A stretch of DNA of 64,000 nucleotides from a bacterium. Its GTDB lineage: Bacteria; Electryoneota; Electryoneia; Electryoneales; Electryoneaceae. Position 1 is the first letter of the stretch; each line of letters opens with the position of its first letter. The translations under genes were made by a program, and so were the position numbers. The notes beneath the pieces are model-generated. The model saw only the letters and a list, made by a program, of their open reading frames with translations, searched no databases and was not told where the DNA came from. Of the stretch, positions 1-64,000 are shown piece after piece. The stretch is from assembly GCA_020444265.1 (NCBI GenBank), contig JAHLLH010000002.1, positions 186,001 to 250,000 on the forward strand. Direction: 5' to 3'.

Positions 1-1
1 C

Positions 2-298
2 GCTTTTCTGCTGCGTTACGCGGCCGATGAGCTGGCCGATCGTCCCCAGGCAACCAAAGAGCGGGATCAGCTGCTCGAACGACTTCGTACGCGTCTCCTG
101 GCTCGATGTGATCTCTTGAATCGTCCCACTTCGGAGCAGGATGTCGCGCGTAACGGCACCCTGGCCCAGCTCGAGGCATTGGACGAGACCCTCGACCACG
201 AGCTACGAGCCCGTTATCCGCAGCCGGGTGAAGCCCCCGTACCAGAACATGCCCCGAAAGAAGTGTTTCCCGCCGACCAGTTCCTCAGCGGACGGTGA
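2..298 (+). CDS. Phage-module protein of unknown function (5' end outside window)
   Basis: The reading frame is open from the left edge, so the N-terminus is missing; about 98 residues are visible. The visible part is charged and mostly helical (runs rich in Leu, Arg, Glu), followed by a proline-rich linker and a short C-terminal tail. I do not recognise a family. It sits 48 bases upstream of a decoration-like gene and two genes upstream of the capsid gene, on the same strand, so it is probably part of the phage head/packaging cluster. A scaffold or connector role is possible but unsupported. Confidence 0.5.
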   Translation, partial: AFLLRYAADELADRPQATKERDQLLERLRTRLLARCDLLNRPTSEQDVARNGTLAQLEALDETLDHELRARYPQPGEAPVPEHAPKEVFPADQFLSGR

Positions 299-346
299 TC
301 CCACCTCATTAACCAAAACGGAAGACCTACCAACAAGGAGTTCACA

Positions 347-781
347 ATGAGTACACCCCTCGTGATTGACAACGAAGGAATCGGCGGCGGTCCCTTCCTG
401 ACCATGAGCCTCGACGCCTCCGCCGGGTTCACCCAGGACGACATCGATGGCAACACCACAAGCTGCCGTATCTCGGACAGCAACGAGGTGTCGAAGGGTA
501 GCGCTGGAGACAAGCTTTTCGGCAAGGTGGTCTGGGTCTCGACCCAGCTGGTGAGCGGCACGACACGTCCTGTCAGCTGCGCCATCCAGGCACGTGGTGT
601 GGCCCGCTTGCTCACCGACACTCCCTCCCCGGAAGTGAATCAGATGGTGGAACTCGCGGGTAATGGCAAGGTGCGGAAAGCATCTGCCGATGCTGACATC
701 GCGGTTGGTGGCCACCTGATGCGTGGCCAGGTGATCGCGGTGGACAGCAGCAATGGCACCTGCGATGTCTGGCTGGGGTAA
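347..781 (+). CDS. Capsid decoration-like (DUF2190-type) phage protein
   Basis: This 144-residue protein is Gly/Ser/Thr/Val-rich with a predicted all-beta character. It ends in a 'GGHLMRGQVIAVDSSNG' stretch that resembles the end of small phage head-decoration or capsid-stabilising proteins of the DUF2190 kind. Its ATG follows a strong AAGGAG site. It lies just before the major capsid gene, where such proteins are normally encoded, and both genes have the same AAGGAGTT-type ribosome binding site, which suits high expression. The call rests on position and general composition, not on a diagnostic motif. Confidence 0.5.
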   Translation: MSTPLVIDNEGIGGGPFLTMSLDASAGFTQDDIDGNTTSCRISDSNEVSKGSAGDKLFGKVVWVSTQLVSGTTRPVSCAIQARGVARLLTDTPSPEVNQMVELAGNGKVRKASADADIAVGGHLMRGQVIAVDSSNGTCDVWLG

Positions 782-833
782 GAGAGGGGTGGCCCTGGCA
801 GTCCCATGCCCGGGTGTCACTCCCACAAGGATG

Positions 834-904
834 TGTCAGATCCGAAGATCTGACACGTCTACCGATGAATAGACCCGACTAGTCAAGCAAGTCGGGTCAC
901 CCAC
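834..904 (+). repeat. Two-hairpin dispersed repeat, family A, copy 1
   Basis: A 22-base palindrome (TGTCAGATC...GATCTGACA) is followed after an 18-base spacer by a second palindrome (CCCGACTAGT...AAGTCGGG). The same two-hairpin unit recurs near 6.84 and 30.70 kb and, in reverse, near 58.87 and 63.19 kb. It occupies the spacer between the decoration and capsid genes. Confidence 0.75.
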
Positions 905-951
905 CCAACGCCACTCACCTCTTCAACATCCTCCCACACAAGGAGTTTCCC

Positions 952-2031
952 ATGTCGCTTGACCTGACTCGTGCCCAGTCGCTGAAGGGCACCATCATCG
1001 AACATTCCCGTTCCGCCAACCTCTCCCTCTACCACGAAGCACAGGAAGCGGGCTTGAGCCTGACCGACTGGCTCGAGAAGCAGGACCCCAGTCCCCGTGA
1101 TGCTGACGGCTGCATCAACAGCCGTCTCGATGCTTTCGAACGTCAGCTCGCCGTGCAGGAGATCAAGACCAACGGTCCGAACGCGATCACCGTCGAACAG
1201 TTCTTTGTCGGTGGCGCGATGATCCTGCTGCCGGAGTACATCCTGCGTGAAATCCGTCACGGCTACCAGCTAGTCCAGGATCCGACCGACCTGATCGCGG
1301 TCAGTGTGCCGGAACAGGGTCCGACCGTTCGTCCGATCTACATCAAGACTGATGACGCCAAAAAGTCGGTCGGGAAGCGTGCTTCCGGCGGCGCCGCCTA
1401 CCCGAAGGTGCAACTGCTCTATCGTGACAAGGAAGCAGCGATTGTTGACCGTGGCCGTCAGTTCGATTTCAGCTACCGTGTCGTCAAAAACCAGAAGCTC
1501 GCCGAATTCCGTGTCTTCCTCTGGTGGATCGGCGCGCAGCTGGCCTATGACGAAATCGACACGATTTACAGCATCGTGAAGGACGGCGATGGCACCAGCC
1601 CGGCGGCATCGGATGTATTCAATGGCACGGCTGGAAGCCTCAGCTACAAGGACCTGGTCCACCTCGCCAGCAGCTTTGATGTCCCTTCGCAGATGACCCA
1701 CATCCTCGCCAACCGCGATGACATCGAAACAATCCTCAACCTGAGCCAGTTCCAGGACGCGCAGGCCTTCAGCGCCAAGCAACTTATGCAGACCAGCGGC
1801 CGTGCCGCGAATTTGCTGCCGATGAACGCCAAGCTGGTGGCGGTGCCCGGTGCGACTTCGACCGAAATCATGGCGATCGACAGCCGTTTCGCAGTACGTG
1901 AAGCTGTCAGTCAGCCATTGATGATCGAGGCGGACAAGGTGATCGAGCGTAAGCTCGAGACCGCCGTGGTCTCGAAGGAATCAGTCTACACCGTGATGGT
2001 GGACGAGGCTCGTTCCTTCTGTGATTACTGA
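952..2031 (+). CDS. Phage major capsid protein (HK97-fold-like)
   Basis: A 359-residue protein of the right size for an HK97-type major capsid protein. Residues about 1-80 are helical and charged, like a delta/scaffold segment. The rest has the alternating pattern of capsid P- and A-domains, including 'ANRDDIETILN' near residue 255 and 'DSRFAVREAV' near 315, a layout seen in many capsid proteins. The start follows AAGGAG. It lies after a decoration-like gene and before connector-like genes, terminase and portal. No covalent cross-linking residues can be assigned. Family assignment is by overall pattern and context. Confidence 0.7.
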   Translation: MSLDLTRAQSLKGTIIEHSRSANLSLYHEAQEAGLSLTDWLEKQDPSPRDADGCINSRLDAFERQLAVQEIKTNGPNAITVEQFFVGGAMILLPEYILREIRHGYQLVQDPTDLIAVSVPEQGPTVRPIYIKTDDAKKSVGKRASGGAAYPKVQLLYRDKEAAIVDRGRQFDFSYRVVKNQKLAEFRVFLWWIGAQLAYDEIDTIYSIVKDGDGTSPAASDVFNGTAGSLSYKDLVHLASSFDVPSQMTHILANRDDIETILNLSQFQDAQAFSAKQLMQTSGRAANLLPMNAKLVAVPGATSTEIMAIDSRFAVREAVSQPLMIEADKVIERKLETAVVSKESVYTVMVDEARSFCDY

Positions 2032-2038
2032 GATGAAA

Positions 2039-2072
2039 CCATTCAGCCCCGGCTATTGCCGGGGCTGAATGG
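2039..2072. terminator. Perfect 15-bp hairpin between convergent genes
   Basis: The two 15-base arms, beginning CCATTCAGCCCCGGC, are exact complements around a 4-base TATT loop. The capsid gene ends just before it on the plus strand and the toxin gene ends just after it on the minus strand. Only the minus direction has a short T-rich stretch after the stem, so it may mainly stop toxin-antitoxin transcripts from running into the capsid gene. Confidence 0.5.
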
Positions 2073-2084
2073 AGGATGGACCAA

Positions 2085-2387
2085 CTAGTCAAGCTCGTCA
2101 GGCAGTACCTGTTGACGGTTATGCCAGACACGCAATATCTGGACAGCGGATCCGCGTGTTCTGTAAACAATTCTACAGGGTGGAACCACGAGTTCACGGC
2201 AATCGCTGAACCTGGTAGATACAAATGGTTTTCCGCTCAGTGGGAAAGAACGCAGCGTCAGACATTTTTCCACGAGGTGGCGAATGAACCTGGACGCTCG
2301 ATCTGCCGATTCCTCCTCGATAAAGGAACGCAGAGCGAGAAGATCTGATAGTGCCAGGGGGGTCCATTCGAGATCATACGAGTTCAT
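2085..2387 (-). CDS. ParE/RelE-family toxin
   Basis: A 100-residue basic protein with the ParE/RelE toxin layout: N-terminal helical hairpin ('ALSDLLALRSFIEEESAD'), a central 'LRSFPLSGKP' segment, and a C-terminal sheet ending 'YRTRGSAVQILRVWHNRQQ'. Members of this superfamily act as mRNA interferases or gyrase poisons; which applies here is not visible. Its ATG overlaps the antitoxin stop by one base (TAATG), so translation is coupled. It points opposite to the phage genes around it and fits a lysogenic-conversion or stability cassette. Confidence 0.85.
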   Translation of the reverse strand: MNSYDLEWTPLALSDLLALRSFIEEESADRASRFIRHLVEKCLTLRSFPLSGKPFVSTRFSDCRELVVPPCRIVYRTRGSAVQILRVWHNRQQVLPDELD

Positions 2388-2683
2388 TACCCTGCCGAAT
2401 TAACCTCTTTTTCCGAGAGTCCAAGGGTATCAAGAACCTGGCTGGTCGTCAGGAGTTGTCCGGAATCGGCTTGTGCGACACCAGCCGCAACCGCCTCCAA
2501 ATATTCCTCGCGCCTTGTCAGCCGGTCGTATTCCTCGGGCGACACCAAGACTGCCGCTGCACGACCATTCTGGGTCAGTATTAAAGGATCACGCTCAGAA
2601 TGCAGACGTTTGACCAAGTCGGCGGATCGCTGTTTGAACTCACTGATCGGGATGATACGTCCCGAAATCGTAGAAATACCCAT
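2387..2683 (-). CDS. Phd/YefM-family antitoxin
   Basis: A 98-residue protein with the Phd/YefM DNA-binding domain: 'IPISEFKQRSADLVKRLH', then 'DPLILTQNGRAAAVLVSPEEYDRL' with its middle typical of the family, followed by a C-terminal toxin-binding segment. It should neutralise the downstream toxin and repress the shared promoter. It is first in the two-gene operon, with a recognisable sigma-70-type promoter just upstream. Confidence 0.88.
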   Translation of the reverse strand: MGISTISGRIIPISEFKQRSADLVKRLHSERDPLILTQNGRAAAVLVSPEEYDRLTRREEYLEAVAAGVAQADSGQLLTTSQVLDTLGLSEKEVNSAG

Positions 2684-2708
2684 GCTTCACCTCTATTCAA
2701 CCAGACTA

Positions 2709-2737
2709 AATATAAACTGAATTCGGACTTTTTACAA
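2709..2737 (-). promoter_or_regulatory. Promoter of the toxin-antitoxin operon
   Basis: Read on the minus strand there is a TTGTAA -35 box, a 17-base spacer and a TATATT -10 box, about 26 bases before the antitoxin ATG. The stretch is AT-rich in contrast to the GC-rich phage genes on both sides, and its spacer holds a GAATTC palindrome that could overlap an operator. Confidence 0.6.
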
Positions 2738-2753
2738 CACAGGAAAACGTGAT

Positions 2754-3134
2754 ATGTCCCACAACCAAACATCCATCTGGCTGGATGCTCGTCAGTCCGT
2801 GTGCATCCTGCCTTTTTCGAAGAGTGTCGCAACCAGCTCGGCCTGGCTGAACGGGCCGGGGGGAGTGGCGGGGGATGGGGTGCCGATGCCGGTTGCCGGG
2901 CTGTTGCGCGGGTTGACGGTTTTTGATGGCTACACCGTGCGTGCGGAAAATGGCGAGGTTGCTTTTGAGGCCGGGGATCGTCTCGCGGTCTACGCCACCT
3001 ACGATGGTGGCAGCGGCCTCTTTTCCCTCGCGGTGGTGCTCAACGCCACCCCGACCTCGATCGTTGTTGGATCGGTGGCGTCCAGCACCAGCCTCTTTGC
3101 CACCCTGGACATGTTGCTGATGGAGGATGCATGA
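2754..3134 (+). CDS. Phage structural protein of unknown function
   Basis: A 126-residue, mainly beta-type protein (many Val/Thr/Gly strands) without a motif I recognise. The start follows an AGGAAA site. It overlaps the next gene by four bases (ATGA), so the two are translated together and probably assembled together. Its place between capsid and terminase genes suggests a head-completion, connector or capsid-associated protein. Confidence 0.6.
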   Translation: MSHNQTSIWLDARQSVCILPFSKSVATSSAWLNGPGGVAGDGVPMPVAGLLRGLTVFDGYTVRAENGEVAFEAGDRLAVYATYDGGSGLFSLAVVLNATPTSIVVGSVASSTSLFATLDMLLMEDA

Positions 3135-3982
3135 GCTGGACTGAACCGGATACCATTCGCGTACACCTTCAGGCATTGAGCATTGATGCCTTGACCGTGC
3201 GCTTCCTGCCTGTCCAGATCCAGGGAAGCGGCGCAGTGCAACTTCCCCACGCATCGCTTGCCAGTGGGCAGGTTAAACTTTACAGGATAGAAGCGACCTA
3301 CCCCACCGGCCCTGTCGAGGTTACCCTATCCGGATCCGGATGGGTGTCGTTGGGTCTTGGTCCACTACACCCGAAAAGTGTGGTGCTCGCAAAAGGGTGG
3401 ACCCTTGAGGACCGTTACCTCGAAGGAATTGACTATGCGGTGGACGAGGCGGCGGGATCGGTGAAGCGGCTGGACGGAGGCACGATTTCCCCGGGTGCGA
3501 CGGTGAAGGTATGGTGTCTGCCGTTGGTCGAACTGACCGAAGCGACCGACTTCGAAGTGGATTACACCGCCGGGACTATCAAACGTCTCCCTGCTGGCGT
3601 GCTACCCGACCCGACATGGGTGTTGGTCAGCTACTCGACCACTGCGGTGGGTGCATCGGACGAGTTGATCGGGCAGGCGATCTCGGAAGCGGAAGCAAAG
3701 ATTCTGGACCGATTGAAGGAGGGGTACGACGAAACCTCAACGGATAGCGGACTGGGGATTGGCACGACCGAATTGACGTTGTCGCTGTTGTGCGATGACA
3801 TGGCCCTGCGTGCCCTAGCAGCGGTTGGAGATGTTTCCGCCGATGATCGTGCCCGCCGCTTCCTCGATTTGAGTCGTCGCTACGAAGAACGTGCCATCAG
3901 CACCCTCTCGAAGTTCCTCCGTCTTCCTCTGCCCGCAGTCTCGACCCGCCAGAGCAATGTTCCTTCACCCTCCGGCTGGTAG
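3131..3982 (+). CDS. Putative phage head-tail connector-like protein
   Basis: This 283-residue protein has two parts. Residues 1 to about 175 are beta-rich, with two similar segments ('GIDYAVDEAAGSVKRLDGG' and 'DFEVDYTAGTIKRLPAG') that look like an internal repeat of a beta-hairpin. Residues about 180-270 are helical and resemble small phage connector (gp6/gp15-like) helical bundles. It is coupled to the preceding gene by an ATGA overlap. Connector function is inferred from the helical part and location upstream of terminase and portal. Confidence 0.5.
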   Translation: MSWTEPDTIRVHLQALSIDALTVRFLPVQIQGSGAVQLPHASLASGQVKLYRIEATYPTGPVEVTLSGSGWVSLGLGPLHPKSVVLAKGWTLEDRYLEGIDYAVDEAAGSVKRLDGGTISPGATVKVWCLPLVELTEATDFEVDYTAGTIKRLPAGVLPDPTWVLVSYSTTAVGASDELIGQAISEAEAKILDRLKEGYDETSTDSGLGIGTTELTLSLLCDDMALRALAAVGDVSADDRARRFLDLSRRYEERAISTLSKFLRLPLPAVSTRQSNVPSPSGW

Positions 3983-3994
3983 CGAAGGGGTGGC

Positions 3995-4019
3995 CCAGCC
4001 AGTCCCCTGGCCGGGTTTC
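3995..4019 (+). terminator. Hairpin with short T-run after connector-like gene
   Basis: Arms CCCAGCCAG and CTGGCCGGG pair with one mismatch around a TCCC loop and are followed by TTT. A second hairpin (CCCCGGCA...TGCCGGGG) lies about 50 bases further on, before the terminase gene. Both belong to the 'GTGGCCC...GGGTTTC' hairpin type that recurs after genes in this window. Confidence 0.4.
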
Positions 4020-4125
4020 ATTCCCCGATGCAGTTCTTCTCTCGGCTGATGGCGAAGTAAACCCCGGCATCAAGCTGCCGGGGCCAGAGAAGTCCAGCCG
4101 ATTAACATACTTGACGAGTGTCCTC

Positions 4126-5499
4126 ATGTCACCCGAGCTACCCTATTCCTTTCTCGAGTTCCTGTCCGGGTGCCAGACCCACGACCCGGCATGGCCGGAA
4201 CCGCGTCCGATCCCAGTCGATTGGGACTACATCCGGGAGTTGGCCGACAGATTGACAAGTCAGGAACGGGTTATCGTGGTTAAAAGCCGCCAGATGATGG
4301 TCACCTGGCTCGGCTGTGCCTGGTTGTTGCAGCGAGCCTTGACCGGTGGGCCGGGCATTCATGTGGTGGTGTCCAAGGAGGAACGATCCGCGAAGGAGTT
4401 GATCGAGCGGATTCGCATCCTGCTTGATGGCCTGCCGAAAGAATGGCTGGAAGAGTGGATCGTCAGCTCGAAAAGCACGATCACCCTGACCAACAAAAGC
4501 ACCGCCCACACCAGTCGAATTGTTTCGCTACCCGCTGCACCCCATGCGGTGCGTGGTTTGTCACCACGTACCCTCTTTTGGGACGAAATGGCGTTTACAC
4601 CAAACGACGAAGAGATTTGGACCGCAGTGAAACCGGCTGTCGATTCCGGCGGTTGGTTCCTTGGCGTGTCGACCCCGAATGGACCCAATGGTGTCTTCTA
4701 CCGACTCGCTCATGACTATTGCGGCGAGTTCATTCAGCATCATCTCGGCTACCAACAGCATCCGGAACGTGAGAACCCCGACTGGCAGACCATGGCGCGT
4801 GCCGGATTGTCCGAGGAACGTTGGCGGCGCGAACAGGAATTGAGCTTCGAGGGAGCCGAAGGGCGAGTGTACGATCAGTTCAACAGGGACTTGCACCTGA
4901 CCAGACCCACATGGCGCGCTGGTAAACGAAAACAATCCCGTTTCTATCGTGGCATCGACTTTGGCTACCGAAAGCCGGCGGTGGTCTGGGCGGAGGAAAC
5001 GCGGAGCGGTGAGGTGATTGTCTTCGATTGCCTGCTCGGGGATCGTTGGTCGCTGGAAGAGTTGCTGATCCAGATCCACGAGGTGGATACCCGCCACCAT
5101 TTATCGGAACGTGATTACACCTGGACCGCCGTCGATCCGGCGGGACGTGCTACCAGCGATTTTGGCCTTTCCCCCTGGTCTGCGCTTGAGGAAGCAGGCA
5201 TGAAGCTCAAAACACGAACCTCGCAGATCGCCTGGGGCCTTGAACGAGTCCGGTCCCTGCTGCTTGATGCCAACCGCGATGTCCGCCTGCGAGTCCACCC
5301 TCGGTGTGAAGAGTTGATCCGTGCCTTTGACGGCTACATGTGGGATGTAGCCGAAGATCAGCCAAAAAAAGATGGCGAGCACGATCACCTGATGGATGCC
5401 CTGCGCTACCTGGTCATCAACCTGCCCCGTTTCCACATGCCCGGTTTGTCGCGCAGCCCGCGCATTGCCGGCTTGTCCCCCGAACCCGACCGCGATTGA
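4126..5499 (+). CDS. Phage terminase large subunit
   Basis: This 457-residue protein is the DNA-packaging motor. The N-terminal ATPase shows a Walker A-like 'VKSRQMMVTWLGC' near residue 50 and Walker B 'TLFWDEMAF' near 150 with a coupling motif shortly after. The C-terminal RNase H-like nuclease shows 'GIDFGYRKPAVVWAEE' near 270, 'DPAGRATSDF' near 340 and 'HDHLMDALRYL' near 425, supplying the acidic metal ligands. I chose the ATG; a TTG five codons upstream is possible but has no better ribosome binding site. No small terminase gene is visible next to it. The portal gene follows after 19 bases. Confidence 0.93.
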   Translation: MSPELPYSFLEFLSGCQTHDPAWPEPRPIPVDWDYIRELADRLTSQERVIVVKSRQMMVTWLGCAWLLQRALTGGPGIHVVVSKEERSAKELIERIRILLDGLPKEWLEEWIVSSKSTITLTNKSTAHTSRIVSLPAAPHAVRGLSPRTLFWDEMAFTPNDEEIWTAVKPAVDSGGWFLGVSTPNGPNGVFYRLAHDYCGEFIQHHLGYQQHPERENPDWQTMARAGLSEERWRREQELSFEGAEGRVYDQFNRDLHLTRPTWRAGKRKQSRFYRGIDFGYRKPAVVWAEETRSGEVIVFDCLLGDRWSLEELLIQIHEVDTRHHLSERDYTWTAVDPAGRATSDFGLSPWSALEEAGMKLKTRTSQIAWGLERVRSLLLDANRDVRLRVHPRCEELIRAFDGYMWDVAEDQPKKDGEHDHLMDALRYLVINLPRFHMPGLSRSPRIAGLSPEPDRD

Positions 5500-5518
5500 C
5501 ACACCCCCTGGAGGTGCC

Positions 5519-6781
5519 ATGTTTGAACGTCTTTTTGCATCCCGTCGTCCGAAGACGGAACGTTCAGTTTCACGTCCGCTCGAGACACGGAATGCGCTCA
5601 CTGTTTCCCCGCCACCGATCGAGTCCCTCAGAAACGGGTCCGGCTTTCAGTTCACCGGCCTGAACCGTGGCGATTTCTACCGTTTTCTTCGCGATCGCAT
5701 CCCGATCGTTTCCTCCGGGATCTGGACCTGGGTGCATCTCTGCACTACCCCGCAACGTCTCGAATTGGCAGGCGGCGAAGCAGAAGTCCATCAGGCTGGA
5801 TCCCTTCTTGAGGACCTGCAAGGCCGGATTTATCCACGGTTAGATGGGGACCGTCACGGCCTCGAACGGCTCGTCGAAAGCAGCTTCCTCGATCTCTTTA
5901 CCCTGGGAAGGATGGCCCTCCGTGTCCACCTGCTGCCGGATCGTTCCGGGGTCAGCCATATCGAAGCGCTTGATCCGTACCGGATTCGCTGGCAACGACT
6001 CGAGGATGGACGATCTCAACCGTGGTACGAGAAAGATAATGGCGAACTGGAAGCGCTCGATTCGGCCACCTTTTTCCACCGCACCTTGACCAGCGACTTG
6101 CACCAGCCCGATGGGGTCGATCCCCTCGCCTCGATCCCTTTTGTCGTTGAAATCGAGCAACGGATGCTGGAGGACATGGCACGATCCAGCCACAACGCTG
6201 GCACCCAACGGTTGCAGATCCGTCTCGCCCCGCCCAACCGCGAGCCCGGTGAAGATCAGGAATCCTACACGCGGCGCATCAACAGCTATTTCGACACGAC
6301 AGTTCGTCAGTTTCGTGAGCTGGGTCCCGATGACAATGTTTTCACCTGGTCGGATGTGGAAGTGGAGTTGATCGGGGGAAGTGGAAGCGAGGGTTCGGTT
6401 TGGAAGATCAACCGTGAACAGGTGATCGAGGATGTGATCACCGGTCTCAAGCTCTTTCCCTGGGCGCTTGGACGCAGCCACGGTACAACGAAGAACTGGA
6501 TTTTCGCGCAGTACAACCTGCTGATGCAGATTGTTGATTCAGTCCAGCGCACCGGCACCGACCTCGCCGAATGGCTGCTGCATCTCGAGTTACGTCTGCA
6601 CGGCAACCTTGCCACCCCTCGCTGGCTTTTCGCCCCCAACCAGGACCCGTTCATCGTCGAGCGCAACAAGGCGAAGCTGCTCGAACTGGAGCGCGCCGAA
6701 CGTCTGGTCGAAGCAGGTATCCTCAGCCTCAACCAGGCTGCGAGAGAGTTGGGGTATGACAAAGCGTGGAAGGGGGAATGA
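5519..6781 (+). CDS. Phage portal protein
   Basis: A 420-residue protein in the right size range for a portal, directly after the terminase. The middle has the usual portal pattern: 'EALDPYRIRWQRLEDG' near residue 150, an 'HRTLTSDLHQPDGVDPLASI' segment like the portal 'GxSPL' region, and a long helical C-terminal part ('ERNKAKLLELERAERLVEAG') followed by a 'LSLNQAARELGY' motif common at portal C-termini. It forms the head vertex channel. I start at the ATG preceded by GGAGG; an upstream in-frame extension would run through the terminase end and is unlikely. Confidence 0.85.
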   Translation: MFERLFASRRPKTERSVSRPLETRNALTVSPPPIESLRNGSGFQFTGLNRGDFYRFLRDRIPIVSSGIWTWVHLCTTPQRLELAGGEAEVHQAGSLLEDLQGRIYPRLDGDRHGLERLVESSFLDLFTLGRMALRVHLLPDRSGVSHIEALDPYRIRWQRLEDGRSQPWYEKDNGELEALDSATFFHRTLTSDLHQPDGVDPLASIPFVVEIEQRMLEDMARSSHNAGTQRLQIRLAPPNREPGEDQESYTRRINSYFDTTVRQFRELGPDDNVFTWSDVEVELIGGSGSEGSVWKINREQVIEDVITGLKLFPWALGRSHGTTKNWIFAQYNLLMQIVDSVQRTGTDLAEWLLHLELRLHGNLATPRWLFAPNQDPFIVERNKAKLLELERAERLVEAGILSLNQAARELGYDKAWKGE

Positions 6782-6842
6782 CAAAGCCAGTGGCTTGGGT
6801 GCCCCGTCACCCAAGCGAAGCATCTCAGCACCCAAAAGGTTG

Positions 6843-6914
6843 TGTCAGGTCCGGCGACCTGACACGTCCGACTGATGAATAGACCCGACTTGGCAAGCAA
6901 GTCGGGCCACCCTA
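6843..6914 (+). repeat. Two-hairpin dispersed repeat, family A, copy 2
   Basis: The unit TGTCAGGTC...GACCTGACA plus CCCGACTTGG...AAGTCGGG is nearly the same as copy 1, including the 'GATGAATAGA' spacer. It lies downstream of the portal gene in a 386-base gap that is otherwise filled by a longer repeat. Confidence 0.8.
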
Positions 6915-6943
6915 CCGGGAGACCTGACGGAACAACCTAACCT

Positions 6944-7119
6944 GTCACGCCCAGGCCCCATGCTGACGTCAGTCAGCAAGGTGTTTCAGTTGGGGTCGTC
7001 GGGTATCCCCTGAAGAAGAGAACCACCCCTTCTCTCTTCGTTCAAAGAGGATTCCCGACGCGCTGGTGGTGTGCTTCGCAGACAAGACGGCTTACGCAAC
7101 CTGTCGCGCTGGGAATGAC
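6944..7119 (+). repeat. 176-bp palindromic-ended repeat, family E, copy 1
   Basis: The element begins GTCACGCCCAGG and ends CTGTCGCGCTGGGAATGAC, so its ends are imperfect inverted repeats of the form GTCAT-CCCAG. A second copy, alike over its whole length, lies at 8743-8919. The right-hand part keeps an open frame into the downstream gene but is better read as repeat than as protein. Confidence 0.75.
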
Positions 7120-7167
7120 CTCTCTCAATCAGACACAACCCGCTTGAAACTACCCACTGGAGGACAC

Positions 7168-7872
7168 ATGCTTTCCCAAACCCTGGTCGGCACGTTGCTG
7201 CGCGACCCCTGTACCGCTGAAAGGGCGGACCTCGAAGCGATCCACACCCTGCCCAACCCGCCGTTGGTCAAACTGTCTGAAGATGAGATCCATGTACGAC
7301 GCTGTCGTCTCGCGAGTGATGCAATCGACAGCCGGTTTGGACGATTTCGCACTGAGGACCTGCCCCGTCTGCTCGAATTGGTGCAGGGTGCGCCAGTACT
7401 TGTCGGCCATGACCGTCGCACGCTTGGCGTGGCCCGTTTCTTTGGCGGACAGATCGAGCTACGAGACGAGGTCTCCTGGCTGGTGCCGAAGTTTTACTGG
7501 CCACGTGCCCACTCGAAGGCGCAGGACCTTCGTGTCATGATCGACAGTGGGGTCTACAACGAGGCGTCCATCGCTTTTGTCTACAAAACCCCGACCTGCA
7601 GCATCTGCGGACAGGATCTGCGTTCCTGCGCCCATTGGCCGGGCCGTGATTACGACAACCAGCTCTGTTTCTTCTACTATGATGGTGTCGAACGAGTCAC
7701 CGAAGGGTCGCTGGTCTATCGTGGCGCAGCCCCCGGCACCGGGATTGAATTGAACCTCGAATCCAACGCCAAACCAGACCCGAAGACCGACCACTCCAAC
7801 ACACGCACTCTGCGCATCAAACATCGTAACCGTCACTTCATCGCCGACCTGCATGAACAGGACCCATCCTGA
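7168..7872 (+). CDS. Candidate prohead (capsid maturation) protease
   Basis: A 234-residue protein after the portal gene, where head maturation proteases normally lie. It has a 'VLVGHDRRTLGVA' segment near residue 75 and 'YNEASIAFVYKTP' near 135, which match in order and spacing the catalytic His and Ser motifs of S78-like prohead proteases. Directly after the presumed Ser is a Cys/His cluster 'CSICGQDLRSCAH' that could bind zinc, unusual for the family core. The start is the ATG after GGAGGA; an in-frame upstream extension is formed by repeat DNA. Function is inferred from motifs and position. Confidence 0.5.
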   Translation: MLSQTLVGTLLRDPCTAERADLEAIHTLPNPPLVKLSEDEIHVRRCRLASDAIDSRFGRFRTEDLPRLLELVQGAPVLVGHDRRTLGVARFFGGQIELRDEVSWLVPKFYWPRAHSKAQDLRVMIDSGVYNEASIAFVYKTPTCSICGQDLRSCAHWPGRDYDNQLCFFYYDGVERVTEGSLVYRGAAPGTGIELNLESNAKPDPKTDHSNTRTLRIKHRNRHFIADLHEQDPS

Positions 7873-7912
7873 TCTGCACCCGTCATCTCACCTTTCCCAC
7901 CCGGAGGAACCC

Positions 7913-8440
7913 ATGAAGCTCCCCGTTTCAACCTTTTCGCTCCCTCTCATCCTCGTTCTTATCCTGCTTGCCGCATTCCTTCTCCCGTGTGCTCCAGCGA
8001 GCGCCCAGTCCTTCGGCGATGCTGCCGGGATGATGCAGGGAGAGCGGATCGCACGCGTCACCACCTTGCTCGATGACACCCTCCATGCCGGGACCGACAC
8101 CACCGCCTGGCTGCCTTTCGGCACCCATGTGGCGTCCCTTGCGGGGGAACGTCCCTACGCACCCACCCGCTTCACACTCTTCGTAAAAGTCGACACCGCG
8201 TCGGTTCCGCATGCCGCCGCCCCCTCGATTCAACTCGCAGCACAGGTGGCTCTAAGCGATACCGCCATTCCATACGAGCAACTGGATGGCTCCCTGACCC
8301 TCGCCCCCTCGACCAACCCGATTACCTCGACGACAGGCCAGAGCATGATCGTCCCGATCTACGGCGGCGGGTATGTCCGTTTTATCACCACCAGTACCGA
8401 CACAGCACGTGTCCGTCTCGACCTCTGGCGAGTGCGGTAA
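7913..8440 (+). CDS. Exported protein of unknown function in phage module
   Basis: This 175-residue protein has a clear signal peptide: a short basic start, a hydrophobic core of about 20 residues and an Ala-x-Ala-type site near residue 31. The mature part is Thr/Ala-rich and probably beta-sheet, with no motif I recognise. The start follows GGAGGAA. An exported protein between a maturation protease and a holin-like gene could act at the cell envelope during lysis or alter the host surface; this is inference. Confidence 0.6.
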   Translation: MKLPVSTFSLPLILVLILLAAFLLPCAPASAQSFGDAAGMMQGERIARVTTLLDDTLHAGTDTTAWLPFGTHVASLAGERPYAPTRFTLFVKVDTASVPHAAAPSIQLAAQVALSDTAIPYEQLDGSLTLAPSTNPITSTTGQSMIVPIYGGGYVRFITTSTDTARVRLDLWRVR

Positions 8441-8492
8441 CCGCTCGGTTTGTGAGAAAACGATCATCACCTGGATTTGAAAGGAGAAGCTG

Positions 8493-8669
8493 ATGCTGAA
8501 AAGACTGCTGAAAACAAAAACCTTCTGGGGCGCGTTGGTCGCCCTGGTGACCGCCGCAGAATCGGTCGCGGTAGGCAGCGCCAGCCTGACCGAAGGGCTC
8601 CAGCTTGCCATCCCTGCCCTGATGGCCCTCTTCCTCCGTGATGGCATCGCGAAGGTGGCGGGGAAGTAA
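8493..8669 (+). CDS. Small holin-like membrane protein
   Basis: A 58-residue protein starts after a strong AAAGGAG site. It has a basic N-terminus with 'KTKTFWGALVALVTAAES' leading into a first membrane segment and a second one ending 'ALMALFLRDGIAKVAGK'. This 'TKTFW ... FLRDGIAK' layout is seen in small phage proteins placed near lysis genes and often annotated as holins. It would form pores or lie with a small membrane coiled-coil protein encoded 277 bases downstream. Confidence 0.6.
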   Translation: MLKRLLKTKTFWGALVALVTAAESVAVGSASLTEGLQLAIPALMALFLRDGIAKVAGK

Positions 8670-8742
8670 ACCAAGTCATTGCTAGTAATCCGGCAGTTGC
8701 CGGATGACGTAGCAACCCCCAACGGCGATTTGTCCATCCGAT

Positions 8743-8919
8743 GTCATGCCCAGGCCCCATGTTCGGCAGCAGCCGGACAGGGTGTTGGTGTCGGGGCCGT
8801 CGGGCATCCCCCGAAATGAAGAACCGCCCTCCCGTCTTCGGTTAAGGGGGATCCCCGACGCGCTGGTGGTGTGCTTCGCACACAAGGCGGCTGACGCCAC
8901 CTGTCGCGCTGGGGATGAC
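8743..8919 (+). repeat. 177-bp palindromic-ended repeat, family E, copy 2
   Basis: Begins GTCATGCCCAGG and ends CTGTCGCGCTGGGGATGAC. It matches copy 1 from end to end, including the shared segment 'GACGCGCTGGTGGTGTGCTT' and the internal hairpin-forming CCGTCGGG/CCCCGACG region. Like copy 1 it ends shortly before a gene start, 27 bases here. Confidence 0.75.
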
Positions 8920-8946
8920 GTAAACCCACCCTTCAGAGAGACCCCC

Positions 8947-9198
8947 ATGACCACCCTGACCCTCACCCTCCGTGACCTGCTTTGGTTCGGCTCGCTACTG
9001 GTGACCGTCGTGCTCGCCTACAGCCGTCTCCAGGCGGAAATCCGTCACCTGCAGGATGTCAAAGCGGAACGTGCCGAGGTGCAGCGACTCGTCGACCATC
9101 TGCGCGACACTCTCGCTGAGATCCGCACCAGCCTGGTACGTCTCGAAGCTGCGTTGCGTGTGCAGGGCGGGGGACAGCGGGAGGAGGAACAAAGTTGA
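8947..9198 (+). CDS. Small membrane-anchored coiled-coil protein
   Basis: An 83-residue protein has one N-terminal membrane segment (about residues 9-25) and a long charged helix with heptad-like Leu/Val spacing (about 28-75), then a Gly/Gln/Glu-rich tail. This is the layout of inner-membrane spanins or other small phage lysis accessory proteins, and it follows the holin-like gene. The sequence alone cannot separate a spanin from a general coiled-coil membrane peptide. It is the last gene of the phage module in this window. Confidence 0.5.
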   Translation: MTTLTLTLRDLLWFGSLLVTVVLAYSRLQAEIRHLQDVKAERAEVQRLVDHLRDTLAEIRTSLVRLEAALRVQGGGQREEEQS

Positions 9199-9213
9199 AT
9201 ACTTGATGGGCGG

Positions 9214-9434
9214 GTGTCATCCCGGACTTGATCCGGGATCCAGCATCTTTCCTCATGGCGGAGCGACACGGTTAGATCCGAGAACGACGGGGCAGGAAAA
9301 GGCGGCGATGACACTCGGGTGGCCGATCACGCGAGAAGAATCCTTCACTCCACCCAACAGGGGACCTCGAATTCAAGCGAGTCGCTCGTGGCATAAACTG
9401 GTAGCTAGACCCCGGATCGAGTCCGGGGTGACAC
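9214..9434 (-). repeat. MITE-like palindromic element, family B, copy 1
   Basis: The first 24 bases, starting GTGTCATCCCGGACTTG, are repeated inverted at the right end with two mismatches. Inside, a 'CGCTCGTGGCA...TGGTAGCT' segment matches the interior of the copies at 19.9, 34.2 and 48.1 kb in reverse orientation. It fills the gap between the phage module and the rhomboid gene, and may mark the island edge. Confidence 0.75.
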
Positions 9435-9501
9435 ATGAGGACACGGTGGGAAGGGGTCTGAAACCCGGGCAACAGAGTGCCCGGGCCACCCACAAAGCAC
9501 C

Positions 9502-9533
9502 AAAAAACGGGGTTGGCCATCGGCCAACCCCGT
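9502..9533 (-). terminator. Intrinsic terminator of the rhomboid gene
   Basis: On the minus strand a perfect 12-bp stem (ACGGGGTTGGCC with GGCCAACCCCGT) around a 3-base loop is followed by TTTTT. It lies about 30 bases after the rhomboid stop codon. A second GC hairpin (CCCGGGC...GCCCGGG) lies just beyond it. Confidence 0.85.
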
Positions 9534-9561
9534 TCGTCGTTCACACAATCAACCAGCCGCA

Positions 9562-10377
9562 TCAATTAATCGGCCAGCCTTTTTCTTCCCACTCTTTCAG
9601 CTTACGGCTCGCCTCACGCAACCGTCGCTTCTCTTCCTCGCTGAGGGCTTCAAGCCCCTTGCGGTTGATCTTGTCGAGCAGGGTGTCTACCTCTTCCTGC
9701 AGGTTCATGATCTCGTCACGGCGGCTGTAGACCACTTTGAGGTGCTGTTTCCGTTCCTTCTCCGCCTGGGCTTGTGAAGCTTTCCGCCGCCATTTCGGCC
9801 ACTGGAGGTAGAGGAAGCCGAAGAGCATCCCACCGAGGTGGGCGAAGTGGGCGATGGGGCTGTTGGGGTTCAGGCCGCTGAAGAACTCGATGGCCGCGAC
9901 CACGATCACGAAATACTTGGCACGGATCGGAATCAGGAAGTAGAAATAGATGAGCTGGTTCGGGAAGAGCATGCCGAAGGCCAACAGGAGACCGTAGACC
10001 GCACCGGAGGCGCCGATTGTCGGGATTGGGCTGCCGGGCATGACGGCGGCATTCAACACGCCCGCGCCAACTCCGCAGAGCAGGTAGTAGATGAGAAACC
10101 TTTTCGGCCCCCACACCTCCTCAAGCGTTCGTCCGAACATCCAGAGGACAAGCATGTTGAAAAAGATATGCCCAAAGCTGCCATGCAGGAACTGGTAGGT
10201 GAAAACCTGCCAGATGTAGCCGTGCCAGAAAGCTTGCGGAATCAAGCCGAAATAATAAGTGAGGACACGTCCCGCGATCTGCTGCAGCAGGTAGACTGCT
10301 ACATTGATGATGATCAGCGTCCGTACCATCGGCGGAAACATCCCGCTTCCGCCATAGCCTCGTTGTCCGTAGTTCAA
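9562..10377 (-). CDS. Rhomboid family intramembrane serine protease
   Basis: A 271-residue membrane protease cutting within or near membrane helices. It shows 'HGSFGHIFFNMLVLWMFG' in the second helix region, the catalytic Ser in 'GASGAVYG' and the catalytic His in 'HFAHLGGMLFGF', with six predicted membrane segments. The C-terminal 70 residues form a charged coiled coil ending 'LREASRKLKEWEEKGW', common in FCB-group rhomboids. I chose a TTG start preceded by GGGAAG because it restores the usual Gly/Tyr-rich N-terminus; the first ATG is 12 codons later. It diverges from the PDZ protein gene. Confidence 0.9.
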   Translation of the reverse strand: MNYGQRGYGGSGMFPPMVRTLIIINVAVYLLQQIAGRVLTYYFGLIPQAFWHGYIWQVFTYQFLHGSFGHIFFNMLVLWMFGRTLEEVWGPKRFLIYYLLCGVGAGVLNAAVMPGSPIPTIGASGAVYGLLLAFGMLFPNQLIYFYFLIPIRAKYFVIVVAAIEFFSGLNPNSPIAHFAHLGGMLFGFLYLQWPKWRRKASQAQAEKERKQHLKVVYSRRDEIMNLQEEVDTLLDKINRKGLEALSEEEKRRLREASRKLKEWEEKGWPIN

Positions 10378-10615
10378 CGTCTTCCCTTTCGCATGGACGC
10401 ACCATGCGCTGATCGTTGATGGGCCCCTGCCCGAATGACGGGTCCGAAGAAGATACTGCCTCAAAAGTGGAGCAGTTCCGGAACCCGATGGCTCCTTTGA
10501 AAGTGAACACCCTGTGGGAGCCGGTAACCTTTGCGCCATTTCGCTGTCTCTAAGATACACACCCACAAACGACAAATAGTGGACTTCAACCAGCGATTGG
10601 CGGAGGAGACAGACG

Positions 10616-11503
10616 ATGAGACAGGGGAAGATGATCAGGGTTCGATTCGGGATCGCGGCCCTGGTTCTGCTGCTGACAAGCCTGGGAGCCTTTGCCGGTA
10701 CCACCGGCGGCTACCTCGGTGTTTACACCAGTGATATTAATGCTGCTATGCTCGAAGCACTTGATTTTGAAGAAGATGGTATCCTTGTCAACGATGTGAT
10801 CAAGAAGACTCCGGCAGCTGAAGCGGGCCTCAAGGCGGGCGATATCATCATGCAGGTCAATGACCGTAAGATGATCTCAACCAAGAGCTTGAAACGGGCT
10901 CTTTGGCGTGTCGACCCGGGTGAAGAAGTTACCCTGATGATCTGGCGGGATGGTAAGAAAAAGAACGTTAAGGTCAAGGTTGCCGAAAAGCCGGAGAAGG
11001 AACACTTTGGGCACAGCTTCGTCTTCGGCAATGATATGGAGGGGAGCTGGAGCACCAGTACGAAAACACGCCCCTTCCTCGGGGTGGAACTGGACAAGCT
11101 GAACGACCAGCTCGCGGAGTACTTCGGCGTTGAAGAGGGTGAAGGTGCCCTGATTTCACGCATTGTTGAAGACTCCGGCGCCGAAAAAGCGGGCTTGAAG
11201 GCAGGAGATGTGATCCTGACCGTGGCCGGCGACGAAATTGAAGATACCGGCGATGTCTCCGATGCGATCCGTGACAAGGAACCGGGCGAGGAGGTCGAGG
11301 TTGTGGTCATGCGCGAGAAGAAAAAGATGACCATCAAAGCGACCCTCGGAGAACGGGAATCGAACATCTATTTCAACCCGGGGACGGTCGGTTACATGAT
11401 GAAGGATGTGATCCGTGAGATCCCCGACATCAATGTCGAACTGGATGACCTTCGTGAAGAAATCAAGGGGTTGAAGGTGAAGGTTAACGAGCTCGCTGAC
11501 TGA
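10616..11503 (+). CDS. Exported protein with two PDZ domains
   Basis: A 295-residue protein has a signal peptide (cleavage after about residue 28). Two PDZ domains of the HtrA type follow: residues about 33-122 with 'AAEAGLKAGDIIMQVND' and about 150-245 with 'AEKAGLKAGDVILTVAGDE'. A C-terminal helical segment ends 'LREEIKGLKVKVNEL'. No protease domain is present, so it is likely a periplasmic peptide-binding adaptor. It is transcribed away from the rhomboid gene, and the shared 238-base spacer may co-regulate the pair. The start has a GGAGGAG site, and an intrinsic terminator follows. Confidence 0.85.
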   Translation: MRQGKMIRVRFGIAALVLLLTSLGAFAGTTGGYLGVYTSDINAAMLEALDFEEDGILVNDVIKKTPAAEAGLKAGDIIMQVNDRKMISTKSLKRALWRVDPGEEVTLMIWRDGKKKNVKVKVAEKPEKEHFGHSFVFGNDMEGSWSTSTKTRPFLGVELDKLNDQLAEYFGVEEGEGALISRIVEDSGAEKAGLKAGDVILTVAGDEIEDTGDVSDAIRDKEPGEEVEVVVMREKKKMTIKATLGERESNIYFNPGTVGYMMKDVIREIPDINVELDDLREEIKGLKVKVNELAD

Positions 11504-11531
11504 TCGTGGAGCCGCTGTCAAGACTATCCGC

Positions 11532-11562
11532 ACCGGGAGGGCATCGCCTTCCCGGTTTTTTT
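11532..11562 (+). terminator. Intrinsic terminator after the PDZ gene
   Basis: Stem ACCGGGAGGGC with GCCTTCCCGGT (one G-T pair) around a 3-base loop, followed by seven T. It ends the PDZ transcription unit 29 bases after the stop codon. Confidence 0.9.
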
Positions 11563-11781
11563 GTGCTAACATCTCGCATGGGCGAGGGTTTACCTCCTGG
11601 CTTCGGACTCCTGGAGACAGTCGTTTTTTGATCGAAATGGAATTGTGAGGGCCTCGCTTGTGACAGCTAAGAATTGATAAGACAGTAGCTTGTGAAGGAT
11701 TGGTACAATCTCGAAGCGTTAAAACAGTGTTTTTCTCGGCCAAAACCTTAGTTTTGCATGATGTTAGGTCAACCTATCCGC

Positions 11782-11810
11782 TTGACTCCAACTGGGCTTT
11801 GTCCTACTTT
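11782..11810 (+). promoter_or_regulatory. Candidate promoter upstream of qmoA leader
   Basis: TTGACT, a 17-base spacer, then TACTTT. The -35 match is good and the -10 match is poor. It is placed so that transcription would start at about 11817 and cross the structured region before qmoA. Confidence 0.3.
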
Positions 11811-11816
11811 TGCAAT

Positions 11817-12006
11817 GGTTCACAATCGGTGCGGGGGGCAAGGCCTGTTCGGGTAGGAACAGGTGAGTGCCGATTCAAGTCTCGGGGGGGACGTCTGAAA
11901 TCAGCAATCGTCAACTAGTTGCTATTTCAGGCGGTACAGCAGTCGGATCCCCGGAGGGTGTGTCGGTTCTTCCCAAGAGCCCACCTCTGCGGGGGTTCTC
12001 TTTTTT
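11817..12006 (+). ncRNA. Candidate structured leader or small RNA before qmoA
   Basis: Within about 190 bases there are several hairpins. GGCA-GCCTGTTC pairs with GAACAGGT-TGCC. TGAAATCAGCA pairs with TGCTATTTCA. A final GAG-CCCACC...GGGGGTT-CTC stem is followed by TTTTTT, as in an intrinsic terminator. The bases CCCACCTCTGC can also pair with GCGGGGGG near 11831, which would remove the terminator stem, as expected for attenuation. The size is also in the range of 6S RNA. No known riboswitch core was recognised. The rest of the 11563-12061 gap holds no gene I can support. Confidence 0.35.
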
Positions 12007-12061
12007 ACCATCGAGATGTGAAACCTTTCACGTAACAGGGTTGCATTTTCTGGGAGGTGAC

Positions 12062-13330
12062 ATGAGTCCGGAGCTGGCCGCTGAGGGCACCCGTACCGTG
12101 GATCTACTCGTCGTTGGGGGCGGCATTGCTGGCCTGACCACCGCGATCGAAGCATCCGAGGCGGGCCTTCAAGTCGCGCTGATCGAACAAGAGCCCACCC
12201 TCGGTGGACGTGTCGCACGATTCCACCATTATTTCCCCAAGCTCTGCCCGCCTGCCTGCGGACTCGAAATCAACTTCCGACGATTGCGTGACAATGAACG
12301 TGTGAACGTCCACACTCTCGCCACGGTCAACAAGGTCGAGGGCGAAGCGGGCGACTACACGGTCAGTGTGACGGTGAAACCTCGTTACGTGAAGCCCGAT
12401 GCGGGCGACTACAGCACCTGGGCGGAGAGCTGCCCGGTGGAGATGGACGATCCCGCAAATTATGGCCTGTCGAAACGGAAAGCGCTTTACTACCCCGCCG
12501 AAAATGCCTTCCCGGCAAGCTGGGCTGTCGATGAACGTGCGGTGAAAGATCCCGCCTTCATCGAATGGGCCAAGGGTTGCCCGGATGATGGACTCGACCT
12601 TGAGATGGCCGAAGAGACCCTGACGTACAAGGCAAAATCCATTGCCCTCGCGACAGGCTGGGTCCCTTACGATGCCACGAAGCTCGATTTACTGGGCTAC
12701 GGCAACGATCCGGATATTGTGACCAACGTCCAGTTTGAACGTCTTTCGGCGCCCAATGGCCCGACCGGCGGCAAGCTGACGACCCCGTCCGGCAAAGAGG
12801 TCAAATCGGTGGCCTTCGTGCAGTGCGCCGGAAGCCGGGACCGTGACCATCTGCCTTTCTGCAGCGGTGTCTGCTGCACAGCGAGCTTGAAGCAAGCCTC
12901 CTATGTGCGTGAAAAACTTCCCGATGCCGCAATTCACATGTTCTACATCGACGTACGCACCCCCGGCCGCCTGGAAGATTTTTACCAGGAACGTCAGGAG
13001 GATGCCGCGATCACGTTGCACCGTGGCAAGGTCGCCAAGGTGGAGCGGAACGGCGCTCTCAAAGTGACCGCCGAGAACACGTTGACCGGCTCGTTGGAGA
13101 CGGTTGAGGTGGACCTGGTGGTGCTGGCGACAGGGATGCAGCCCGCCGCTGCACTGGTAAAACCGGTTGCAGAGGTTGAGCTGGACGAGAACGGCTTCAT
13201 CGTACAAACAGATGAGGCCACGGGTGTGTACGGTGTGGGCACCGCGGTACGTCCAGCAGCGGTCGCGGAGACCCTGCAGGATGCCACCGGGGCGGCCATG
13301 AAGGCGCTGCAGATGGCGAGGAGGTCCTGA
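12062..13330 (+). CDS. qmoA: Quinone-interacting membrane-bound oxidoreductase subunit QmoA
   Basis: A 422-residue HdrA-like flavoprotein of the Qmo complex that exchanges electrons between AprBA and menaquinone. The FAD-binding 'VVGGGIAGLTTA' is at residues 17-28. The HdrA/Qmo signature 'QCAGSRDRDHLPFCSGVCC' is near residue 260, and a final FAD segment 'GVYGVGTAVRPAAVAE' is close to the C-terminus. It lacks ferredoxin domains, as expected for QmoA. The ATG follows GGGAGGTGA; the open frame extends upstream through the leader but that part is not protein-like. qmoB follows after one base. A terminator-like stem 56 bases before the start suggests attenuation. Confidence 0.95.
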   Translation: MSPELAAEGTRTVDLLVVGGGIAGLTTAIEASEAGLQVALIEQEPTLGGRVARFHHYFPKLCPPACGLEINFRRLRDNERVNVHTLATVNKVEGEAGDYTVSVTVKPRYVKPDAGDYSTWAESCPVEMDDPANYGLSKRKALYYPAENAFPASWAVDERAVKDPAFIEWAKGCPDDGLDLEMAEETLTYKAKSIALATGWVPYDATKLDLLGYGNDPDIVTNVQFERLSAPNGPTGGKLTTPSGKEVKSVAFVQCAGSRDRDHLPFCSGVCCTASLKQASYVREKLPDAAIHMFYIDVRTPGRLEDFYQERQEDAAITLHRGKVAKVERNGALKVTAENTLTGSLETVEVDLVVLATGMQPAAALVKPVAEVELDENGFIVQTDEATGVYGVGTAVRPAAVAETLQDATGAAMKALQMARRS

Positions 13331-13331
13331 G

Positions 13332-15605
13332 ATGGCAGAGCAGACAATCAAAGTCGGTGTGTACTGCGCGGGCGATGATGAGATTACCAATGCTCTCGAC
13401 ATGGCTGCCATCGAAAAAGCGGCAGTCAAGGAGGCCAAGGCGGCGTTGTTCAAGCTGCATCCGCACATCAGCAGCCCCGAGGGTGTTGAGCTGATCAAGG
13501 CGGACATCGCCGAGCAGGAACTCAATCGCATTGTAGTGCTGGATCGAAGCGAACGTGTACATCCCGGTCTCTTCGATTTCGGGCCGGCTGTGCTGGTCGA
13601 CCAGGTTCCGTTCCGTGACCTCGCGGTCTGGATGCATCCGCCGAAGGATGAAGACAGCCAGATGTTCGCCGAGGATCAGGTTCGGATGGCGGTCGAAAAG
13701 ATGAAGCACATTGCGCCGCCGGAAGCCTCCGAAAACCCGGTCGAAAAGACGGTGATGGTGGTGGGTGGCGGTGTCGCGGGGATGCGTGCCGCACTCGGCA
13801 CTGCACGGTCCGGCGTGAAAACCGTCCTGGTCGAAAAAGAAGACCACCTCGGCGGTTGGGGCGCGACCTTTACCAAGACTTTCCCGACACGACCTCCCTA
13901 TGACAAGTTGGCAGATACAACCGTCGCCAAGCTGATCGAAGAGGTCCAGGCGGAACAGAATATCGAGCTGCGTTTGCAGCACAAGGTGACCAAGATCTCC
14001 GGCGAACCCGGTGCCTTCCAGGTCAACCTGAAAAATGGCGGCACCCCGGACAGCGAACTGACCGTCGGCTCGATTGTCCAGGCCACCGGTTGGCGTCCCT
14101 ACAACCCGAAACGACTTACCCACCTGGGTTGGGGTGCGAAAAATGTGGTCACCAACATCGCGTTTGAGAAGATGTTGCAGGAAGGAACCGTCGCGCGCCC
14201 ATCCGACAGCAAAGCGCCGGAAAGCATCGCATTCATCCAGTGTGCAGGTAGCCGTGACAAAGACCACCTGCCCTACTGTTCCGGTGTCTGCTGCCGTGCA
14301 TCGCTCAAGCACGCGATGCAGATCCGTGAAGCGTATCCCGACACCAAGGTCTACATCCTCTACAAGGACATCCGCAGCCCGGGCCAGTATGAGCTCTTCT
14401 ACCAGGCGGCGCAGGATGATCCCGGCATTTTCCTGACCAAGGGCGAAGTGGTTGGAGTCGAGGAACAGGGCGGCGGCGCTCTGAAGATTGACCTCGATGA
14501 AACCCTGCTGGGTGAAAAGATTACCGTCAATGCCGACATGCTTGTGCTGGCAACTGGAATGGTCCCGAGCACACGAGTCGAGGATGGCATTTTCGAAGGG
14601 GACGGCGAGGAAGACCTGGCCGATGCTCCTGTCGAAGGTGCAGAAGGTGACGATGGCGCGACAGCGGATGGTAAAAAGATGGCGTCCGGTGCGGAAACCG
14701 GGGCGAAGATCCTCAACCTGAGTTACCGTCAAGGTACCGATCTGCCGACCCTGAAGTACGGTTTCCCAGACAGCCACTTTATCTGCTTCCCCTACGAAAC
14801 CCGTCGAACCGCCATCTATGCGGCTGGCACAGTCCGTGCTCCAATGGACATGGCACAGGCGGCGATGGATGCAAACGGTGCCGCCCTCAAAGCAGTCCAG
14901 GCTCTCGAGATGACCGCGCAGGGCGAAACACTGCACCCGCGCTCACGCGACCTGTCGTACCCCGAGTTTTTCCTGCAACGTTGTACTCAGTGTAAACGAT
15001 GCACGGAAGATTGCCCGTTCGGGGCGCTCGATGAGGACGAAAAGGGCACACCGAAGCCGAACATCGCACGCTGCCGTCGCTGCGGTACCTGCATGGGCGC
15101 TTGCCCGGAACGTATCGTCAGCTTCAAGAATTACTCGGTGGCGATGGGCAACAATATGATCAAGGGCATCGAGGTGCCGGATGAGGACGAGGAAAAACCG
15201 CGCATCGTAGCATTTGTCTGCGAGAACGATGCTCTGCCAGCCCTCGAAAGTGCCGCGAAACGTAAACTGCAGATGAGTCCCTGGGTCCGTATTGTCCCGG
15301 TGCGTTGCCTTGGCTCGGTCAATACCATCTGGATCACCAACTGCCTTGATGCGGGGATGGACGGGATCCTTCTGCTTGGTTGCCGTCATGGTGACGATTA
15401 CCAGTGCCACTTCGTCAAAGGGTCGGAACTGGCCGAGTACCGTATGGACAATGTCCAGGAGAAGCTGAAGCAGATGATGCTCGAGATGGAACGTGTCAAA
15501 ATCGAGTCGATTGCAATCGACGAGTGGGACCGAGCCATCGAAGTGATCAACGAGTACGCGGAAGAGATCGAAGAGATGGGTCCGAATCCATTTAAGGAGT
15601 TCTAG
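13332..15605 (+). CDS. qmoB: Quinone-interacting membrane-bound oxidoreductase subunit QmoB
   Basis: A 757-residue HdrA-like flavoprotein with electron-relay modules. Residues 1-130 form an N-terminal domain. FAD-binding 'VVGGGVAGMRAA' is at 143-154. 'QCAGSRDKDHLPYCSGVCC' is near 300. Two [4Fe-4S] motifs, 'CTQCKRCTEDCP' near 551 and 'CRRCGTCMGACP' near 579, follow. An MvhD-like domain (about 615-757) with 'RCLGSVN' and 'GCRHGDDYQCHF' closes the protein. This is the standard QmoB order. A long acidic Gly/Asp insert near residues 420-450 is less usual. It starts immediately after the qmoA stop. No qmoC follows here; repeat DNA and sat come next. Confidence 0.95.
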   Translation: MAEQTIKVGVYCAGDDEITNALDMAAIEKAAVKEAKAALFKLHPHISSPEGVELIKADIAEQELNRIVVLDRSERVHPGLFDFGPAVLVDQVPFRDLAVWMHPPKDEDSQMFAEDQVRMAVEKMKHIAPPEASENPVEKTVMVVGGGVAGMRAALGTARSGVKTVLVEKEDHLGGWGATFTKTFPTRPPYDKLADTTVAKLIEEVQAEQNIELRLQHKVTKISGEPGAFQVNLKNGGTPDSELTVGSIVQATGWRPYNPKRLTHLGWGAKNVVTNIAFEKMLQEGTVARPSDSKAPESIAFIQCAGSRDKDHLPYCSGVCCRASLKHAMQIREAYPDTKVYILYKDIRSPGQYELFYQAAQDDPGIFLTKGEVVGVEEQGGGALKIDLDETLLGEKITVNADMLVLATGMVPSTRVEDGIFEGDGEEDLADAPVEGAEGDDGATADGKKMASGAETGAKILNLSYRQGTDLPTLKYGFPDSHFICFPYETRRTAIYAAGTVRAPMDMAQAAMDANGAALKAVQALEMTAQGETLHPRSRDLSYPEFFLQRCTQCKRCTEDCPFGALDEDEKGTPKPNIARCRRCGTCMGACPERIVSFKNYSVAMGNNMIKGIEVPDEDEEKPRIVAFVCENDALPALESAAKRKLQMSPWVRIVPVRCLGSVNTIWITNCLDAGMDGILLLGCRHGDDYQCHFVKGSELAEYRMDNVQEKLKQMMLEMERVKIESIAIDEWDRAIEVINEYAEEIEEMGPNPFKEF

Positions 15606-15840
15606 GGCCCCTTGAGTGGCCCGACCTGCTCGCCAAGTCGGGTTTGTTCATCAGATGTAGGCCGGATTCTTGAATCCGGCGAGGATGGGCCCAGCCCATC
15701 GACCTTTATAGTTATTTGACCGTGTAGGCCGGTTCCCAACCCCGGCAATGCCAACTAAAGGTTGGTGTTCCACATCGCGTCGAAGACGCGAAGAGGTGCA
15801 AAGAAAGTGAAGAAACCCGGGCAACAAGATCGCCCGGGCC
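15606..15840. repeat. Cluster of short palindromes between qmoB and sat
   Basis: Five palindromic units lie in a row: CCCGAC...GTCGGG, GCCGGATTC...GAATCCGGC, GATGGGC...GCCCATC, a GCCGG...CCGGC unit, and CCCGGGC...GCCCGGG. The second, preceded by TGTAG, recurs near 61.13 kb and in reverse near 59.06 kb. The first may terminate qmoAB transcription, since it is followed by GGTTTGTT. No gene is seen in this 382-base gap. Confidence 0.65.
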
Positions 15841-15920
15841 AGGAAAGACAAGCAAGACGTACCCACAGCCGCGCGCAGGGGGGAGCCGGATGGATCAGCC
15901 ATCCGGCAGCGCGACTGTTT

Positions 15921-15936
15921 TGTGAACAGATTCACT
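15921..15936 (+). promoter_or_regulatory. CRP/FNR-family-like operator upstream of sat
   Basis: TGTGAACAGATTCACT matches the TGTGA-N6-TCACA consensus at nine of ten positions. A second GTTCACA occurs about 17 bases downstream and pairs with the first TGTGAAC as a longer inverted repeat. A plausible -10 element (TAAATA) lies between. This AT-rich stretch ends about 25 bases before the sat start. Confidence 0.4.
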
Positions 15937-15987
15937 ACATAGTAAATAGATCGTTCACATTTTCACATTTCAAGGGGAGTATTCACT

Positions 15988-17238
15988 ATGGCGTCTAAGC
16001 TGATTTCACCCCACGGCAGTGATGAACTCGTCATCCTGCTGCTCGAGGGCGATGCGCGCGCCGCGGAGCTGAAGAAAGCCGAAGGGCTGAAAAGGGTTCC
16101 GTTGTCAAGCCGTGAAACCGGCGACCTCATCATGCTCGGCATCGGCGGTTTTACCCCGCTGAAGGGCTTTATGGGCAAAGAGGACTGGGAGCACGTCTGC
16201 AGCGAAATGAAGATGCCGACCATGGGCGGCACCTTCTGGCCGATCCCGGTCACCCTCTCCGCCGACAAAGACCTTGCTGACACAATTACCGTCGGTGAGG
16301 AAATCGCGCTGTACAGCGATGAGTTCGGCGAGATCATGGCCACGATGAAGGTCGAAGAGAAGTACACCATCGACAAGGCGTTCGAATGCCAGCACGTCTA
16401 CAAGACGACTGAACTCGAGCACCCCGGTGTGAAGATGGTGATGGACCAGAAGGACGTGAACCTCGCCGGTCCGGTGAAGGTCCTTTCGGAAGGCAACTTC
16501 CCGACCGAATTCGCCGGCATCTATCAGCGTCCGGCCGAATCACGCGCCGAGTTCGAGAAGCGCGGTTGGAAGACCTGTGCGGCGCTCCAGCTCCGCAACC
16601 CGATGCACCGCAGCCATGAATACCTGGCGAAGATCGCCAACGAAGTGATGGACGGTATCTACATCCACCAGCTCGTCGGCAAGCTGAAACCGGGTGACAT
16701 CCCTGCTGATGTCCGTGTCGACTGCATCAACACGTTGGTCGATGGCTACTTCGTCAAGGAACGTGTCCTTGCTGGTGGGTATCCCCTCGACATGCGTTAT
16801 GCCGGTCCGCGTGAAGCGCTCCTGCATGCGCTCTTCCGTCAGAACTTCGGCTGCACCCACATGATCATCGGTCGTGACCACGCTGGTGTGGGCGAGTACT
16901 ACGGCCCCTTCGAAGCGCAGGACATCTTCGATGAGCTGTGGGATGGCGCTCTGCAGTGCCAGCCGCTGAAGATTGACTGGACGTTCTGGTGCTACAAGTG
17001 CAACGGCATGGCTTCGATGAAGACCTGCCCGCACCCGAAAGAAGATCGTCTGTTCCTCTCCGGCACCAAGCTTCGCAAGATGCTGTCGGAAGGCCAGGTG
17101 GATGAGATCCCGAAGGAATTCAGCCGTCCGGAAGTCCTTTCGATCCTCGTCAAGTATTACGCCGGTCTGGAAGAGAAGGTCGAGATCAAGGAACACCGTG
17201 CGTCCCAGGGGATGGATTCTGGAGCAGCGCACAAGTAA
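15988..17238 (+). CDS. sat: Sulfate adenylyltransferase (dissimilatory type)
   Basis: A 416-residue ATP sulfurylase interconverting sulfate plus ATP with APS plus pyrophosphate in the cytoplasm. The active-site motif '[10 protein letters not shown]' is at about 201-210, and '[12 protein letters not shown]' is near 294-305. A zinc-binding cluster '[15 protein letters not shown]' near 334-348 is characteristic of the dissimilatory homo-oligomeric enzyme. There is no APS-kinase domain. The start follows AAGGGGAG. It lies between qmoAB and aprBA but has its own terminator and a promoter-like region upstream, so it may be a separate transcription unit. Confidence 0.97.
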
Positions 17239-17252
17239 GACATAGAGGGTGG

Positions 17253-17280
17253 CCCGGGCAGTCCTCTGCCCGGGTTTCTT
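17253..17280 (+). terminator. Intrinsic terminator after sat
   Basis: A perfect 9-bp stem (CCCGGGCAG with CTGCCCGGG), TCCT loop, then TTTCTT. It begins 15 bases after the sat stop and separates sat from aprBA, though read-through is possible. Confidence 0.8.
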
Positions 17281-17415
17281 CCCTGTTTGGTTGCGTGCAG
17301 GTGGGGATTGCTTCGTTTGTTCGCAATGACTTCAAAACCAAACCAAAGTAGCATAGAGTCAGTTCCATGAACCATGTGGGGGGTTCGCCCTCCACGTCAC
17401 AGAAGGAGAGGGTCC

Positions 17416-17856
17416 ATGCCAAGCTATGTGATCCTGGACAAGTGCGACGGCTGCAAGGCGCTCGATAAGACCGCCTGCCAGCACATCTGCCCGAACGACC
17501 TCATGGCCCTGAATAAGGATCTCATGAAGGCGTACAACCGGGAGCCGGAGCTGTGCTGGGAGTGCTACAACTGCGTCAAGATTTGCCCCGTACAGGCGAT
17601 CGAAGTACGCGGCTACGCCGACTTTGTCCCGATGGGAGCATCGGTTACCCCGATGCGCGGCAGCGACAGCATCATGTGGACGGTGAAGTTCCGCAATGGC
17701 AACATCAAGCGGTTCAAGTTCCCGATTCGCACAACGGAAGAAGGCACGGCGGTACCGGATGGTGGGTACGGCGAAGGCAAAGGCGATCTCAAGAGCCAGA
17801 TGCTCTTCACCCAGCCGGAATCGTGTGAACACGAATTCTTCACCCTCAACAAGTAA
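17416..17856 (+). CDS. aprB: Adenylylsulfate reductase beta subunit AprB
   Basis: A 146-residue iron-sulfur subunit carrying two [4Fe-4S] clusters that pass electrons to or from the FAD in AprA. The Cys motifs are 'CDGCKALDKTACQHICP' at 10-26 and 'CWECYNCVKICP' near 47-58. The C-terminal tail with 'HEFFTLNK' is the AprB-specific segment that wraps around AprA. The ATG follows AAGGAGAG. aprA starts 25 bases downstream. Confidence 0.97.
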   Translation: MPSYVILDKCDGCKALDKTACQHICPNDLMALNKDLMKAYNREPELCWECYNCVKICPVQAIEVRGYADFVPMGASVTPMRGSDSIMWTVKFRNGNIKRFKFPIRTTEEGTAVPDGGYGEGKGDLKSQMLFTQPESCEHEFFTLNK

Positions 17857-17881
17857 CCAGAACGCAGAGGAGGAAAGACCT

Positions 17882-19774
17882 GTGAAGGAATTCCAAACGG
17901 TCACCGTCGAAACCGATCTTTTGATCGTTGGCGGCGGGATGTCGGCCTGCGGCGCGGCCGTCGAAGCTGCGTACTGGGCCAAGCAGAACGGACTGAAGGT
18001 GACCCTCGTCGACAAGGCGGCCATGGATCGTAGTGGCGCTGTCGCGATGGGCCTGTCGGCCATCAACCAGTATGTCGATCTCAAGAGTGGCAACAACACG
18101 GTCAAGAATTATGTCGATTACGTCCGCCAGGACCTGATGGGCATCACTCGTGAAGACCTCGTTGCCAACATCGCACGTCACGTAGACAGCTCCGTCCACC
18201 TCTTCGAAAAATGGGGTCTCCCCATCTGGAAGGATGAGGAAGGCAACTACGTGCACGAAGGTCGCTGGCAGCTCATGATTAACGGTGAGTCGTACAAAGT
18301 GATCGTCGCGGAAGCCGCGAAGAACGCTTTGGGCAACGACAATATCTATGAGCGCATCTTCATCGTCGAGCCGTTGATGGTGGACGGTAAGATTGCTGGT
18401 GCGGTTGGCTTCAGCACGCGCGAAGAGAAGTTCTACGTCTTCAAGGCGAAATCGGTTCTCGTCGGCATGGGCGGCGCGGTCCACATCTTCAAGCCCCGCA
18501 GCACGGGCGAAGGTCTTGGTCGTGCATGGTACCCGCCGTGGAACACCGGTTCCTCGACCTATTTCACCCTGCAGGCCGGCGCAGAGCAGACCTGTCAGGA
18601 AGTTCGTTTCATCCCCGTCCGCTTCAAAGACGGTTATGGCCCGGTCGGTGCGTGGTTCCTGCTGTTCAAGTCGCGCGCAACCAATGCCATGGGTGGCGAG
18701 TACATGGTCGAACGTCGTCCGGAACTCGACAATTGGGTGCCTTACGGTAAGGTGAAACCGATCCCGGCCAACCTCCGTAACTACCTCGGTATGCTCGACA
18801 CGATGGAAGGTAAGGGCCCGATCTTCATGCGCACCGAAGAAGCGATCCAGAAGATCGCCAACGAGTTCGCAGATGACGAGAAGGGCTACAAGAAGAAGAT
18901 GAAGGAACTCGAGTCTGAGGCTTGGGAAGACTTCCTCGACATGACCATTTCGCAGGCGCTCCTGTGGGCCTCCAGCAATGTTCAGCCGGAAGAGAAGTCC
19001 TCTGAAATCGCCGCAGCCGAACCCTACTTCATCGGCTCCCACTCGGGCGCCAGCGGATGTTGGGTCTCCGGACCGGAAGACATCCAGACGGACGAGACGA
19101 AGGGCGAGTACTTCTGGGGCTATGCCAACATGTCGACCACACCCGGCCTCTTCTGCGCGGGTGACGCATCTGGCGCCAGCAGCCACAAGTTCTCCTCCGG
19201 TTCCCACGCGGAAGGCCGTATCGCCGCGAAGGGCGCCATCCAGTACATCGTCGACAACAACACCCAGCTCGCGGTGGACGACGCACAGATCAACGAGCTC
19301 AAGGATCAACTCCTGAAGCCGCTCCAGATCTGGGAAGACAACCATGCCATGTCGTCCGATCCCGACATCAACCCCGCCTACATGCGTCCGAAGATGTTCA
19401 TGTTCCGTCTCCAGAAGATCATGGACGAGTACGCTGGCGGCGTGAGCGCTCAGTTCACGACCAACGAGGCCATGCTGAACAAGGCCCTGGAACTTCTCGC
19501 CATGCTGCGTGAAGACTCCGAGCACCTCGCAGCCGAGGATCTGCATGAACTCATGCGTGTCTGGGAAAACATCCATCGTCTGTGGCAGGCCGAAGTCCAT
19601 GTCCGCACGCTTCTCTTCCGTGAAGAGACCCGTTGGCCGGGCTACTACTTCCGTGCCGATATGCCGAAGATGGATGAAGAGAACTGGCTGGCCTTCGTCA
19701 ACGCCACCTGGCACAAAGATACAGGTGAGTGGGAAATGACGAAGCGTCCGGTGAAGTACATCTTCAAAGACTAG
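17882..19774 (+). CDS. aprA: Adenylylsulfate reductase alpha subunit AprA
   Basis: A 630-residue flavoprotein that reduces APS to sulfite plus AMP, or runs in reverse. The FAD-binding 'LLIVGGGMSACGAA' is at 13-26 and the conserved 'RSGAVAMGLSAIN' is near 50-62. 'HSGASGCWVSGPED' and 'SGASSHKFSSGSHAEGR' match the AprA substrate and flavin regions. The GTG start follows GAGGAAAGA and gives the expected N-terminus; the in-frame extension upstream overlaps aprB and is not protein-like. The length is normal for AprA. Sequence alone does not settle reducing versus oxidising direction. Confidence 0.97.
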   Translation: MKEFQTVTVETDLLIVGGGMSACGAAVEAAYWAKQNGLKVTLVDKAAMDRSGAVAMGLSAINQYVDLKSGNNTVKNYVDYVRQDLMGITREDLVANIARHVDSSVHLFEKWGLPIWKDEEGNYVHEGRWQLMINGESYKVIVAEAAKNALGNDNIYERIFIVEPLMVDGKIAGAVGFSTREEKFYVFKAKSVLVGMGGAVHIFKPRSTGEGLGRAWYPPWNTGSSTYFTLQAGAEQTCQEVRFIPVRFKDGYGPVGAWFLLFKSRATNAMGGEYMVERRPELDNWVPYGKVKPIPANLRNYLGMLDTMEGKGPIFMRTEEAIQKIANEFADDEKGYKKKMKELESEAWEDFLDMTISQALLWASSNVQPEEKSSEIAAAEPYFIGSHSGASGCWVSGPEDIQTDETKGEYFWGYANMSTTPGLFCAGDASGASSHKFSSGSHAEGRIAAKGAIQYIVDNNTQLAVDDAQINELKDQLLKPLQIWEDNHAMSSDPDINPAYMRPKMFMFRLQKIMDEYAGGVSAQFTTNEAMLNKALELLAMLREDSEHLAAEDLHELMRVWENIHRLWQAEVHVRTLLFREETRWPGYYFRADMPKMDEENWLAFVNATWHKDTGEWEMTKRPVKYIFKD

Positions 19775-19814
19775 TTAATGTCTACCCACAGGACCTGAAC
19801 ACGTCCTGCAAGAC

Positions 19815-19855
19815 AACCCCGTCCCGCGCTGTCCCGCGGGATGGGGTTTTTGTTT
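19815..19855 (+). terminator. Intrinsic terminator after aprA
   Basis: Stem AACCCC-TCCCGCG with CGCGGGA-GGGGTT, one internal mismatch, then TTTTTGTTT. It closes the aprBA unit. A second palindrome (CCCGACACGTCCGTGTCGGG) lies just beyond. Confidence 0.9.
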
Positions 19856-19897
19856 GGTGACCCGACACGTCCGTGTCGGGTGTCTTCAGTGAGGCGA

Positions 19898-20090
19898 GTG
19901 TCATCCCGGACTTGATCCGGGATCCAGCTACCAGCTCTTTGCACGAGCGATCGTGCATGATCCGAGGTCCGTCATAGGGTGGAGTGAGGGCATCGTACAG
20001 TCCTCGTCCCCGACACCGAAACTCGGACTCAACCTTCCACCTCTTCCCCATGAAGGATGCTGGATCCCGGGTCGAGCCCCGGGATGACAC
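19898..20090 (+). repeat. MITE-like palindromic element, family B, copy 2
   Basis: Starts GTGTCATCCCGGACTTG and ends with the inverted form CCCCGGGATGACAC. Each arm, including GGATCCAGC, is about 30 bases. The interior has 'AGCTACCAGCTCTTTGCAC'. It fills most of the 339-base gap between the aprA terminator and the RND pump gene. Confidence 0.8.
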
Positions 20091-20113
20091 GTCTCCAGCA
20101 CCCGTATGCTATC

Positions 20114-23100
20114 CTACCCCTCCACCCGCAGTTCCTTCTCGGCGAAGATCGAGTAGAGCACCGGCACCACAACCAGGGTCAGCACGGTCGAGGAGAGGAG
20201 ACCGCCAATGATCACCCAGCCCATCGGGCCCCACATCGAGCCGCCACGTAAAGTCAGAGGCAGCAGGCCGCCGATGGTGGTGGCGGTGGTGAGCAGGATC
20301 GGGACGAAACGGCTCTGCCCGGAGGTCATCAGCGCGTCCATCATCGACACCCCGCTACGTCTGATCTGGTTGGTCATGTCCACCAGCAGAATCGAGTTGT
20401 TGACCACAATTCCAACAAGCGAGGTCAGCCCGACAAAGGCGGTAAAGCTGAAGGTATACCCGGTGATAAACAGGGCGAAGATCGACCCGATAAAGGCGAG
20501 GGGCAGCGCGGCGAAGATAATGATCGGTTGACGGAACGAACGGAACATCAGGACCATGGTCCCGAAAATCCCGATCACCGCGACCGCCACCGCACGGTAC
20601 ATCGAGCTGAAGGACTCACCCCGCGCTTCCGACTCACCACCGAACTCGTAGCGTGCGCCGACCGGGAAAGCGAAACGATCGAGACGGACACGCAACTCCT
20701 CCTCAACTTCGGCGGTCGGAACCCCGGCGGTATGCGCGGTCACCGACACCATCCGTTGCCCGTCGCGACGTTGAATGATCGACTCGCTTGGTTCCAACTT
20801 GAAATCCGCGAGCAGGGTCAACGGGATCTGCTTGCCATCCCTGCTTGTCAAATGAATACGTGACATGTCCTCGACCGTTGCATCTTCACCGGCGGGTAGA
20901 CGCAGCACGATGGGGTATTCCCGTCCCTCACGGTCCCGGTATTCCCCGGCGTGCCAGCCAGCCAATGCGGTTCGCACCGCCTGATCGATCTCATGCAACG
21001 GTACACCCAACATCGCCGCCTTGTCGCGTTTCACATCCACCTTCAGGTCGATGGCGCTGGTGGCAAGCGGGTTGGTGATGTTGATCGCGCCGGGGATGGT
21101 CCGCAGCTCCGCCTCGACATCGTCCGCGAGACGTTTCAGCACATCACGATCTTCGCTGAAGAGACGCAGCTCAATCGGCGCGACCGAGTTCGGCCCCTGC
21201 TCGAGTTCCATCACCTCGATACGGGCACCGGGGTAACGGTCAAATCGTTCACGTAATCCTTCGGCGAACGCCGCCAACCTCTCAGTACGAACATCATTAC
21301 GCAGGGTCAGGTAAAGCTGACCATAGTAGCTCGCTTCAGCTCGGCTCGATAGGTTGTAATAAATCGAGGGCTGGCCACGTCCCACATTCGTCGAGACCAT
21401 CTCGATTTCGTCATACTCGCCGCAGACCTCTTCGACCCAACGGATCACCTTATCTGTGGCATCCATCGAGCTGCCTCGTGGCAGGTTGACATCCACCATC
21501 AGCACCGGTTTGTCCGCCTTCGGGAAGAAGGAGACCCCGACAAAGGGGAAGAGGGCAATGGCACCGAAGAGGGTGAGGGTGGCGGTGGTGATGATCAGCC
21601 AGCGATGGTTAAGACCAAAACGCAGTGCCCTGGTGTAGGGTCCATCGACAAAGGTTTTGATCCGTCGTACGATCACCGGCTGTTGCTCGGGTTTGATCGG
21701 ACGCAGGATGCGGGTGGAGAGCATCGGGCTGATGGTCAAGGCGACCAGCAGCGAGGAGAGCAAGATGATCATCACCGAAATCGGCATCGAGCGAATGAAA
21801 TCACCGGAAACATCCTGCATCATCGCCATCGGGACAAAGGCGAGCACGGTCGTGATGGTGCTGGCCACCACCGCCCAGCCGACCTGCGAAGTGCCCTCTT
21901 CGGCAGCGCGTCGCAGGTTCAGCCCTTTCAGCATGAAGGTGTTGATGTTTTCGGTAACCACAATGCCATTGTCCACCAGCAGGCCGAGCGAAATGATCAG
22001 CGCAGCGATGGTCATCTGCTGGATGGCAAAGCCGCCGCTGGCGATAAAGCCCATGGCAATGGTAAACGAGAAGGGGATGGCGATCATGACAATGGTTGCG
22101 GGACGCCAACCCAGGGCGAAGAACATCACCAACCCGACCAGGATGATGCCGCCCACCAGGTTTTGGAAAAAGTCCCCGATCCGCTCCTTCACCGCGATCG
22201 ACTGATCGAAGACGGTGACCAGCTTGATATCCGGCGGCAGGTTGGCTGCAAAATCATCGAGGGCCGGCTGGATGTCGGCCATGACGCGGTTGACATTGCG
22301 TCCACGCTTCATTGAGGCGGTCACCAGCACCGCCGGATCACCGTTGACACGGATAACATGGCTGCAATCTTCCGGCGCGAAGCTGAGGTCGGCGATCTCA
22401 TCAAGGTATATCGGAGACCAGCGTGTCCCCCCGACAGCCGTCTGACCAATCTGCTTCAGCGATTCGAAATCGCCGGTGGAGAGGACGTTAAACTTCCGGT
22501 CGCCGGAAGTGACAGCCCCGCCGGGGATATTGGCGGAGGCGGATTTCAGGGCATTGACCACCTGGGTCAACGGCAGGTTCCGCGCGGCCATCTTCTCCAT
22601 GTCGAGCGAAATTCGCACCTCTTCGCTGCGAGTGCCGAAGAGGTCGATGTCGCTGAGTGCGCCATACTGCTGCAAACGGTTTTCGAGACGATCCGCGTAC
22701 CGTTCCACATCCTGCAAGGGGCGATCTTTGCTGACCAGTGCGACTTGTAGAGACTTGACATGGAAGGAGTTGAAGGCCTGCACATCGCTGCGCAACACAC
22801 CGGGGGGCCACTCATTGGCCGCTTCCGCGACACTGCGTTCCACATCAGTCAACACTTCCGATTGGACTGATCCCGGTTCGAGGTGGACGGCGAGGATGGC
22901 GACCCCATCACGGCACCAGCCATCGGTATGTTCGACATGGTCCACATCACGAACCAGGTCATCCACCGGGTCGAGGACAAGGTTTTCCATGTCGGTCGGG
23001 GTCGCGCCCGGCAGGATTACCACCACCTGGAGTTGTGGCGGTTCGATGTAGGGATCTTCGCTGCGTGGCATGCCCATAAATCCCAGCATACCATAAACCA

Positions 23101-23164
23101 GCAGCAGGACCATCGCGACGATGGTGAATTCCCTGTTGGCGAGGGCGAGATGGGTCAGTTTCAC
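20114..23164 (-). CDS. RND family efflux transporter permease
   Basis: A 1016-residue inner-membrane proton-driven exporter of the AcrB/MexB-like superfamily. It has one N-terminal helix, two large periplasmic loops and twelve predicted membrane segments. The TM4 motif is 'LLVDNGIVVTEN', keeping the first of the paired Asp residues of AcrB and replacing the second with Asn; TM10 has 'GIVVNNSILLVDM' instead of the AcrB Lys. These substitutions occur in other RND subgroups. It starts with GTG overlapping the stop of the membrane-fusion gene (GTGA), so the two are translationally coupled. The substrate is unknown. Confidence 0.93.
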   Translation of the reverse strand: MKLTHLALANREFTIVAMVLLLVYGMLGFMGMPRSEDPYIEPPQLQVVVILPGATPTDMENLVLDPVDDLVRDVDHVEHTDGWCRDGVAILAVHLEPGSVQSEVLTDVERSVAEAANEWPPGVLRSDVQAFNSFHVKSLQVALVSKDRPLQDVERYADRLENRLQQYGALSDIDLFGTRSEEVRISLDMEKMAARNLPLTQVVNALKSASANIPGGAVTSGDRKFNVLSTGDFESLKQIGQTAVGGTRWSPIYLDEIADLSFAPEDCSHVIRVNGDPAVLVTASMKRGRNVNRVMADIQPALDDFAANLPPDIKLVTVFDQSIAVKERIGDFFQNLVGGIILVGLVMFFALGWRPATIVMIAIPFSFTIAMGFIASGGFAIQQMTIAALIISLGLLVDNGIVVTENINTFMLKGLNLRRAAEEGTSQVGWAVVASTITTVLAFVPMAMMQDVSGDFIRSMPISVMIILLSSLLVALTISPMLSTRILRPIKPEQQPVIVRRIKTFVDGPYTRALRFGLNHRWLIITTATLTLFGAIALFPFVGVSFFPKADKPVLMVDVNLPRGSSMDATDKVIRWVEEVCGEYDEIEMVSTNVGRGQPSIYYNLSSRAEASYYGQLYLTLRNDVRTERLAAFAEGLRERFDRYPGARIEVMELEQGPNSVAPIELRLFSEDRDVLKRLADDVEAELRTIPGAINITNPLATSAIDLKVDVKRDKAAMLGVPLHEIDQAVRTALAGWHAGEYRDREGREYPIVLRLPAGEDATVEDMSRIHLTSRDGKQIPLTLLADFKLEPSESIIQRRDGQRMVSVTAHTAGVPTAEVEEELRVRLDRFAFPVGARYEFGGESEARGESFSSMYRAVAVAVIGIFGTMVLMFRSFRQPIIIFAALPLAFIGSIFALFITGYTFSFTAFVGLTSLVGIVVNNSILLVDMTNQIRRSGVSMMDALMTSGQSRFVPILLTTATTIGGLLPLTLRGGSMWGPMGWVIIGGLLSSTVLTLVVVPVLYSIFAEKELRVEG

Positions 23165-24288
23165 TTCTGCCCCTCCTCGATCGTGACACGGCGGCCGTCG
23201 GACACATACCCGGCGCCTTCTGCGATCACCACACTTCCTTCGGGCAGGGTCGGCGCGACATAAATCGCTTCTCTATCCAGCATACGGATGGTGACCGGCC
23301 AACGAGCGGCGTGCTCGTTTTCCACGAGGTAAACGTAGCCACGGTCCTCATCCATGCTGCTCAAGCTGATGGCGGGTAGCGCGATCATCGGTTCGGGAGG
23401 TTCCGGCAGCGAGACAGTTACCACCAACCCGGGGGTGATCTGGTCGCCCTGGGGGAGCTGAACCTTGATCGGGAAACCACCCGTCCCAGGTTCCCCGGTA
23501 CGGCTGATGGTACGAATGATGCCGGTTCCGGGTTCGTTGTGCCCCTCGGTCTCGACCGCGATTTCCTGCCCCTCTTCGAGGGTCGAGGTCAGCAAAGCGG
23601 GGGCGGAGATGCGAACGATTAAACGTGAGCTGGCATCGTTGCTTAACACACGAAACACCGGCTGGCCTGCCCCGATAATCTCGCCCCGGTTGACCAGCTT
23701 CATATTGACACTGCCGGCGAAGGGGGCTCGGATAATCGAATGGTGGAGGTTGAAGCGTGCGCGACGCAGGCCCGCTTCGGCACGTTCCATCCCGGCACGA
23801 GCCGCTTCGAACTGCTGGTCGGTGACCACATCGCTGTCGTGCAGCCGCTTGATGCGTTCGAAGTCATTCCTCGCGACCAGCGCCTGCTGTTCAGCGTCGG
23901 TCAACATTGCAGCGACTTCGGTGGTGTCCAGCAAGGCCAGGATCTGCCCTTTTCGGAACCTCTCGCCAATATCCACCCGAACTGCCTGCACCACACCGCC
24001 GGTCTTGAAGGAGAGCATCGCCTCCTCGTCTGCCGTGGCCAATCCGCTGACACGATGCAGCGCTGAGTGCGGGGCGATGGTTGCCTCAACCACACGGACC
24101 GGGACCGGCTGTTCCGGGTCGGGCATCGCGGCCTCGTTTCGTGCGCAACCAATTGTAACCAGCGCTGCGAAGAGGAGGATGACGAATAAGGCGCTGAGGA
24201 CAATGATGTCTCGTTGTTTCAGGAAATGGCGGCTTTCAGGACGCAGGTCCGGCTGTGTCGTTTCCCGGTAATCGTTATAGATGGTCAT
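23161..24288 (-). CDS. Efflux RND periplasmic adaptor (membrane-fusion protein)
   Basis: A 375-residue adaptor joining the RND pump to the outer-membrane channel. After a 26-residue cytoplasmic start come a hydrophobic anchor and a lipobox-like 'LVTIGC'. Then follow a barrel-sandwich (lipoyl-like) half with 'DIGERFRKGQILALLDTTE', a helical hairpin, the second lipoyl half 'IIRAPFAGSVN', and beta-barrel domains. Its ATG overlaps the stop of the TolC-like gene (ATGA). An upstream in-frame extension would overlap that gene and is rejected. Confidence 0.92.
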   Translation of the reverse strand: MTIYNDYRETTQPDLRPESRHFLKQRDIIVLSALFVILLFAALVTIGCARNEAAMPDPEQPVPVRVVEATIAPHSALHRVSGLATADEEAMLSFKTGGVVQAVRVDIGERFRKGQILALLDTTEVAAMLTDAEQQALVARNDFERIKRLHDSDVVTDQQFEAARAGMERAEAGLRRARFNLHHSIIRAPFAGSVNMKLVNRGEIIGAGQPVFRVLSNDASSRLIVRISAPALLTSTLEEGQEIAVETEGHNEPGTGIIRTISRTGEPGTGGFPIKVQLPQGDQITPGLVVTVSLPEPPEPMIALPAISLSSMDEDRGYVYLVENEHAARWPVTIRMLDREAIYVAPTLPEGSVVIAEGAGYVSDGRRVTIEEGQK

Positions 24289-25655
24289 TCCTTCTCTCCC
24301 AGATAGGCAAGCCCCATGCTGCGTTCGAGATCGGCCAGCGCACCCAGGTAGGCATAGCGGCTGGTGATTTCGGCGGTCTGTGCGCCACTCAGGGCGGCAC
24401 GGGCATCGAGAATCTGCAATTGGTTCGCCATCCCTTCGGCGAACAACTCGTTGGTGATGCGGTACCCTTCTTTCGCCGCATCGAGGCCACGTTTTGCTGC
24501 CACCCAGCTCCCCTGTTTGCTGTGGGCGGTCAGCCATGCGGCGGTCACATCCAGTGCGATGTTGTCCTGCGCGTCCACCTGACGATATTCCAACTGACGT
24601 TCCGCCAGTTTCGCCTGCTGGACTCGGGCGCTGCGACGTCCCCCCTCAAACAGGTTCCAGTTCAGTACCAAGGATGCCATGCTGTAATCGGCATCGCCAT
24701 CAAAATTGTATTCCTCGCCCTGGAAACCATATTCCCCCGCAAAGACAAGATTCGGCAGGTAGCTGGAACGACTTGCTTTGACACTGCTTTCCACCGACTG
24801 CAAAGCCATACCGAGGGAGCGCAGTTCGGGACGGTTCCCCGCCGCGGTCTCTTTCGCTTCCTCGAGGGTCAAGGTCAGAGGCGGAAGGGTGGAACCATCC
24901 TCTACCTCAGGCAGAGCGTAGTCCCACTCATCCCCGGTCATCCGGTTCAGGGCGGCGAGGGCAACTTGCGCCTGGGCGGAGGCGGCAATCGAATCAGCTT
25001 CGGCAGAAGCGTAGGCCGCTTCAGCACGTTTCAACTCGCTGACTGGAAGCAGGCTGGCGGCGTGCTTTTCACGAACCGTGCGGAGTTGTTCACGCACCTG
25101 CTTGACCTGCTGGGTGCGCATGGTCAGTAGTTCACGGGCCGCATAGGCATTGTAGCAGGCATTCCGCACAGCGGCGTGCAGATCGTTTTCCTTGCCGCGT
25201 ACGCTGGAACGGCTTGCTTCTTCGGCAGCTTTCGAGGCACGGTACTGGTTGAAGAGCCCGCCGCCGGTATAAATCGGCTGCACCACACTCAGCTTGGTTT
25301 CCTGCTCTGTTTCACGTAAAAAGGGAATCACTGTCGCCGGGACATCGACCGGGATGACCGAGGCGGGCAGGAAATCGTTGACATCGAACCGGATCTCACG
25401 ACCCCCGGTGCTGCGGGTATACCGTGATCCGGCACTCACCTCCGGCAGCATCGCGCCGAATGCTTCGCGCCGTTTCGCATGTGCGATGGCGATTTCCTGA
25501 CGATCCGCCTGGAGGGCCGGGTAGTGGTCGATGGCACGGTCCGCATAGCTTGCGGCGACCTCGGTCACCGTCTGCCCGGTAACACTCAATGCTCCACCCA
25601 GCAGGAGGACCGCGATCAACAGAAAGGCTGCGGCTGTACGATCAAGACAATGCAT
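24285..25655 (-). CDS. TolC-family outer membrane efflux protein
   Basis: A 456-residue protein has a signal peptide (cleavage near 'SVTGQ') and two repeats of the outer-membrane efflux protein domain. These are long helices such as 'AVRNACYNAYAARELLTMRT' and 'ALDVTAAWLTAHSKQGS', each preceded by beta segments, e.g. 'VVQPIYTGGGLFNQYRAS' and 'VLNWNLFEGGRRSARV', which are typical TolC motifs. It lies two bases after the MarR gene and overlaps the adaptor gene, completing a tripartite efflux operon. Confidence 0.92.
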   Translation of the reverse strand: MHCLDRTAAAFLLIAVLLLGGALSVTGQTVTEVAASYADRAIDHYPALQADRQEIAIAHAKRREAFGAMLPEVSAGSRYTRSTGGREIRFDVNDFLPASVIPVDVPATVIPFLRETEQETKLSVVQPIYTGGGLFNQYRASKAAEEASRSSVRGKENDLHAAVRNACYNAYAARELLTMRTQQVKQVREQLRTVREKHAASLLPVSELKRAEAAYASAEADSIAASAQAQVALAALNRMTGDEWDYALPEVEDGSTLPPLTLTLEEAKETAAGNRPELRSLGMALQSVESSVKASRSSYLPNLVFAGEYGFQGEEYNFDGDADYSMASLVLNWNLFEGGRRSARVQQAKLAERQLEYRQVDAQDNIALDVTAAWLTAHSKQGSWVAAKRGLDAAKEGYRITNELFAEGMANQLQILDARAALSGAQTAEITSRYAYLGALADLERSMGLAYLGEKE

Positions 25656-25657
25656 GA

Positions 25658-26164
25658 TTACCTCAGGAAAGCGCCTTCGATTCCGATGGTCGCGAGCATA
25701 TCATTGCCGAAGCGAAGCAGCAGACTCATCAAGCTGGTCACTTCGTCATCGGTGTAGTCTTCGAAGAAGAGGGCCATCCGTTCCGCGAATCCACGCTCCG
25801 CTTCCTTCAGCTTTTCCATCCCTGCTTCGGTCAAAGAAATGCGTTTGACACGACGGTCTTCCGGTGCGGGAAGGCGCTGGATGAATCCCTGTTTTTCCAG
25901 ATCGTCCACCAGTTGGGTCAGGTTGGCCGGGCTGCGTTGCAAGGATTTTCCCAGCTCGGTCATCGTCGGGTTGGTGTTGTGTTCCGACAGTACGTGCAGC
26001 AGCACATACTTGATCGTCGAAAGGCCAATCTCCCCGAACACCGTGGTGTCCCCCGCCTTGGTGACAATCTCGCCGAGGCCGTGCACCAGCTTCGGAATGG
26101 CGGTTTCTGCATCCTTCCGGTTCATCCCTTCCGGCAGCAAGCAGTCAATTTCTTTCAGAACCAT
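25658..26164 (-). CDS. MarR family transcriptional regulator
   Basis: A 168-residue winged-helix regulator. The helix-turn-helix and wing are visible in 'MTELGKSLQRSPANLTQLV' and 'PAPEDRRVKRISLTEAG' (with the DxRxxR wing motif at about residues 100-115). It is the first gene of the efflux operon, so it probably represses its own operon and responds to a pump substrate. The ATG follows GAGGAAA. An in-frame upstream stretch is AT-rich promoter DNA and is not counted as coding. Confidence 0.9.
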   Translation of the reverse strand: MVLKEIDCLLPEGMNRKDAETAIPKLVHGLGEIVTKAGDTTVFGEIGLSTIKYVLLHVLSEHNTNPTMTELGKSLQRSPANLTQLVDDLEKQGFIQRLPAPEDRRVKRISLTEAGMEKLKEAERGFAERMALFFEDYTDDEVTSLMSLLLRFGNDMLATIGIEGAFLR

Positions 26165-26363
26165 ATTTTTCCTCAGAAAAAGGTTTTTGTATAAATCTTT
26201 CACCTGTAAAATATCTACCCAAGAAGGAATCGTCAAGTGGGGAGAGAAGAAAGGTGCTCTCGAGGAGGAGTTCAGGCTATTTTGCGCGATGATGAAGAGT
26301 GCCCGGGCCACCCCTGTGGTCTACAGATGTGCGCGCTGGGGGTGATAAAAGCGGTAAATGACA

Positions 26364-26401
26364 CAAAAAACCCGGCGAGGAATTCACCACTCGCCGGGTT
26401 A
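26364..26401 (-). terminator. Intrinsic terminator of the Asp-box protein gene
   Basis: Read on the minus strand, AACCCGGCGAG and CTCGCCGGGTT pair as an 11-bp stem and are followed by TTTTTT. It lies about 22 bases beyond the stop codon. Confidence 0.9.
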
Positions 26402-26422
26402 CCCTAAGGGGAAACCAGTAGA

Positions 26423-28957
26423 CTACCTCACCAATTGTACACGCCTTGTTGCCTGCAATCCATCCTCGCCTTCGAGGTGGAGGAAGTAGCTGCCGCTGGC
26501 TACCGGAATACCATTGCCATCCTCTCCCTGCCAGCTTATCAGGCGCGATGCACCATCGCCCGGCCCCTCAAAGAGGGTCGTCACCTCACGTCCCAACAAG
26601 TCGTAGACACGCAAGCTCGCCTGCTTCGCGGCGGGTACCAGCATGGAGATGTTCAGACTCGAGTTGAACGGATTCGGCCAGGCGTGGGTGATTCGGTAGT
26701 CGGAGGGCGAAACGGTGCGTTCTTCGGGGACCGAGGTTACCAATCCATTCCCGATCCACGCGCCGCCACCCTGGCTGCCATACCAGGCGCGGTCCGGGTT
26801 GTGCGGGTCCACTTTAAGCACCAGACCGAAGGTGTGTTCGAGCCCATCGCTCTCGAGGGTCCAGGAGGTTCCTGAATCACGGCTGACCCAGACTCCGGCT
26901 TCAACCGAGGGTTCAGGGTTCCAGAAGGTCTGGCTGATGGCGAGCAAGACTCCCTCCTCGCTGGGGTGGGGTTCGACATCCGAGATGCGCGGCTGGTCCA
27001 GCACCAGGTCCCAGCTTTGGCCGAGATTATCACTACGATAAATCCCGCCACCGGGAATAGTCCACCCATAGTTTTCGGTCGTCCCGATATACATCCGTCC
27101 CTCGACAAAAGGATCGAGCGCAACCGAAAGGATCTCCTTCTGGGGCGTGTTGCTGAGCTGGTTCCAGTTGCCACCGCCATCACTGCTGCGATAGACGGTC
27201 CCTCCCAGACCCTCGAAGGTGTTGGTTCCGACAAAGACAAAATCTTCATGGTGCGGATCGAGCGCGATGGCCCAGACATAGGCCGCATCATCCCCCAGCC
27301 CGGCACTGATATCGGACCAGCTACCACCGCCATCCTCACTCTTGAAAACGCCGTGATTGTAGATCGCGGCATAGAGAACCCGGTTGTCCGGGTCGGATTG
27401 CAGATCGACTAGAATCTGGGGACGTCCTTCCGGCAGGTCTGTCATTTCGATCATCGTTTCCCCGTTGTCCGGGGAACGGAAACAACGTCCAAAAGGGAAT
27501 CCATCGGCTTCGTCATTGCCGCCCTGGCAGCGGCCGACATAAAGCATATCGTTTTCAGAATCTACCGCGAGGGAGAAGGCGCAATCGTAGGCCCAGTCTT
27601 GCGTCTGGTCCATGCGCAGGTAGCTCTGGCCCGCATCATCGCTGCGCCACAAGCCCATATCGTCATAACCCATGTAAACACGGTCCGGGTTATCCGCATC
27701 GAAGGCAAAGTCGTAGATGAAAGTCGCTTCAACCCCCCGTCCCATCCACCCATTTCCAACAGGTAATGTGTAGGCGCTTTGCCAGCTTTCGCCACCATCC
27801 TCGCTGGTTGCAAGCCATTCGATGCCCATGATCATGTGGTCCGGATCGCTGGGCGCGATGGCAATCAGGCCGAGGGAAATGGCCCCCCACCAGTCGAGGT
27901 CGAGGTAGCCGTAGTCAACGGTATCATCGGCACGGTTCCAGCTGTGGCCGCCATCTGTGGTGACGTAGCAACCAATGTCGCTGTATGTCTCACCGCGTCG
28001 TGTCCCGGCGAAAACATGGAGTGGATCGGTGGGATCGATTGCAAATTTCCAGTAGTCGTAAAACGCTTCTGCATCTTCATCGAACTGTGGCAGGTTTCCA
28101 TTGGCAGTCTGCCAGTTCGCAGCACCATCGAGGCTGCGGTACAAGCCCCCTTCCCAAGTGGCGGGAGTCCCAATGTCGCCATCGGTTTCAATCGAAAGGT
28201 AGAGGGTCAGTTCTTCATCGACCACGACACCATCGATCCTCAAAACGGACGTATGCGGGAGCCCATTGTTGGCCGATGACCAGGAATTGCCCCCATCCAT
28301 GCTTTTCCAGACCCCATCTCCCGTACCCGCGTAGATGGTTCGATTGCCAACAGGGCTGGAGGGATCAATGAAAAGGCTGTGAATGATCGCTTCTGAGTCG
28401 ATGCCCGTTTCGAGCAGCTCCCAAGTGTTCCCACCATCACTGCTGCGGTGAATCTCACCCACCCCCCAATCTCCCAGGTTTGCATCGCCCACCCCGAGGA
28501 AAAGGAGGTCGCTGTCGGCTGGATCAACCGCGACATAGGCGACCGGAGGGGTTTCTTCGGTCAACTCGTCCGGGTAGATGAGCGCCCAGCTTTCGGCCCC
28601 GTCGCTGCTCTTCCACAAGCCCGACCAGGTGCAGGCGTAAACCGTTTCCGTGTCAGAAGGATCGACCACAATTTCTTGCACGCCAAAGAAACCGGCGGAG
28701 GTCCAACCGCCGGCGGGGGAACCGTTTTTCATCTCCCAGCTTTGGCCACCATCGGTGGATTTGAAAAGGCCCTCAACATCACCTCCGACATAGATCACAT
28801 CGGCATCGGTAGGGTCGTAGGCGACTGACATGAGGAAACCTCCGCCGCCCATACCGGTACTGGTCCAGGTTAATTCAGCATGGAGAGAGGGAACGATGGT
28901 CAGGGCGAGCAAGATCGCGAAGGATAGAATCCCTGCGCGGAGGGGTGGGGGGGTCAT
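26423..28957 (-). CDS. Secreted sortilin/BNR-type beta-propeller protein with C-terminal sorting domain
   Basis: An 844-residue secreted protein. A signal peptide covers about 1-27. About thirteen Asp-box (BNR) motifs of the form S-x-D-x-G-x-x-W follow through residue 720 (e.g. 'KSTDGGQSW', 'RSSDGGNTW', 'KSEDGGGSW'), as in VPS10/sortilin-like propellers. The last 90 residues are a FlgD-like/type IX sorting domain with 'WPNPFNSSLNISM', 'YDLLGREV' and 'ASGSYFLHL'. The Asp-box fold occurs in glycosidases and binding proteins; no catalytic set can be assigned. It is probably exported across the outer membrane and processed at the C-terminus. Confidence 0.88.
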   Translation of the reverse strand: MTPPPLRAGILSFAILLALTIVPSLHAELTWTSTGMGGGGFLMSVAYDPTDADVIYVGGDVEGLFKSTDGGQSWEMKNGSPAGGWTSAGFFGVQEIVVDPSDTETVYACTWSGLWKSSDGAESWALIYPDELTEETPPVAYVAVDPADSDLLFLGVGDANLGDWGVGEIHRSSDGGNTWELLETGIDSEAIIHSLFIDPSSPVGNRTIYAGTGDGVWKSMDGGNSWSSANNGLPHTSVLRIDGVVVDEELTLYLSIETDGDIGTPATWEGGLYRSLDGAANWQTANGNLPQFDEDAEAFYDYWKFAIDPTDPLHVFAGTRRGETYSDIGCYVTTDGGHSWNRADDTVDYGYLDLDWWGAISLGLIAIAPSDPDHMIMGIEWLATSEDGGESWQSAYTLPVGNGWMGRGVEATFIYDFAFDADNPDRVYMGYDDMGLWRSDDAGQSYLRMDQTQDWAYDCAFSLAVDSENDMLYVGRCQGGNDEADGFPFGRCFRSPDNGETMIEMTDLPEGRPQILVDLQSDPDNRVLYAAIYNHGVFKSEDGGGSWSDISAGLGDDAAYVWAIALDPHHEDFVFVGTNTFEGLGGTVYRSSDGGGNWNQLSNTPQKEILSVALDPFVEGRMYIGTTENYGWTIPGGGIYRSDNLGQSWDLVLDQPRISDVEPHPSEEGVLLAISQTFWNPEPSVEAGVWVSRDSGTSWTLESDGLEHTFGLVLKVDPHNPDRAWYGSQGGGAWIGNGLVTSVPEERTVSPSDYRITHAWPNPFNSSLNISMLVPAAKQASLRVYDLLGREVTTLFEGPGDGASRLISWQGEDGNGIPVASGSYFLHLEGEDGLQATRRVQLVR

Positions 28958-29144
28958 GCAACCTCCGGTGTTCGTGAACCGGCACAGGAAAGTAACTGGA
29001 GGCTATTTCCGGGGGCAACTGGATTGGTCAAGCGTGATTTATCGCAAACTCCCCCTCCATGAAACGAGTGCGAACGGAAGTCTGCCAAGTCATGCCTTCC
29101 AGGCAGTGACGTTGTACCTTCCAACATTAGACAAAAGGAATCCT

Positions 29145-29795
29145 ATGGACGACAATGCAGCCATCAAACCATTCCGGCCGTGGCGAACCATTTGGCACAG
29201 CCCGCGTGAAACAGTCCGTCTGGCGATCACCGAACAATCGGTTTCCCAGATGTATGCAACAGCGGGGCTCTTCGCCGTTTTTACAGTCTTTGATGATTGG
29301 AATGAGATCATTGGGCAGAGCATGGGATCCATGGTTCTCCAAATTCTTGCGGTGATCGCCGCCATCGGGTTGACCATGGTGTTGATGGTAGAAGGAATGC
29401 CAAGGCTGCTGGGTTGGACGAGTGGGATATTCCAGGTTTATCGGCCCCTGTCCGACATCAAGCGAGGGTTCGTCACCACCTTGATTCCCTTCCTCCCGTT
29501 CATGCTGATCGGACTTGTGGCAGACAGGCTTGAAGCACAGTTCAGCTCAACAGGTAGTCCCGACTTTGGTGGAGGAAGCTGGTTTGCTCTCGGTGGTGCA
29601 GTCGGAATGGCGCTGCCGATGATGCTACTCTCGGTTGGGGTGCTTATCTGGCTGGTTACTCTGACAAGCCGTGGCATGGCCGAACTCTTTGGGTACTCCC
29701 CATGGAAGGCGTTTGTGCACCTGATGGTGGGCTGGGTGTTGTTTGTTCTTGCAGCAATCGTGATAGTTCTGCCGATCGCGATTTTATTTGATTGA
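29145..29795 (+). CDS. YIP1-like multi-pass membrane protein, first of tandem pair
   Basis: A 216-residue protein with about five membrane segments. The N-terminal 'FRPWRTIWHSPRETVR' is a short amphipathic lead seen in bacterial YIP1-domain proteins. It shares this lead and the 'SRGMAELFGYSPWKAFVHL' segment with the next gene, so the two are paralogues. The ATG follows AAAGGA; the frame is open further upstream but that part is not protein-like. Function is unknown; YIP1-type proteins are membrane-embedded and their bacterial role is undefined. Confidence 0.7.
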   Translation: MDDNAAIKPFRPWRTIWHSPRETVRLAITEQSVSQMYATAGLFAVFTVFDDWNEIIGQSMGSMVLQILAVIAAIGLTMVLMVEGMPRLLGWTSGIFQVYRPLSDIKRGFVTTLIPFLPFMLIGLVADRLEAQFSSTGSPDFGGGSWFALGGAVGMALPMMLLSVGVLIWLVTLTSRGMAELFGYSPWKAFVHLMVGWVLFVLAAIVIVLPIAILFD

Positions 29796-29853
29796 TGGAA
29801 ACTGAAACAGATATGATACACTCGGGAAACAACCCGAGGGTGCTGCTAAACCA

Positions 29854-30549
29854 ATGATTGATGAATATAAAAGCAGGGTGGGGGGACGCTTGGAACAGGT
29901 GATCAGAAAGGCTTCATTTCGGCCATGGCTGACTATATGGAAACATCCTCGCGAAACAGCACGGGTGGGGCGATCACAACTTCGTTCCTATCAATTCTAT
30001 TCCATCCTCGCGTCATTCAGCATCCTTGTGGTGATCACCGACACCGATGATCTGGCCTCCTATGGCTTGTGGGAAACTGCCTGGCGTACTCCGATTCTGA
30101 TCGGGGCCATCATCCTGATTGGCGTGCTGGTGGGTGAACTCGCCCCGAGGGTGCTGGTCTGGACAAGCCGTGCCTTTGATGTCACCGCGCCCCTTGTGGA
30201 GGTTCGGAAGGTCACGGTGCTTTCTCTGATCCCCTTTTTGCCTGTGCTGCTGTTGATGCTGATGAACGAGATAATGATGCTGGGATTCTTCAACATTCCC
30301 AACGGTGAGTTGGGTGTGCTTGGCTGGATCATGATCTCGGGGGCATTTTTGTTGTTCATTCCAATCGCGTTGGCTGGACTGGCCCTCACGGTATGGCAGA
30401 TCAGTATTGTAAGCCGATGTTTCGCCGAAGTGTTCCAGTATCCAGCGTGGAAGGCAACGGTTCATCTTGCCTTTGTAGGCATTCTTCTCTTTTCCGCGAT
30501 TACAGTTGTTGCTGTGCCTCTTGGAATGTTGCTGTATGTTTCCAGTTGA
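29854..30549 (+). CDS. YIP1-like multi-pass membrane protein, second of tandem pair
   Basis: A 231-residue protein with about five membrane helices, a paralogue of the preceding gene. It repeats the 'FRPWLTIWKHPRETAR' lead (residues 22-37) and the 'SRCFAEVFQYPAWKATVHL' segment near the C-terminus, with the central helices diverged. It lies 58 bases downstream of its paralogue on the same strand, probably in one transcript. Function is unknown. Confidence 0.7.
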   Translation: MIDEYKSRVGGRLEQVIRKASFRPWLTIWKHPRETARVGRSQLRSYQFYSILASFSILVVITDTDDLASYGLWETAWRTPILIGAIILIGVLVGELAPRVLVWTSRAFDVTAPLVEVRKVTVLSLIPFLPVLLLMLMNEIMMLGFFNIPNGELGVLGWIMISGAFLLFIPIALAGLALTVWQISIVSRCFAEVFQYPAWKATVHLAFVGILLFSAITVVAVPLGMLLYVSS

Positions 30550-30574
30550 CCTTCGCCACAATCTCCCCCGCATA

Positions 30575-30788
30575 TCAACCCGGACCTGATCCGGGGTCCA
30601 GCCGAGAAGGGGGCGTGCGCAGCGTGAAAGGGTCCGTAACGAACCGGGCATCCCGGCGCTGTGAGCCCTGTCCCTCTGGTGGGGTTGTACGGTTGTGTCA
30701 GGTCCGTAGACCTGACACCTCGACCTGATGAGAAGACCCGACTTGGCAAGCAAGTCGGGCCACCCTGGGGGCATGCCCGGGATGACAT
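30575..30788. repeat. Family B-like element containing a family A unit
   Basis: The outer ends (ACCCGGACCTGATCCGGG and GGCATGCCCGGGATGACATC) resemble decayed family B ends. Inside, at 30696-30766, lies a complete family A two-hairpin unit (TGTCAGGTC...GACCTGACA, then CCCGACTTGG...AAGTCGGG). This looks like one element nested in another. No gene is seen in this 305-base gap. Confidence 0.55.
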
Positions 30789-30801
30789 CCCCCATAGGCA
30801 C

Positions 30802-30827
30802 AAAAAAGCCCGGGCGTCACCCAGGCG
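30802..30827 (-). terminator. Intrinsic terminator of the SPFH gene
   Basis: On the minus strand GCCTGGG and CCCGGGC form a 7-bp stem (one T-G pair) followed by TTTTTT, 28 bases after the SPFH stop codon. Confidence 0.8.
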
Positions 30828-30854
30828 GAAAAACATTTATATCCAACGATACCC

Positions 30855-31775
30855 CTACGCATCATCCTTCTTGATGAAGGTCATGGCGGTGGTGATCATC
30901 GAAGCGACATCGCCGAGGTTCGCCGGCAGGATCACCGTATTGTTCACCTTCGCCAGCTTGCCGAACTCGTCCAGGTAGTTCTCCGCGACGCGCAGCTTCA
31001 CTGCGGTTTCGCCACCAGGCTTGTCGATGGATTTCGCGATGGCTTCAATTCCCCTTGCTGTCGCATCGGCCACTGCAATGATCGCCGAGGCTTCACCTTC
31101 GGCCATGTTGATCTGACGCTGCTTGTCCGCTTCGGATTCCTTGATCACCTTCTGCTTGTCACCCTCAGCATTGTTGATGGCAGCATCGCGTGCTCCCTCG
31201 GACTGGAGAATGACAGCACGTTTTTCACGTTCCGCGCGCATCTGCTTTTCCATCGCGGCGAGGATGTCTTCGGGCGGCTTGATGTTCTTCAGCTCGTAGC
31301 GGAAGACCTTGACACCCCAGGGGTCGGATGCTTTATCGAGCTCGAGGACGACCGCCGCGTTGATCGCGGAGCGTTCCTCAAAACTCTTGTCCAGCTCAAT
31401 CTTGCCGAACTCGCTACGCAGGGTTGTCTGGGCGAGCTGGGTGATCGCGAACCCGTAATTGTTGACCCCGTACGAGGCACGTTCCGGGTCCATCACCTTC
31501 ATGTAGAGGACGCCGTCCACTTCGACCTGCACGTTGTCGCGGGTGATGCAGATCTGCGGCATGATGTCTACCGCCTGCTCTTTCAGGGAATGCTTGTAGC
31601 GGATAGCATCGAAGAAGGGCAAGAGGATGTGGAAACCGGCATGCAGGGTTCCGTGATATTTACCGAGACGTTCCACGACGTAGGCGTTTTGCTGCGGAAT
31701 GACGACCGCTGTTTTGGCGATAATGACCAGCAGCAGGACAACCAGGATAATCGTAACAACCAGGGCACCGCTCAT
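30855..31775 (-). CDS. SPFH/band 7 (stomatin, QmcA-like) membrane protein
   Basis: A 306-residue protein has one N-terminal membrane helix and an SPFH domain with 'VVIPQQNAYVVERLGKYHGT' near residue 25 and 'FDAIRYKHSLKEQAVDI' near 55. A long helical region rich in Ala/Glu/Lys (about 180-265) follows. It closely follows the QmcA/stomatin pattern. Such proteins form membrane microdomain scaffolds and often associate with NfeD proteins; an nfeD-like gene lies 45 bases upstream in the same operon. Confidence 0.92.
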   Translation of the reverse strand: MSGALVVTIILVVLLLVIIAKTAVVIPQQNAYVVERLGKYHGTLHAGFHILLPFFDAIRYKHSLKEQAVDIMPQICITRDNVQVEVDGVLYMKVMDPERASYGVNNYGFAITQLAQTTLRSEFGKIELDKSFEERSAINAAVVLELDKASDPWGVKVFRYELKNIKPPEDILAAMEKQMRAEREKRAVILQSEGARDAAINNAEGDKQKVIKESEADKQRQINMAEGEASAIIAVADATARGIEAIAKSIDKPGGETAVKLRVAENYLDEFGKLAKVNNTVILPANLGDVASMITTAMTFIKKDDA

Positions 31776-31820
31776 GAGGTTCCCCCCTTGTGTGGGTTGG
31801 TATCCGGGAGTGGGTCGGTG

Positions 31821-32261
31821 TTACGCCTGCGACCGTTTCCGAACATCCAGTTTCAGACTGTTGACGGCGGCGACTTCGCAGGTTTCCCCAGCCGCAATCG
31901 CCTCCTCGCTTACATTCACCGCCTGCCAGGGCGTACCGCGAAATTCAACGGTTCCGGTCTCACCGGACGGAATCTCGTCCTTCGCGATGACACGTTCCCC
32001 GACCGCCGTATCCACCTCGTGGTCCGGCCCGCCTCGTTGGACTCGACGCAGGAGCGGTTGACGGAACAAAAGAAGGGAACCGACCGAGAGGACGCCGAAG
32101 ATCAGCAGCTGCAGCCAGAGGGTCATGTGCAGCCCGATCAGCTCGAGAAAGAAGAGGACCAACGCTCCGACGGCAAAAAAGATGATAAAGATTCCACCCG
32201 GGGTCAGGATTTCTCCGATCAGGAAGACCAGCCCCAGCACACCCCACATCCACCAGCTCAT
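31821..32261 (-). CDS. NfeD-like membrane protein
   Basis: A 146-residue short NfeD protein has two or three N-terminal membrane helices ('WMWGVLGLVFLIGEI', 'FIIFFAVGALVLFFLEL', then a third). A C-terminal OB-fold domain follows with 'VGERVIAKDEIPSGETGTVE' and 'GTPWQAVNVSEEAI'. It lies directly upstream of the SPFH gene, the usual partner arrangement for membrane-quality-control pairs. Confidence 0.9.
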   Translation of the reverse strand: MSWWMWGVLGLVFLIGEILTPGGIFIIFFAVGALVLFFLELIGLHMTLWLQLLIFGVLSVGSLLLFRQPLLRRVQRGGPDHEVDTAVGERVIAKDEIPSGETGTVEFRGTPWQAVNVSEEAIAAGETCEVAAVNSLKLDVRKRSQA

Positions 32262-32321
32262 GGTATCCTCCCCAGAATGACTTGATCTTTGAATATACGC
32301 CGCCAGCAGACGATCAGGGGG

Positions 32322-33284
32322 TTATTCCTGTACCGTTCCGTCCGGATTGACCACTGTCTCGTACAACAGCGTACCCTCAAAATCGATCAACTGCACCACC
32401 ATCTGTTCGCTATCCAGCGACACTGCCATGAAGCCGGAAGTGGACTGGGCGAAACGAGTCTGCCCCGGGACGTCCTCGTCCAGGTCCTGTAACTTCGACC
32501 CGGCTCCACTCGTAAAGAACTGGACATCGCTCTCCGGCGGGTCCTGGTGCTGAAGGTTGTGGTCGTGGCCGTTGAACCATGCCTGCACACCAAATTCCGT
32601 CAACAGGGGGACAAAGGTTTCTTGAAGAACCTCGATGTCACCGTGACGTGAACCCGTCGAATAAACCGCATGATGCGCAATCACAATTTTCCACTCCGCA
32701 TCCGACTGGCTGAGCTCCTCCCGGAACCACTCCTCCTGCTCCCCGGTCAGGTCCGACCAGAGCCGTTTGATCATACGCCAGGGGGTGTTCCAGAAGGGGA
32801 AGCGGTTGGTGTCCAGCACGAAAAACTGGGCGATCTTCCCCTCTTCGAGTGCGTACTGGAAGGAATAGTACTTGTCCGGCATCCTCCAGCGGGTGCTTTC
32901 CTCGCTGTATTCGATCTGGGCGTCGACATCGCCACGGTAATCATGGTTGCCCAGCGCCACATACCAGGGCACCTGGAGCGAAGATGCGGTGTAGATATCC
33001 TCGAAGGAGGTTCGCCACTGCTCGTCCTCCACACTCATCACCCCGGAGTTGTAAAAGTTGTCGCCGGTGCTGACAACAAAGTCGATGGCCATCGTGTCGG
33101 CCACCTCACCCATGATCTGGGCCACTTCCATCTGGTGGTGGTTGCCATCACGTCCCCAATCCCCGAGGACCAGGAAACGGAGGCTTTTGGCCTGCGTGGA
33201 GGGCACAGCCAACAGGAGCAGAACGAAGAGAAGGGTGCCTGTGACAAGGGGGGTGCGATGGTGCTGCGGGGAACGCGGCTTCAT
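32322..33284 (-). CDS. Exported calcineurin-like metallophosphatase (purple acid phosphatase type)
   Basis: A 320-residue exported enzyme with the five metal-binding blocks of the family: 'LVLGDWG', 'STGDNFYNSG', 'ALGNHDYRG', 'IAHHAVYS' and 'NGHDHNLQH'. This matches the tartrate-resistant/purple acid phosphatase subgroup, which hydrolyses phosphomonoesters at a dinuclear metal centre. A signal peptide covers about residues 1-33. I start at the ATG after GGAGAG; an ATG eleven codons upstream is less well placed. Confidence 0.9.
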   Translation of the reverse strand: MKPRSPQHHRTPLVTGTLLFVLLLLAVPSTQAKSLRFLVLGDWGRDGNHHQMEVAQIMGEVADTMAIDFVVSTGDNFYNSGVMSVEDEQWRTSFEDIYTASSLQVPWYVALGNHDYRGDVDAQIEYSEESTRWRMPDKYYSFQYALEEGKIAQFFVLDTNRFPFWNTPWRMIKRLWSDLTGEQEEWFREELSQSDAEWKIVIAHHAVYSTGSRHGDIEVLQETFVPLLTEFGVQAWFNGHDHNLQHQDPPESDVQFFTSGAGSKLQDLDEDVPGQTRFAQSTSGFMAVSLDSEQMVVQLIDFEGTLLYETVVNPDGTVQE

Positions 33285-33491
33285 GAACTCTCCGGATACG
33301 GATGAACGGGGGGTCATGCTGGAAGGTACATCAGGAAAGGTTCAGGACGCATAAGCAAGAGGTGGAAAAGACACCCTCAAGGACAGTAGCGGGAAAGAGC
33401 CCCGAGAGTTAGGGTGCCCTATATTTTCTTTTCCAAGCCTTGTGATAATTGTATCATACTTGGGACGGATCAACCATCATGGAGAATAGAA

Positions 33492-33869
33492 ATGCTGAAT
33501 CAGGATCAGCTGAAGGCATTGTTTGACTCGATTGACGCGAAGGATGCGGAAACCTTTGCCAGCTTCATCAGCGAAAAGGGCCGCTTTGTTTACGGGGCCC
33601 AGATGGATGTCGCGGGCCGTACGGCGATCACCGAGGCGGTGGGCGGTTTCTTCGGGACACTGGATCGTCTCTCGCACTCGAATCTGCAGGCGTGGGCGGG
33701 CGATGATGGCAAAACTCAGTTTGTCTATGGGGACGTGCACTATGTGCTGCCCAACGGCAACGAGGTCGATATCGCGTTCCTCAACCGCTTCACCTTCGAA
33801 GGTGGCGAGCTGGTCCACTACCATGTCTTCACCGACCCCACTCCCCTGTTTACGGCGGCGCAGGGATAG
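33492..33869 (+). CDS. NTF2/SnoaL-like small protein
   Basis: A 125-residue protein with the NTF2-like cone fold pattern. An N-terminal helix 'LKALFDSIDAKDAETFASFI' precedes a long curved sheet ending 'FEGGELVHYHVFTDPTPLF'. Relatives bind or transform small molecules, but no catalytic residues are obvious. It is preceded by GGAGA and followed by an intrinsic terminator, so it is a single-gene unit. The upstream in-frame extension lacks a good start. Confidence 0.8.
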   Translation: MLNQDQLKALFDSIDAKDAETFASFISEKGRFVYGAQMDVAGRTAITEAVGGFFGTLDRLSHSNLQAWAGDDGKTQFVYGDVHYVLPNGNEVDIAFLNRFTFEGGELVHYHVFTDPTPLFTAAQG

Positions 33870-33879
33870 AAAAAAGTGG

Positions 33880-33908
33880 CCCGGGCAATCTTGTTGCCCG
33901 GGCTTCTT
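33880..33908 (+). terminator. Intrinsic terminator after NTF2-like gene
   Basis: A perfect 9-bp stem (CCCGGGCAA with TTGCCCGGG), 5-base loop, then CTTCTT. A run of six A just before the stem could make it work on the other strand too. Confidence 0.7.
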
Positions 33909-33992
33909 GGGCCTGCGAAAAAGCCGTGAACGCAGCAAAACCCCATTGCTCTGGGTTCACTCCCCTCTTCCCACGCAGATCATTGCCTGCGA

Positions 33993-34161
33993 CGTCATTG
34001 CGAACAAGCGGCGTAGCCGCGCCGTGTGGCAATCTGTCTAGATTGCCACACGCAGAGCGGCAGAGGCGTGCTGCGTCGTGGAGGTACAGCAATCCCCTTC
34101 CGGCGATGACCGCCGTCAGGGGAATAGTGGAGCAGATTGCTTCGCTACGCTCGCAATGACG
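33993..34161. repeat. Dispersed repeat with CGTCATTGCGA inverted ends, family F
   Basis: It starts CGTCATTGCGA and ends TCGCAATGACG, an exact 11-base inverted repeat, with internal 'GCAATCTGTCTAGATTGC' as a second perfect palindrome and 'GATTGCTTCGCTACGCTCGC' near the right end. Elements with these ends are widespread in bacterial genomes; only one copy is seen here. Confidence 0.75.
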
Positions 34162-34173
34162 TGGTGGGAGAGG

Positions 34174-34362
34174 GTGTCACCCCGGACTTGATCCGGGGCC
34201 CAGCTATCTACTCTTGACACGAGCGATTCGGTTTGATCCGAGGTGGTCTGGCGGGTCGACTGAGGTCCCGCCCGCCTCTCGCTCCTGATTGTGGACCTCG
34301 GATCGATCCAGCTACCGCTGCCCCATGAAGGATGCTGGATCCCGGGTCGTGCCCGGGATGAT
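34174..34362 (+). repeat. MITE-like palindromic element, family B, copy 3
   Basis: Left end GTGTCACCCCGGACTTG and right end CCCGGGATGATATC are imperfect inverted repeats. The interior 'CTCTTGACACGAGCGAT' and 'GATCCGAGGT' match copy 2. It lies 12 bases beyond the family F repeat and just before the end of the neighbouring surface protein gene. Confidence 0.8.
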
Positions 34363-34364
34363 AT

Positions 34365-36428
34365 CTACTTCACCAGCACCACCTTACGCACCTGATCCTG
34401 GCTTCCGTCGAGGGTCGCACGCACCAGGTAGGTCCCCGTCGCCAATCCGCTGCCATCAAAGAGCAAGGTATGTCGTCCCTGAACCGCATTCTGGTTCCGT
34501 AACACAGTCACCTGCCTCCCCAACAGATCATACATCGCTACCCTCACATGCCCTGCCCTCGGCAGGTCGAGGGTGATGGTGGTGGTGGGGTTGAAGGGAT
34601 TGGGGGTCGGGGGATGCAGGACGAACGATCCCGGCTGCGCTTCTTCAGGTTCGTGTTCCTGGGCGGAGAGGGTGTTGTCGTTGAACAGCACATCGCCCGA
34701 CCGGAAGATGAAATCATCATCCCCGTCCCCGTCCACATCTGCAATCGCCGCGAGATCGGTGGGAATCGAAACCCCCTCAAAGGGATCGGTCACCATCCAG
34801 TAGTAGCCGCCATTGGGCAGGGGACGTCTCAGGTAACAGGTGGAGGGAAACATCATCAGGTCCAGCAGGGAGTCTTGATCGACAAAAGAAAAAAACATCC
34901 ACTCCACGGGCCCCGGGTTGCGCGGTAGCTCATAGGTATCCCGCAACAGCCAGTCACCGTCGACAAATTCCTTGCGTTGGAAATGGAATGCAGAGTGGTC
35001 CGACAGCTGCAGAGCGAGCATCATTGCCGGCTCGGGGTTGTTATCCATATTGCCGATTGCCACAAGCGAATCGGGTTGCACGCCGCGAGAGTAGTTCGGG
35101 AGATTGGACCAGTTCGTGCCGAGCGGATCGGCGGGAGACACATAACCGGAGGTAAAGGGAAAACGGTACCCATTTTGACGTGTATAGCCGATCAGGTGCA
35201 GCGTCTGGTACTGCGATCCCTCGTCCCATACGCTGTCGAAACGGAAAACGGTTTCGAAGACGTTGAAGTTCCAAAATTCCATCAGGGGGCCCAGTTTGTG
35301 CCACGCATTTCGCTCGTCACTCCAGACCCATCGATTCAGGGAGAGGTTGTAGATGAACGGATTTTCGAGGTAGTCGATGGTATCGATCCAGGTAGATCGG
35401 GTGGTTGCAAAGAGACGAGTGGGATCGGTTGGGTCCGAGTTGATGGCGACAATATCAGCGGGCTGCGTATAGTCCTCGAAGGGCACCAGCAGGTTGCCGG
35501 GCTCGATTGAACAGGCGCTCCAACTGTGATCCTTGTACAGCAGGAACTCGTCCACCCCATCCCCAGTCAGATCAAAGCTGAAGAGATTGTTCGCATAGTC
35601 TTCCCCGTACAAGGAGAGGAGATTGCGAGTCGGAGATTCGGTAAACGAGTCGTCCACGACAATAATTTTGTGGTTTCGGATGCTGGGTTCCCCTGGTTCA
35701 ACCCACACTTCAGCAAAAAGAAAAACCAGCTCCGCAGCAGGATCATCATCGATTTGAGCGAGTTGGAAGCCGTAATACGCAACGGTCAGCCCGGTGAAGA
35801 CCGTCTCAAATTCATACTCCCAGGTCGTCCATCCCCAAGGGGCAGTGGTGTCCCGCAGGACTACCACAAGGTCGCAGGTGCGGTGATGGGAATCCGACTG
35901 GGCGAAGACCCAATCCAGTAACCCATCTCCGTTCACATCTCCATAGCGGTGGTCGTAGCTACGGCAGTCTTCCGCTCGAACAATCGAGGGGACCGACCCC
36001 TCGGTAGGCTCCCAGGAGGGGTTGGAGGCGAGATAATTGTATTCGTAGCTGATGGGCAGCTCGCGTGCTTCCGTCGAGATGTCGGCGTGCAGCAGGGGTC
36101 CGTCCACCCAGAAACTGGCATCCTCCCAAAAAGGAAGGCCATCGAGCGTGACCAGGACCAGTTCCCAATCGACCCCGGCAAGGCTTGGGTCGGTATCGAC
36201 CAGGAGACGCAGGACTTCCCCATCAAACCCACGTCCATAAACCGGTGAACCGGATTGGTTGGACCCATAAAGGAGACGGTAGGAATTGGGACGGGTCTGA
36301 GCGGGGGAGAGTCGAGTATCCAGCTCGTCCCACCTCCAGATCCAATCCTGGCTGAATGAGGGGTGAGGCAAGAAGAGGAGGATAGCAAGAATGGCCGCAG
36401 TGGAATAGAGAGATGCCCCCGACTTCAT
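34365..36428 (-). CDS. Secreted FG-GAP/VCBS-like surface protein with sorting domain
   Basis: A 687-residue secreted protein has a signal peptide of about 25 residues and repeated calcium-loop-like segments typical of FG-GAP/VCBS repeats ('YGDVNGDGLLDW', 'DLTGDGVDEFLLY', 'IADVDGDGDDDFIF'). A C-terminal sorting domain carries 'PTPNPFNPTTTITLDLPRAG', 'YDLLGRQV' and 'LATGTYLVRA'. The ATG follows GGAGG. It is 36 bases downstream of a paralogue of like layout. It is probably displayed on or released from the cell surface; its ligand is unknown. Confidence 0.85.
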   Translation of the reverse strand: MKSGASLYSTAAILAILLFLPHPSFSQDWIWRWDELDTRLSPAQTRPNSYRLLYGSNQSGSPVYGRGFDGEVLRLLVDTDPSLAGVDWELVLVTLDGLPFWEDASFWVDGPLLHADISTEARELPISYEYNYLASNPSWEPTEGSVPSIVRAEDCRSYDHRYGDVNGDGLLDWVFAQSDSHHRTCDLVVVLRDTTAPWGWTTWEYEFETVFTGLTVAYYGFQLAQIDDDPAAELVFLFAEVWVEPGEPSIRNHKIIVVDDSFTESPTRNLLSLYGEDYANNLFSFDLTGDGVDEFLLYKDHSWSACSIEPGNLLVPFEDYTQPADIVAINSDPTDPTRLFATTRSTWIDTIDYLENPFIYNLSLNRWVWSDERNAWHKLGPLMEFWNFNVFETVFRFDSVWDEGSQYQTLHLIGYTRQNGYRFPFTSGYVSPADPLGTNWSNLPNYSRGVQPDSLVAIGNMDNNPEPAMMLALQLSDHSAFHFQRKEFVDGDWLLRDTYELPRNPGPVEWMFFSFVDQDSLLDLMMFPSTCYLRRPLPNGGYYWMVTDPFEGVSIPTDLAAIADVDGDGDDDFIFRSGDVLFNDNTLSAQEHEPEEAQPGSFVLHPPTPNPFNPTTTITLDLPRAGHVRVAMYDLLGRQVTVLRNQNAVQGRHTLLFDGSGLATGTYLVRATLDGSQDQVRKVVLVK

Positions 36429-36464
36429 TTTGCCTCCAGTCAAAGCAATCCGTACAGAACAGGT

Positions 36465-38438
36465 TTATTTCATCAGGATCATTTTTACCGTACGGGTGTC
36501 ATGATACTTATAGGTTGCCCGTACAAGGTAGACCCCGGACGCGAGACGGCTGCCATCAAACAGCGCATCACGCCTCCCGGAAGGTACGGTTCCATCCTGC
36601 AACACCGCCACCTGCCTCCCCAACAGATCATACACCGCCACTCGAAGATGCCCTGCCCTCGGCAGGTCGAGGGTGATGGTGGTGGTGGGGTTGAAGGGGT
36701 TGGGAGAGATGGAGGTTATCGTAAAAGTGCCGGGACGAGTGGCTTCCACAGTAGGGTCCTCAACCCCATTCCAGCTATGGTTCAGCAGCAGGACACCATT
36801 TCCGAAATAAAGATCCTGGGTACCGTCCAGATTGACATCGTATGCGCTCAACGGGGAGCTCGCGGGAAGCGGGCCGACGTCCGCGAAGGGCTCTGCATGT
36901 TCCCAGAACGTCGTTCCGTCCAGTCGGCGAATGCAGATCAATGCCTGGTTGTCATTGTAGACCAGGTCTGGGGTCGTGTTGCCATCAATATCCGAGACAA
37001 GCATTTTGAACGTTGGCTGCGGAATATCCTCCGACAAAACCCAAGATCGGCCCGTCACCCACTCTTCTCCATTCCAGGTTTGTTCGTAAAGGGTGCCATT
37101 GTAGTACGAGATATAATCGAGCCGCCCGTCTCCGAAGATGTCGCCATAACCACCAAGACGAGGGTTTTCAAACCCGTACAGGGTTTGAGAATAATCGTTC
37201 TGAAGTTGCCACGGTTCATCATCATTGGCGGGGGGCATCCAGACTTTCGTTTTGAACGTATAGCTGATTGGTACGCTTTCCGAGATGCCCGAGAGGATGA
37301 GCGCACGATTCTCGGTATTGTCCAGGGGAAGGGAGGTGGCATTCGCGCCGTGAGTATAGATCGGAATTCCGTGTAACGTATATGACTCGCCATCCGGGTT
37401 GGCACTCCACATGCAGTAAGGCGCACGTATGCTGGGAAGGGTCTCGTCACTGGAGTACCACGGTCCTGTGATGCCGGCAGAAAGGAATCGAACCGGAGTG
37501 TTGATCTCGTCGAGTTCGAGCGGCATCCAGAGCTTGTAGGGCGGTGACCAGGCACGTTCCGGGGTGAATGTCAGAGGATACATCGTTCCACCAACGGAAC
37601 CCTCCAGCAAGGTTCGATGATCGGTGCTCAATACCTCGTCGCTCCCGTCCCCATTTATATCCGCAACAAAAAACTGCCTGGTCGGGTCCGCCGTGACGAT
37701 CAGGACGCTGTCCGGGGTCGCGGCAAGCAGGCAGCAGCCGTCCAATAACGGCACTGTGTGCATCTGGTATGTCCACCGCTGGCAGAAGAGTTCATCTTGT
37801 CCGTCATCGTCGATATCGAGCGCATAGATCCCGTAGGCCACTTCACCCGCGACCACCGTAGCTGTTAGCGGCTCAACACCGTCCGTCTGGAAATGGACGG
37901 TAACCTCGTTGGTGTCATACCGCTGAATCGCGTAGTCGAAGAGTCCATCACCATCAAAATCACCGACGGTGTAAATTTCGAAGTCCTCTCCGGTGAGATA
38001 ATACGAGCGGTCCAAGACCCACTCGACCGTTTCCCCGGCTGGGTCATAGAGGGATGTGATCAAGGTATCCTGCTGATCCCCCGGCAGCACATGGACGTAA
38101 CGAATCTGCGATCCAGCGGCCATCAGGTGGCGCTGGAAGGAGCCATAACCAACCTCGTCCGGCAGGTCAATCATGAGGGGACGGGTTACCCAGTTATGGC
38201 TTGCAGGACGCGTATCATCGTCATATACCATGATCGCGCTGGTTCCCTCTTCTTCCATGACAACAAAACGTGGCGCAGATTCCCCCTCCAGGGTCAGGCA
38301 GTCAACCGCTTTTCCCAACAGGCTGTCGGTGGGGGTGCCATTGGGAGTCAGGTTCACCCATTCCCACTCCCAGTGTTGGGCAACAGAGGGAGAGGAAAGC
38401 AGGCAGACGAGGGTAATGAAAAGAATCAGGTGTTTCAT
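36465..38438 (-). CDS. Secreted FG-GAP/VCBS-like surface protein, tandem paralogue
   Basis: A 657-residue protein has a 20-residue signal peptide and repeat loops such as 'VGDFDGDGLFDYAIQ', 'LDIDDDGQDELF', 'VADINGDGSDEVL' and 'VSDIDGNTTPDLVY'. A C-terminal sorting domain has 'SPNPFNPTTTITLDLPRAG' and 'YDLLGRQVAVL'. The repeat regions of the two tandem proteins have diverged, but DNA of the sorting domains is nearly the same over about 90 bases. It is likely a surface-exposed adhesin-like or binding propeller. Confidence 0.85.
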   Translation of the reverse strand: MKHLILFITLVCLLSSPSVAQHWEWEWVNLTPNGTPTDSLLGKAVDCLTLEGESAPRFVVMEEEGTSAIMVYDDDTRPASHNWVTRPLMIDLPDEVGYGSFQRHLMAAGSQIRYVHVLPGDQQDTLITSLYDPAGETVEWVLDRSYYLTGEDFEIYTVGDFDGDGLFDYAIQRYDTNEVTVHFQTDGVEPLTATVVAGEVAYGIYALDIDDDGQDELFCQRWTYQMHTVPLLDGCCLLAATPDSVLIVTADPTRQFFVADINGDGSDEVLSTDHRTLLEGSVGGTMYPLTFTPERAWSPPYKLWMPLELDEINTPVRFLSAGITGPWYSSDETLPSIRAPYCMWSANPDGESYTLHGIPIYTHGANATSLPLDNTENRALILSGISESVPISYTFKTKVWMPPANDDEPWQLQNDYSQTLYGFENPRLGGYGDIFGDGRLDYISYYNGTLYEQTWNGEEWVTGRSWVLSEDIPQPTFKMLVSDIDGNTTPDLVYNDNQALICIRRLDGTTFWEHAEPFADVGPLPASSPLSAYDVNLDGTQDLYFGNGVLLLNHSWNGVEDPTVEATRPGTFTITSISPNPFNPTTTITLDLPRAGHLRVAVYDLLGRQVAVLQDGTVPSGRRDALFDGSRLASGVYLVRATYKYHDTRTVKMILMK

Positions 38439-38640
38439 AAGAACCTCATCGAAAAATCCATTTCAAGGAAGATATGCAAGAAACGGACCGTAAAACGACA
38501 GATCAAGATGTCCGTAAAGCCAGAAATAGTAACCAACCCTTCTCCATGCCTTTTCCTCGAGTGGGAACCAGACACCAGGAGGTGGGAGTGTCACGCACAC
38601 CTCGTCCGCTATATTGGGGGAGGATTTACCGGGACGGTTC

Positions 38641-39726
38641 ATGAGCTTTCGCTCAAAACAAACAGGTTGGCAGATCATTCTGGCGGGACTATTTCTCCTG
38701 CTGATGACCTCCTCCGCCTTCGCCCAGCAGCCTCCCACCTGCTCCGGTTGCGGGAAAACCATTGTTGGTAGTTATGTCGAGATCGAGGGGAAGGCCTATC
38801 ACAAGGCATGCGTTGTCTGCGCGGAATGCGGGAAACGGATCCTCGGGCAATACGGTAGCAAGGATGGCAACCTCTACCACCCGGATTGCTACGAACAGGC
38901 GCACGCTCCTCGTTGCGGGGTCTGCGGCGAGCCGATAGTCGGGCAGTATGTCACCCTCGAAGGACAAGCCTACCACCAGGACTGCTACCGGGACCGGGTC
39001 GCGAAACGTTGCGTTGTTTGCGGCGAGGTGATCCAGGGACAATACATCGAAGATGGCTGGGGCGGGACGATCCATGCCAGGCATCATGAAACGGTCCCCC
39101 GTTGCGATTCATGCAGCCGTTTCCTGGCTGGTCTTTCCGGTACTCGTCACCTGGATGATGGCCGTTCCCTCTGTGCCGACTGCTGGCGCGGTGGTGTCCA
39201 CGATCTGCCGCATGCCGAACGATTAATGGGTGAGGCGCAACGTATCCTCGGCGAGGCGGGCATTGGACTTCTGACTCCGCTGGAAACCATCTCCCTCGAA
39301 CTGGTGGACAAGCAGAAAATCGCCACCATCGGAGGCGTGGGCGGGGACACCTATGGGGTCCACGAGGTCGAGTCGAAACGAACCAGCGATGGTCGTGTGA
39401 TCCTCGAGGAAACGACGATTTATCTTGTGCGGGATCTACCCGAAGAACAGGCGTTGGCTGTACTTGCGCACGAGCTTTTTCATGTCTGGCAGCACGAGCG
39501 TGGGGCAGATGGCGGAGCGGCGCAGTGGCGCGAGGGAAGTGCCAATGTGGCTGGCTGGCTTGCCTTGCAAAGCCGAAACACCGAGCTGGCACGCTTCCTG
39601 CTCGAGAAGATGGACGAGGCGCCGGACTTGACCTACGGTACAGGGTTCAGGCGGGCGAAACGACTCTACGAAACACGCGGGAAAGTGGTCTTCCTCGAGC
39701 GGGTGCTGTTGGAGGGGAAACGGTAG
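38641..39726 (+). CDS. Secreted LIM-zinc-finger protein with DA1-like metallopeptidase domain
   Basis: A 361-residue protein with a signal peptide (about 1-29). A canonical LIM domain spans residues 34-83 with spacing C-x2-C-x16-H-x2-C-x2-C-x2-C-x16-H-x2-C. More Cys/His modules follow: C92-C95-H112-C115, C124-C127 with His at 145-149, and C155-C158-H170-C178-C181. The C-terminal half carries 'AHELFHVWQHE' (HExxH at 277-281) with a second glutamate in 'WREGSANVAGWL' near 298, as in the peptidase of plant DA1 (LIM plus DA1-like domain). It is probably a zinc-dependent periplasmic or surface peptidase. It stands alone between the surface proteins and a sensor kinase. Confidence 0.85.
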   Translation: MSFRSKQTGWQIILAGLFLLLMTSSAFAQQPPTCSGCGKTIVGSYVEIEGKAYHKACVVCAECGKRILGQYGSKDGNLYHPDCYEQAHAPRCGVCGEPIVGQYVTLEGQAYHQDCYRDRVAKRCVVCGEVIQGQYIEDGWGGTIHARHHETVPRCDSCSRFLAGLSGTRHLDDGRSLCADCWRGGVHDLPHAERLMGEAQRILGEAGIGLLTPLETISLELVDKQKIATIGGVGGDTYGVHEVESKRTSDGRVILEETTIYLVRDLPEEQALAVLAHELFHVWQHERGADGGAAQWREGSANVAGWLALQSRNTELARFLLEKMDEAPDLTYGTGFRRAKRLYETRGKVVFLERVLLEGKR

Positions 39727-39843
39727 GTTCGACGGTTTTTACTGGGGCTCAAGGACAGGTGAGCAGGAGTGCTGAGAGGCTTCGCCTGGGTGGCTGGGCA
39801 CCCAAGCCACCAACATCTGCTGTTCCAGTCAGCCGCCCTTTGT

Positions 39844-42800
39844 CTAATCCTTAACCCGCGGGAAAAGCAGGTGGAAAGCGGAGCCCCGTCCTTCCTCGCT
39901 CTCGATCCAGACAACACCGTTCACCTGTTCGACGGCGGCATAGACACTGGCGAGTCCAAGGCCGGTCCCCTGCCCGTCACCCTTGGTGGTAAAGAAGGGT
40001 TCGAACACCTTCGCCTGAAGCTCTTTCGGAATCCCGGTTCCGTTGTCCGCGGCTATCACCGAGACGTAGTCCCCAGCTTGTGCCGTTGGATGGAGACGGC
40101 AGAAGTGTTCATCGCACGTGAAATTCCCCACCGTCACTTTAAAATAGCCACCCAGCGGCATCGCATCACGTGCATTGACCGCGAGGTTCAGGATCGCCTG
40201 TTCGAGCTGACGGGCATCAACCTTTGCTTTCCAAAGGTTGGGGGTAACCTCAACGTCGAGGTCGACACGTGGGGCGAGGAGACGATCCATCATCGGAGCT
40301 AGCTCGTCCATCAGTTTGCCGATGTGGACCGGCACCGATTCGACGGGGGGACGGCGGCTGTAAGCAAGCAGGTCGCGAATCAGCTGCGCGGCACGTTCCG
40401 CTGTTCCCATAATCAGGGTCAATTCTGTGCGCAGGTGACCGGTCAGGGATTTATCCGCCAACGTGACACTCGCATGACCGTGAATGACAGAAAGCAGGTT
40501 GTTGAAATCATGCGCCAGCCCACTGGCGAGACGGCCCACGGTCTCCATCCGTTGCGCCTGCTGGAACTGTTCCTGGGCCTCGGCACGCTCTTTTTCAGCC
40601 CGTTCGCGCTCCGCAATCTCGTATTGCAGTTTTTTAAGCGACTCTTCAAGACTCCTGGTCCGATCCTCGACCAGGGCCTCCAACTGACGGTTGATCCGCC
40701 TGAAACGGGCATTCCGAACTCGCTGGTAGAGCACGACTGCGGCGAGCAGGAATAAAACATAGACGATGTAGGCCGCTGTCGTTCGATGGAGCGGAGGACG
40801 GATTCGGACGGACTGGGAGGCAACCTTGCTGACACGACCTTCGGTATCTCGTCCACGCACCTCGAACTGATAAATGCCTTCCCGCAGGTTCTCGAAGTCG
40901 TGGTAGGTTTCACGGCTCCAGTCGGACCAACTGTTGTTCAGGCCGACCAGGCGATACTGAAACTCGTTCTGCTCGGAACGGACATACCGTGGAATACTGT
41001 ACTCAAAGCGAATCGAATTCTGGTCCCATGGCAGGGTGATGCTGGACGAAGAAAGTGTGGAAAAGGTCATCTCGTTGTCATGGGTACGAGTTACCATGCG
41101 ACGCAGAACGGCAGAGAACTCCAAGTCCCGCTTCACCTTCGCGGTTTCATCGTACCGCAGCAGGGTACCACCGGGACCGCCACCCCAGACGATGCCATCC
41201 GGCTCGGGGTAGACCGAGTAGTAGGAGCGATTCAGCCCCTGGTTCAGCGGGGCGGAAATCAGGTATTTGCCATAGGGCTGGGGGGTAGCTACAAGACCAG
41301 ACCACGGTTCCGAATCAAACCAGACCCGTCCCTGGTAATCGACGGTCGGCCCCACAATCGCTTGCAGGGTGCGGAAGTCGGTGTCAAAGAGGACCGAGTC
41401 GCGTTCGAAGGTCTCCGTCTCCCGGTTGAAACGGAACAATCCCTGGTAGGAACCGACATAGAGCCTGCCGTGCAGACGGAATGGGTAGTAGTAATCCGGA
41501 CCGGGCAGACCGTGCCCCTCCTCGAAGTGGGTCCGGTCCTTGAAAACCAGCTTCCCCTCGGCATTCTGCGAGAGGGTAACTCGTTCGAGGTAGAGGTCGT
41601 CGACGGTTAGCCAGAAGTGATGACGTCCATCCTGCACGATGTTGCGGATGACTCCCTCGGTTTCCTCGATGTTTTTCTTGTCCACCCAGTGTCGTCCATC
41701 CCATTCCAGGTAGCCCAGTCCCCCAAACCAGTCGCCATAAAGCACACGACTTGAGTCGCGAACGAGGAGCATTGCCTCCGACCCGTAGTTGACCACTTTT
41801 CGCGGGGATTCGGAGGAGTGCAGCGAGGAAAACTCGTAGATGGCATCGAATGTTGCGACAAGGAGACGGTCCTTCGCCGACAGGACCTGCCAGGTCCAAT
41901 CGTGGATGCCTTCCAGCGGGACCAGTTTCGCATGGCCCAGGGAATTATGTGCAGGTTGTAACCGGGCAACTCCCTGGTCCCCGCCGACCACAAGCGTGTC
42001 GCGGAATCGTGTAATCGAGAAGACGGTTCCGGAAAGGCCTTCGTCCAGCCCGAATCGTGTCATCGGGGAGTTGATCTGCAAACGTGCAATGCCAAAATCG
42101 AGCGGGAACCAGAGGCCCCCTTCACGGTCCAGGGTGCCGGTATGGACCACGTTGTCCGGCAGGCCGGTCTCGCGGTTATGGACCGAGAGAATGTTGCCCT
42201 CGGAATCGAATAACGCCAATCCGCCTGATTCGGTGGCGAGGCCAAAAAGATTGTCGCGGAGCGGCATCAACTCCATGCCGTGATAGTCGATCGAGTAGCG
42301 GATGACAGGCGCTTCGAACCGACGCGCTTTGCCGTTCTCGAAAGTGTACCAGATCTCCTTGTCATCATCATCCAGCGCTGCCAGCAGGAATCGACCCGGT
42401 CCGAACGAGCTCATCTCGAAGATGAAAATATCCTTGAAGAATTCCCCCCCAGGCAGCAAGCGGAGCGAATCACCATCTAGGGTGAGCAACCCGACCCCAT
42501 ACTGCGCGATCACATGCTGGTCATTTCCATAGCAGTAAGCCGAATAGGGTGAATACTCGTCGAAAGAGTACACGGTAAAAACGCCCTCATCACCGTTGCT
42601 GTTCGAAGGGACAAAACGCAAGAGGTGGTTCCAATCCTCGAAGATGATGCCTTCGGGGGTGGCGCGAGTTGTCCAGACGTTACTTGGGTCAATCGAGTCC
42701 GGCAGAAGATGGGCGAGCGAAACCAGTTCCGCAGTGCCGTCGGGGTGTTTTTTAAGCAGGCCGATATCGTGGTCAAATCCGACGTAGACGCGGTTGCTGG

Positions 42801-43086
42801 GGTCGACGGTCAGCGAGAGGGGTTGCAGGTTGTCCGGATGACGGTATAGTTGCCAACGGACCCCGTCAAATTCGAGCACGCCACTCATGTTGGCGGCATA
42901 GATTAAGCCAGTTGAATCCTGGACGATGCTGGTGTTCTGGCTGTCGGAATTGTAGTCTTCAGGCAGGTATGTTTGTATAAGGGGCATCCCGGCTTCCTCG
43001 GGACGAGCAGAGAAGAGGGATGTTGCCGACACCAACAGCAACAGGAATGGAATGAAGATTCGCAAGCAGGAGATTCTCAAAATCAT
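39844..43086 (-). CDS. Two-component sensor histidine kinase with periplasmic propeller and Y_Y_Y domain
   Basis: A 1080-residue kinase has a signal/anchor, then a large periplasmic two-component-regulator propeller (about 30-660) and a Y_Y_Y domain with 'FQYRLVGLNNSWSDWS' and 'FENLREGIYQFEVRG'. A membrane helix ('YIVYVLFLLAAVVLYQ') and a coiled coil follow. The phospho-acceptor region is 'LASGLAHDFNNLLSVIHGHA', and the ATPase domain has 'ILNLAVNARDAMP', 'DNGTGIP' and 'GTGLGLASV'. The HDFNN form marks the NtrB-like/HisKA_4 kinase subgroup. Unlike many Y_Y_Y sensors it has no receiver or DNA-binding domain, and no response regulator gene lies next to it. Confidence 0.92.
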   Translation of the reverse strand: MILRISCLRIFIPFLLLLVSATSLFSARPEEAGMPLIQTYLPEDYNSDSQNTSIVQDSTGLIYAANMSGVLEFDGVRWQLYRHPDNLQPLSLTVDPSNRVYVGFDHDIGLLKKHPDGTAELVSLAHLLPDSIDPSNVWTTRATPEGIIFEDWNHLLRFVPSNSNGDEGVFTVYSFDEYSPYSAYCYGNDQHVIAQYGVGLLTLDGDSLRLLPGGEFFKDIFIFEMSSFGPGRFLLAALDDDDKEIWYTFENGKARRFEAPVIRYSIDYHGMELMPLRDNLFGLATESGGLALFDSEGNILSVHNRETGLPDNVVHTGTLDREGGLWFPLDFGIARLQINSPMTRFGLDEGLSGTVFSITRFRDTLVVGGDQGVARLQPAHNSLGHAKLVPLEGIHDWTWQVLSAKDRLLVATFDAIYEFSSLHSSESPRKVVNYGSEAMLLVRDSSRVLYGDWFGGLGYLEWDGRHWVDKKNIEETEGVIRNIVQDGRHHFWLTVDDLYLERVTLSQNAEGKLVFKDRTHFEEGHGLPGPDYYYPFRLHGRLYVGSYQGLFRFNRETETFERDSVLFDTDFRTLQAIVGPTVDYQGRVWFDSEPWSGLVATPQPYGKYLISAPLNQGLNRSYYSVYPEPDGIVWGGGPGGTLLRYDETAKVKRDLEFSAVLRRMVTRTHDNEMTFSTLSSSSITLPWDQNSIRFEYSIPRYVRSEQNEFQYRLVGLNNSWSDWSRETYHDFENLREGIYQFEVRGRDTEGRVSKVASQSVRIRPPLHRTTAAYIVYVLFLLAAVVLYQRVRNARFRRINRQLEALVEDRTRSLEESLKKLQYEIAERERAEKERAEAQEQFQQAQRMETVGRLASGLAHDFNNLLSVIHGHASVTLADKSLTGHLRTELTLIMGTAERAAQLIRDLLAYSRRPPVESVPVHIGKLMDELAPMMDRLLAPRVDLDVEVTPNLWKAKVDARQLEQAILNLAVNARDAMPLGGYFKVTVGNFTCDEHFCRLHPTAQAGDYVSVIAADNGTGIPKELQAKVFEPFFTTKGDGQGTGLGLASVYAAVEQVNGVVWIESEEGRGSAFHLLFPRVKD

Positions 43087-43396
43087 GGTGTCGTGAACCG
43101 GCCTTTCCAAACACCCGCCTGAACGTCAAATACAAAATGGGCATACCACTCCCTGGCACACCCCAAGCGTACCTAACCCCAGACATCTCAATATACAGGT
43201 TGTGAATCGCGTCAAACCGTACCGGATCGGATTCTAACGATCAAATAAGCGTACAACACAAAAAATACCAAATGTGTGCGCTGGGTCATATTTATTGAAA
43301 TAATGGGCCAATCCGGGAGTTAGGCGTTTTTAATCATCAGACGAGGAAAACGAGGCTGGCTCTCCGTGTGGGGTGGGCGGAGTAAATACTCTGCGA
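43087..43396. other. Gene-free spacer upstream of the Y_Y_Y kinase
   Basis: A stretch of relatively AT-rich DNA with no convincing reading frame and none of the palindromic repeats that fill other gaps. It probably carries the kinase promoter (minus strand) and the 3' end of the AHSA1 unit. No promoter stands out clearly. Confidence 0.4.
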
Positions 43397-43870
43397 TCAA
43401 AGGGTTTCATGCTGCTTTTCACACCACTGCTTAAGTTGTTCGCCATAGAGGTAGACCCAGCCCTCTTCGAGGCTCTTCAAGGTGGATTCGTTGAGGCTGC
43501 CGATGCTGCATTCCTCGAACTCAAGACGGCATGAACCGTTGTCGTCTGAAAGCTTATAGGTGCGGAACGAGAACGCTGGACCGCCCCAATCCGGGAAGAG
43601 CTCTCCGGTCATTTGCAGCATGGTGTCGGGTTGAATGGTGGTCACTTCGCCCCAGACCAGCCCACCGCCATCGGGCCACTCTTCTACCATCTTGCCGCCA
43701 GGTTTCAGGTCGATTCGAATCCTCGAACCTTCTGGTCCGGCAAGGGCGTCCTTTGGAAACCAAAGGTCCAGATCACTGGTCAGGCCGCGCCAGACCACGT
43801 CACGTTTTGCCTGGATGGTGAAATTCAACTTCAGGGTGTGGGTAAGGACAGCTTCAGGTGTTTCGTACAT
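43397..43870 (-). CDS. AHSA1-like SRPBCC-fold protein
   Basis: A 157-residue protein of the Bet v1-like (SRPBCC) fold. The N-terminal 'LNFTIQAKRDVVWRGLTSDLDLWFP' and central 'LKPGGKMVEEW' follow the AHSA1/SRPBCC pattern, and the last helix 'LEEGWVYLYGEQLKQW' is the usual long C-terminal helix. Members bind hydrophobic ligands or modulate chaperones; the ligand here is unknown. It is separated by 37 bases from the glycosyltransferase gene upstream and may be the last gene of that operon. Confidence 0.8.
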   Translation of the reverse strand: MYETPEAVLTHTLKLNFTIQAKRDVVWRGLTSDLDLWFPKDALAGPEGSRIRIDLKPGGKMVEEWPDGGGLVWGEVTTIQPDTMLQMTGELFPDWGGPAFSFRTYKLSDDNGSCRLEFEECSIGSLNESTLKSLEEGWVYLYGEQLKQWCEKQHETL

Positions 43871-43907
43871 GATGGATCTCCGTGTGGGGGAACAGGAGCT
43901 AACACGA

Positions 43908-45254
43908 CTAAAGTGAGATCAACTGGACCGCTTCCACCAGCCAGATTCCCACTCCGAGCAGAAAACCGATGACCCAGACAATGGCGATGGGAATGCTCGG
44001 CTGCGCGAAATCCTCGTGACGTTCCGGCAGCAGCACGGCGGCGAGCAGCATCGGGGGCAAAATGAAGGCGTGCTGCGCAGGTGCGCCGTAGAAGACGGCC
44101 ACTGTCGTCATGATATAGAGAAAGATCAAGGCGGTCCAGCCACGCCAGGGGCCACGCGGCCCAAAGCACCAGGCAGACCAGCCTGCAGCGAAAACAGCCA
44201 CATGCAGGAACCAGGTGGCGAGACGCAACCAGAGTGGCGTGTCGCGTAATGCGTCCACCATTTCGGCGGGTTCATACCCGACCAATTGACGCGCGACCAA
44301 CCCCTGGTCGCTGCGCAGGGTCCAGGCCCATTTGCGCAGCACTCGCTTCAATGTTGCGAACGGGTGTTGTGTCATGCTTTTGATCGTGCTGCGAATCAAC
44401 ATCCGTTGCGCGGCCCGTTCGAAGGGCGGATGCGAGAAGTTGATGTCGTACCATCGGTTCCCCCCGGGCGCGAGGGGGTGGTTGCCAATGTAGAGAGCGG
44501 CACCGGTGCCGGTGGTCAAGGTCCGTTCCCCGACCACAATGTCATTGCGAACAATCCACGCCGCCGGGCCGATTGCCGACAACAAGAGGGAAACAAGTGC
44601 CAGGCGAAGCACCAGGGCACGTGACCGGCTGCGCCAGAGAATCCAGCCCCAGAGCAGTAGAGGCAGGAAGAGGGTGATTGGTTGAACGAGGATCAGTGCG
44701 CCGCCGAAGACCCCGGCAAGGGCGGCACGGAGATAGAGCCGAATGTTGGACGGTCGATCCTGCGGGTCTCCCAGCCAGGGGGAGAGCGTCAGCAGCAGGA
44801 GATAGAGCAACAGGGACGCGAACGTCGTCGGCAAAATCGCCGTGACATGGAAGAGGTCAGCAGGAAGGATGGTTGCAACAATCAAGACCTTCCACATGGC
44901 ACGCAAACCGCCGACTCGTCCCGCGAAGGTGCCGAGGATCAGCAGCGAAAGGGTCGAGAAGAGAGCCTGCACCACCCTGACAAGAACCACATGTTCCCCG
45001 GCGATCTGGTACAAGCCTGCAATGAGTAACGGGTATCCAAGCGGGTGGTAGGCTGTTGGCAGGCCGACATCGTTGATAAATCCACGTCCCTCTGCAACCC
45101 GTCGTCCAAGTTGCTCGAAGGCCGCTTCCTCTCCCGCAATCGGGTCCGGGGAGATGGTCAGGGCGAGCAGGAGACGCAGCAGCAGCGCGACCGACAGCAA
45201 CCATTTGGCGTGACGCAGTACGTCGAGGGGACGCAGGTGCGGGAAATCGCTCAA
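43908..45254 (-). CDS. GT39/ArnT-like membrane glycosyltransferase
   Basis: A 448-residue protein with about 10-11 membrane helices. The first external loop holds 'PDPIAGEEAAFEQLGRRVAEG' and 'AYHPLGYPLLIAGLYQI', the layout of lipid-linked-sugar glycosyltransferases (PMT/GT39-like), where acidic residues in this loop are catalytic. The usual Asp is replaced by the 'GEE' acidic pair. It starts with TTG overlapping the prmC stop (TTGA), so it is coupled to prmC although unrelated in function. It probably adds sugar from a polyprenyl carrier to a protein or envelope glycan. Confidence 0.75.
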   Translation of the reverse strand: MSDFPHLRPLDVLRHAKWLLSVALLLRLLLALTISPDPIAGEEAAFEQLGRRVAEGRGFINDVGLPTAYHPLGYPLLIAGLYQIAGEHVVLVRVVQALFSTLSLLILGTFAGRVGGLRAMWKVLIVATILPADLFHVTAILPTTFASLLLYLLLLTLSPWLGDPQDRPSNIRLYLRAALAGVFGGALILVQPITLFLPLLLWGWILWRSRSRALVLRLALVSLLLSAIGPAAWIVRNDIVVGERTLTTGTGAALYIGNHPLAPGGNRWYDINFSHPPFERAAQRMLIRSTIKSMTQHPFATLKRVLRKWAWTLRSDQGLVARQLVGYEPAEMVDALRDTPLWLRLATWFLHVAVFAAGWSAWCFGPRGPWRGWTALIFLYIMTTVAVFYGAPAQHAFILPPMLLAAVLLPERHEDFAQPSIPIAIVWVIGFLLGVGIWLVEAVQLISL

Positions 45255-46198
45255 CGCGCCCTCCCCAGCCAGGCTTTCACGACACGATCGTGACCGTTCA
45301 AGTCACGGTGCAGCTCAGCATTCCGCGCCCATGTCTTATGCAAGGCGAGGGTCGCCTTTCCCTGGCTGCTTCCGAATTCGCCGAGGAAGAGCCCGTCCGG
45401 GGTCAACCAGCCAGACAGAGCGGCGGCCAGAGCACGATGGGCATCGAGGCCATCCTCGCCCGAGACCAGTGCTTCAGCGGGCTCGTGGTCACGGACATGG
45501 GTATCCAGCTCGTCCAGCTCGTCCATCCGCACGTAGGGCGGGTTCGAGACGATGATGTTAAAGGGTGCGCCGGGAGGGGTGAACCCCTTGGCGAAAGCAT
45601 CTGCTTTCAGGATGGTAAGCCGTTGCGGGATTTCGTTGTGCGTGCGGGTTAGATGGAGCTGACCATTCACCTTACTCTGGTCGCTGAAGCCGAGGGCGCG
45701 AGCGTTATCGAGGGTGGTTCGCAAAGCGGCGGAGGAGAGGTCCACCGCGACCATCTCGTGCACGATCCCCTCCTCGAGCAGGGCGAGCGCAATTGCCCCG
45801 GAGCCGCACCCGATGTCGCAACCTCGTTCAAACCCGCCCTTGGGTGCGTGATTTTTCGCGAGGTCAATCAACAGTTCGGTCTCGGGTCGGGGGATCAGCA
45901 CCCCGGGCCCGACCTTCAGCGTGATGCCATAGAACTCGCTCTTGCCGAGGAGGTACTGGACGGGGGTGCCGTTGGCACGCTGACGCAACCGTTCACGGAA
46001 ACTCGTTTTCTCCTCGTCGTTCAGCGGACGGTCAAAATGGAGGTAGAGGCCGACACGGTCCAGGTCGAGCAGGTTCCCCAGCAGCAGTTCCGCCTCAAGA
46101 CGGGCATCCTCCACCCCTTTCCCCTCGAGGTAGCTGCTGCCAAGCAGAAGCAGGTCGACGAGACGGTTTGAATTGGGGTTGGGTTGCGGCTGGTTCAT
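45251..46198 (-). CDS. prmC: Peptide chain release factor glutamine methyltransferase
   Basis: A 315-residue SAM-dependent enzyme that methylates the Gln of the GGQ motif in release factors. SAM-binding 'GCDIGCGSGAIALALLEEG' is near residue 125, and the glutamine-binding 'SNPPYVRMDEL' is near residue 215. An N-terminal helical domain carries 'GTPVQYLLGKSEFYG' and 'VLIPRPETELL', both highly conserved in PrmC. It follows prfA, its substrate, after 96 bases, a common pairing. The ATG chosen gives the normal N-terminus; the upstream frame passes through a repeat hairpin. Confidence 0.95.
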   Translation of the reverse strand: MNQPQPNPNSNRLVDLLLLGSSYLEGKGVEDARLEAELLLGNLLDLDRVGLYLHFDRPLNDEEKTSFRERLRQRANGTPVQYLLGKSEFYGITLKVGPGVLIPRPETELLIDLAKNHAPKGGFERGCDIGCGSGAIALALLEEGIVHEMVAVDLSSAALRTTLDNARALGFSDQSKVNGQLHLTRTHNEIPQRLTILKADAFAKGFTPPGAPFNIIVSNPPYVRMDELDELDTHVRDHEPAEALVSGEDGLDAHRALAAALSGWLTPDGLFLGEFGSSQGKATLALHKTWARNAELHRDLNGHDRVVKAWLGRAR

Positions 46199-46294
46199 GC
46201 GGAGAAACCGTTTTGTAGGGTAGCCCGACGTTCTGCTTGGGGGGTGTGCTGACATCTGAACCCGGGTGACGGGGCACCCGGGCCACAACAAACC

Positions 46295-47386
46295 TTACCC
46301 CTCGACCGCTTCCTTGAGACGTTCCTCGGCGTCGTGCAGACGGAGAGCGTCAATCAGTTCCAGCAGGTCCCCATCCAACGTTTCGTTGAGCCGATAAAGG
46401 GTCAGGTTAATACGGTGATCGGTGACACGGCCCTGCGGGAAGTTGTAGGTACGGATCTTTGCACTACGATCACCGCTCCCGACCAGCAGGCGACGGCTTT
46501 CGGATCGTTTGGACCGTTCCTCCTCCTGCGCCTGTTCGTACAAACGGGCACGCAGGACACGCATCGCCTTCTGCTTGTTCTTATGCTGGCTTTTTTCGTC
46601 CTGGCAGGTGACCACCAGGCCGGTCGGCAGGTGCGTGATCCGAATCGCCGACTCAGTCTTGTTGACATGCTGTCCACCCGCGCCCGAGGCACGGTAGGTG
46701 TCGATCCGCAGCTCGCCCTCGTCGATATTTACATCGACCTCGTCCGCTTCTGGCAGCACGGCTACCGTGGCGGCGGAGGTGTGAATCCGCCCCTGTGATT
46801 CGGTCGCCGGGACACGTTGCACCCGGTGTACACCGCCCTCGTACTTCAGCAGGCCAAAGCTGGAATCACCACGCACCGCAAAGACCACCTCCTTGAACCC
46901 ACCCATTTCGCTTGGATTCGAAGAGAGGTATTCGGTCTTCCAGCCTTGGCGTTCCGCGAAACGCTCGTACATGCGCAGCAGGTCCCCGGCGAAAAGACCA
47001 GCTTCCTCACCGCCTGTCCCCGCTCGAACTTCTACAATAGCAGCCTTTTCGTCGGCGGTGTCCGGCGGGACAAGGGAAATGTAGAGGGCGTTCAGCGCAC
47101 GTTCTGCCTTCGGCTCGAGGGCCTCGACTTCTGTCCCCGCGAGCTGTGCCATTTCTTCGTCATCCCCCGCCTCCTCAAGCAGTTCACGAGCACCCTCGAG
47201 ATCCTTCTCGAGTTGATGAAACTTGTCTGCGGCGGCGAGCAGTTCTTTCAGACGACGGTGTTCACGGCCCAGTTCGCTCATCTGGGTCCGGTCGGTGACA
47301 ATCGAGGGGTCGGCCATCTTTGTTTCCAGCTCACCGATTTTCCCACGTGCCGACTCGACCTGCCGTTCAATTAACTCTCGATTCAT
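46295..47386 (-). CDS. prfA: Peptide chain release factor 1
   Basis: A 363-residue class I release factor. The stop-codon-reading tripeptide PAT at 193-195 marks RF1, which reads UAA and UAG. The GGQ catalytic motif lies at 237-239 in '[17 protein letters not shown]', where PrmC modifies the Gln. '[20 protein letters not shown]' lies in the C-terminal domain. The length is normal. It heads the prfA-prmC-glycosyltransferase operon; a GC hairpin (CCCGGGTG...CACCCGGG) lies between prfA and prmC. Confidence 0.97.
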
Positions 47387-47551
47387 GATGGTCTATATCG
47401 TTAATGGATGTTTTGAGTATCTGGGTGGTCCGGTGGCTAATATAGGAGTTCTCCGGGTCCGTGCGGGTTCGGTGGGCTTTCGAACGGGAGACGGACCCTC
47501 TACATTGCCCGCGAGAGCCGGAACGACTGTCTACCAACCCGAGAGCCACCC

Positions 47552-48094
47552 ATGCGCGCGGTCCTGATGTTCATCGCCATCGCCGTCCTCGCAGCCCTGA
47601 TTGTCTTTGCACCCCAGGGCCTGCTGACCAAACCCCACTACAGCGAAGGACTGCTGGAGGCGTGCCAGCTGGTCTACACAACGGTCCCAACGGGGATGAC
47701 ACCGGATTCAGTCCGTTCCGAGATGGTGCAGGCGATTGATGCGAACCGGGTATCACTCGTCATTCCCCTGGTCGTTCAGCCCTCCCTTGCTGCGGTCCGT
47801 GGTGAGGTGGCGACCCCCCAGTTGACTGGCTTCCTTGTGGAGACCCCTCTGGACAGCACGACCCTCGCCTCCCTGCCATATTCCTATGTCCAGCTCGAAT
47901 CCCAACCGGCGATGCGTGCCGAGTTTCCCTACCGTGGTTTTCTCTCGATACCGCTCGGAGATTGGAAGATCAACGAGCGCGTGCGGAAACGTGCCGCGAA
48001 AAAATCATGGCAGCATGACCAACTGATCCAGCTGCTCGACCGGGAGGGCGAAACGCTGGTTTACCTGGTTCCAGAGAAGGCGGTGGATTTTTAA
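47552..48094 (+). CDS. Membrane-anchored protein of unknown function, possibly GyrI-like
   Basis: A 180-residue protein has one N-terminal membrane helix (about 4-22) that may act as a signal anchor. The rest is a compact alpha/beta domain with two similar halves, e.g. 'VIPLVVQPSLAAVRGEV' and 'SYVQLESQPAMRAEFPYRG', suggestive of the GyrI/SOUL-like effector-binding fold; this is a weak resemblance. It diverges from prfA. Nothing in the sequence reveals a ligand. Confidence 0.6.
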   Translation: MRAVLMFIAIAVLAALIVFAPQGLLTKPHYSEGLLEACQLVYTTVPTGMTPDSVRSEMVQAIDANRVSLVIPLVVQPSLAAVRGEVATPQLTGFLVETPLDSTTLASLPYSYVQLESQPAMRAEFPYRGFLSIPLGDWKINERVRKRAAKKSWQHDQLIQLLDREGETLVYLVPEKAVDF

Positions 48095-48127
48095 TCAGGT
48101 GGCCGGTTTCCTGACTGCCCTACGTAT

Positions 48128-48382
48128 GTCACCCCGGACTTGATCCGGGGTCCAGCTACCAGCTCTTGCCACGAGCGATACGTTCCCAGCCTGGGTTCCC
48201 TCTGGGGGGGCTGAGCCCCCTGCATTCTCGGCAATGCGACCAGGGTACCAGCGCCACCTCGTCAAAAATGTTAACCCCGGATCGAAACGTATCACTCCGC
48301 CCGGAGGAAGGATGCTGGATTCCGGGTCAACTCTCCGAGGGCGAGTAAAGCCCGGGTTTACCCGCCGCAGGCGGGATGACAT
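48128..48382 (+). repeat. MITE-like palindromic element, family B, copy 4
   Basis: Left end GTCACCCCGGACTTGATCC; right part GGATGCTGGATTCCGGGTCA followed by a GCGGGATGACAT end. The interior 'AGCTACCAGCTCTTGCCACG' matches copies 2 and 3. The copy is longer than the others because of extra sequence before the right end. It fills the 314-base gap between two convergent genes. Confidence 0.7.
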
Positions 48383-48408
48383 GAGGCTGGAGGGCTAGAG
48401 GAGGGTCG

Positions 48409-49047
48409 CTAGAGTTTCTCCAGCAAGGGAGACACTTCCTTTAACACCAGCCGAAACACCTCTTCCTGGGTGCCGGTGGCGTCAATGTGGTGGATCTCGG
48501 GGTAGGGCATCCGGTCGAAAACGGCTTTCACCCGCTCGAGGTTGTCACGTGCTTCGAGCACGTTGGGCATCTCGCGCCTTCCCCCGGTGATACGATCCAG
48601 CGCAATGTCGGTCGGAATGTCGCAGACCAGGGTGAGGTCGGGTGTGGGGGCGAACAGTGTCATCTCGTTGTGGATCTCTTCCGGGGAACGGCCCCCGCGT
48701 ACACCCTGGTAAGCGGCACTGGAGTAATAGTAACGATCAAGGATGACAACGGTCCCGCCTCGCAGACCGGGCAGGATCAGGGTCTGGACATGCTCGGTAC
48801 GGTCTCGCCGGAAGAGGTCCAACTCCGCCTCTGGATCGTGACGTTCCCCCTTGTGCCACAGCTCACGCAGGGCACGTCCGTACGGTCCATCGGTTGGTTC
48901 AAACGAGAAAACAGCATCGTATCCCGCTGCACGCAGATGGGTGTGCAGCGCTTTTGCCTGGGTGGATTTTCCGGAACCGTCCAACCCTTCAAAGACGATC
49001 AGGAGTCCCTTGCGACCGGGGTCGCCAGGATGTAGCAGGCCGCTCAC
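48409..49047 (-). CDS. tmk: Thymidylate kinase
   Basis: A 212-residue dTMP kinase making dTDP for DNA synthesis. The P-loop is 'FEGLDGSGKSTQAKAL' near residue 18, the DRY-type motif is 'LDRYYYSSAAYQG' near 98, and a LID region lies near 'ITGGRREMPN' around 150. The GTG start overlaps the stop of the preceding gene (GTGA); a longer in-frame extension upstream would overlap that gene. Translation is thus coupled to the DUF1684 protein. Confidence 0.93.
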   Translation of the reverse strand: MSGLLHPGDPGRKGLLIVFEGLDGSGKSTQAKALHTHLRAAGYDAVFSFEPTDGPYGRALRELWHKGERHDPEAELDLFRRDRTEHVQTLILPGLRGGTVVILDRYYYSSAAYQGVRGGRSPEEIHNEMTLFAPTPDLTLVCDIPTDIALDRITGGRREMPNVLEARDNLERVKAVFDRMPYPEIHHIDATGTQEEVFRLVLKEVSPLLEKL

Positions 49048-49961
49048 TTGTACCGTTTCTCCCCCGCTTCGACAGCGACAGTCAGTTGATTTTCTGCCGG
49101 TGGAATAGGGCAGTTGTAGTGGTTGGTGTAGGCACAGTAGGGATTGTAGGCCATGTTGAAGTCGAGCACCATGCTCTCCTGACCCGGGGCGGGGGGGTCG
49201 ACATCGAGGTAGCGTCCCGCACCATAACTCTCCTCGCCGCTGGTCACATCCGTAAAGGGGAGAAAGCCGTACTGGGCCCCATTCAGCGGCACAAAGAGGG
49301 TCGCACTCTGTTCGGTTCCCTGCGGGGTCATGAAATGGAGGCGACTGTGTTGGAGGTAGTGCTTGCTCAGGCCGAGGGAGGTGGTCATGGTAACCGTATC
49401 CGGATCGGAGATGGTCTCCACCAGGGCTTCTACCTTCCACGCTTCATCGGGCTCGAAATAGTGCAGTCCTTTGAAGTTCATCCGGGAAGCACGTGCCGGG
49501 TCAAAGGCCATGATCCGTGCGCTGGTTGCGCCGCGATAGACCTGGATCAGGAAACGACCTGCACGCAGGGTGTCGCCTGGCGCCATAGTCGTCGGGACCG
49601 GTCCGATCCGGTTGCGTCCCAACATGAACTGGCCACCCATTGGAATACGCAGATAGACCGCGCCTTCCTCCTTTTTCCAGGTCACTTCCAGAGTGGGGAT
49701 GCCGACATCGGCGGTGGGTGTGTCGAGCAGGAGGGTGTCGGGACGGACTGCAACACGGAGTGCCTTTCCTGTACGCAGGGAGGCTTGTCCGATGGCAGTA
49801 AAGGGCCCGATCAGATCGAGACGTATATCACGATCTTTCGCGCGCCGATCCTGCAAGACAGAGGTTTCGTAGTCCCCCGCAAACAAGGTGCTGGACCCGG
49901 CACCCAGGAGAAGCAGAACCCCAACCAGAAATTTCATCACACTGCCGGTGTACAGCCGCAT
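49044..49961 (-). CDS. Exported DUF1684 family protein
   Basis: A 305-residue protein has a signal peptide (about residues 9-28) and the DUF1684 signature near the C-terminus: 'LDFNMAYNPYCAYTNHYNCP' running into 'PIPPAENQLTVAVEAGE'. Function of the family is unknown. The ATG follows GAGGTGAGGT; a second Met eight residues later is a possible alternative. It overlaps tmk by four bases, forming a two-gene operon. Confidence 0.85.
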   Translation of the reverse strand: MRLYTGSVMKFLVGVLLLLGAGSSTLFAGDYETSVLQDRRAKDRDIRLDLIGPFTAIGQASLRTGKALRVAVRPDTLLLDTPTADVGIPTLEVTWKKEEGAVYLRIPMGGQFMLGRNRIGPVPTTMAPGDTLRAGRFLIQVYRGATSARIMAFDPARASRMNFKGLHYFEPDEAWKVEALVETISDPDTVTMTTSLGLSKHYLQHSRLHFMTPQGTEQSATLFVPLNGAQYGFLPFTDVTSGEESYGAGRYLDVDPPAPGQESMVLDFNMAYNPYCAYTNHYNCPIPPAENQLTVAVEAGEKRYK

Positions 49962-50071
49962 ACCTCACCTCGTTCGCTAACCGTGCGACAAGGTAGGGGT
50001 TGCAGCAGGAAGCGGCAAGCAGTACGGGGGGCGGGACAGTAATGCGGTGGACAACAACGCATACCACAGAC

Positions 50072-51808
50072 TCAGTTTTGCCCAGGTTCGGTCGGAGGTG
50101 AGTACGGGACGGGATCATTCCCTTCCAGGTCGATGATGTTGATGTCCCGCCAATAGGTTTTGTCGTGAATCTCGGAAAGGTTCAGCAACTTGTCCACAAG
50201 GCCGTCCATCCGGCGGATGATCTTTGGCACCAGCTTGATCGTCTTGTTGACTTCCACCGCATCGAATCCTCGAAGTTCTGCCAATTCGGCCATTATTGAG
50301 AGGGCCCTGAGCGGCTGACGGAATTCATGGGCGACGGTTCTGGCCATCATGCGAGCCGCTTCGATCTCTTTTGCATGTGATTCCGCTTTCTGGCGACGGT
50401 TTTGTTCGCTGACATCGGCCAGAATGCCGAGGATGGCAGAGGCTCGTCCGTCGATAAAGGAAATGGGTGTGGTCCAGAGGTGGAGTTCGAGCATGTGGCC
50501 ATCACGATGAGTACGGAATACATTTTTTTCGACGGGCTGTTGACGGGTGATGGTTTCTTCAAAGAGTTCTTCAAATTCGCTGTTCTGGGACTCGTTGACA
50601 ATCGGGTTGTATCGGCCAATTACCTCTTCAGCTTTCCAGCCGAACATCTTCTCCGCAGCCGAGTTCCAATGGAGGACCGTACCGCGTCGATCAAGTACGA
50701 TGATCGAGAGAGGAGCACCGTTAATAATGGAGGTCAGTGTTTCGTTCAACTGATTGACGCGGTTTCGTGCGACAAGTCGTTCGCGACGGGCACGTAGCGA
50801 GGAGATCAGCAACCAGGTTGCGAGACCATCGAGCAGGACGCCAAAGAGTATCAGCAAACGGATCGAGGCCCACTGTTCGTCTCGAAGATGATAGGCAGGA
50901 ATCACCTCGACAATGGTCCAGCTAAGCGAGCGAAGGGTTTTGCTCGTCCAAGGATCGAACGTGTCAGGTCCTGTCCACGCGATGGGGTGGGCGATGAAAA
51001 TCCCGTTTCTGCTTTTGATGTATTCTTCACCCGCGCGTAGTTGTTCGTATTCCTTCTCGTATTCGCGTAAAAAGATATCCCTGTCGACCCCGGACTGATC
51101 GCTGGTGTCGGAGGAGACAATCATGTTTCGCCCCTCGCAATCAAGCAGGAAATCGTGGATCTCGTCCGTGGATGAGATTCCGAGGAACCAGTTAGCAAAG
51201 AGCCCGAATTTATTTATGAAGAGTACGCTTCCCGTACGGCTACCGTCTGGGTTGTAAATGGGTAGGCCTGCAAGGTAGGCGTGGGTGCTCGACCCAAAAC
51301 CGCAGTTGTCCAGATGCTCGATGAGGAAACCATCTGATTCCATTTTCTCGAACATGTCCTCAGGCAACATGTCAACCCACAATGGCGTGCCGCTATCTGT
51401 CGTGTGGTTCAGGATCGTGTTGCCTTCGCGACGGATCGACAACACCGCTTTGTTGGTTTCATTCAGCACAAAGACACGATCAAAGGTCATATTGGTTGTG
51501 ATAAAACTGGAAAGCAGGGCTTCCGTGGCGCGCCGCTCGCCCGACTCCATTGAAGAGAAAGATTGGACGGTTCCAAGGTCACGTGCCAGCATACTGAATG
51601 AGTTCAGCATAGCCCCGTGCATAGCGGAGATCAGGTTGCCCTGAAGGAGTGCGCGACGTTTGGCATCCGAGATGAGTTCAGCGCGACGAACCGACCAGCT
51701 CCCCCATGCCAACAGGGCAACCATCGTGACCATCAAAAGCTGAAGCAACAGGATGGGAATCAGCTTTCGGGACCGCGCAACAAGTCGTCTTCCAATACGT
51801 CTGGGCAT
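50072..51808 (-). CDS. Membrane sensor with PAS and HisKA domains but no ATPase domain
   Basis: A 578-residue protein. TM1 is about 17-38; a periplasmic Cache-like sensor spans about 40-310 ('SVLFINKFGLFANWFLG', 'SWTIVEVIPAYHL'); TM2 is about 318-340. A PAS domain follows (about 360-470, 'IIVLDRRGTVLHWNSAAEKM' and 'VSEQNRRQ'), then a HisKA-type phospho-acceptor helix 'ARTVAHEFRQPLRALSIMAE' and its partner helix. The protein then ends after about 35 residues, with no N-box, G1 or G2 motif. The stop codon is clear and no in-frame continuation is seen, so it may need another kinase to be phosphorylated. Confidence 0.85.
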   Translation of the reverse strand: MPRRIGRRLVARSRKLIPILLLQLLMVTMVALLAWGSWSVRRAELISDAKRRALLQGNLISAMHGAMLNSFSMLARDLGTVQSFSSMESGERRATEALLSSFITTNMTFDRVFVLNETNKAVLSIRREGNTILNHTTDSGTPLWVDMLPEDMFEKMESDGFLIEHLDNCGFGSSTHAYLAGLPIYNPDGSRTGSVLFINKFGLFANWFLGISSTDEIHDFLLDCEGRNMIVSSDTSDQSGVDRDIFLREYEKEYEQLRAGEEYIKSRNGIFIAHPIAWTGPDTFDPWTSKTLRSLSWTIVEVIPAYHLRDEQWASIRLLILFGVLLDGLATWLLISSLRARRERLVARNRVNQLNETLTSIINGAPLSIIVLDRRGTVLHWNSAAEKMFGWKAEEVIGRYNPIVNESQNSEFEELFEETITRQQPVEKNVFRTHRDGHMLELHLWTTPISFIDGRASAILGILADVSEQNRRQKAESHAKEIEAARMMARTVAHEFRQPLRALSIMAELAELRGFDAVEVNKTIKLVPKIIRRMDGLVDKLLNLSEIHDKTYWRDINIIDLEGNDPVPYSPPTEPGQN

Positions 51809-52169
51809 TCGTTCGTACCTGTGATCAACCGGGAGGTTCGTACTCGGGACATGTTCAGGAATAGAGTAGATTCATGCGACTACGCTGTTTCGTCTCGAAA
51901 CACAATCTTAGCTATCGTTTGCAGGTGCAATGAGTATGCCCAAATGGAGGATAGCCCAGATTTATCAAACGGGAGTCGGGTGCCTCGTGTGATATTTCAT
52001 TGGAGGAGCCCGAATCGAGCAGTTGCCATCTTCAAGTGGTTTTCCGACATTGAATTGCTGAAGCAGTAAGGGGGCTGCACATTCTTGGGGGCTGGTCTTC
52101 CATTCTCTCCTCCGGCGTGATGCAACATGTGTGTCATCGATCAGCCTGACAGATGGGCGAACCAAAGGG
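51809..52169. other. Divergent promoter region between two sensor genes
   Basis: About 360 bases separate the ATPase-less sensor (minus) from the full kinase (plus). No convincing gene or dispersed repeat is present. The shared upstream region suggests the two sensors may be co-regulated. No promoter consensus stands out. Confidence 0.4.
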
Positions 52170-54677
52170 ATGGATGTGGCGGCGGAAAGAAAAACGGACA
52201 AAGAGAAGCAGGCGCCCGACCTGGGGATTGTTGGGAAACGGGTCCGGCGGACAGTGCTGCGCAATGCCTACTTCGCGGTCGTATCTCTTGTCCTGGTAGC
52301 CATCCTCTTTCTCTGGGCAACATTCCAGGTCTGGCAGGTCGGTCTGAAGGACGCCGTTGTTAACCAGGAACGTGCCTGGGGACATCGGTATGTGGATGCG
52401 GAGGCGAGCTTCATGACTCGCCGTCTCGAGTCCATCGAAACATCCCTCCGTCGTTTTGGCGCCACGGCCCTCTCCTGGCAGAACACTCCCGGCCCCTCCA
52501 CCCAGCGTCTCTCCCCGCGTGGGCAGTCCTGGATTGTGAAGGGGGACGATCAGAACGCAGAAACCATTGTCTTTGCCCATCCGACCTCGATCCAGGATAT
52601 CGTTGGTCGCGCCGGAGGTTCGCAGTTTGATCCGCAGGCACGCGGCCAGTTGCTTGTCGATCCTGCCATTGAAGCGGCGGGGATCGCAACCTTGGAAGGA
52701 GCCTTGCGACGCCTGCCTTCCGACCACCTCGAAGACCGTATCCGTGACCGTCAGCAGCTGCTGAATTTGAAAGCGGTGCGTGAAAGCGCACGGACTCGAG
52801 GAAGGGCTGTCTCCTGGTATACTGGTGGGTCGCTCTCCAATACTCCACCCGCTCAGCAGGCGGGGGCATCCTTCCCTGTGATGAACGAGGGCAGCATTGT
52901 CGCGGTGGTATTTGTCGAGGTTGACGCTCAGCAGTTCCTTCCGATCATCTCCACCGAAGAGGGGGAGTGGTCGCTGATTGTGGACAGTAAAGCAGTTGTG
53001 GTTGCAGCCGACAGCCTTGGGGCCGAGGTGATGGCGCGTGTCGGCACCAATTTGACACGAGCAGCGCAACGTCCTGTCTCCACCTTCGGTAACCGTCTTC
53101 TTGAAAAAGAGTCCGGTGAATGGCAAGTGTCAACACGCAAAGGCACCTGGTTGTGTAGCTATGTGACCTTGCCAAAGCAGGGGTGGAAGCTGGTGCTGGC
53201 ACGTCCCACCGGCATGCCTGAAGGCGCGGCTCAGACACTGTCACGCAATGCCCTGATCGCGACCATCCTGCTCAGCCTGATTCTGTTGGCGCTGCTGCCC
53301 CTGGTGCGCTTCCTGCTGAACAGGCGGGCAGTCAAACTGGCTCAGACCGCCGATGAAGTGGTCGAGTTGCTCGAAACCTCGCTCGATGAGGTAGGGCGTG
53401 ACATTCCCCTGACCGCTGCCGGCGAAGATCGTTTCCCGGAACTCGAAGGGCTCCTCTCGATTATTCGTCATACGGCACGCGACATCGGGACACAACGTCG
53501 CGAATCGTCACGTGAACGTGAACGTCTCGCGACTATCCTTCGCTCGTTGGATGTCGGGGTGGCGGTGATGGATCGTCGCTTCAGCGTGGTGTATGCCAAC
53601 GATGTCGTGCTCAATCGTCACGGCGATCAGATCCGCGGCAAACGAGCCTCCTGGATTGTCGAGGACAACCCCTGGGAGGGGGCGGATGATGCCCGAATGG
53701 TGATGGAGGATGGCAGCCCCCACACGGTTCGGAAGCAGATCCAGGTCAGCGGCGAGCAACGTGTTTACCAGGTCACCTATTTTCCGATCATTAATGCTCC
53801 CGGTGGACGTGTGGAAGGGTTTGGTGAGGTGACAACAGATGTTACCGAACTGGCCCACCTGCAATCGGAGCTGAAACGACTTGCGGACGACTTGCAGGAC
53901 AAGAACGAGATCCTGAACAAGAACAATGCGTTGCTGCAACGCGCGGATCGTGTAAAATCCGAGTTCATCGGCAATGTTTCGCACGAACTGCGCACCCCGA
54001 TGAACACTGTGCTCGGCTATTCACGTATCCTGTTGCGGCAGAACGAAAAACTGGACGATTCAACACGTGAAACCCTCGAGCAAATCGAGGCGGCAGCAAC
54101 TCGTTTGATGGAGCTGATCGAAGCGCTGCTCGAGCTGACCCGTTTGGATGCCGGCTCGATCAAGCCTCGCTTGCGCAGCTTCCCGGTGCTCGACCTGGCA
54201 GAGGAGCTGGAGCGTGAGTTTACCCCGAAGATTGAGGCGAAAGGGCTGAACTTCGTTTTGGAAGCGCCGCCCAGCAACATCCTGATTCAGCAGGATTACG
54301 AACGGATGCACCAGGTGCTGATCGCGCTGCTCAATAACGCGATCAAATTTACCGAGGAAGGGGATATCTGTCTCGGGATCAAACGAGATAGTGACTTCCT
54401 CGAAATCTACGTGCGTGATACGGGAGTGGGGATTCCTTCGGACGAACTGGCGCATATCTTTGAACGGTTCCACATGTCGGATGGCTCGGTAACTCGTCGC
54501 CATGGCGGCATCGGCCTGGGCTTGACTCTTGCCCTGCGTCTGACCGAAATGCTTGGTGGTACCATCCGCGTTGACAGCGCTGAAGAGGAAGGCACAACCT
54601 TCACCATCCGTGTCCCGCGCGACCTCGAGGCGGCCATCGATCAGGCAAATGCAACCACGTCCGAGGTAAATGTTTGA
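52170..54677 (+). CDS. Sensor histidine kinase with Cache-like sensor and PAS domain
   Basis: An 835-residue kinase. TM1 is about 35-55, an extracytoplasmic Cache-like domain spans about 60-350, and TM2 is about 365-390. A PAS domain follows (about 450-575, 'GVAVMDRRFSVVYANDVVLN'), then a coiled coil. HisKA is 'FIGNVSHELRTPMNTVLGYS' with the phospho-accepting His. The ATPase domain has 'ALLNNAIKFTEEG', 'VRDTGVGIPSDEL' and 'GGIGLGLTLALRL'. The response regulator overlaps its stop (TTGA). I use the first ATG; a GTG 13 codons upstream is an alternative. It could phosphorylate the neighbouring kinase-dead-looking sensor. Confidence 0.92.
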   Translation: MDVAAERKTDKEKQAPDLGIVGKRVRRTVLRNAYFAVVSLVLVAILFLWATFQVWQVGLKDAVVNQERAWGHRYVDAEASFMTRRLESIETSLRRFGATALSWQNTPGPSTQRLSPRGQSWIVKGDDQNAETIVFAHPTSIQDIVGRAGGSQFDPQARGQLLVDPAIEAAGIATLEGALRRLPSDHLEDRIRDRQQLLNLKAVRESARTRGRAVSWYTGGSLSNTPPAQQAGASFPVMNEGSIVAVVFVEVDAQQFLPIISTEEGEWSLIVDSKAVVVAADSLGAEVMARVGTNLTRAAQRPVSTFGNRLLEKESGEWQVSTRKGTWLCSYVTLPKQGWKLVLARPTGMPEGAAQTLSRNALIATILLSLILLALLPLVRFLLNRRAVKLAQTADEVVELLETSLDEVGRDIPLTAAGEDRFPELEGLLSIIRHTARDIGTQRRESSRERERLATILRSLDVGVAVMDRRFSVVYANDVVLNRHGDQIRGKRASWIVEDNPWEGADDARMVMEDGSPHTVRKQIQVSGEQRVYQVTYFPIINAPGGRVEGFGEVTTDVTELAHLQSELKRLADDLQDKNEILNKNNALLQRADRVKSEFIGNVSHELRTPMNTVLGYSRILLRQNEKLDDSTRETLEQIEAAATRLMELIEALLELTRLDAGSIKPRLRSFPVLDLAEELEREFTPKIEAKGLNFVLEAPPSNILIQQDYERMHQVLIALLNNAIKFTEEGDICLGIKRDSDFLEIYVRDTGVGIPSDELAHIFERFHMSDGSVTRRHGGIGLGLTLALRLTEMLGGTIRVDSAEEEGTTFTIRVPRDLEAAIDQANATTSEVNV

Positions 54678-55069
54678 GCCAAGCGAGTCCACTCATCCTG
54701 CTTGTCGATGATGACCCTGTCTGCAGGGACATCACACGGCGGATTCTCTCCCATGAGCTGAAGGAGTTCAACCTCGAGCTTCGTGAAGCGACCAATGGTG
54801 CAGAGGGGCTTGAGCTCGCGAAAACCATCCAGCCGAATTTGATTCTGATGGACATTGCCATGCCGGTACTTTCCGGCACGGGAGCAATCGAACGGCTGAA
54901 AGCGGACCCCGAAACAGCATCGATCCCTGTTCTCGCGGTCACCGCGATGGTGCTGCCACGTGAACGGGACAACCTGCTATCGATCGGGTTCGATGGCTAC
55001 ATCCCCAAGCCGATCAACTATGATGCACTGGTGGAACAGGTTCGCTCGTACCTTGACCCATCCGGGTAA
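54674..55069 (+). CDS. Single-domain response regulator (receiver only)
   Basis: A 131-residue CheY-like receiver. The acidic pocket is 'LLVDDDP', the phospho-accepting Asp is in 'LILMDIAMPV', followed by the conserved Thr/Ala switch region 'VLAVTAMVLPRE' and Lys in 'GYIPKPIN'. No output domain is present. It starts with TTG overlapping the kinase stop, so production is tied to the kinase. It probably acts through protein contacts or as a phosphorelay intermediate. Confidence 0.93.
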   Translation: MSQASPLILLVDDDPVCRDITRRILSHELKEFNLELREATNGAEGLELAKTIQPNLILMDIAMPVLSGTGAIERLKADPETASIPVLAVTAMVLPRERDNLLSIGFDGYIPKPINYDALVEQVRSYLDPSG

Positions 55070-55123
55070 CCATTGCCACAGGACTTCCCAACACACGGGA
55101 TCGCCAGCACGAGGATCATGTAG

Positions 55124-57385
55124 ATGAACGCCATCCGACGGACCCCCATCCTCCTTTCATTGTCCCTTGCTTTGCTTACTCTCCTTGCTGTTGGCTGTGC
55201 GGATCAACCACTTGAGGTTGCTCCCGCTGATGAGACCCTGCTGCAGGACATGGCCACGTTCCGTCGCGGGGAGGTGGGGCATGGATTGCTGGTCTCACAC
55301 AGCGGCTTGGTGGCTTCCCTGCCGGTTCGTGACTTCGGAGAAGCCCCGCTCGCGGTTCCTGCACGTGGCCTTTTCTACGGACCCTATCGCTTGCTGGATG
55401 GTTGGAGTTGGGATGCCGGGCAGACCGGGCAGACGGACCCCGGTGCGCTCGCTCAGCAGCGTCCAGACCGGATTGAACGTCCCTTGCCCGGGATCGGTAC
55501 AGAACGAGTGATCCTCGACCCCGATTCCGCCTGTGGGGTCATTCTCCTGCCTTCAGGACCGGGTAGCCTGGTTCGGTTCATTCCCGCCATCGACTTGCGT
55601 CCAATTGCCGAACCATCCGCAAACGCCACAGTCTCCTGGTCCGAGCTGGACAAGGCGCTGATCGCATCACTGCCCAACGAGGAGATTGTGCTGGCGCTGG
55701 TGTCCAATGGTGGGTTTGCGGAAGGGCGAGAGGAGAAGCGGATCGAATACGCCACTTCCTGGGGACCGCTTGAAGCGGTCGCGAGTGTCCTCGAGCCGGG
55801 GCTTTTCTCCTTCCCGAAAGCGAAGGGAGCGGCCATTGGCCTGGGGGTTGCAACCTCCCGGCAAGATGCCGTACGTCTCGCACGACATGCGCTTGATCAG
55901 CGGAGCACCATTGAACGACGGGCCAAACAACGTGCGTTCGAGACACTTGACAGGGTCGCGGTACGGAGCAATGACTCCCTTTTTACCGCTGCGGCAGCAT
56001 GGGATATCTGGTGGACAACCGACGGGTTACTCGTCGGGCCGGAGGGAAACCGTCACCGTTTGTCGCGTGCCCCACTACCCTATGCGGGTGATCCTGTTGC
56101 GGACACCAACACCCTGCCAGCCCTGTTAGCAATCCACCCATCGGACCTCGACCCGGCACGGCAGCTTTTTGCCGCGCTGGACGAACCATTTGCGGAGAAC
56201 GATCTCGAGGGCTATGCCTATGCCCTCGCACAGCTTCTGTCCGACCGGATGCTCGCGAGTTGGTTGTCTACTGATTCTGCCCTGGTCGAACACGCTCGTC
56301 TGCTGGCGACCTACAGCCCCGATTTGACGGTGGACCCCGACTCGACTGTCTACGACTTACTCACCCGCTGGGATATTGATCTGCGTGATGCTGGTTTCAG
56401 CCATCCCGCCCTTGCCACCCAGTCCGGTCTCGCGTCGCTGCTGCTTGAGGCGATGGAAGATTTGACGACGTTGGCTCGGCGCAACGACCTTGAGACGGAC
56501 GAGTTCCAGTTTCTCACCCAAATCATCGCCACTAGCGCACGCCCTGACCCGAACTTTCCCGCCTACATCCTGCTGAAACCGCCGGAAAGCTGGGATGCGG
56601 AGACGGTGGAGGAATACCGCGATGCCTCCACCCACCCGCGCCTTTCACTTCCCTGGTATGAACGCCATTCTCCCCTGCACGCGAGACGGGGGGATGATGA
56701 GCTCGCAAAATTGGCGATGCGCATCTGGACCGCAGAGCATGGGCTGCGTTTCCATGCCGAAGATGGATTCCGTCCACTCGCTTTCAACTCCAGCCGTTGG
56801 CTCGCCTGGCATCAGCTTAACCGGTCGGGCAGCGCGATCAGCCGTCAACAAGTGGATGCGCTTTTCCGTGGTGAATATTGGAGTTGGCTCTACGAGGACC
56901 CGATCCGCCAGGTGACTCTGCCAGGCGGGGCGGTGGTCGATCAAGAGGTGGCGGCACGTCGGCTGAACGTCCGACTGCGTGACCTGATCGGCCTCGAATG
57001 GAAGGGCGGCTTTTCACGTCCTCGCTCGCATGAGGGCGACCGAGGTAGCCCGGTGGTCACCGGATTCAGTCTGAAACCGGCCCAACCGCTTGAGTTCTGG
57101 AAGGGAAGAGCCGTAACCTTCGCCATTGGACAGGGCGATGCCCGTATCCAGGTCTACATGGAACCCTGGGAAGGGCTCTATCGTTTCTCCGTGTCCGACG
57201 ACAGCCGTGACATGCAAGTCGACCTGATCGACCTCCCGGTGGAGGGGACACGGTTGAGTGGCAGTTTTGCGGTGCAGTCGGGACGGGTGATCGAGATAAC
57301 CCGGGAGTTGACCGGGCCGGGTTTGCGAAGCCTGATGATCAACGGGGTTGAACTGATGAATGCTTCGAGGCAGATGATACGATGA
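55124..57385 (+). CDS. Large lipoprotein, possibly a glycoside hydrolase-like (alpha/alpha toroid) enzyme
   Basis: A 753-residue protein has a lipoprotein signal ('LLTLLAVGC'). An N-terminal beta-rich part (about 30-270) is followed by a long helical region (about 280-600) containing 'AAAWDIWWTTDGLLVGPEG', 'APLPYAGDPVADTNTLPALL' and 'WLAWHQLNRSGSAISRQQVD', and a C-terminal beta domain. This order and the Trp/Asp-rich helical segments recall glycogen-debranching or GH15/GH63-type enzymes, but I cannot place catalytic acids with certainty. A ROK sugar kinase overlaps its end (ATGA), which favours a carbohydrate role. Confidence 0.5.
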   Translation: MNAIRRTPILLSLSLALLTLLAVGCADQPLEVAPADETLLQDMATFRRGEVGHGLLVSHSGLVASLPVRDFGEAPLAVPARGLFYGPYRLLDGWSWDAGQTGQTDPGALAQQRPDRIERPLPGIGTERVILDPDSACGVILLPSGPGSLVRFIPAIDLRPIAEPSANATVSWSELDKALIASLPNEEIVLALVSNGGFAEGREEKRIEYATSWGPLEAVASVLEPGLFSFPKAKGAAIGLGVATSRQDAVRLARHALDQRSTIERRAKQRAFETLDRVAVRSNDSLFTAAAAWDIWWTTDGLLVGPEGNRHRLSRAPLPYAGDPVADTNTLPALLAIHPSDLDPARQLFAALDEPFAENDLEGYAYALAQLLSDRMLASWLSTDSALVEHARLLATYSPDLTVDPDSTVYDLLTRWDIDLRDAGFSHPALATQSGLASLLLEAMEDLTTLARRNDLETDEFQFLTQIIATSARPDPNFPAYILLKPPESWDAETVEEYRDASTHPRLSLPWYERHSPLHARRGDDELAKLAMRIWTAEHGLRFHAEDGFRPLAFNSSRWLAWHQLNRSGSAISRQQVDALFRGEYWSWLYEDPIRQVTLPGGAVVDQEVAARRLNVRLRDLIGLEWKGGFSRPRSHEGDRGSPVVTGFSLKPAQPLEFWKGRAVTFAIGQGDARIQVYMEPWEGLYRFSVSDDSRDMQVDLIDLPVEGTRLSGSFAVQSGRVIEITRELTGPGLRSLMINGVELMNASRQMIR

Positions 57386-58344
57386 ACAAGCAACCTCCCC
57401 TCGCGCTTGGCATCGACCTGGGCGGCTCCTCGATCAAGTGGGGAGTCGTTCAGCCAGATGGGACCATCCTCCAGGATGGACGTGTCCCGCTTCCGGATCG
57501 TAAACCGGGGACGGTAGCTGATGCGTTGGCACGTGTGGTCGAAACCGCGACCGGATCGGGTGAGACAACGCTTGTGGCGGTTGGGATCGGCTCGCCGGGG
57601 TTGATCGACAAGACTCGTCGCATCGTCCGGACCTCACCGAACTTTCCCGGCTGGCAGGATGAGCCCCTCGCCGGAATGGTCGAGGAACTGATCGGAAGCA
57701 AGATCCCGGTCGTGCTCGAGAACGATGCCAACCTGCTCGTCTACTCCGAGACACGGTGGGGTGGGGCGGTCGGGCTGAAAAACGTGGTTGTCCTCACCCT
57801 CGGTACCGGTGTTGGTGGCGGGGTGCTGGTGGATGGCCACCCGGTCCGTGGCTCGGGCGGAGGTGGCGCCGAACTGGGACACATCCCGATCGACATTCAT
57901 GGCCCACGTTGTGGTTGCGGTGCGACCGGTTGTTTTGAGGTGTTTTGCAACATTACCGGCACGATGCGCGAAGCCTCCTCGGTCTACGGGGTCGCCAAAT
58001 CCCCTGTTGACCCAGAAGCACTCGCCGAGGCGGCTCGTCAAGGCGATGACCGAGCCATTGAGACCTGGAAGCGAGTGGGTCAGTATTTAGGCGCCGGGGT
58101 GGCGGGTTTGATCAACATCTTCAACCCGGAAGCGGTGTTGGTCGGTGGCGGGTTGGCCAATGCGGGGGACTTTCTCTTCGAGCCGGCACGTGAAACAGCC
58201 AAGGCTCGCTGCTATGCTCCGAATTGGGCGGAAACCTTCTTTGGTCAAGCGAAGTTAAAGGAACGGTCCGGGTTGCTGGGCGCGGCGGCTCTCGCTTTCG
58301 AGCGGGTGGGGGTAGAGACTGCATCCAGCCTGCATAGCGAGTAG
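57382..58344 (+). CDS. ROK family sugar kinase (glucokinase-like)
   Basis: A 320-residue cytoplasmic kinase of hexoses or amino sugars. Its ATP site is 'GIDLGGSSIKWGVV' at about 10-23, sugar binding is at 'ENDANLLVYSE' near 115, the glycine-rich 'TLGTGVGGGVLVDG' lies near 137, and the ROK zinc site is 'CGCGATGCFE' near 178. It fits the ROK glucokinase subgroup. It is translationally coupled to a lipoprotein that may release sugars outside the cytoplasm. Confidence 0.93.
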   Translation: MNKQPPLALGIDLGGSSIKWGVVQPDGTILQDGRVPLPDRKPGTVADALARVVETATGSGETTLVAVGIGSPGLIDKTRRIVRTSPNFPGWQDEPLAGMVEELIGSKIPVVLENDANLLVYSETRWGGAVGLKNVVVLTLGTGVGGGVLVDGHPVRGSGGGGAELGHIPIDIHGPRCGCGATGCFEVFCNITGTMREASSVYGVAKSPVDPEALAEAARQGDDRAIETWKRVGQYLGAGVAGLINIFNPEAVLVGGGLANAGDFLFEPARETAKARCYAPNWAETFFGQAKLKERSGLLGAAALAFERVGVETASSLHSE

Positions 58345-58419
58345 GGTTCAGCTTGCACGGTGACAGTGCTCCGGTTACATTCAGTGCATCAAACGATACG
58401 ACTCAGGGAGTAAATACGC

Positions 58420-58839
58420 ATGAAGCGGTTCGTGACGGTTGCAGGGGGGATCCTGCTGGTAGCCATCCTGGTTATCACAGGTTGTTCGAACAAGCCGAGC
58501 GAGGAAGAACTTTTCAGCAAGGCAAAGGCTGCACAGGAGTCGCGTGATTTCACGGGCGCTGTCGATGCCTACAAGCTGGTTGTGGCGAATTATCCCGACG
58601 GGGACCGTGCCGACGAGGCGCAGTTCATGGTGGGCTTCCTCTACGCCAATGACATTGGCGACACCACCGCCGCTCGTACTGCCTACGAGGTCTACCTCGA
58701 GAAGTATGCTGCTCGCAGCGACAGCGGGATGGTCCTCTCGGCAAAGTGGGAACTTTCCAACCTCGGCAAGGATGTCGATCAGATCGAAGAGATCATGAAT
58801 TTTGCCGGTGGCGAAAGCGACAGCGAAGCTGCCGAGTAG
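58420..58839 (+). CDS. Small TPR-containing lipoprotein
   Basis: A 139-residue protein has a lipobox 'VITGC' at about residue 18-22 and two TPR-like helical pairs ('FSKAKAAQESRDFTGAVDAY' and 'AQFMVGFLYANDIGDTTAAR'), resembling the C-terminal repeats of CpoB/YbgF or BamD-type proteins. It is too short for either full protein. It probably has a scaffolding role at a membrane. It lies 75 bases after the ROK gene, possibly in the same operon. Confidence 0.8.
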   Translation: MKRFVTVAGGILLVAILVITGCSNKPSEEELFSKAKAAQESRDFTGAVDAYKLVVANYPDGDRADEAQFMVGFLYANDIGDTTAARTAYEVYLEKYAARSDSGMVLSAKWELSNLGKDVDQIEEIMNFAGGESDSEAAE

Positions 58840-58864
58840 GCTTGATTCGATACGACAGTTTTAC

Positions 58865-59093
58865 GGGTGGCCCGTCTTGCTTGCAAGTCGGGTTTACTCA
58901 TAGGTGGATGTGCGTCAGGTCTCCGGACCTGACGCAACCGTCCCCACCTGGCTGCAGCGTGGTGGTGTTGTGTGGGTGCTATCGATGTAGCGACCGGGGT
59001 TTCAAACCCTGACGTTCCTTCCATAAGGTGTCAGGGGCCCTTGGGCCCCTTCTTTTGTTGCCGGGTTTGGAAAACCCGGCCTACATCTGATAT
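58865..59093. repeat. Repeat cluster: family A (reverse) and small palindromes
   Basis: It begins with a family A unit in reverse orientation (GGCCCGTCTTGC...CAAGTCGGG, then GCGTCAGGTC...GACCTGACGC). Next comes GGGGCCCTTGGGCCCC, another palindrome (GCCGGGTTTGG...AAACCCGGC) followed by CTACATCTGATATC. The last unit is the reverse of the TGTAGGCCGG units near 15.66 and 61.1 kb. No gene is seen in the 310-base gap. Confidence 0.65.
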
Positions 59094-59094
59094 C

Positions 59095-59119
59095 AAAACC
59101 GCCCGGTTTCCCGGGCGGT
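59095..59119 (-). terminator. Intrinsic terminator of qmoC
   Basis: On the minus strand CCGCCCGG-GAAA-CCGGGCGG forms a perfect 8-bp stem with a GNRA-type loop, followed by TTTT. It lies about 30 bases beyond the qmoC stop codon. Confidence 0.85.
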
Positions 59120-59149
59120 GTTGTGTCGAACAGGCCACGTGACGTGGGA

Positions 59150-60337
59150 TCAGGCGGCAGACGAATCTGATTCAGCAGCCACAGGCGCAGCTACCACCAG
59201 TCCCTGGCCAAGAATACGTTTATGCGAACGTGCCCAGACCATCGCAAGGGTGCGGTAGAGCATGTGCGCAAACTTCGAGTAGGGCATGTACCACAGAATG
59301 AAGAAGACAAAGACAATATGGATGAAGTAGGTCGGGTAGGCAATTTCGCCGATGCCCGCCCAGCGGAACAACCAGCTCATCATGCCGGTCAGGCCGACGA
59401 GGAAAACCATCCAGAGGAACAAACGGTCCGCGTAGCCATTGGCCCCGACATTATCCGCGTTGATCGCGCGACGGATCAGCATCATGGTTGAGCCGACGAG
59501 GATCATGATCCCGGAGACCGCACCGAGGATTTTGATCGGGTTGGGCAGGTCGATGGGGCCGTGCATACCCATCAGCAGACGAACCAGGGCGAGGCCAGCA
59601 GTCGCCGCCGCACCGATGAAGCCGTACATCACCAGCAAGTGAGCGACCTGTCTCGGTTTGTTTTGTCCACACTGGGAGAATCGTTTGTGCCCCGCAATCT
59701 CCAAGATGGTCTGGATCAGGGAAGGAATGAACCCGGGACCGCCTTCCAGCGCAGCATCGTGGTTCAGTCCTTTCCAGAAACGATACAAGCCGACCCCGGC
59801 GATCAAGAAAATGAGGATGTTGCCGCCGATGAAGAGCATCTCGACAATGCCGGAGGGCACAAACTCGGTCAGCATCACTTCATCACTGTTGAAGAAGTAG
59901 GCCAGGTCATGCCCGTTGGCCGACATGTTGATCCCAACCAGCGCACCGACAATCAGGATCGGTACCAGCAGAAGCAGAGGCAGCATCGCCGGATTGGCGA
60001 GGGCACGCCCCATAAAACGCGGGTAAGTGAAGCTGGCGTAGACGTAGTCACGGACCGCAGCGAGGACATCGCCGGGGCGTGCGTCGCGCGGGCAACGTGT
60101 CGAGCAGTCGTTGCACTGGTGGCAGAGCCAGACATCCGGGTCGCTCAGCAGGCGATCTTTCATGCCCCACTGGGCCCAGATCATCTCTTTACGCGGAAAG
60201 GGCCGATCGGCGGGCGAGAGCTCGCACACCGTGCTGCACGTCGCGCACTGGTAACACTTTTTCAGGGTGTCGCCACCGGCGGCACGCACGTGTTGGATGA
60301 ATTCGAGGTCGGGTTCGACCACGAGACGGTCAGACAT
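59150..60337 (-). CDS. qmoC: Quinone-interacting membrane-bound oxidoreductase subunit QmoC
   Basis: A 395-residue membrane subunit that links QmoAB to menaquinone. The N-terminal HdrC-like part has two [4Fe-4S] motifs, 'CYQCATCSTVCE' near residue 28 and 'CHQCNDCSTRCP' near 72. The C-terminal half has six or so membrane helices of the HdrE/NarI type with spaced His residues for heme b (for example in 'QVAHLLVMYGFIG' and 'YPTYFIHIVFVFF'). The ATG follows GGGGGA; an upstream in-frame extension is not protein-like. It is alone here, with its own terminator, far from qmoAB. Confidence 0.92.
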   Translation of the reverse strand: MSDRLVVEPDLEFIQHVRAAGGDTLKKCYQCATCSTVCELSPADRPFPRKEMIWAQWGMKDRLLSDPDVWLCHQCNDCSTRCPRDARPGDVLAAVRDYVYASFTYPRFMGRALANPAMLPLLLLVPILIVGALVGINMSANGHDLAYFFNSDEVMLTEFVPSGIVEMLFIGGNILIFLIAGVGLYRFWKGLNHDAALEGGPGFIPSLIQTILEIAGHKRFSQCGQNKPRQVAHLLVMYGFIGAAATAGLALVRLLMGMHGPIDLPNPIKILGAVSGIMILVGSTMMLIRRAINADNVGANGYADRLFLWMVFLVGLTGMMSWLFRWAGIGEIAYPTYFIHIVFVFFILWYMPYSKFAHMLYRTLAMVWARSHKRILGQGLVVAAPVAAESDSSAA

Positions 60338-60600
60338 TGCATCCCCCCTACTGCAATACCGTTCCCCGCTGCCTGTTGCTAATGTGCACAAAGTATCGGG
60401 GAATCTTGCGAAATATAGTGCAATCTCCTCCCCAACTCCAAACCGGAGCCCCTATTTGTCGCCGGTGAGATTGACCCTTTGGAGGTCGATTTAAGAGACA
60501 ATTAGAGAGATAAGCAACAACCGCCCCTTCTTCCGGCAAGCGCTTTGCACAACCATCTAGCACACGATAGACATTGCTCAATTCTGATACAGGACGCCAG

Positions 60601-61047
60601 ATGCATATTCTTGAAACCGAACAGCTTGTTCCACGTCCCATCAAAGAGGTTTTCGCCTTCTTTTCGAAGCCGGAGAACCTGGCTGAAATCACCCCAGCCT
60701 CGATGGGCTTTCGCACCTTGACCCCTTCGCCGATCCAGATGAAAGAGGGAGCGTTGATTGATTATACCATCCGTCTCGGCGGCCTCCCACTCCATTGGCG
60801 CACGATGATCAGCGATTATACCCCCCCGTTCCGCTTTGTCGATGAGCAACTGGCCGGGCCCTACACCTTCTGGCATCACACCCACACCTTCGAGGAGGTC
60901 GAGGGCGGCACCATGATCCGGGATACGGTACGCTACCTGCTGCCCTTCGGCCCGCTGGGGAAGCTGGTCCACGCTCTCTTTGTCCGTCGCCAGATCGAGT
61001 CGATCTTTACGCATCGTCAAAGAGTTATCAGAAAGCAGTTTGGGTGA
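60601..61047 (+). CDS. SRPBCC family ligand-binding protein
   Basis: A 148-residue protein of the Bet v1-like fold, from the well-conserved subgroup with 'FAFFSKPENLAEITPASMGF' near residue 17, 'GALIDYTIRLGGLPLHWRT' near 55, 'YTFWHHTHTFEEVEGGT' near 88 and 'YLLPFGPLGKLVHALFVRRQ' near 113. Members are predicted lipid or small-ligand binders; some are fused to sugar-nucleotide epimerase domains. No partner is next to it. The ATG follows AGGAC; a TTG nine codons upstream is less likely. Confidence 0.85.
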   Translation: MHILETEQLVPRPIKEVFAFFSKPENLAEITPASMGFRTLTPSPIQMKEGALIDYTIRLGGLPLHWRTMISDYTPPFRFVDEQLAGPYTFWHHTHTFEEVEGGTMIRDTVRYLLPFGPLGKLVHALFVRRQIESIFTHRQRVIRKQFG

Positions 61048-61063
61048 GGATTGTTGAAGGTGC

Positions 61064-61160
61064 CCCGGCTTGTCTCGCCGAGTCGGGTATTTGTGTGTTC
61101 AGTGTAGGCCGGACTTGTCTGCCTGGGGCTGATTCTTGAATCCGGCGAGGTCCGGCGAAA
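61064..61160. repeat. Palindrome cluster upstream of surface-protein gene
   Basis: A family A-like CCCGGCTTGTCTCGCCGAG unit is followed by TGTAGGCCGGACTT and TGATTCTTGAATCCGGCGAG, which match the units near 15.66 kb. The second is split by about 20 bases, so this copy looks rearranged. The rest of the gap to the next gene (342 bases in all) shows no gene or clear promoter. Confidence 0.55.
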
Positions 61161-61389
61161 GCTGGACGTTCCTTTTTTGATGTGCCAGATCATCGGACCC
61201 GACAGAACCCATTTGCCATAGCCGGACGAATGCAACCATGGCATGCGATGCAACCCACGTCCCCCGTCGAGAACGGAATCGAAACGGCTAGGCTCTCCCC
61301 TCTTCTTTCCTGACCCCTTCCTTGTTATTATGAGAGTGTCGGAACGGTTTCGATTGGTGTGGGATACAACAATGAACGGGGAAAACAAG

Positions 61390-63129
61390 ATGAAACCGAC
61401 GTTGATTTTGATGGCGATGATTCTGTTTTTCACATCAGTCGCCAGTGCGACGGTGGTGAACTCATGGGATGCACCCAATGAAATCTGGGGACTCACCTCC
61501 GATGGCACCTACCTCTGGGCAGGGCAGGATGATGACCCAAGCGGCATTGCCCAATTGCTGAAGCTCAACCCGGACGATGGCTCGATTATTGAGCAATTCG
61601 CGATGCCCGGCCAGGAATTGCGCGGGATCGGCTGGGATGGCACGACATTATGGGTTTATTCCTACCGGACCGGAACCACCAACATCGACTCGATCTTCCA
61701 GGTGGATCCGGCGGACGGGACGATTCTCGCCTCCCTCCAGACACCCTTCACCAGCAACAACTATGTCGGTGGGATGACCTTCTTCGATGGTTACCTCTGG
61801 ATCACACGGTACTACCCGGATGATCCGACCGAAATCCACAAGGTCGACCCCTCAACCGGCGCATCGGTGGCGACCATCACCTCGCCGCACCCCCAACCGG
61901 AAGGTATCACCCACGATGCCACCACCCTGTGGATGGTCGGGGACTACTTCGGGGGGGCTGAAAGCATCCTCTACCAGCTGAACCCGACCACTGGCGAGGT
62001 GCTGCACCAGGAATACCCGCTCGGCGAGGGAGTGGTGGATACTCGCACTTATGACCTCACCTATGATGGCAACCACTTTTTCCTCGTCACCAAACGTGAC
62101 AACAACTACGCCCTCCGTTCGGTCTACGAGCTCCAGATCGGTGAAGAAGGCGACCCGGTCATCGAGGTGACCGGCACCCCCATCGATTTTGGTGAGGTGA
62201 CCCTCGGCAACAGCACCGAGGCTATCTGTACGGTGACCAATAGCGGGACCGCAAACCTGGTCTTCATGGCTTCAACAACAAGCCCCTTTGTGGTGGAAGC
62301 AGGTCCCTATACCGTGATTCCCGGGGTCGACATTCCCCTTGCCATCGAATTCAGCCCGGAAAGTGCGGGTGAATTTTCGGAGACGGTGACCCTGGCAAGC
62401 AATGATCCGGTCACCCCGGAAGTGACCTTTACCGTCACCGGGACGGGAATCGAACCGCCCACCCCCGAGGTGGAGTTTGATCCGGAGGCGATTGTGGTCG
62501 GCTGGGGTCTCATCCCGACGTTCTGGGATGAGGTTTATGGAGTGCAGGTTGACAATGTGGGCGATACACCGGCGACGCTTGTTGTCGACTCCCTGGTTTT
62601 TGAAGGTGAGTTGCTGTCCGAGGATTATTATACGCCAGACCTGCCGGAGACCCTCATGCCGAATGAAAACGGCTGGCTGACGTTTGATCTCGAAGATGGG
62701 TTTTATGACTGGATTGAGGAAAATGATCTGTGGATGTCTCAAATCGCTGGAACTCTCTACCTGAGCTTCGAAGAGAACCCCCAAGCTCAGGTGCAGCTAC
62801 CCTGTACAGGAGGTTACGTGAATGTTAATGAGCAGGGGGTAGCATCACCCTTGACCTATCAGCTCGCCGACCCCTATCCGAATCCGTTTAATACCGGTCT
62901 TCGAATCGAATACGCCCTGCCGAGGGCGGGGGACGTGACCATTCAGGTGGTGGATGTGCTGGGACGTCACGTACGGACCTTGCAGCAGCTTCACCGGGCC
63001 GCCGGTTCCCATGAGGTCTTCTGGAATGGGTTGAATGATGGTCTGCAACCAGTCTCCAGCGGCACCTACTTCATTCAGATGAATGCGGGCGAGTTTAATG
63101 CGGTGAAACGGGTGCAGTTTATGAAGTGA
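61390..63129 (+). CDS. Secreted beta-propeller/ASH-domain protein with C-terminal sorting domain
   Basis: A 579-residue protein has a signal peptide (cleavage after about residue 20). A propeller of about 250 residues has repeated 'IWGLTSDGTYLWAGQDD'- and 'LRGIGWDGTTLWVY'-type blades. An immunoglobulin-like ASH (choice-of-anchor D) domain follows, about 255-360 ('IDFGEVTLGNSTEAICTVTN'). A linker domain and a C-terminal FlgD-like/type IX sorting domain ('DPYPNPFNTGLRIEYALP', 'VDVLGRHVRTL', 'VSSGTYFIQM') complete it. I start at the Met that opens the signal peptide, with GGGGA upstream. The ligand is unknown. Confidence 0.85.
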   Translation: MKPTLILMAMILFFTSVASATVVNSWDAPNEIWGLTSDGTYLWAGQDDDPSGIAQLLKLNPDDGSIIEQFAMPGQELRGIGWDGTTLWVYSYRTGTTNIDSIFQVDPADGTILASLQTPFTSNNYVGGMTFFDGYLWITRYYPDDPTEIHKVDPSTGASVATITSPHPQPEGITHDATTLWMVGDYFGGAESILYQLNPTTGEVLHQEYPLGEGVVDTRTYDLTYDGNHFFLVTKRDNNYALRSVYELQIGEEGDPVIEVTGTPIDFGEVTLGNSTEAICTVTNSGTANLVFMASTTSPFVVEAGPYTVIPGVDIPLAIEFSPESAGEFSETVTLASNDPVTPEVTFTVTGTGIEPPTPEVEFDPEAIVVGWGLIPTFWDEVYGVQVDNVGDTPATLVVDSLVFEGELLSEDYYTPDLPETLMPNENGWLTFDLEDGFYDWIEENDLWMSQIAGTLYLSFEENPQAQVQLPCTGGYVNVNEQGVASPLTYQLADPYPNPFNTGLRIEYALPRAGDVTIQVVDVLGRHVRTLQQLHRAAGSHEVFWNGLNDGLQPVSSGTYFIQMNAGEFNAVKRVQFMK

Positions 63130-63140
63130 TTGGATGATCT

Positions 63141-63163
63141 GGCCCGGGCCTGCGGCCCGGGTC
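63141..63163 (+). terminator. GC hairpin after surface-protein gene
   Basis: CCCGGGCC and GGCCCGGG pair perfectly around a TGC loop and are followed by TCTAT. The T-run is poor, so termination would be weak. Confidence 0.4.
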
Positions 63164-63188
63164 TATCCAGTTTTCACACCTTCTGGTG

Positions 63189-63266
63189 GGTGGCCCGATC
63201 CGGCAATTGCCGGATCGGGTTTATTCATGGGAAAAAAAACGTCAGGTCTGAGGACCTGACGCAACC
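63189..63266 (-). repeat. Family A two-hairpin repeat (reverse orientation), copy 5
   Basis: A GGTGGCCCGATCC...GGATCGGG hairpin is followed by TTTATTCATG and CGTCAGGTCTGAGGACCTGACG. It is the same two-part unit as the copies at 0.83, 6.84 and 30.70 kb but in the opposite direction and with a different first stem sequence. Confidence 0.7.
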
Positions 63267-63290
63267 ATTGTAACTGTATTAGACCTGACG

Positions 63291-63339
63291 CAACCGTATA
63301 CGCTGGATGACACAACCGTATACGCTGGATGACACAACC
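63291..63339. repeat. 22-bp tandem repeat, two copies plus partial
   Basis: The unit CAACCGTATACGCTGGATGA plus CA is repeated exactly twice and followed by CAACC. The array touches the stop codon of the ferredoxin reductase gene. It may come from copies of the end of the neighbouring family A unit, which ends in a similar CGCAACC. Confidence 0.8.
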
Positions 63340-63340
63340 T

Positions 63341-64000
63341 CTACCAATAACTCTCCATGTGCAGGGTTCCCGGGCTGTTGGGACGGTGCAGGGTGAAGCC
63401 GAGATCGGTGTACTGGGTCTGGACCGACTGGATCATCTCTGGGTTGCCGCAGAGGTAGAGGTGCGTGTCTTTTTCGGGATCGGGACGGAATCCCGCGACC
63501 TCTTCAAATCGGTCCGGCTCGAGAAGCTTCTGCACCCGTACAGTCTCTCCCTCCCACACCGTTTGCTCACGTTTCCGGGTCACGGTCGGCAGGTAGAGGA
63601 AGCTGCTGTCCCGTTCCATCAGCGCGTTGAGTTCCTCACGGTAGGCGAGATCCTCGACATAACGAACCGTATGCAGCAGGACGAGACGGTTCCATCGTCC
63701 AGTACCGGCGAAGTGACGCAGCATGGCCATGTAGGGGGCAATGCCGGTACCGCTGGAGACGAGGATGATGTTGGCGTCACGTGGGACATCGGTCAGGGTG
63801 AAACGACCTCGGACGCGCGGCTGGACATGCAGACGGTCCCCTTCTTCTAGACGCCAGAGGACAGGAGTAAATCGTCCACGCGGCACGAGATTGATGAGGA
63901 ACTCGAGACGGTCCAGCCGAAGCGGGCTGCTGGCGATTGAATAGGAGCGTCGTGTCAGCTCCGCCTGTTCCATTGGCAGGCTGGTCAGAGAGACCGGTGC
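63341..64000 (-). CDS. Ferredoxin/flavodoxin-NADP+ reductase (5' end outside window)
   Basis: The frame runs to the right edge, so the N-terminus is missing; about 219 residues are visible. The FAD-binding motif 'RRSYSIASSP' comes first, then the NADP-binding 'VSSGTGIAPYMAMLR' and 'LYLCGNPEMI'. The protein ends in 'MESYW', like the aromatic C-terminus of subclass II bacterial enzymes of the E. coli Fpr type. An ATG at 63973 is only an internal Met, since the R-x-Y-S motif normally lies about 50 residues or more into the protein. It exchanges electrons between NADPH and ferredoxin or flavodoxin. Confidence 0.88.
   Translation of the reverse strand, partial: APVSLTSLPMEQAELTRRSYSIASSPLRLDRLEFLINLVPRGRFTPVLWRLEEGDRLHVQPRVRGRFTLTDVPRDANIILVSSGTGIAPYMAMLRHFAGTGRWNRLVLLHTVRYVEDLAYREELNALMERDSSFLYLPTVTRKREQTVWEGETVRVQKLLEPDRFEEVAGFRPDPEKDTHLYLCGNPEMIQSVQTQYTDLGFTLHRPNSPGTLHMESYW

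Follow-up and report, generated by a model that had tools for sequence, protein, structure and literature searches.

What does a LIM-domain peptidase of the DA1 type do in a bacterium, and what does it do there if it is exported? Plant DA1 governs seed and organ size, setting a limit to the latter, and is activated in a ubiquitin-dependent manner, and a gene with the same general build lies in the window, i.e., the whole 64,000-nucleotide stretch of an Electryoneota contig (JAHLLH010000002.1, positions 186,001 to 250,000). Judged by its sequence, the product of this gene appears to be a secreted bacterial relative of DA1, from a family that is known from bacteria and has apparently never been studied there. 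The protein does not stand for a new kind; what makes it interesting is its apparent secretion, along with the gene neighbours of its family. The features of the locus are as follows:

38588..38615, + strand: possible sigma-70-like promoter (9/12 matches, shuffles mean 0.3; a consensus match only)
38641..39726, + strand: LIM/DA1-like metallopeptidase gene, 361 aa (open reading frame; Pfam LIM and DA1-like; AlphaFold pLDDT 92)
38641..38724, + strand: predicted Sec signal peptide, residues 1-28, ending AFA before QQ (hydropathy and motif inspection; model helix 4-26)
38740..38889, + strand: canonical LIM domain, modules M1 (C34, C37, H54, C57) and M2 (C60, C63, H80, C83) (Pfam, conservation, Foldseek/VIA)
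38914..38985, + strand: extra half-LIM, module M3 (C92, C95, H112, C115) (family alignment, ligand table, plant DA1 alignment)
39010..39183, + strand: LIM-like region, modules M4 (C124, C127, H145, H148) and M5 (C155, C158, C178, C181) (alignments, ligand table, Dong et al. 2017, PMC5322733)
39181..39723, + strand: DA1-like gluzincin peptidase domain, residues 181-361 (H277, E278, H281, E298 and the motif D329-x2-Y332-G-x-G)

The 361-aa reading frame opens with an ATG at 38641 and its stop codon ends at 39726 on the + strand. Translation might instead begin in frame at a TTG at 38614, although the signal peptide read from it is worse than the one read from the ATG. An earlier, sequence-only reading of the locus had described this frame, with an exactly spaced LIM domain, additional Cys/His modules and an HExxH motif followed by a downstream Glu; the frame itself, the Pfam matches and conservation within the family confirmed this description.

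LIM domains (PF00412) are defined by two zinc modules, CCHC-x2-CC(C/H)(C/H/D), at consensus spacing, and the window protein presents this arrangement with the spacing exact (C34-x2-C37-x16-H54-x2-C57-x2-C60-x2-C63-x16-H80-x2-C83). Pfam gave the domain 60.7 bits, where the cut-off is 22.9 (E = 1.6e-16 in a library of 24,736 models; best stretch, residues 34-87). All eight canonical ligands are conserved in 12/12 homologues from the window's own phylum, and the ligands of M1-M5 are invariant across 12 phylum homologues with the sole exception of M4 in one of them (L002), while elsewhere in the zinc-module region, at positions other than Cys/His, the commonest residue averages 51% identity (12 homologues). 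The E-value and the ligand conservation together rule out chance LIM-like cysteines. As for the further modules, M3 is of the CCHC type, M4 of the CCHH type and M5 of the CCCC type, the region of M4 and M5 corresponding to the LIM-like domain of DA1.

The peptidase motif reads H277-E-L-F-H281-x16-E298. Across 31 diverse members, whose identity to the window domain falls to ~14%, the only invariant residues of the peptidase domain are the H, E, H and E of this motif, G299 and Y332; D329 is invariant in the 16 members of alignment A1. The window protein itself scored 24.7 bits against the DA1-like model (PF12315), 0.3 bits below the Pfam cut-off of 25 (E 1.8e-5), and no NCBIfam family matched it above that family's own cut-off. 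PF12315 was matched by 16/16 members of alignment A1 (best E 3.4e-14) and LIM by 13/16, and one bacterial relative (L038) reached 76.6 bits against PF12315, above the cut-off. A whole-genome HMM search of the window's genome with PF12315 gave no match at E <= 0.001, which is uninformative since the controls were silent as well; the family-specific alignment succeeded where that search was silent.

AlphaFold modelled the full protein as LIM folds plus a gluzincin domain (pLDDT 92.1, pTM 0.77), and the peptidase domain by itself was modelled at a pLDDT of 94.9 and a pTM of 0.91. LIM structures were the top fold matches of the N-terminal half in both Foldseek and VIA. For the peptidase domain, VIA-align placed M1 aminopeptidases first (Z 11.0, 150/181 residues aligned, 3.2 A), the other top matches being gluzincins, i.e., ACE/ACE2, LasB, M3 and MATCAP, with Z values of 8-11 that are moderate; Foldseek found no match to this domain at E <= 0.001, i.e., no close solved structure. 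The PDB sequence matches listed for the family profile all fall within the LIM part, with no DA1-family chain among them. HExxH, the downstream Glu and the fold, as given by the invariant residues and VIA-align (Foldseek alone giving nothing significant), together identify the domain as a gluzincin of clan MA(E). The AlphaFold model, the VIA-align result and the LIM structure matches thus bear out a gluzincin-like HExxH region and LIM-like Cys modules, and neither of the outcomes that would count against the sequence-only reading occurred.

The N-terminus of the window protein, MSFRSKQTGWQIILAGLFLLLMTSSAFA followed by QQ, has the makings of a signal peptide on inspection and hydropathy only, in line with the signal peptide that had been proposed for it. 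Hydropathy revealed a hydrophobic, export-like N-terminus ahead of the zinc modules in 27/32 members; the five members without a signal look cytosolic. Three Planctomycetota forms carry lipobox-like signals. Two further members (L041, L042) have twin-arginine-like N-termini and ~12 CxxC motifs, and such signals would fit the export of a protein already loaded with zinc. Another (L052, genome G384) has its DA1-like domain inside a 1258-aa open frame with no obvious signal peptide.

Export raises the question of how a zinc finger stays reduced and keeps its metal once it has left the cytoplasm. Searches of eight host genomes found neither DsbA (PF01323) nor VKOR (PF07884); among these genomes is that of the window, which does encode haem-copper oxidases. 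Exported cysteines could remain reduced and hold zinc in hosts that have neither enzyme, and zinc-holding cysteines beyond the cytoplasm are therefore plausible. Outside the phylum, DsbA occurs in 1/10 hosts of secreted forms vs 150/332 non-hosts (Fisher p = 0.025); counted by family the hosts come to 1/8 and p to 0.06, and inside the window's own phylum DsbA was matched marginally in one host, G007 (E 6e-4). A general link between secreted forms and missing DsbA is thus suggestive only.

The family was sampled by a scan of a genome collection and by whole-genome searches, covering 386 genomes biased toward the kin of the window's host. Relatives occur in 33/386 genomes, 26 of them with strong matches (E <= 1e-14). 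In the window's own phylum 11/39 genomes have a relative, and 15 of the 347 genomes outside it (of 386) have a strong match. Three named Planctomycetota also have the family. What is new here is that members bearing predicted export signals are spread through Bacteria in a scattered fashion. A viral origin was considered and rejected, as viral scans returned no relative; none was found among plasmids either. Two members (L004, L005) keep M5 as their only zinc module, and one genome with three paralogues (G018) encodes a secreted 220-aa form (L020) in which the zinc modules are gone and the catalytic residues retained. This form marks the peptidase as the conserved core, and its sequence suggests that the LIM array serves regulation or targeting and is dispensable for the peptidase itself.

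Taken together, we consider it likely that the window protein is a secreted DA1-like LIM-peptidase, a zinc peptidase of the envelope in which the zinc-finger array places the substrate or gates the active site. What the data show directly is homology, the predicted fold, a catalytic site and zinc ligands that are conserved, and conserved export-like signals; zinc binding, proteolysis, gating and envelope substrates are what we infer. Following export by Sec, the LIM array would bind up to five structural zincs, to go by its conserved ligands, and one catalytic zinc would sit on H277, H281 and E298, with E278 acting as the general base in the manner of gluzincins. The LIM and LIM-like array would pack against the peptidase domain, where it could position substrates or gate the active site, and the enzyme would probably cleave or process envelope or exported proteins. 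For gating or positioning by the array, the best precedent is by analogy the C274Y mutation of plant DA1, which replaces a cysteine of the LIM-like region and abolishes peptidase activity (PMC5322733).

Counting against the envelope-peptidase reading, no conserved neighbour of the window gene points to a substrate. The gene is monocistronic, with no conserved neighbours around it, so the protease system for which the sequence-only reading had seen a candidate is not supported at this locus. On one side lie two adjacent genes whose products carry FG-GAP repeats and T9SS type A sorting domains (TIGR04183; window 34365-36443 and 36465-38438, both - strand), and on the other a large sensor histidine kinase of 1088 aa (39844-43110, - strand) that is convergent with the LIM-DA1 gene. 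No operon partner common to the whole family was found, and the two linkages that did emerge, to PBP1A and to znuCB, are each restricted to one lineage and cannot simply be carried over to the window gene. They are, to our knowledge, the first concrete leads to the function of these proteins in bacteria.

The first linkage lies within the window's own phylum, where in a sister family of the window's own (f2) the LIM-DA1 gene stands directly downstream of a PBP1A-type gene in 5/7 carrier genomes, representing five genera (L062, L063, L064, L065 and L067); the PBP1A identity was assigned by Pfam and NCBIfam for one f2 neighbour. This arrangement favours a narrower form of our explanation, in which the protein would be a protease linked to the cell wall, acting on a class A penicillin-binding protein or on other wall enzymes to process or regulate them. 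We regard this as unlikely for the window gene, as the linkage is not conserved in its own family (f1) or beyond the phylum, and a single lineage may merely have inherited an operon.

The second linkage occurs in a different, small phylum (that of genome G170), in which the LIM-DA1 gene directly follows znuB-type genes in 10/10 genomes from four genera (L070, L074, L100-L107). The order znuC-znuB holds in nine of the ten, the contig of the tenth ending there; FeoB lies downstream of LIM-DA1 in 7/10, sequence inspection identified a Fur-type regulator upstream in both loci inspected (L100, L105), and ZnuA, the substrate-binding protein, is encoded elsewhere in these genomes. Such a setting would suit a protein whose main role is metal handling, i.e., a protein with several zincs that is exported to the envelope and there buffers zinc or hands it on (or aids Mn/Fe supply), its proteolysis being secondary or devoted to metal-dependent processing. 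We think this quite unlikely: neither the window gene nor its own phylum has any such linkage, the catalytic residues are invariant even in L020 and in L004/L005, where all zinc modules or all save M5 are gone, a zinc-rich protein would be costly to make during zinc starvation, and the metal specificity of the linked znuCB-type ABC transporter is ambiguous. Most improbable of all is a catalytically dead scaffold, in which the LIM array would serve to bind proteins and the peptidase domain would be no more than a relic, for although zinc-peptidase folds can lose activity and the literature yielded no reported activity, or other biochemistry, for any bacterial member, all of 31 sequences, down to ~14% identity to the window domain, preserve HExxH, the Glu that is the third ligand and the conserved Tyr.

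The envelope zinc peptidase thus remains our preferred reading. It can be extended into a broader conjecture, tentative and in our estimate unlikely, that these proteins make up a widespread and unstudied class of envelope proteases tied to metal supply and wall synthesis, represented in one phylum by a metal-uptake operon of a Fur-type regulator, znuC, znuB, LIM-DA1 and FeoB. Their exported zinc fingers would persist without periplasmic thiol oxidases, and plant DA1 would have arisen as their offshoot in the cytosol, rewired to ubiquitin.

Among known systems, gluzincins of the M1, M2, M3 and M4 families have HExxH and a downstream Glu in common with the window protein, together with the same fold in the model; the window protein differs in its much smaller domain, its 16-residue spacer and its LIM array. 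Bacterial DA1-like proteins are known from Roseiflexus; Dong et al. 2017 (PMC5322733), with reference to the 2011 survey of Burroughs, Iyer and Aravind, describe them as having a LIM-like region and high similarity to DA1, as the window protein does. The word undescribed in the sequence-only reading is accordingly not supported; the window gene is a member of a known, unstudied bacterial branch of DA1, and the new element is the leads from gene context. Overall, the original observation is confirmed and its interpretation partly supported.

Plant DA1 consists of UIMs, LIM, LIM-like and peptidase regions, the last with HEMMHx15EE (Dong et al. 2017, PMC5322733). Our comparison used an approximate plant DA1 sequence, whose only check, a full-length PF12315 score of 323 bits, makes it an adequate yardstick. 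The HMM of the bacterial family aligned with it at 126.9 bits, from LIM through the LIM-like region and peptidase to the C-terminal tail, and this end-to-end alignment indicates that the whole LIM, LIM-like and peptidase chain is common to both, in keeping with the architecture that had been likened to plant DA1 from the start. The 16-residue spacer between HExxH and Glu is identical in the plant query and the bacterial family. On the suggested ancestry of DA1, the plant sequence does group with bacterial ones: it joins L038, a bacterial protein with an export-like N-terminus, with support of 97/93, in a tree that also contains a long-branch pair at the join with L026. The direction between plants and bacteria is left undecided because the tree is unrooted and its branches are long. 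Like plant DA1/DAR proteins (PF12315 plus LIM; clan MA), the bacterial protein has LIM, LIM-like CxxC/H modules, an HExxH-x16-E peptidase and a P-x-YGxGFR tail. Unlike the plant sequence used, it has one additional half-LIM (M3), and it bears a signal peptide where the plant protein has its UIM region; there is no room for UIMs in the window protein, whose first LIM cysteine comes ~5 residues after the signal peptide, and activation by ubiquitin is not expected. Bacterial relatives that carry export signals and do without UIMs could reveal what the LIM-peptidase core does where ubiquitin plays no part, and could also show whether access to the active site is controlled by the LIM-like part.
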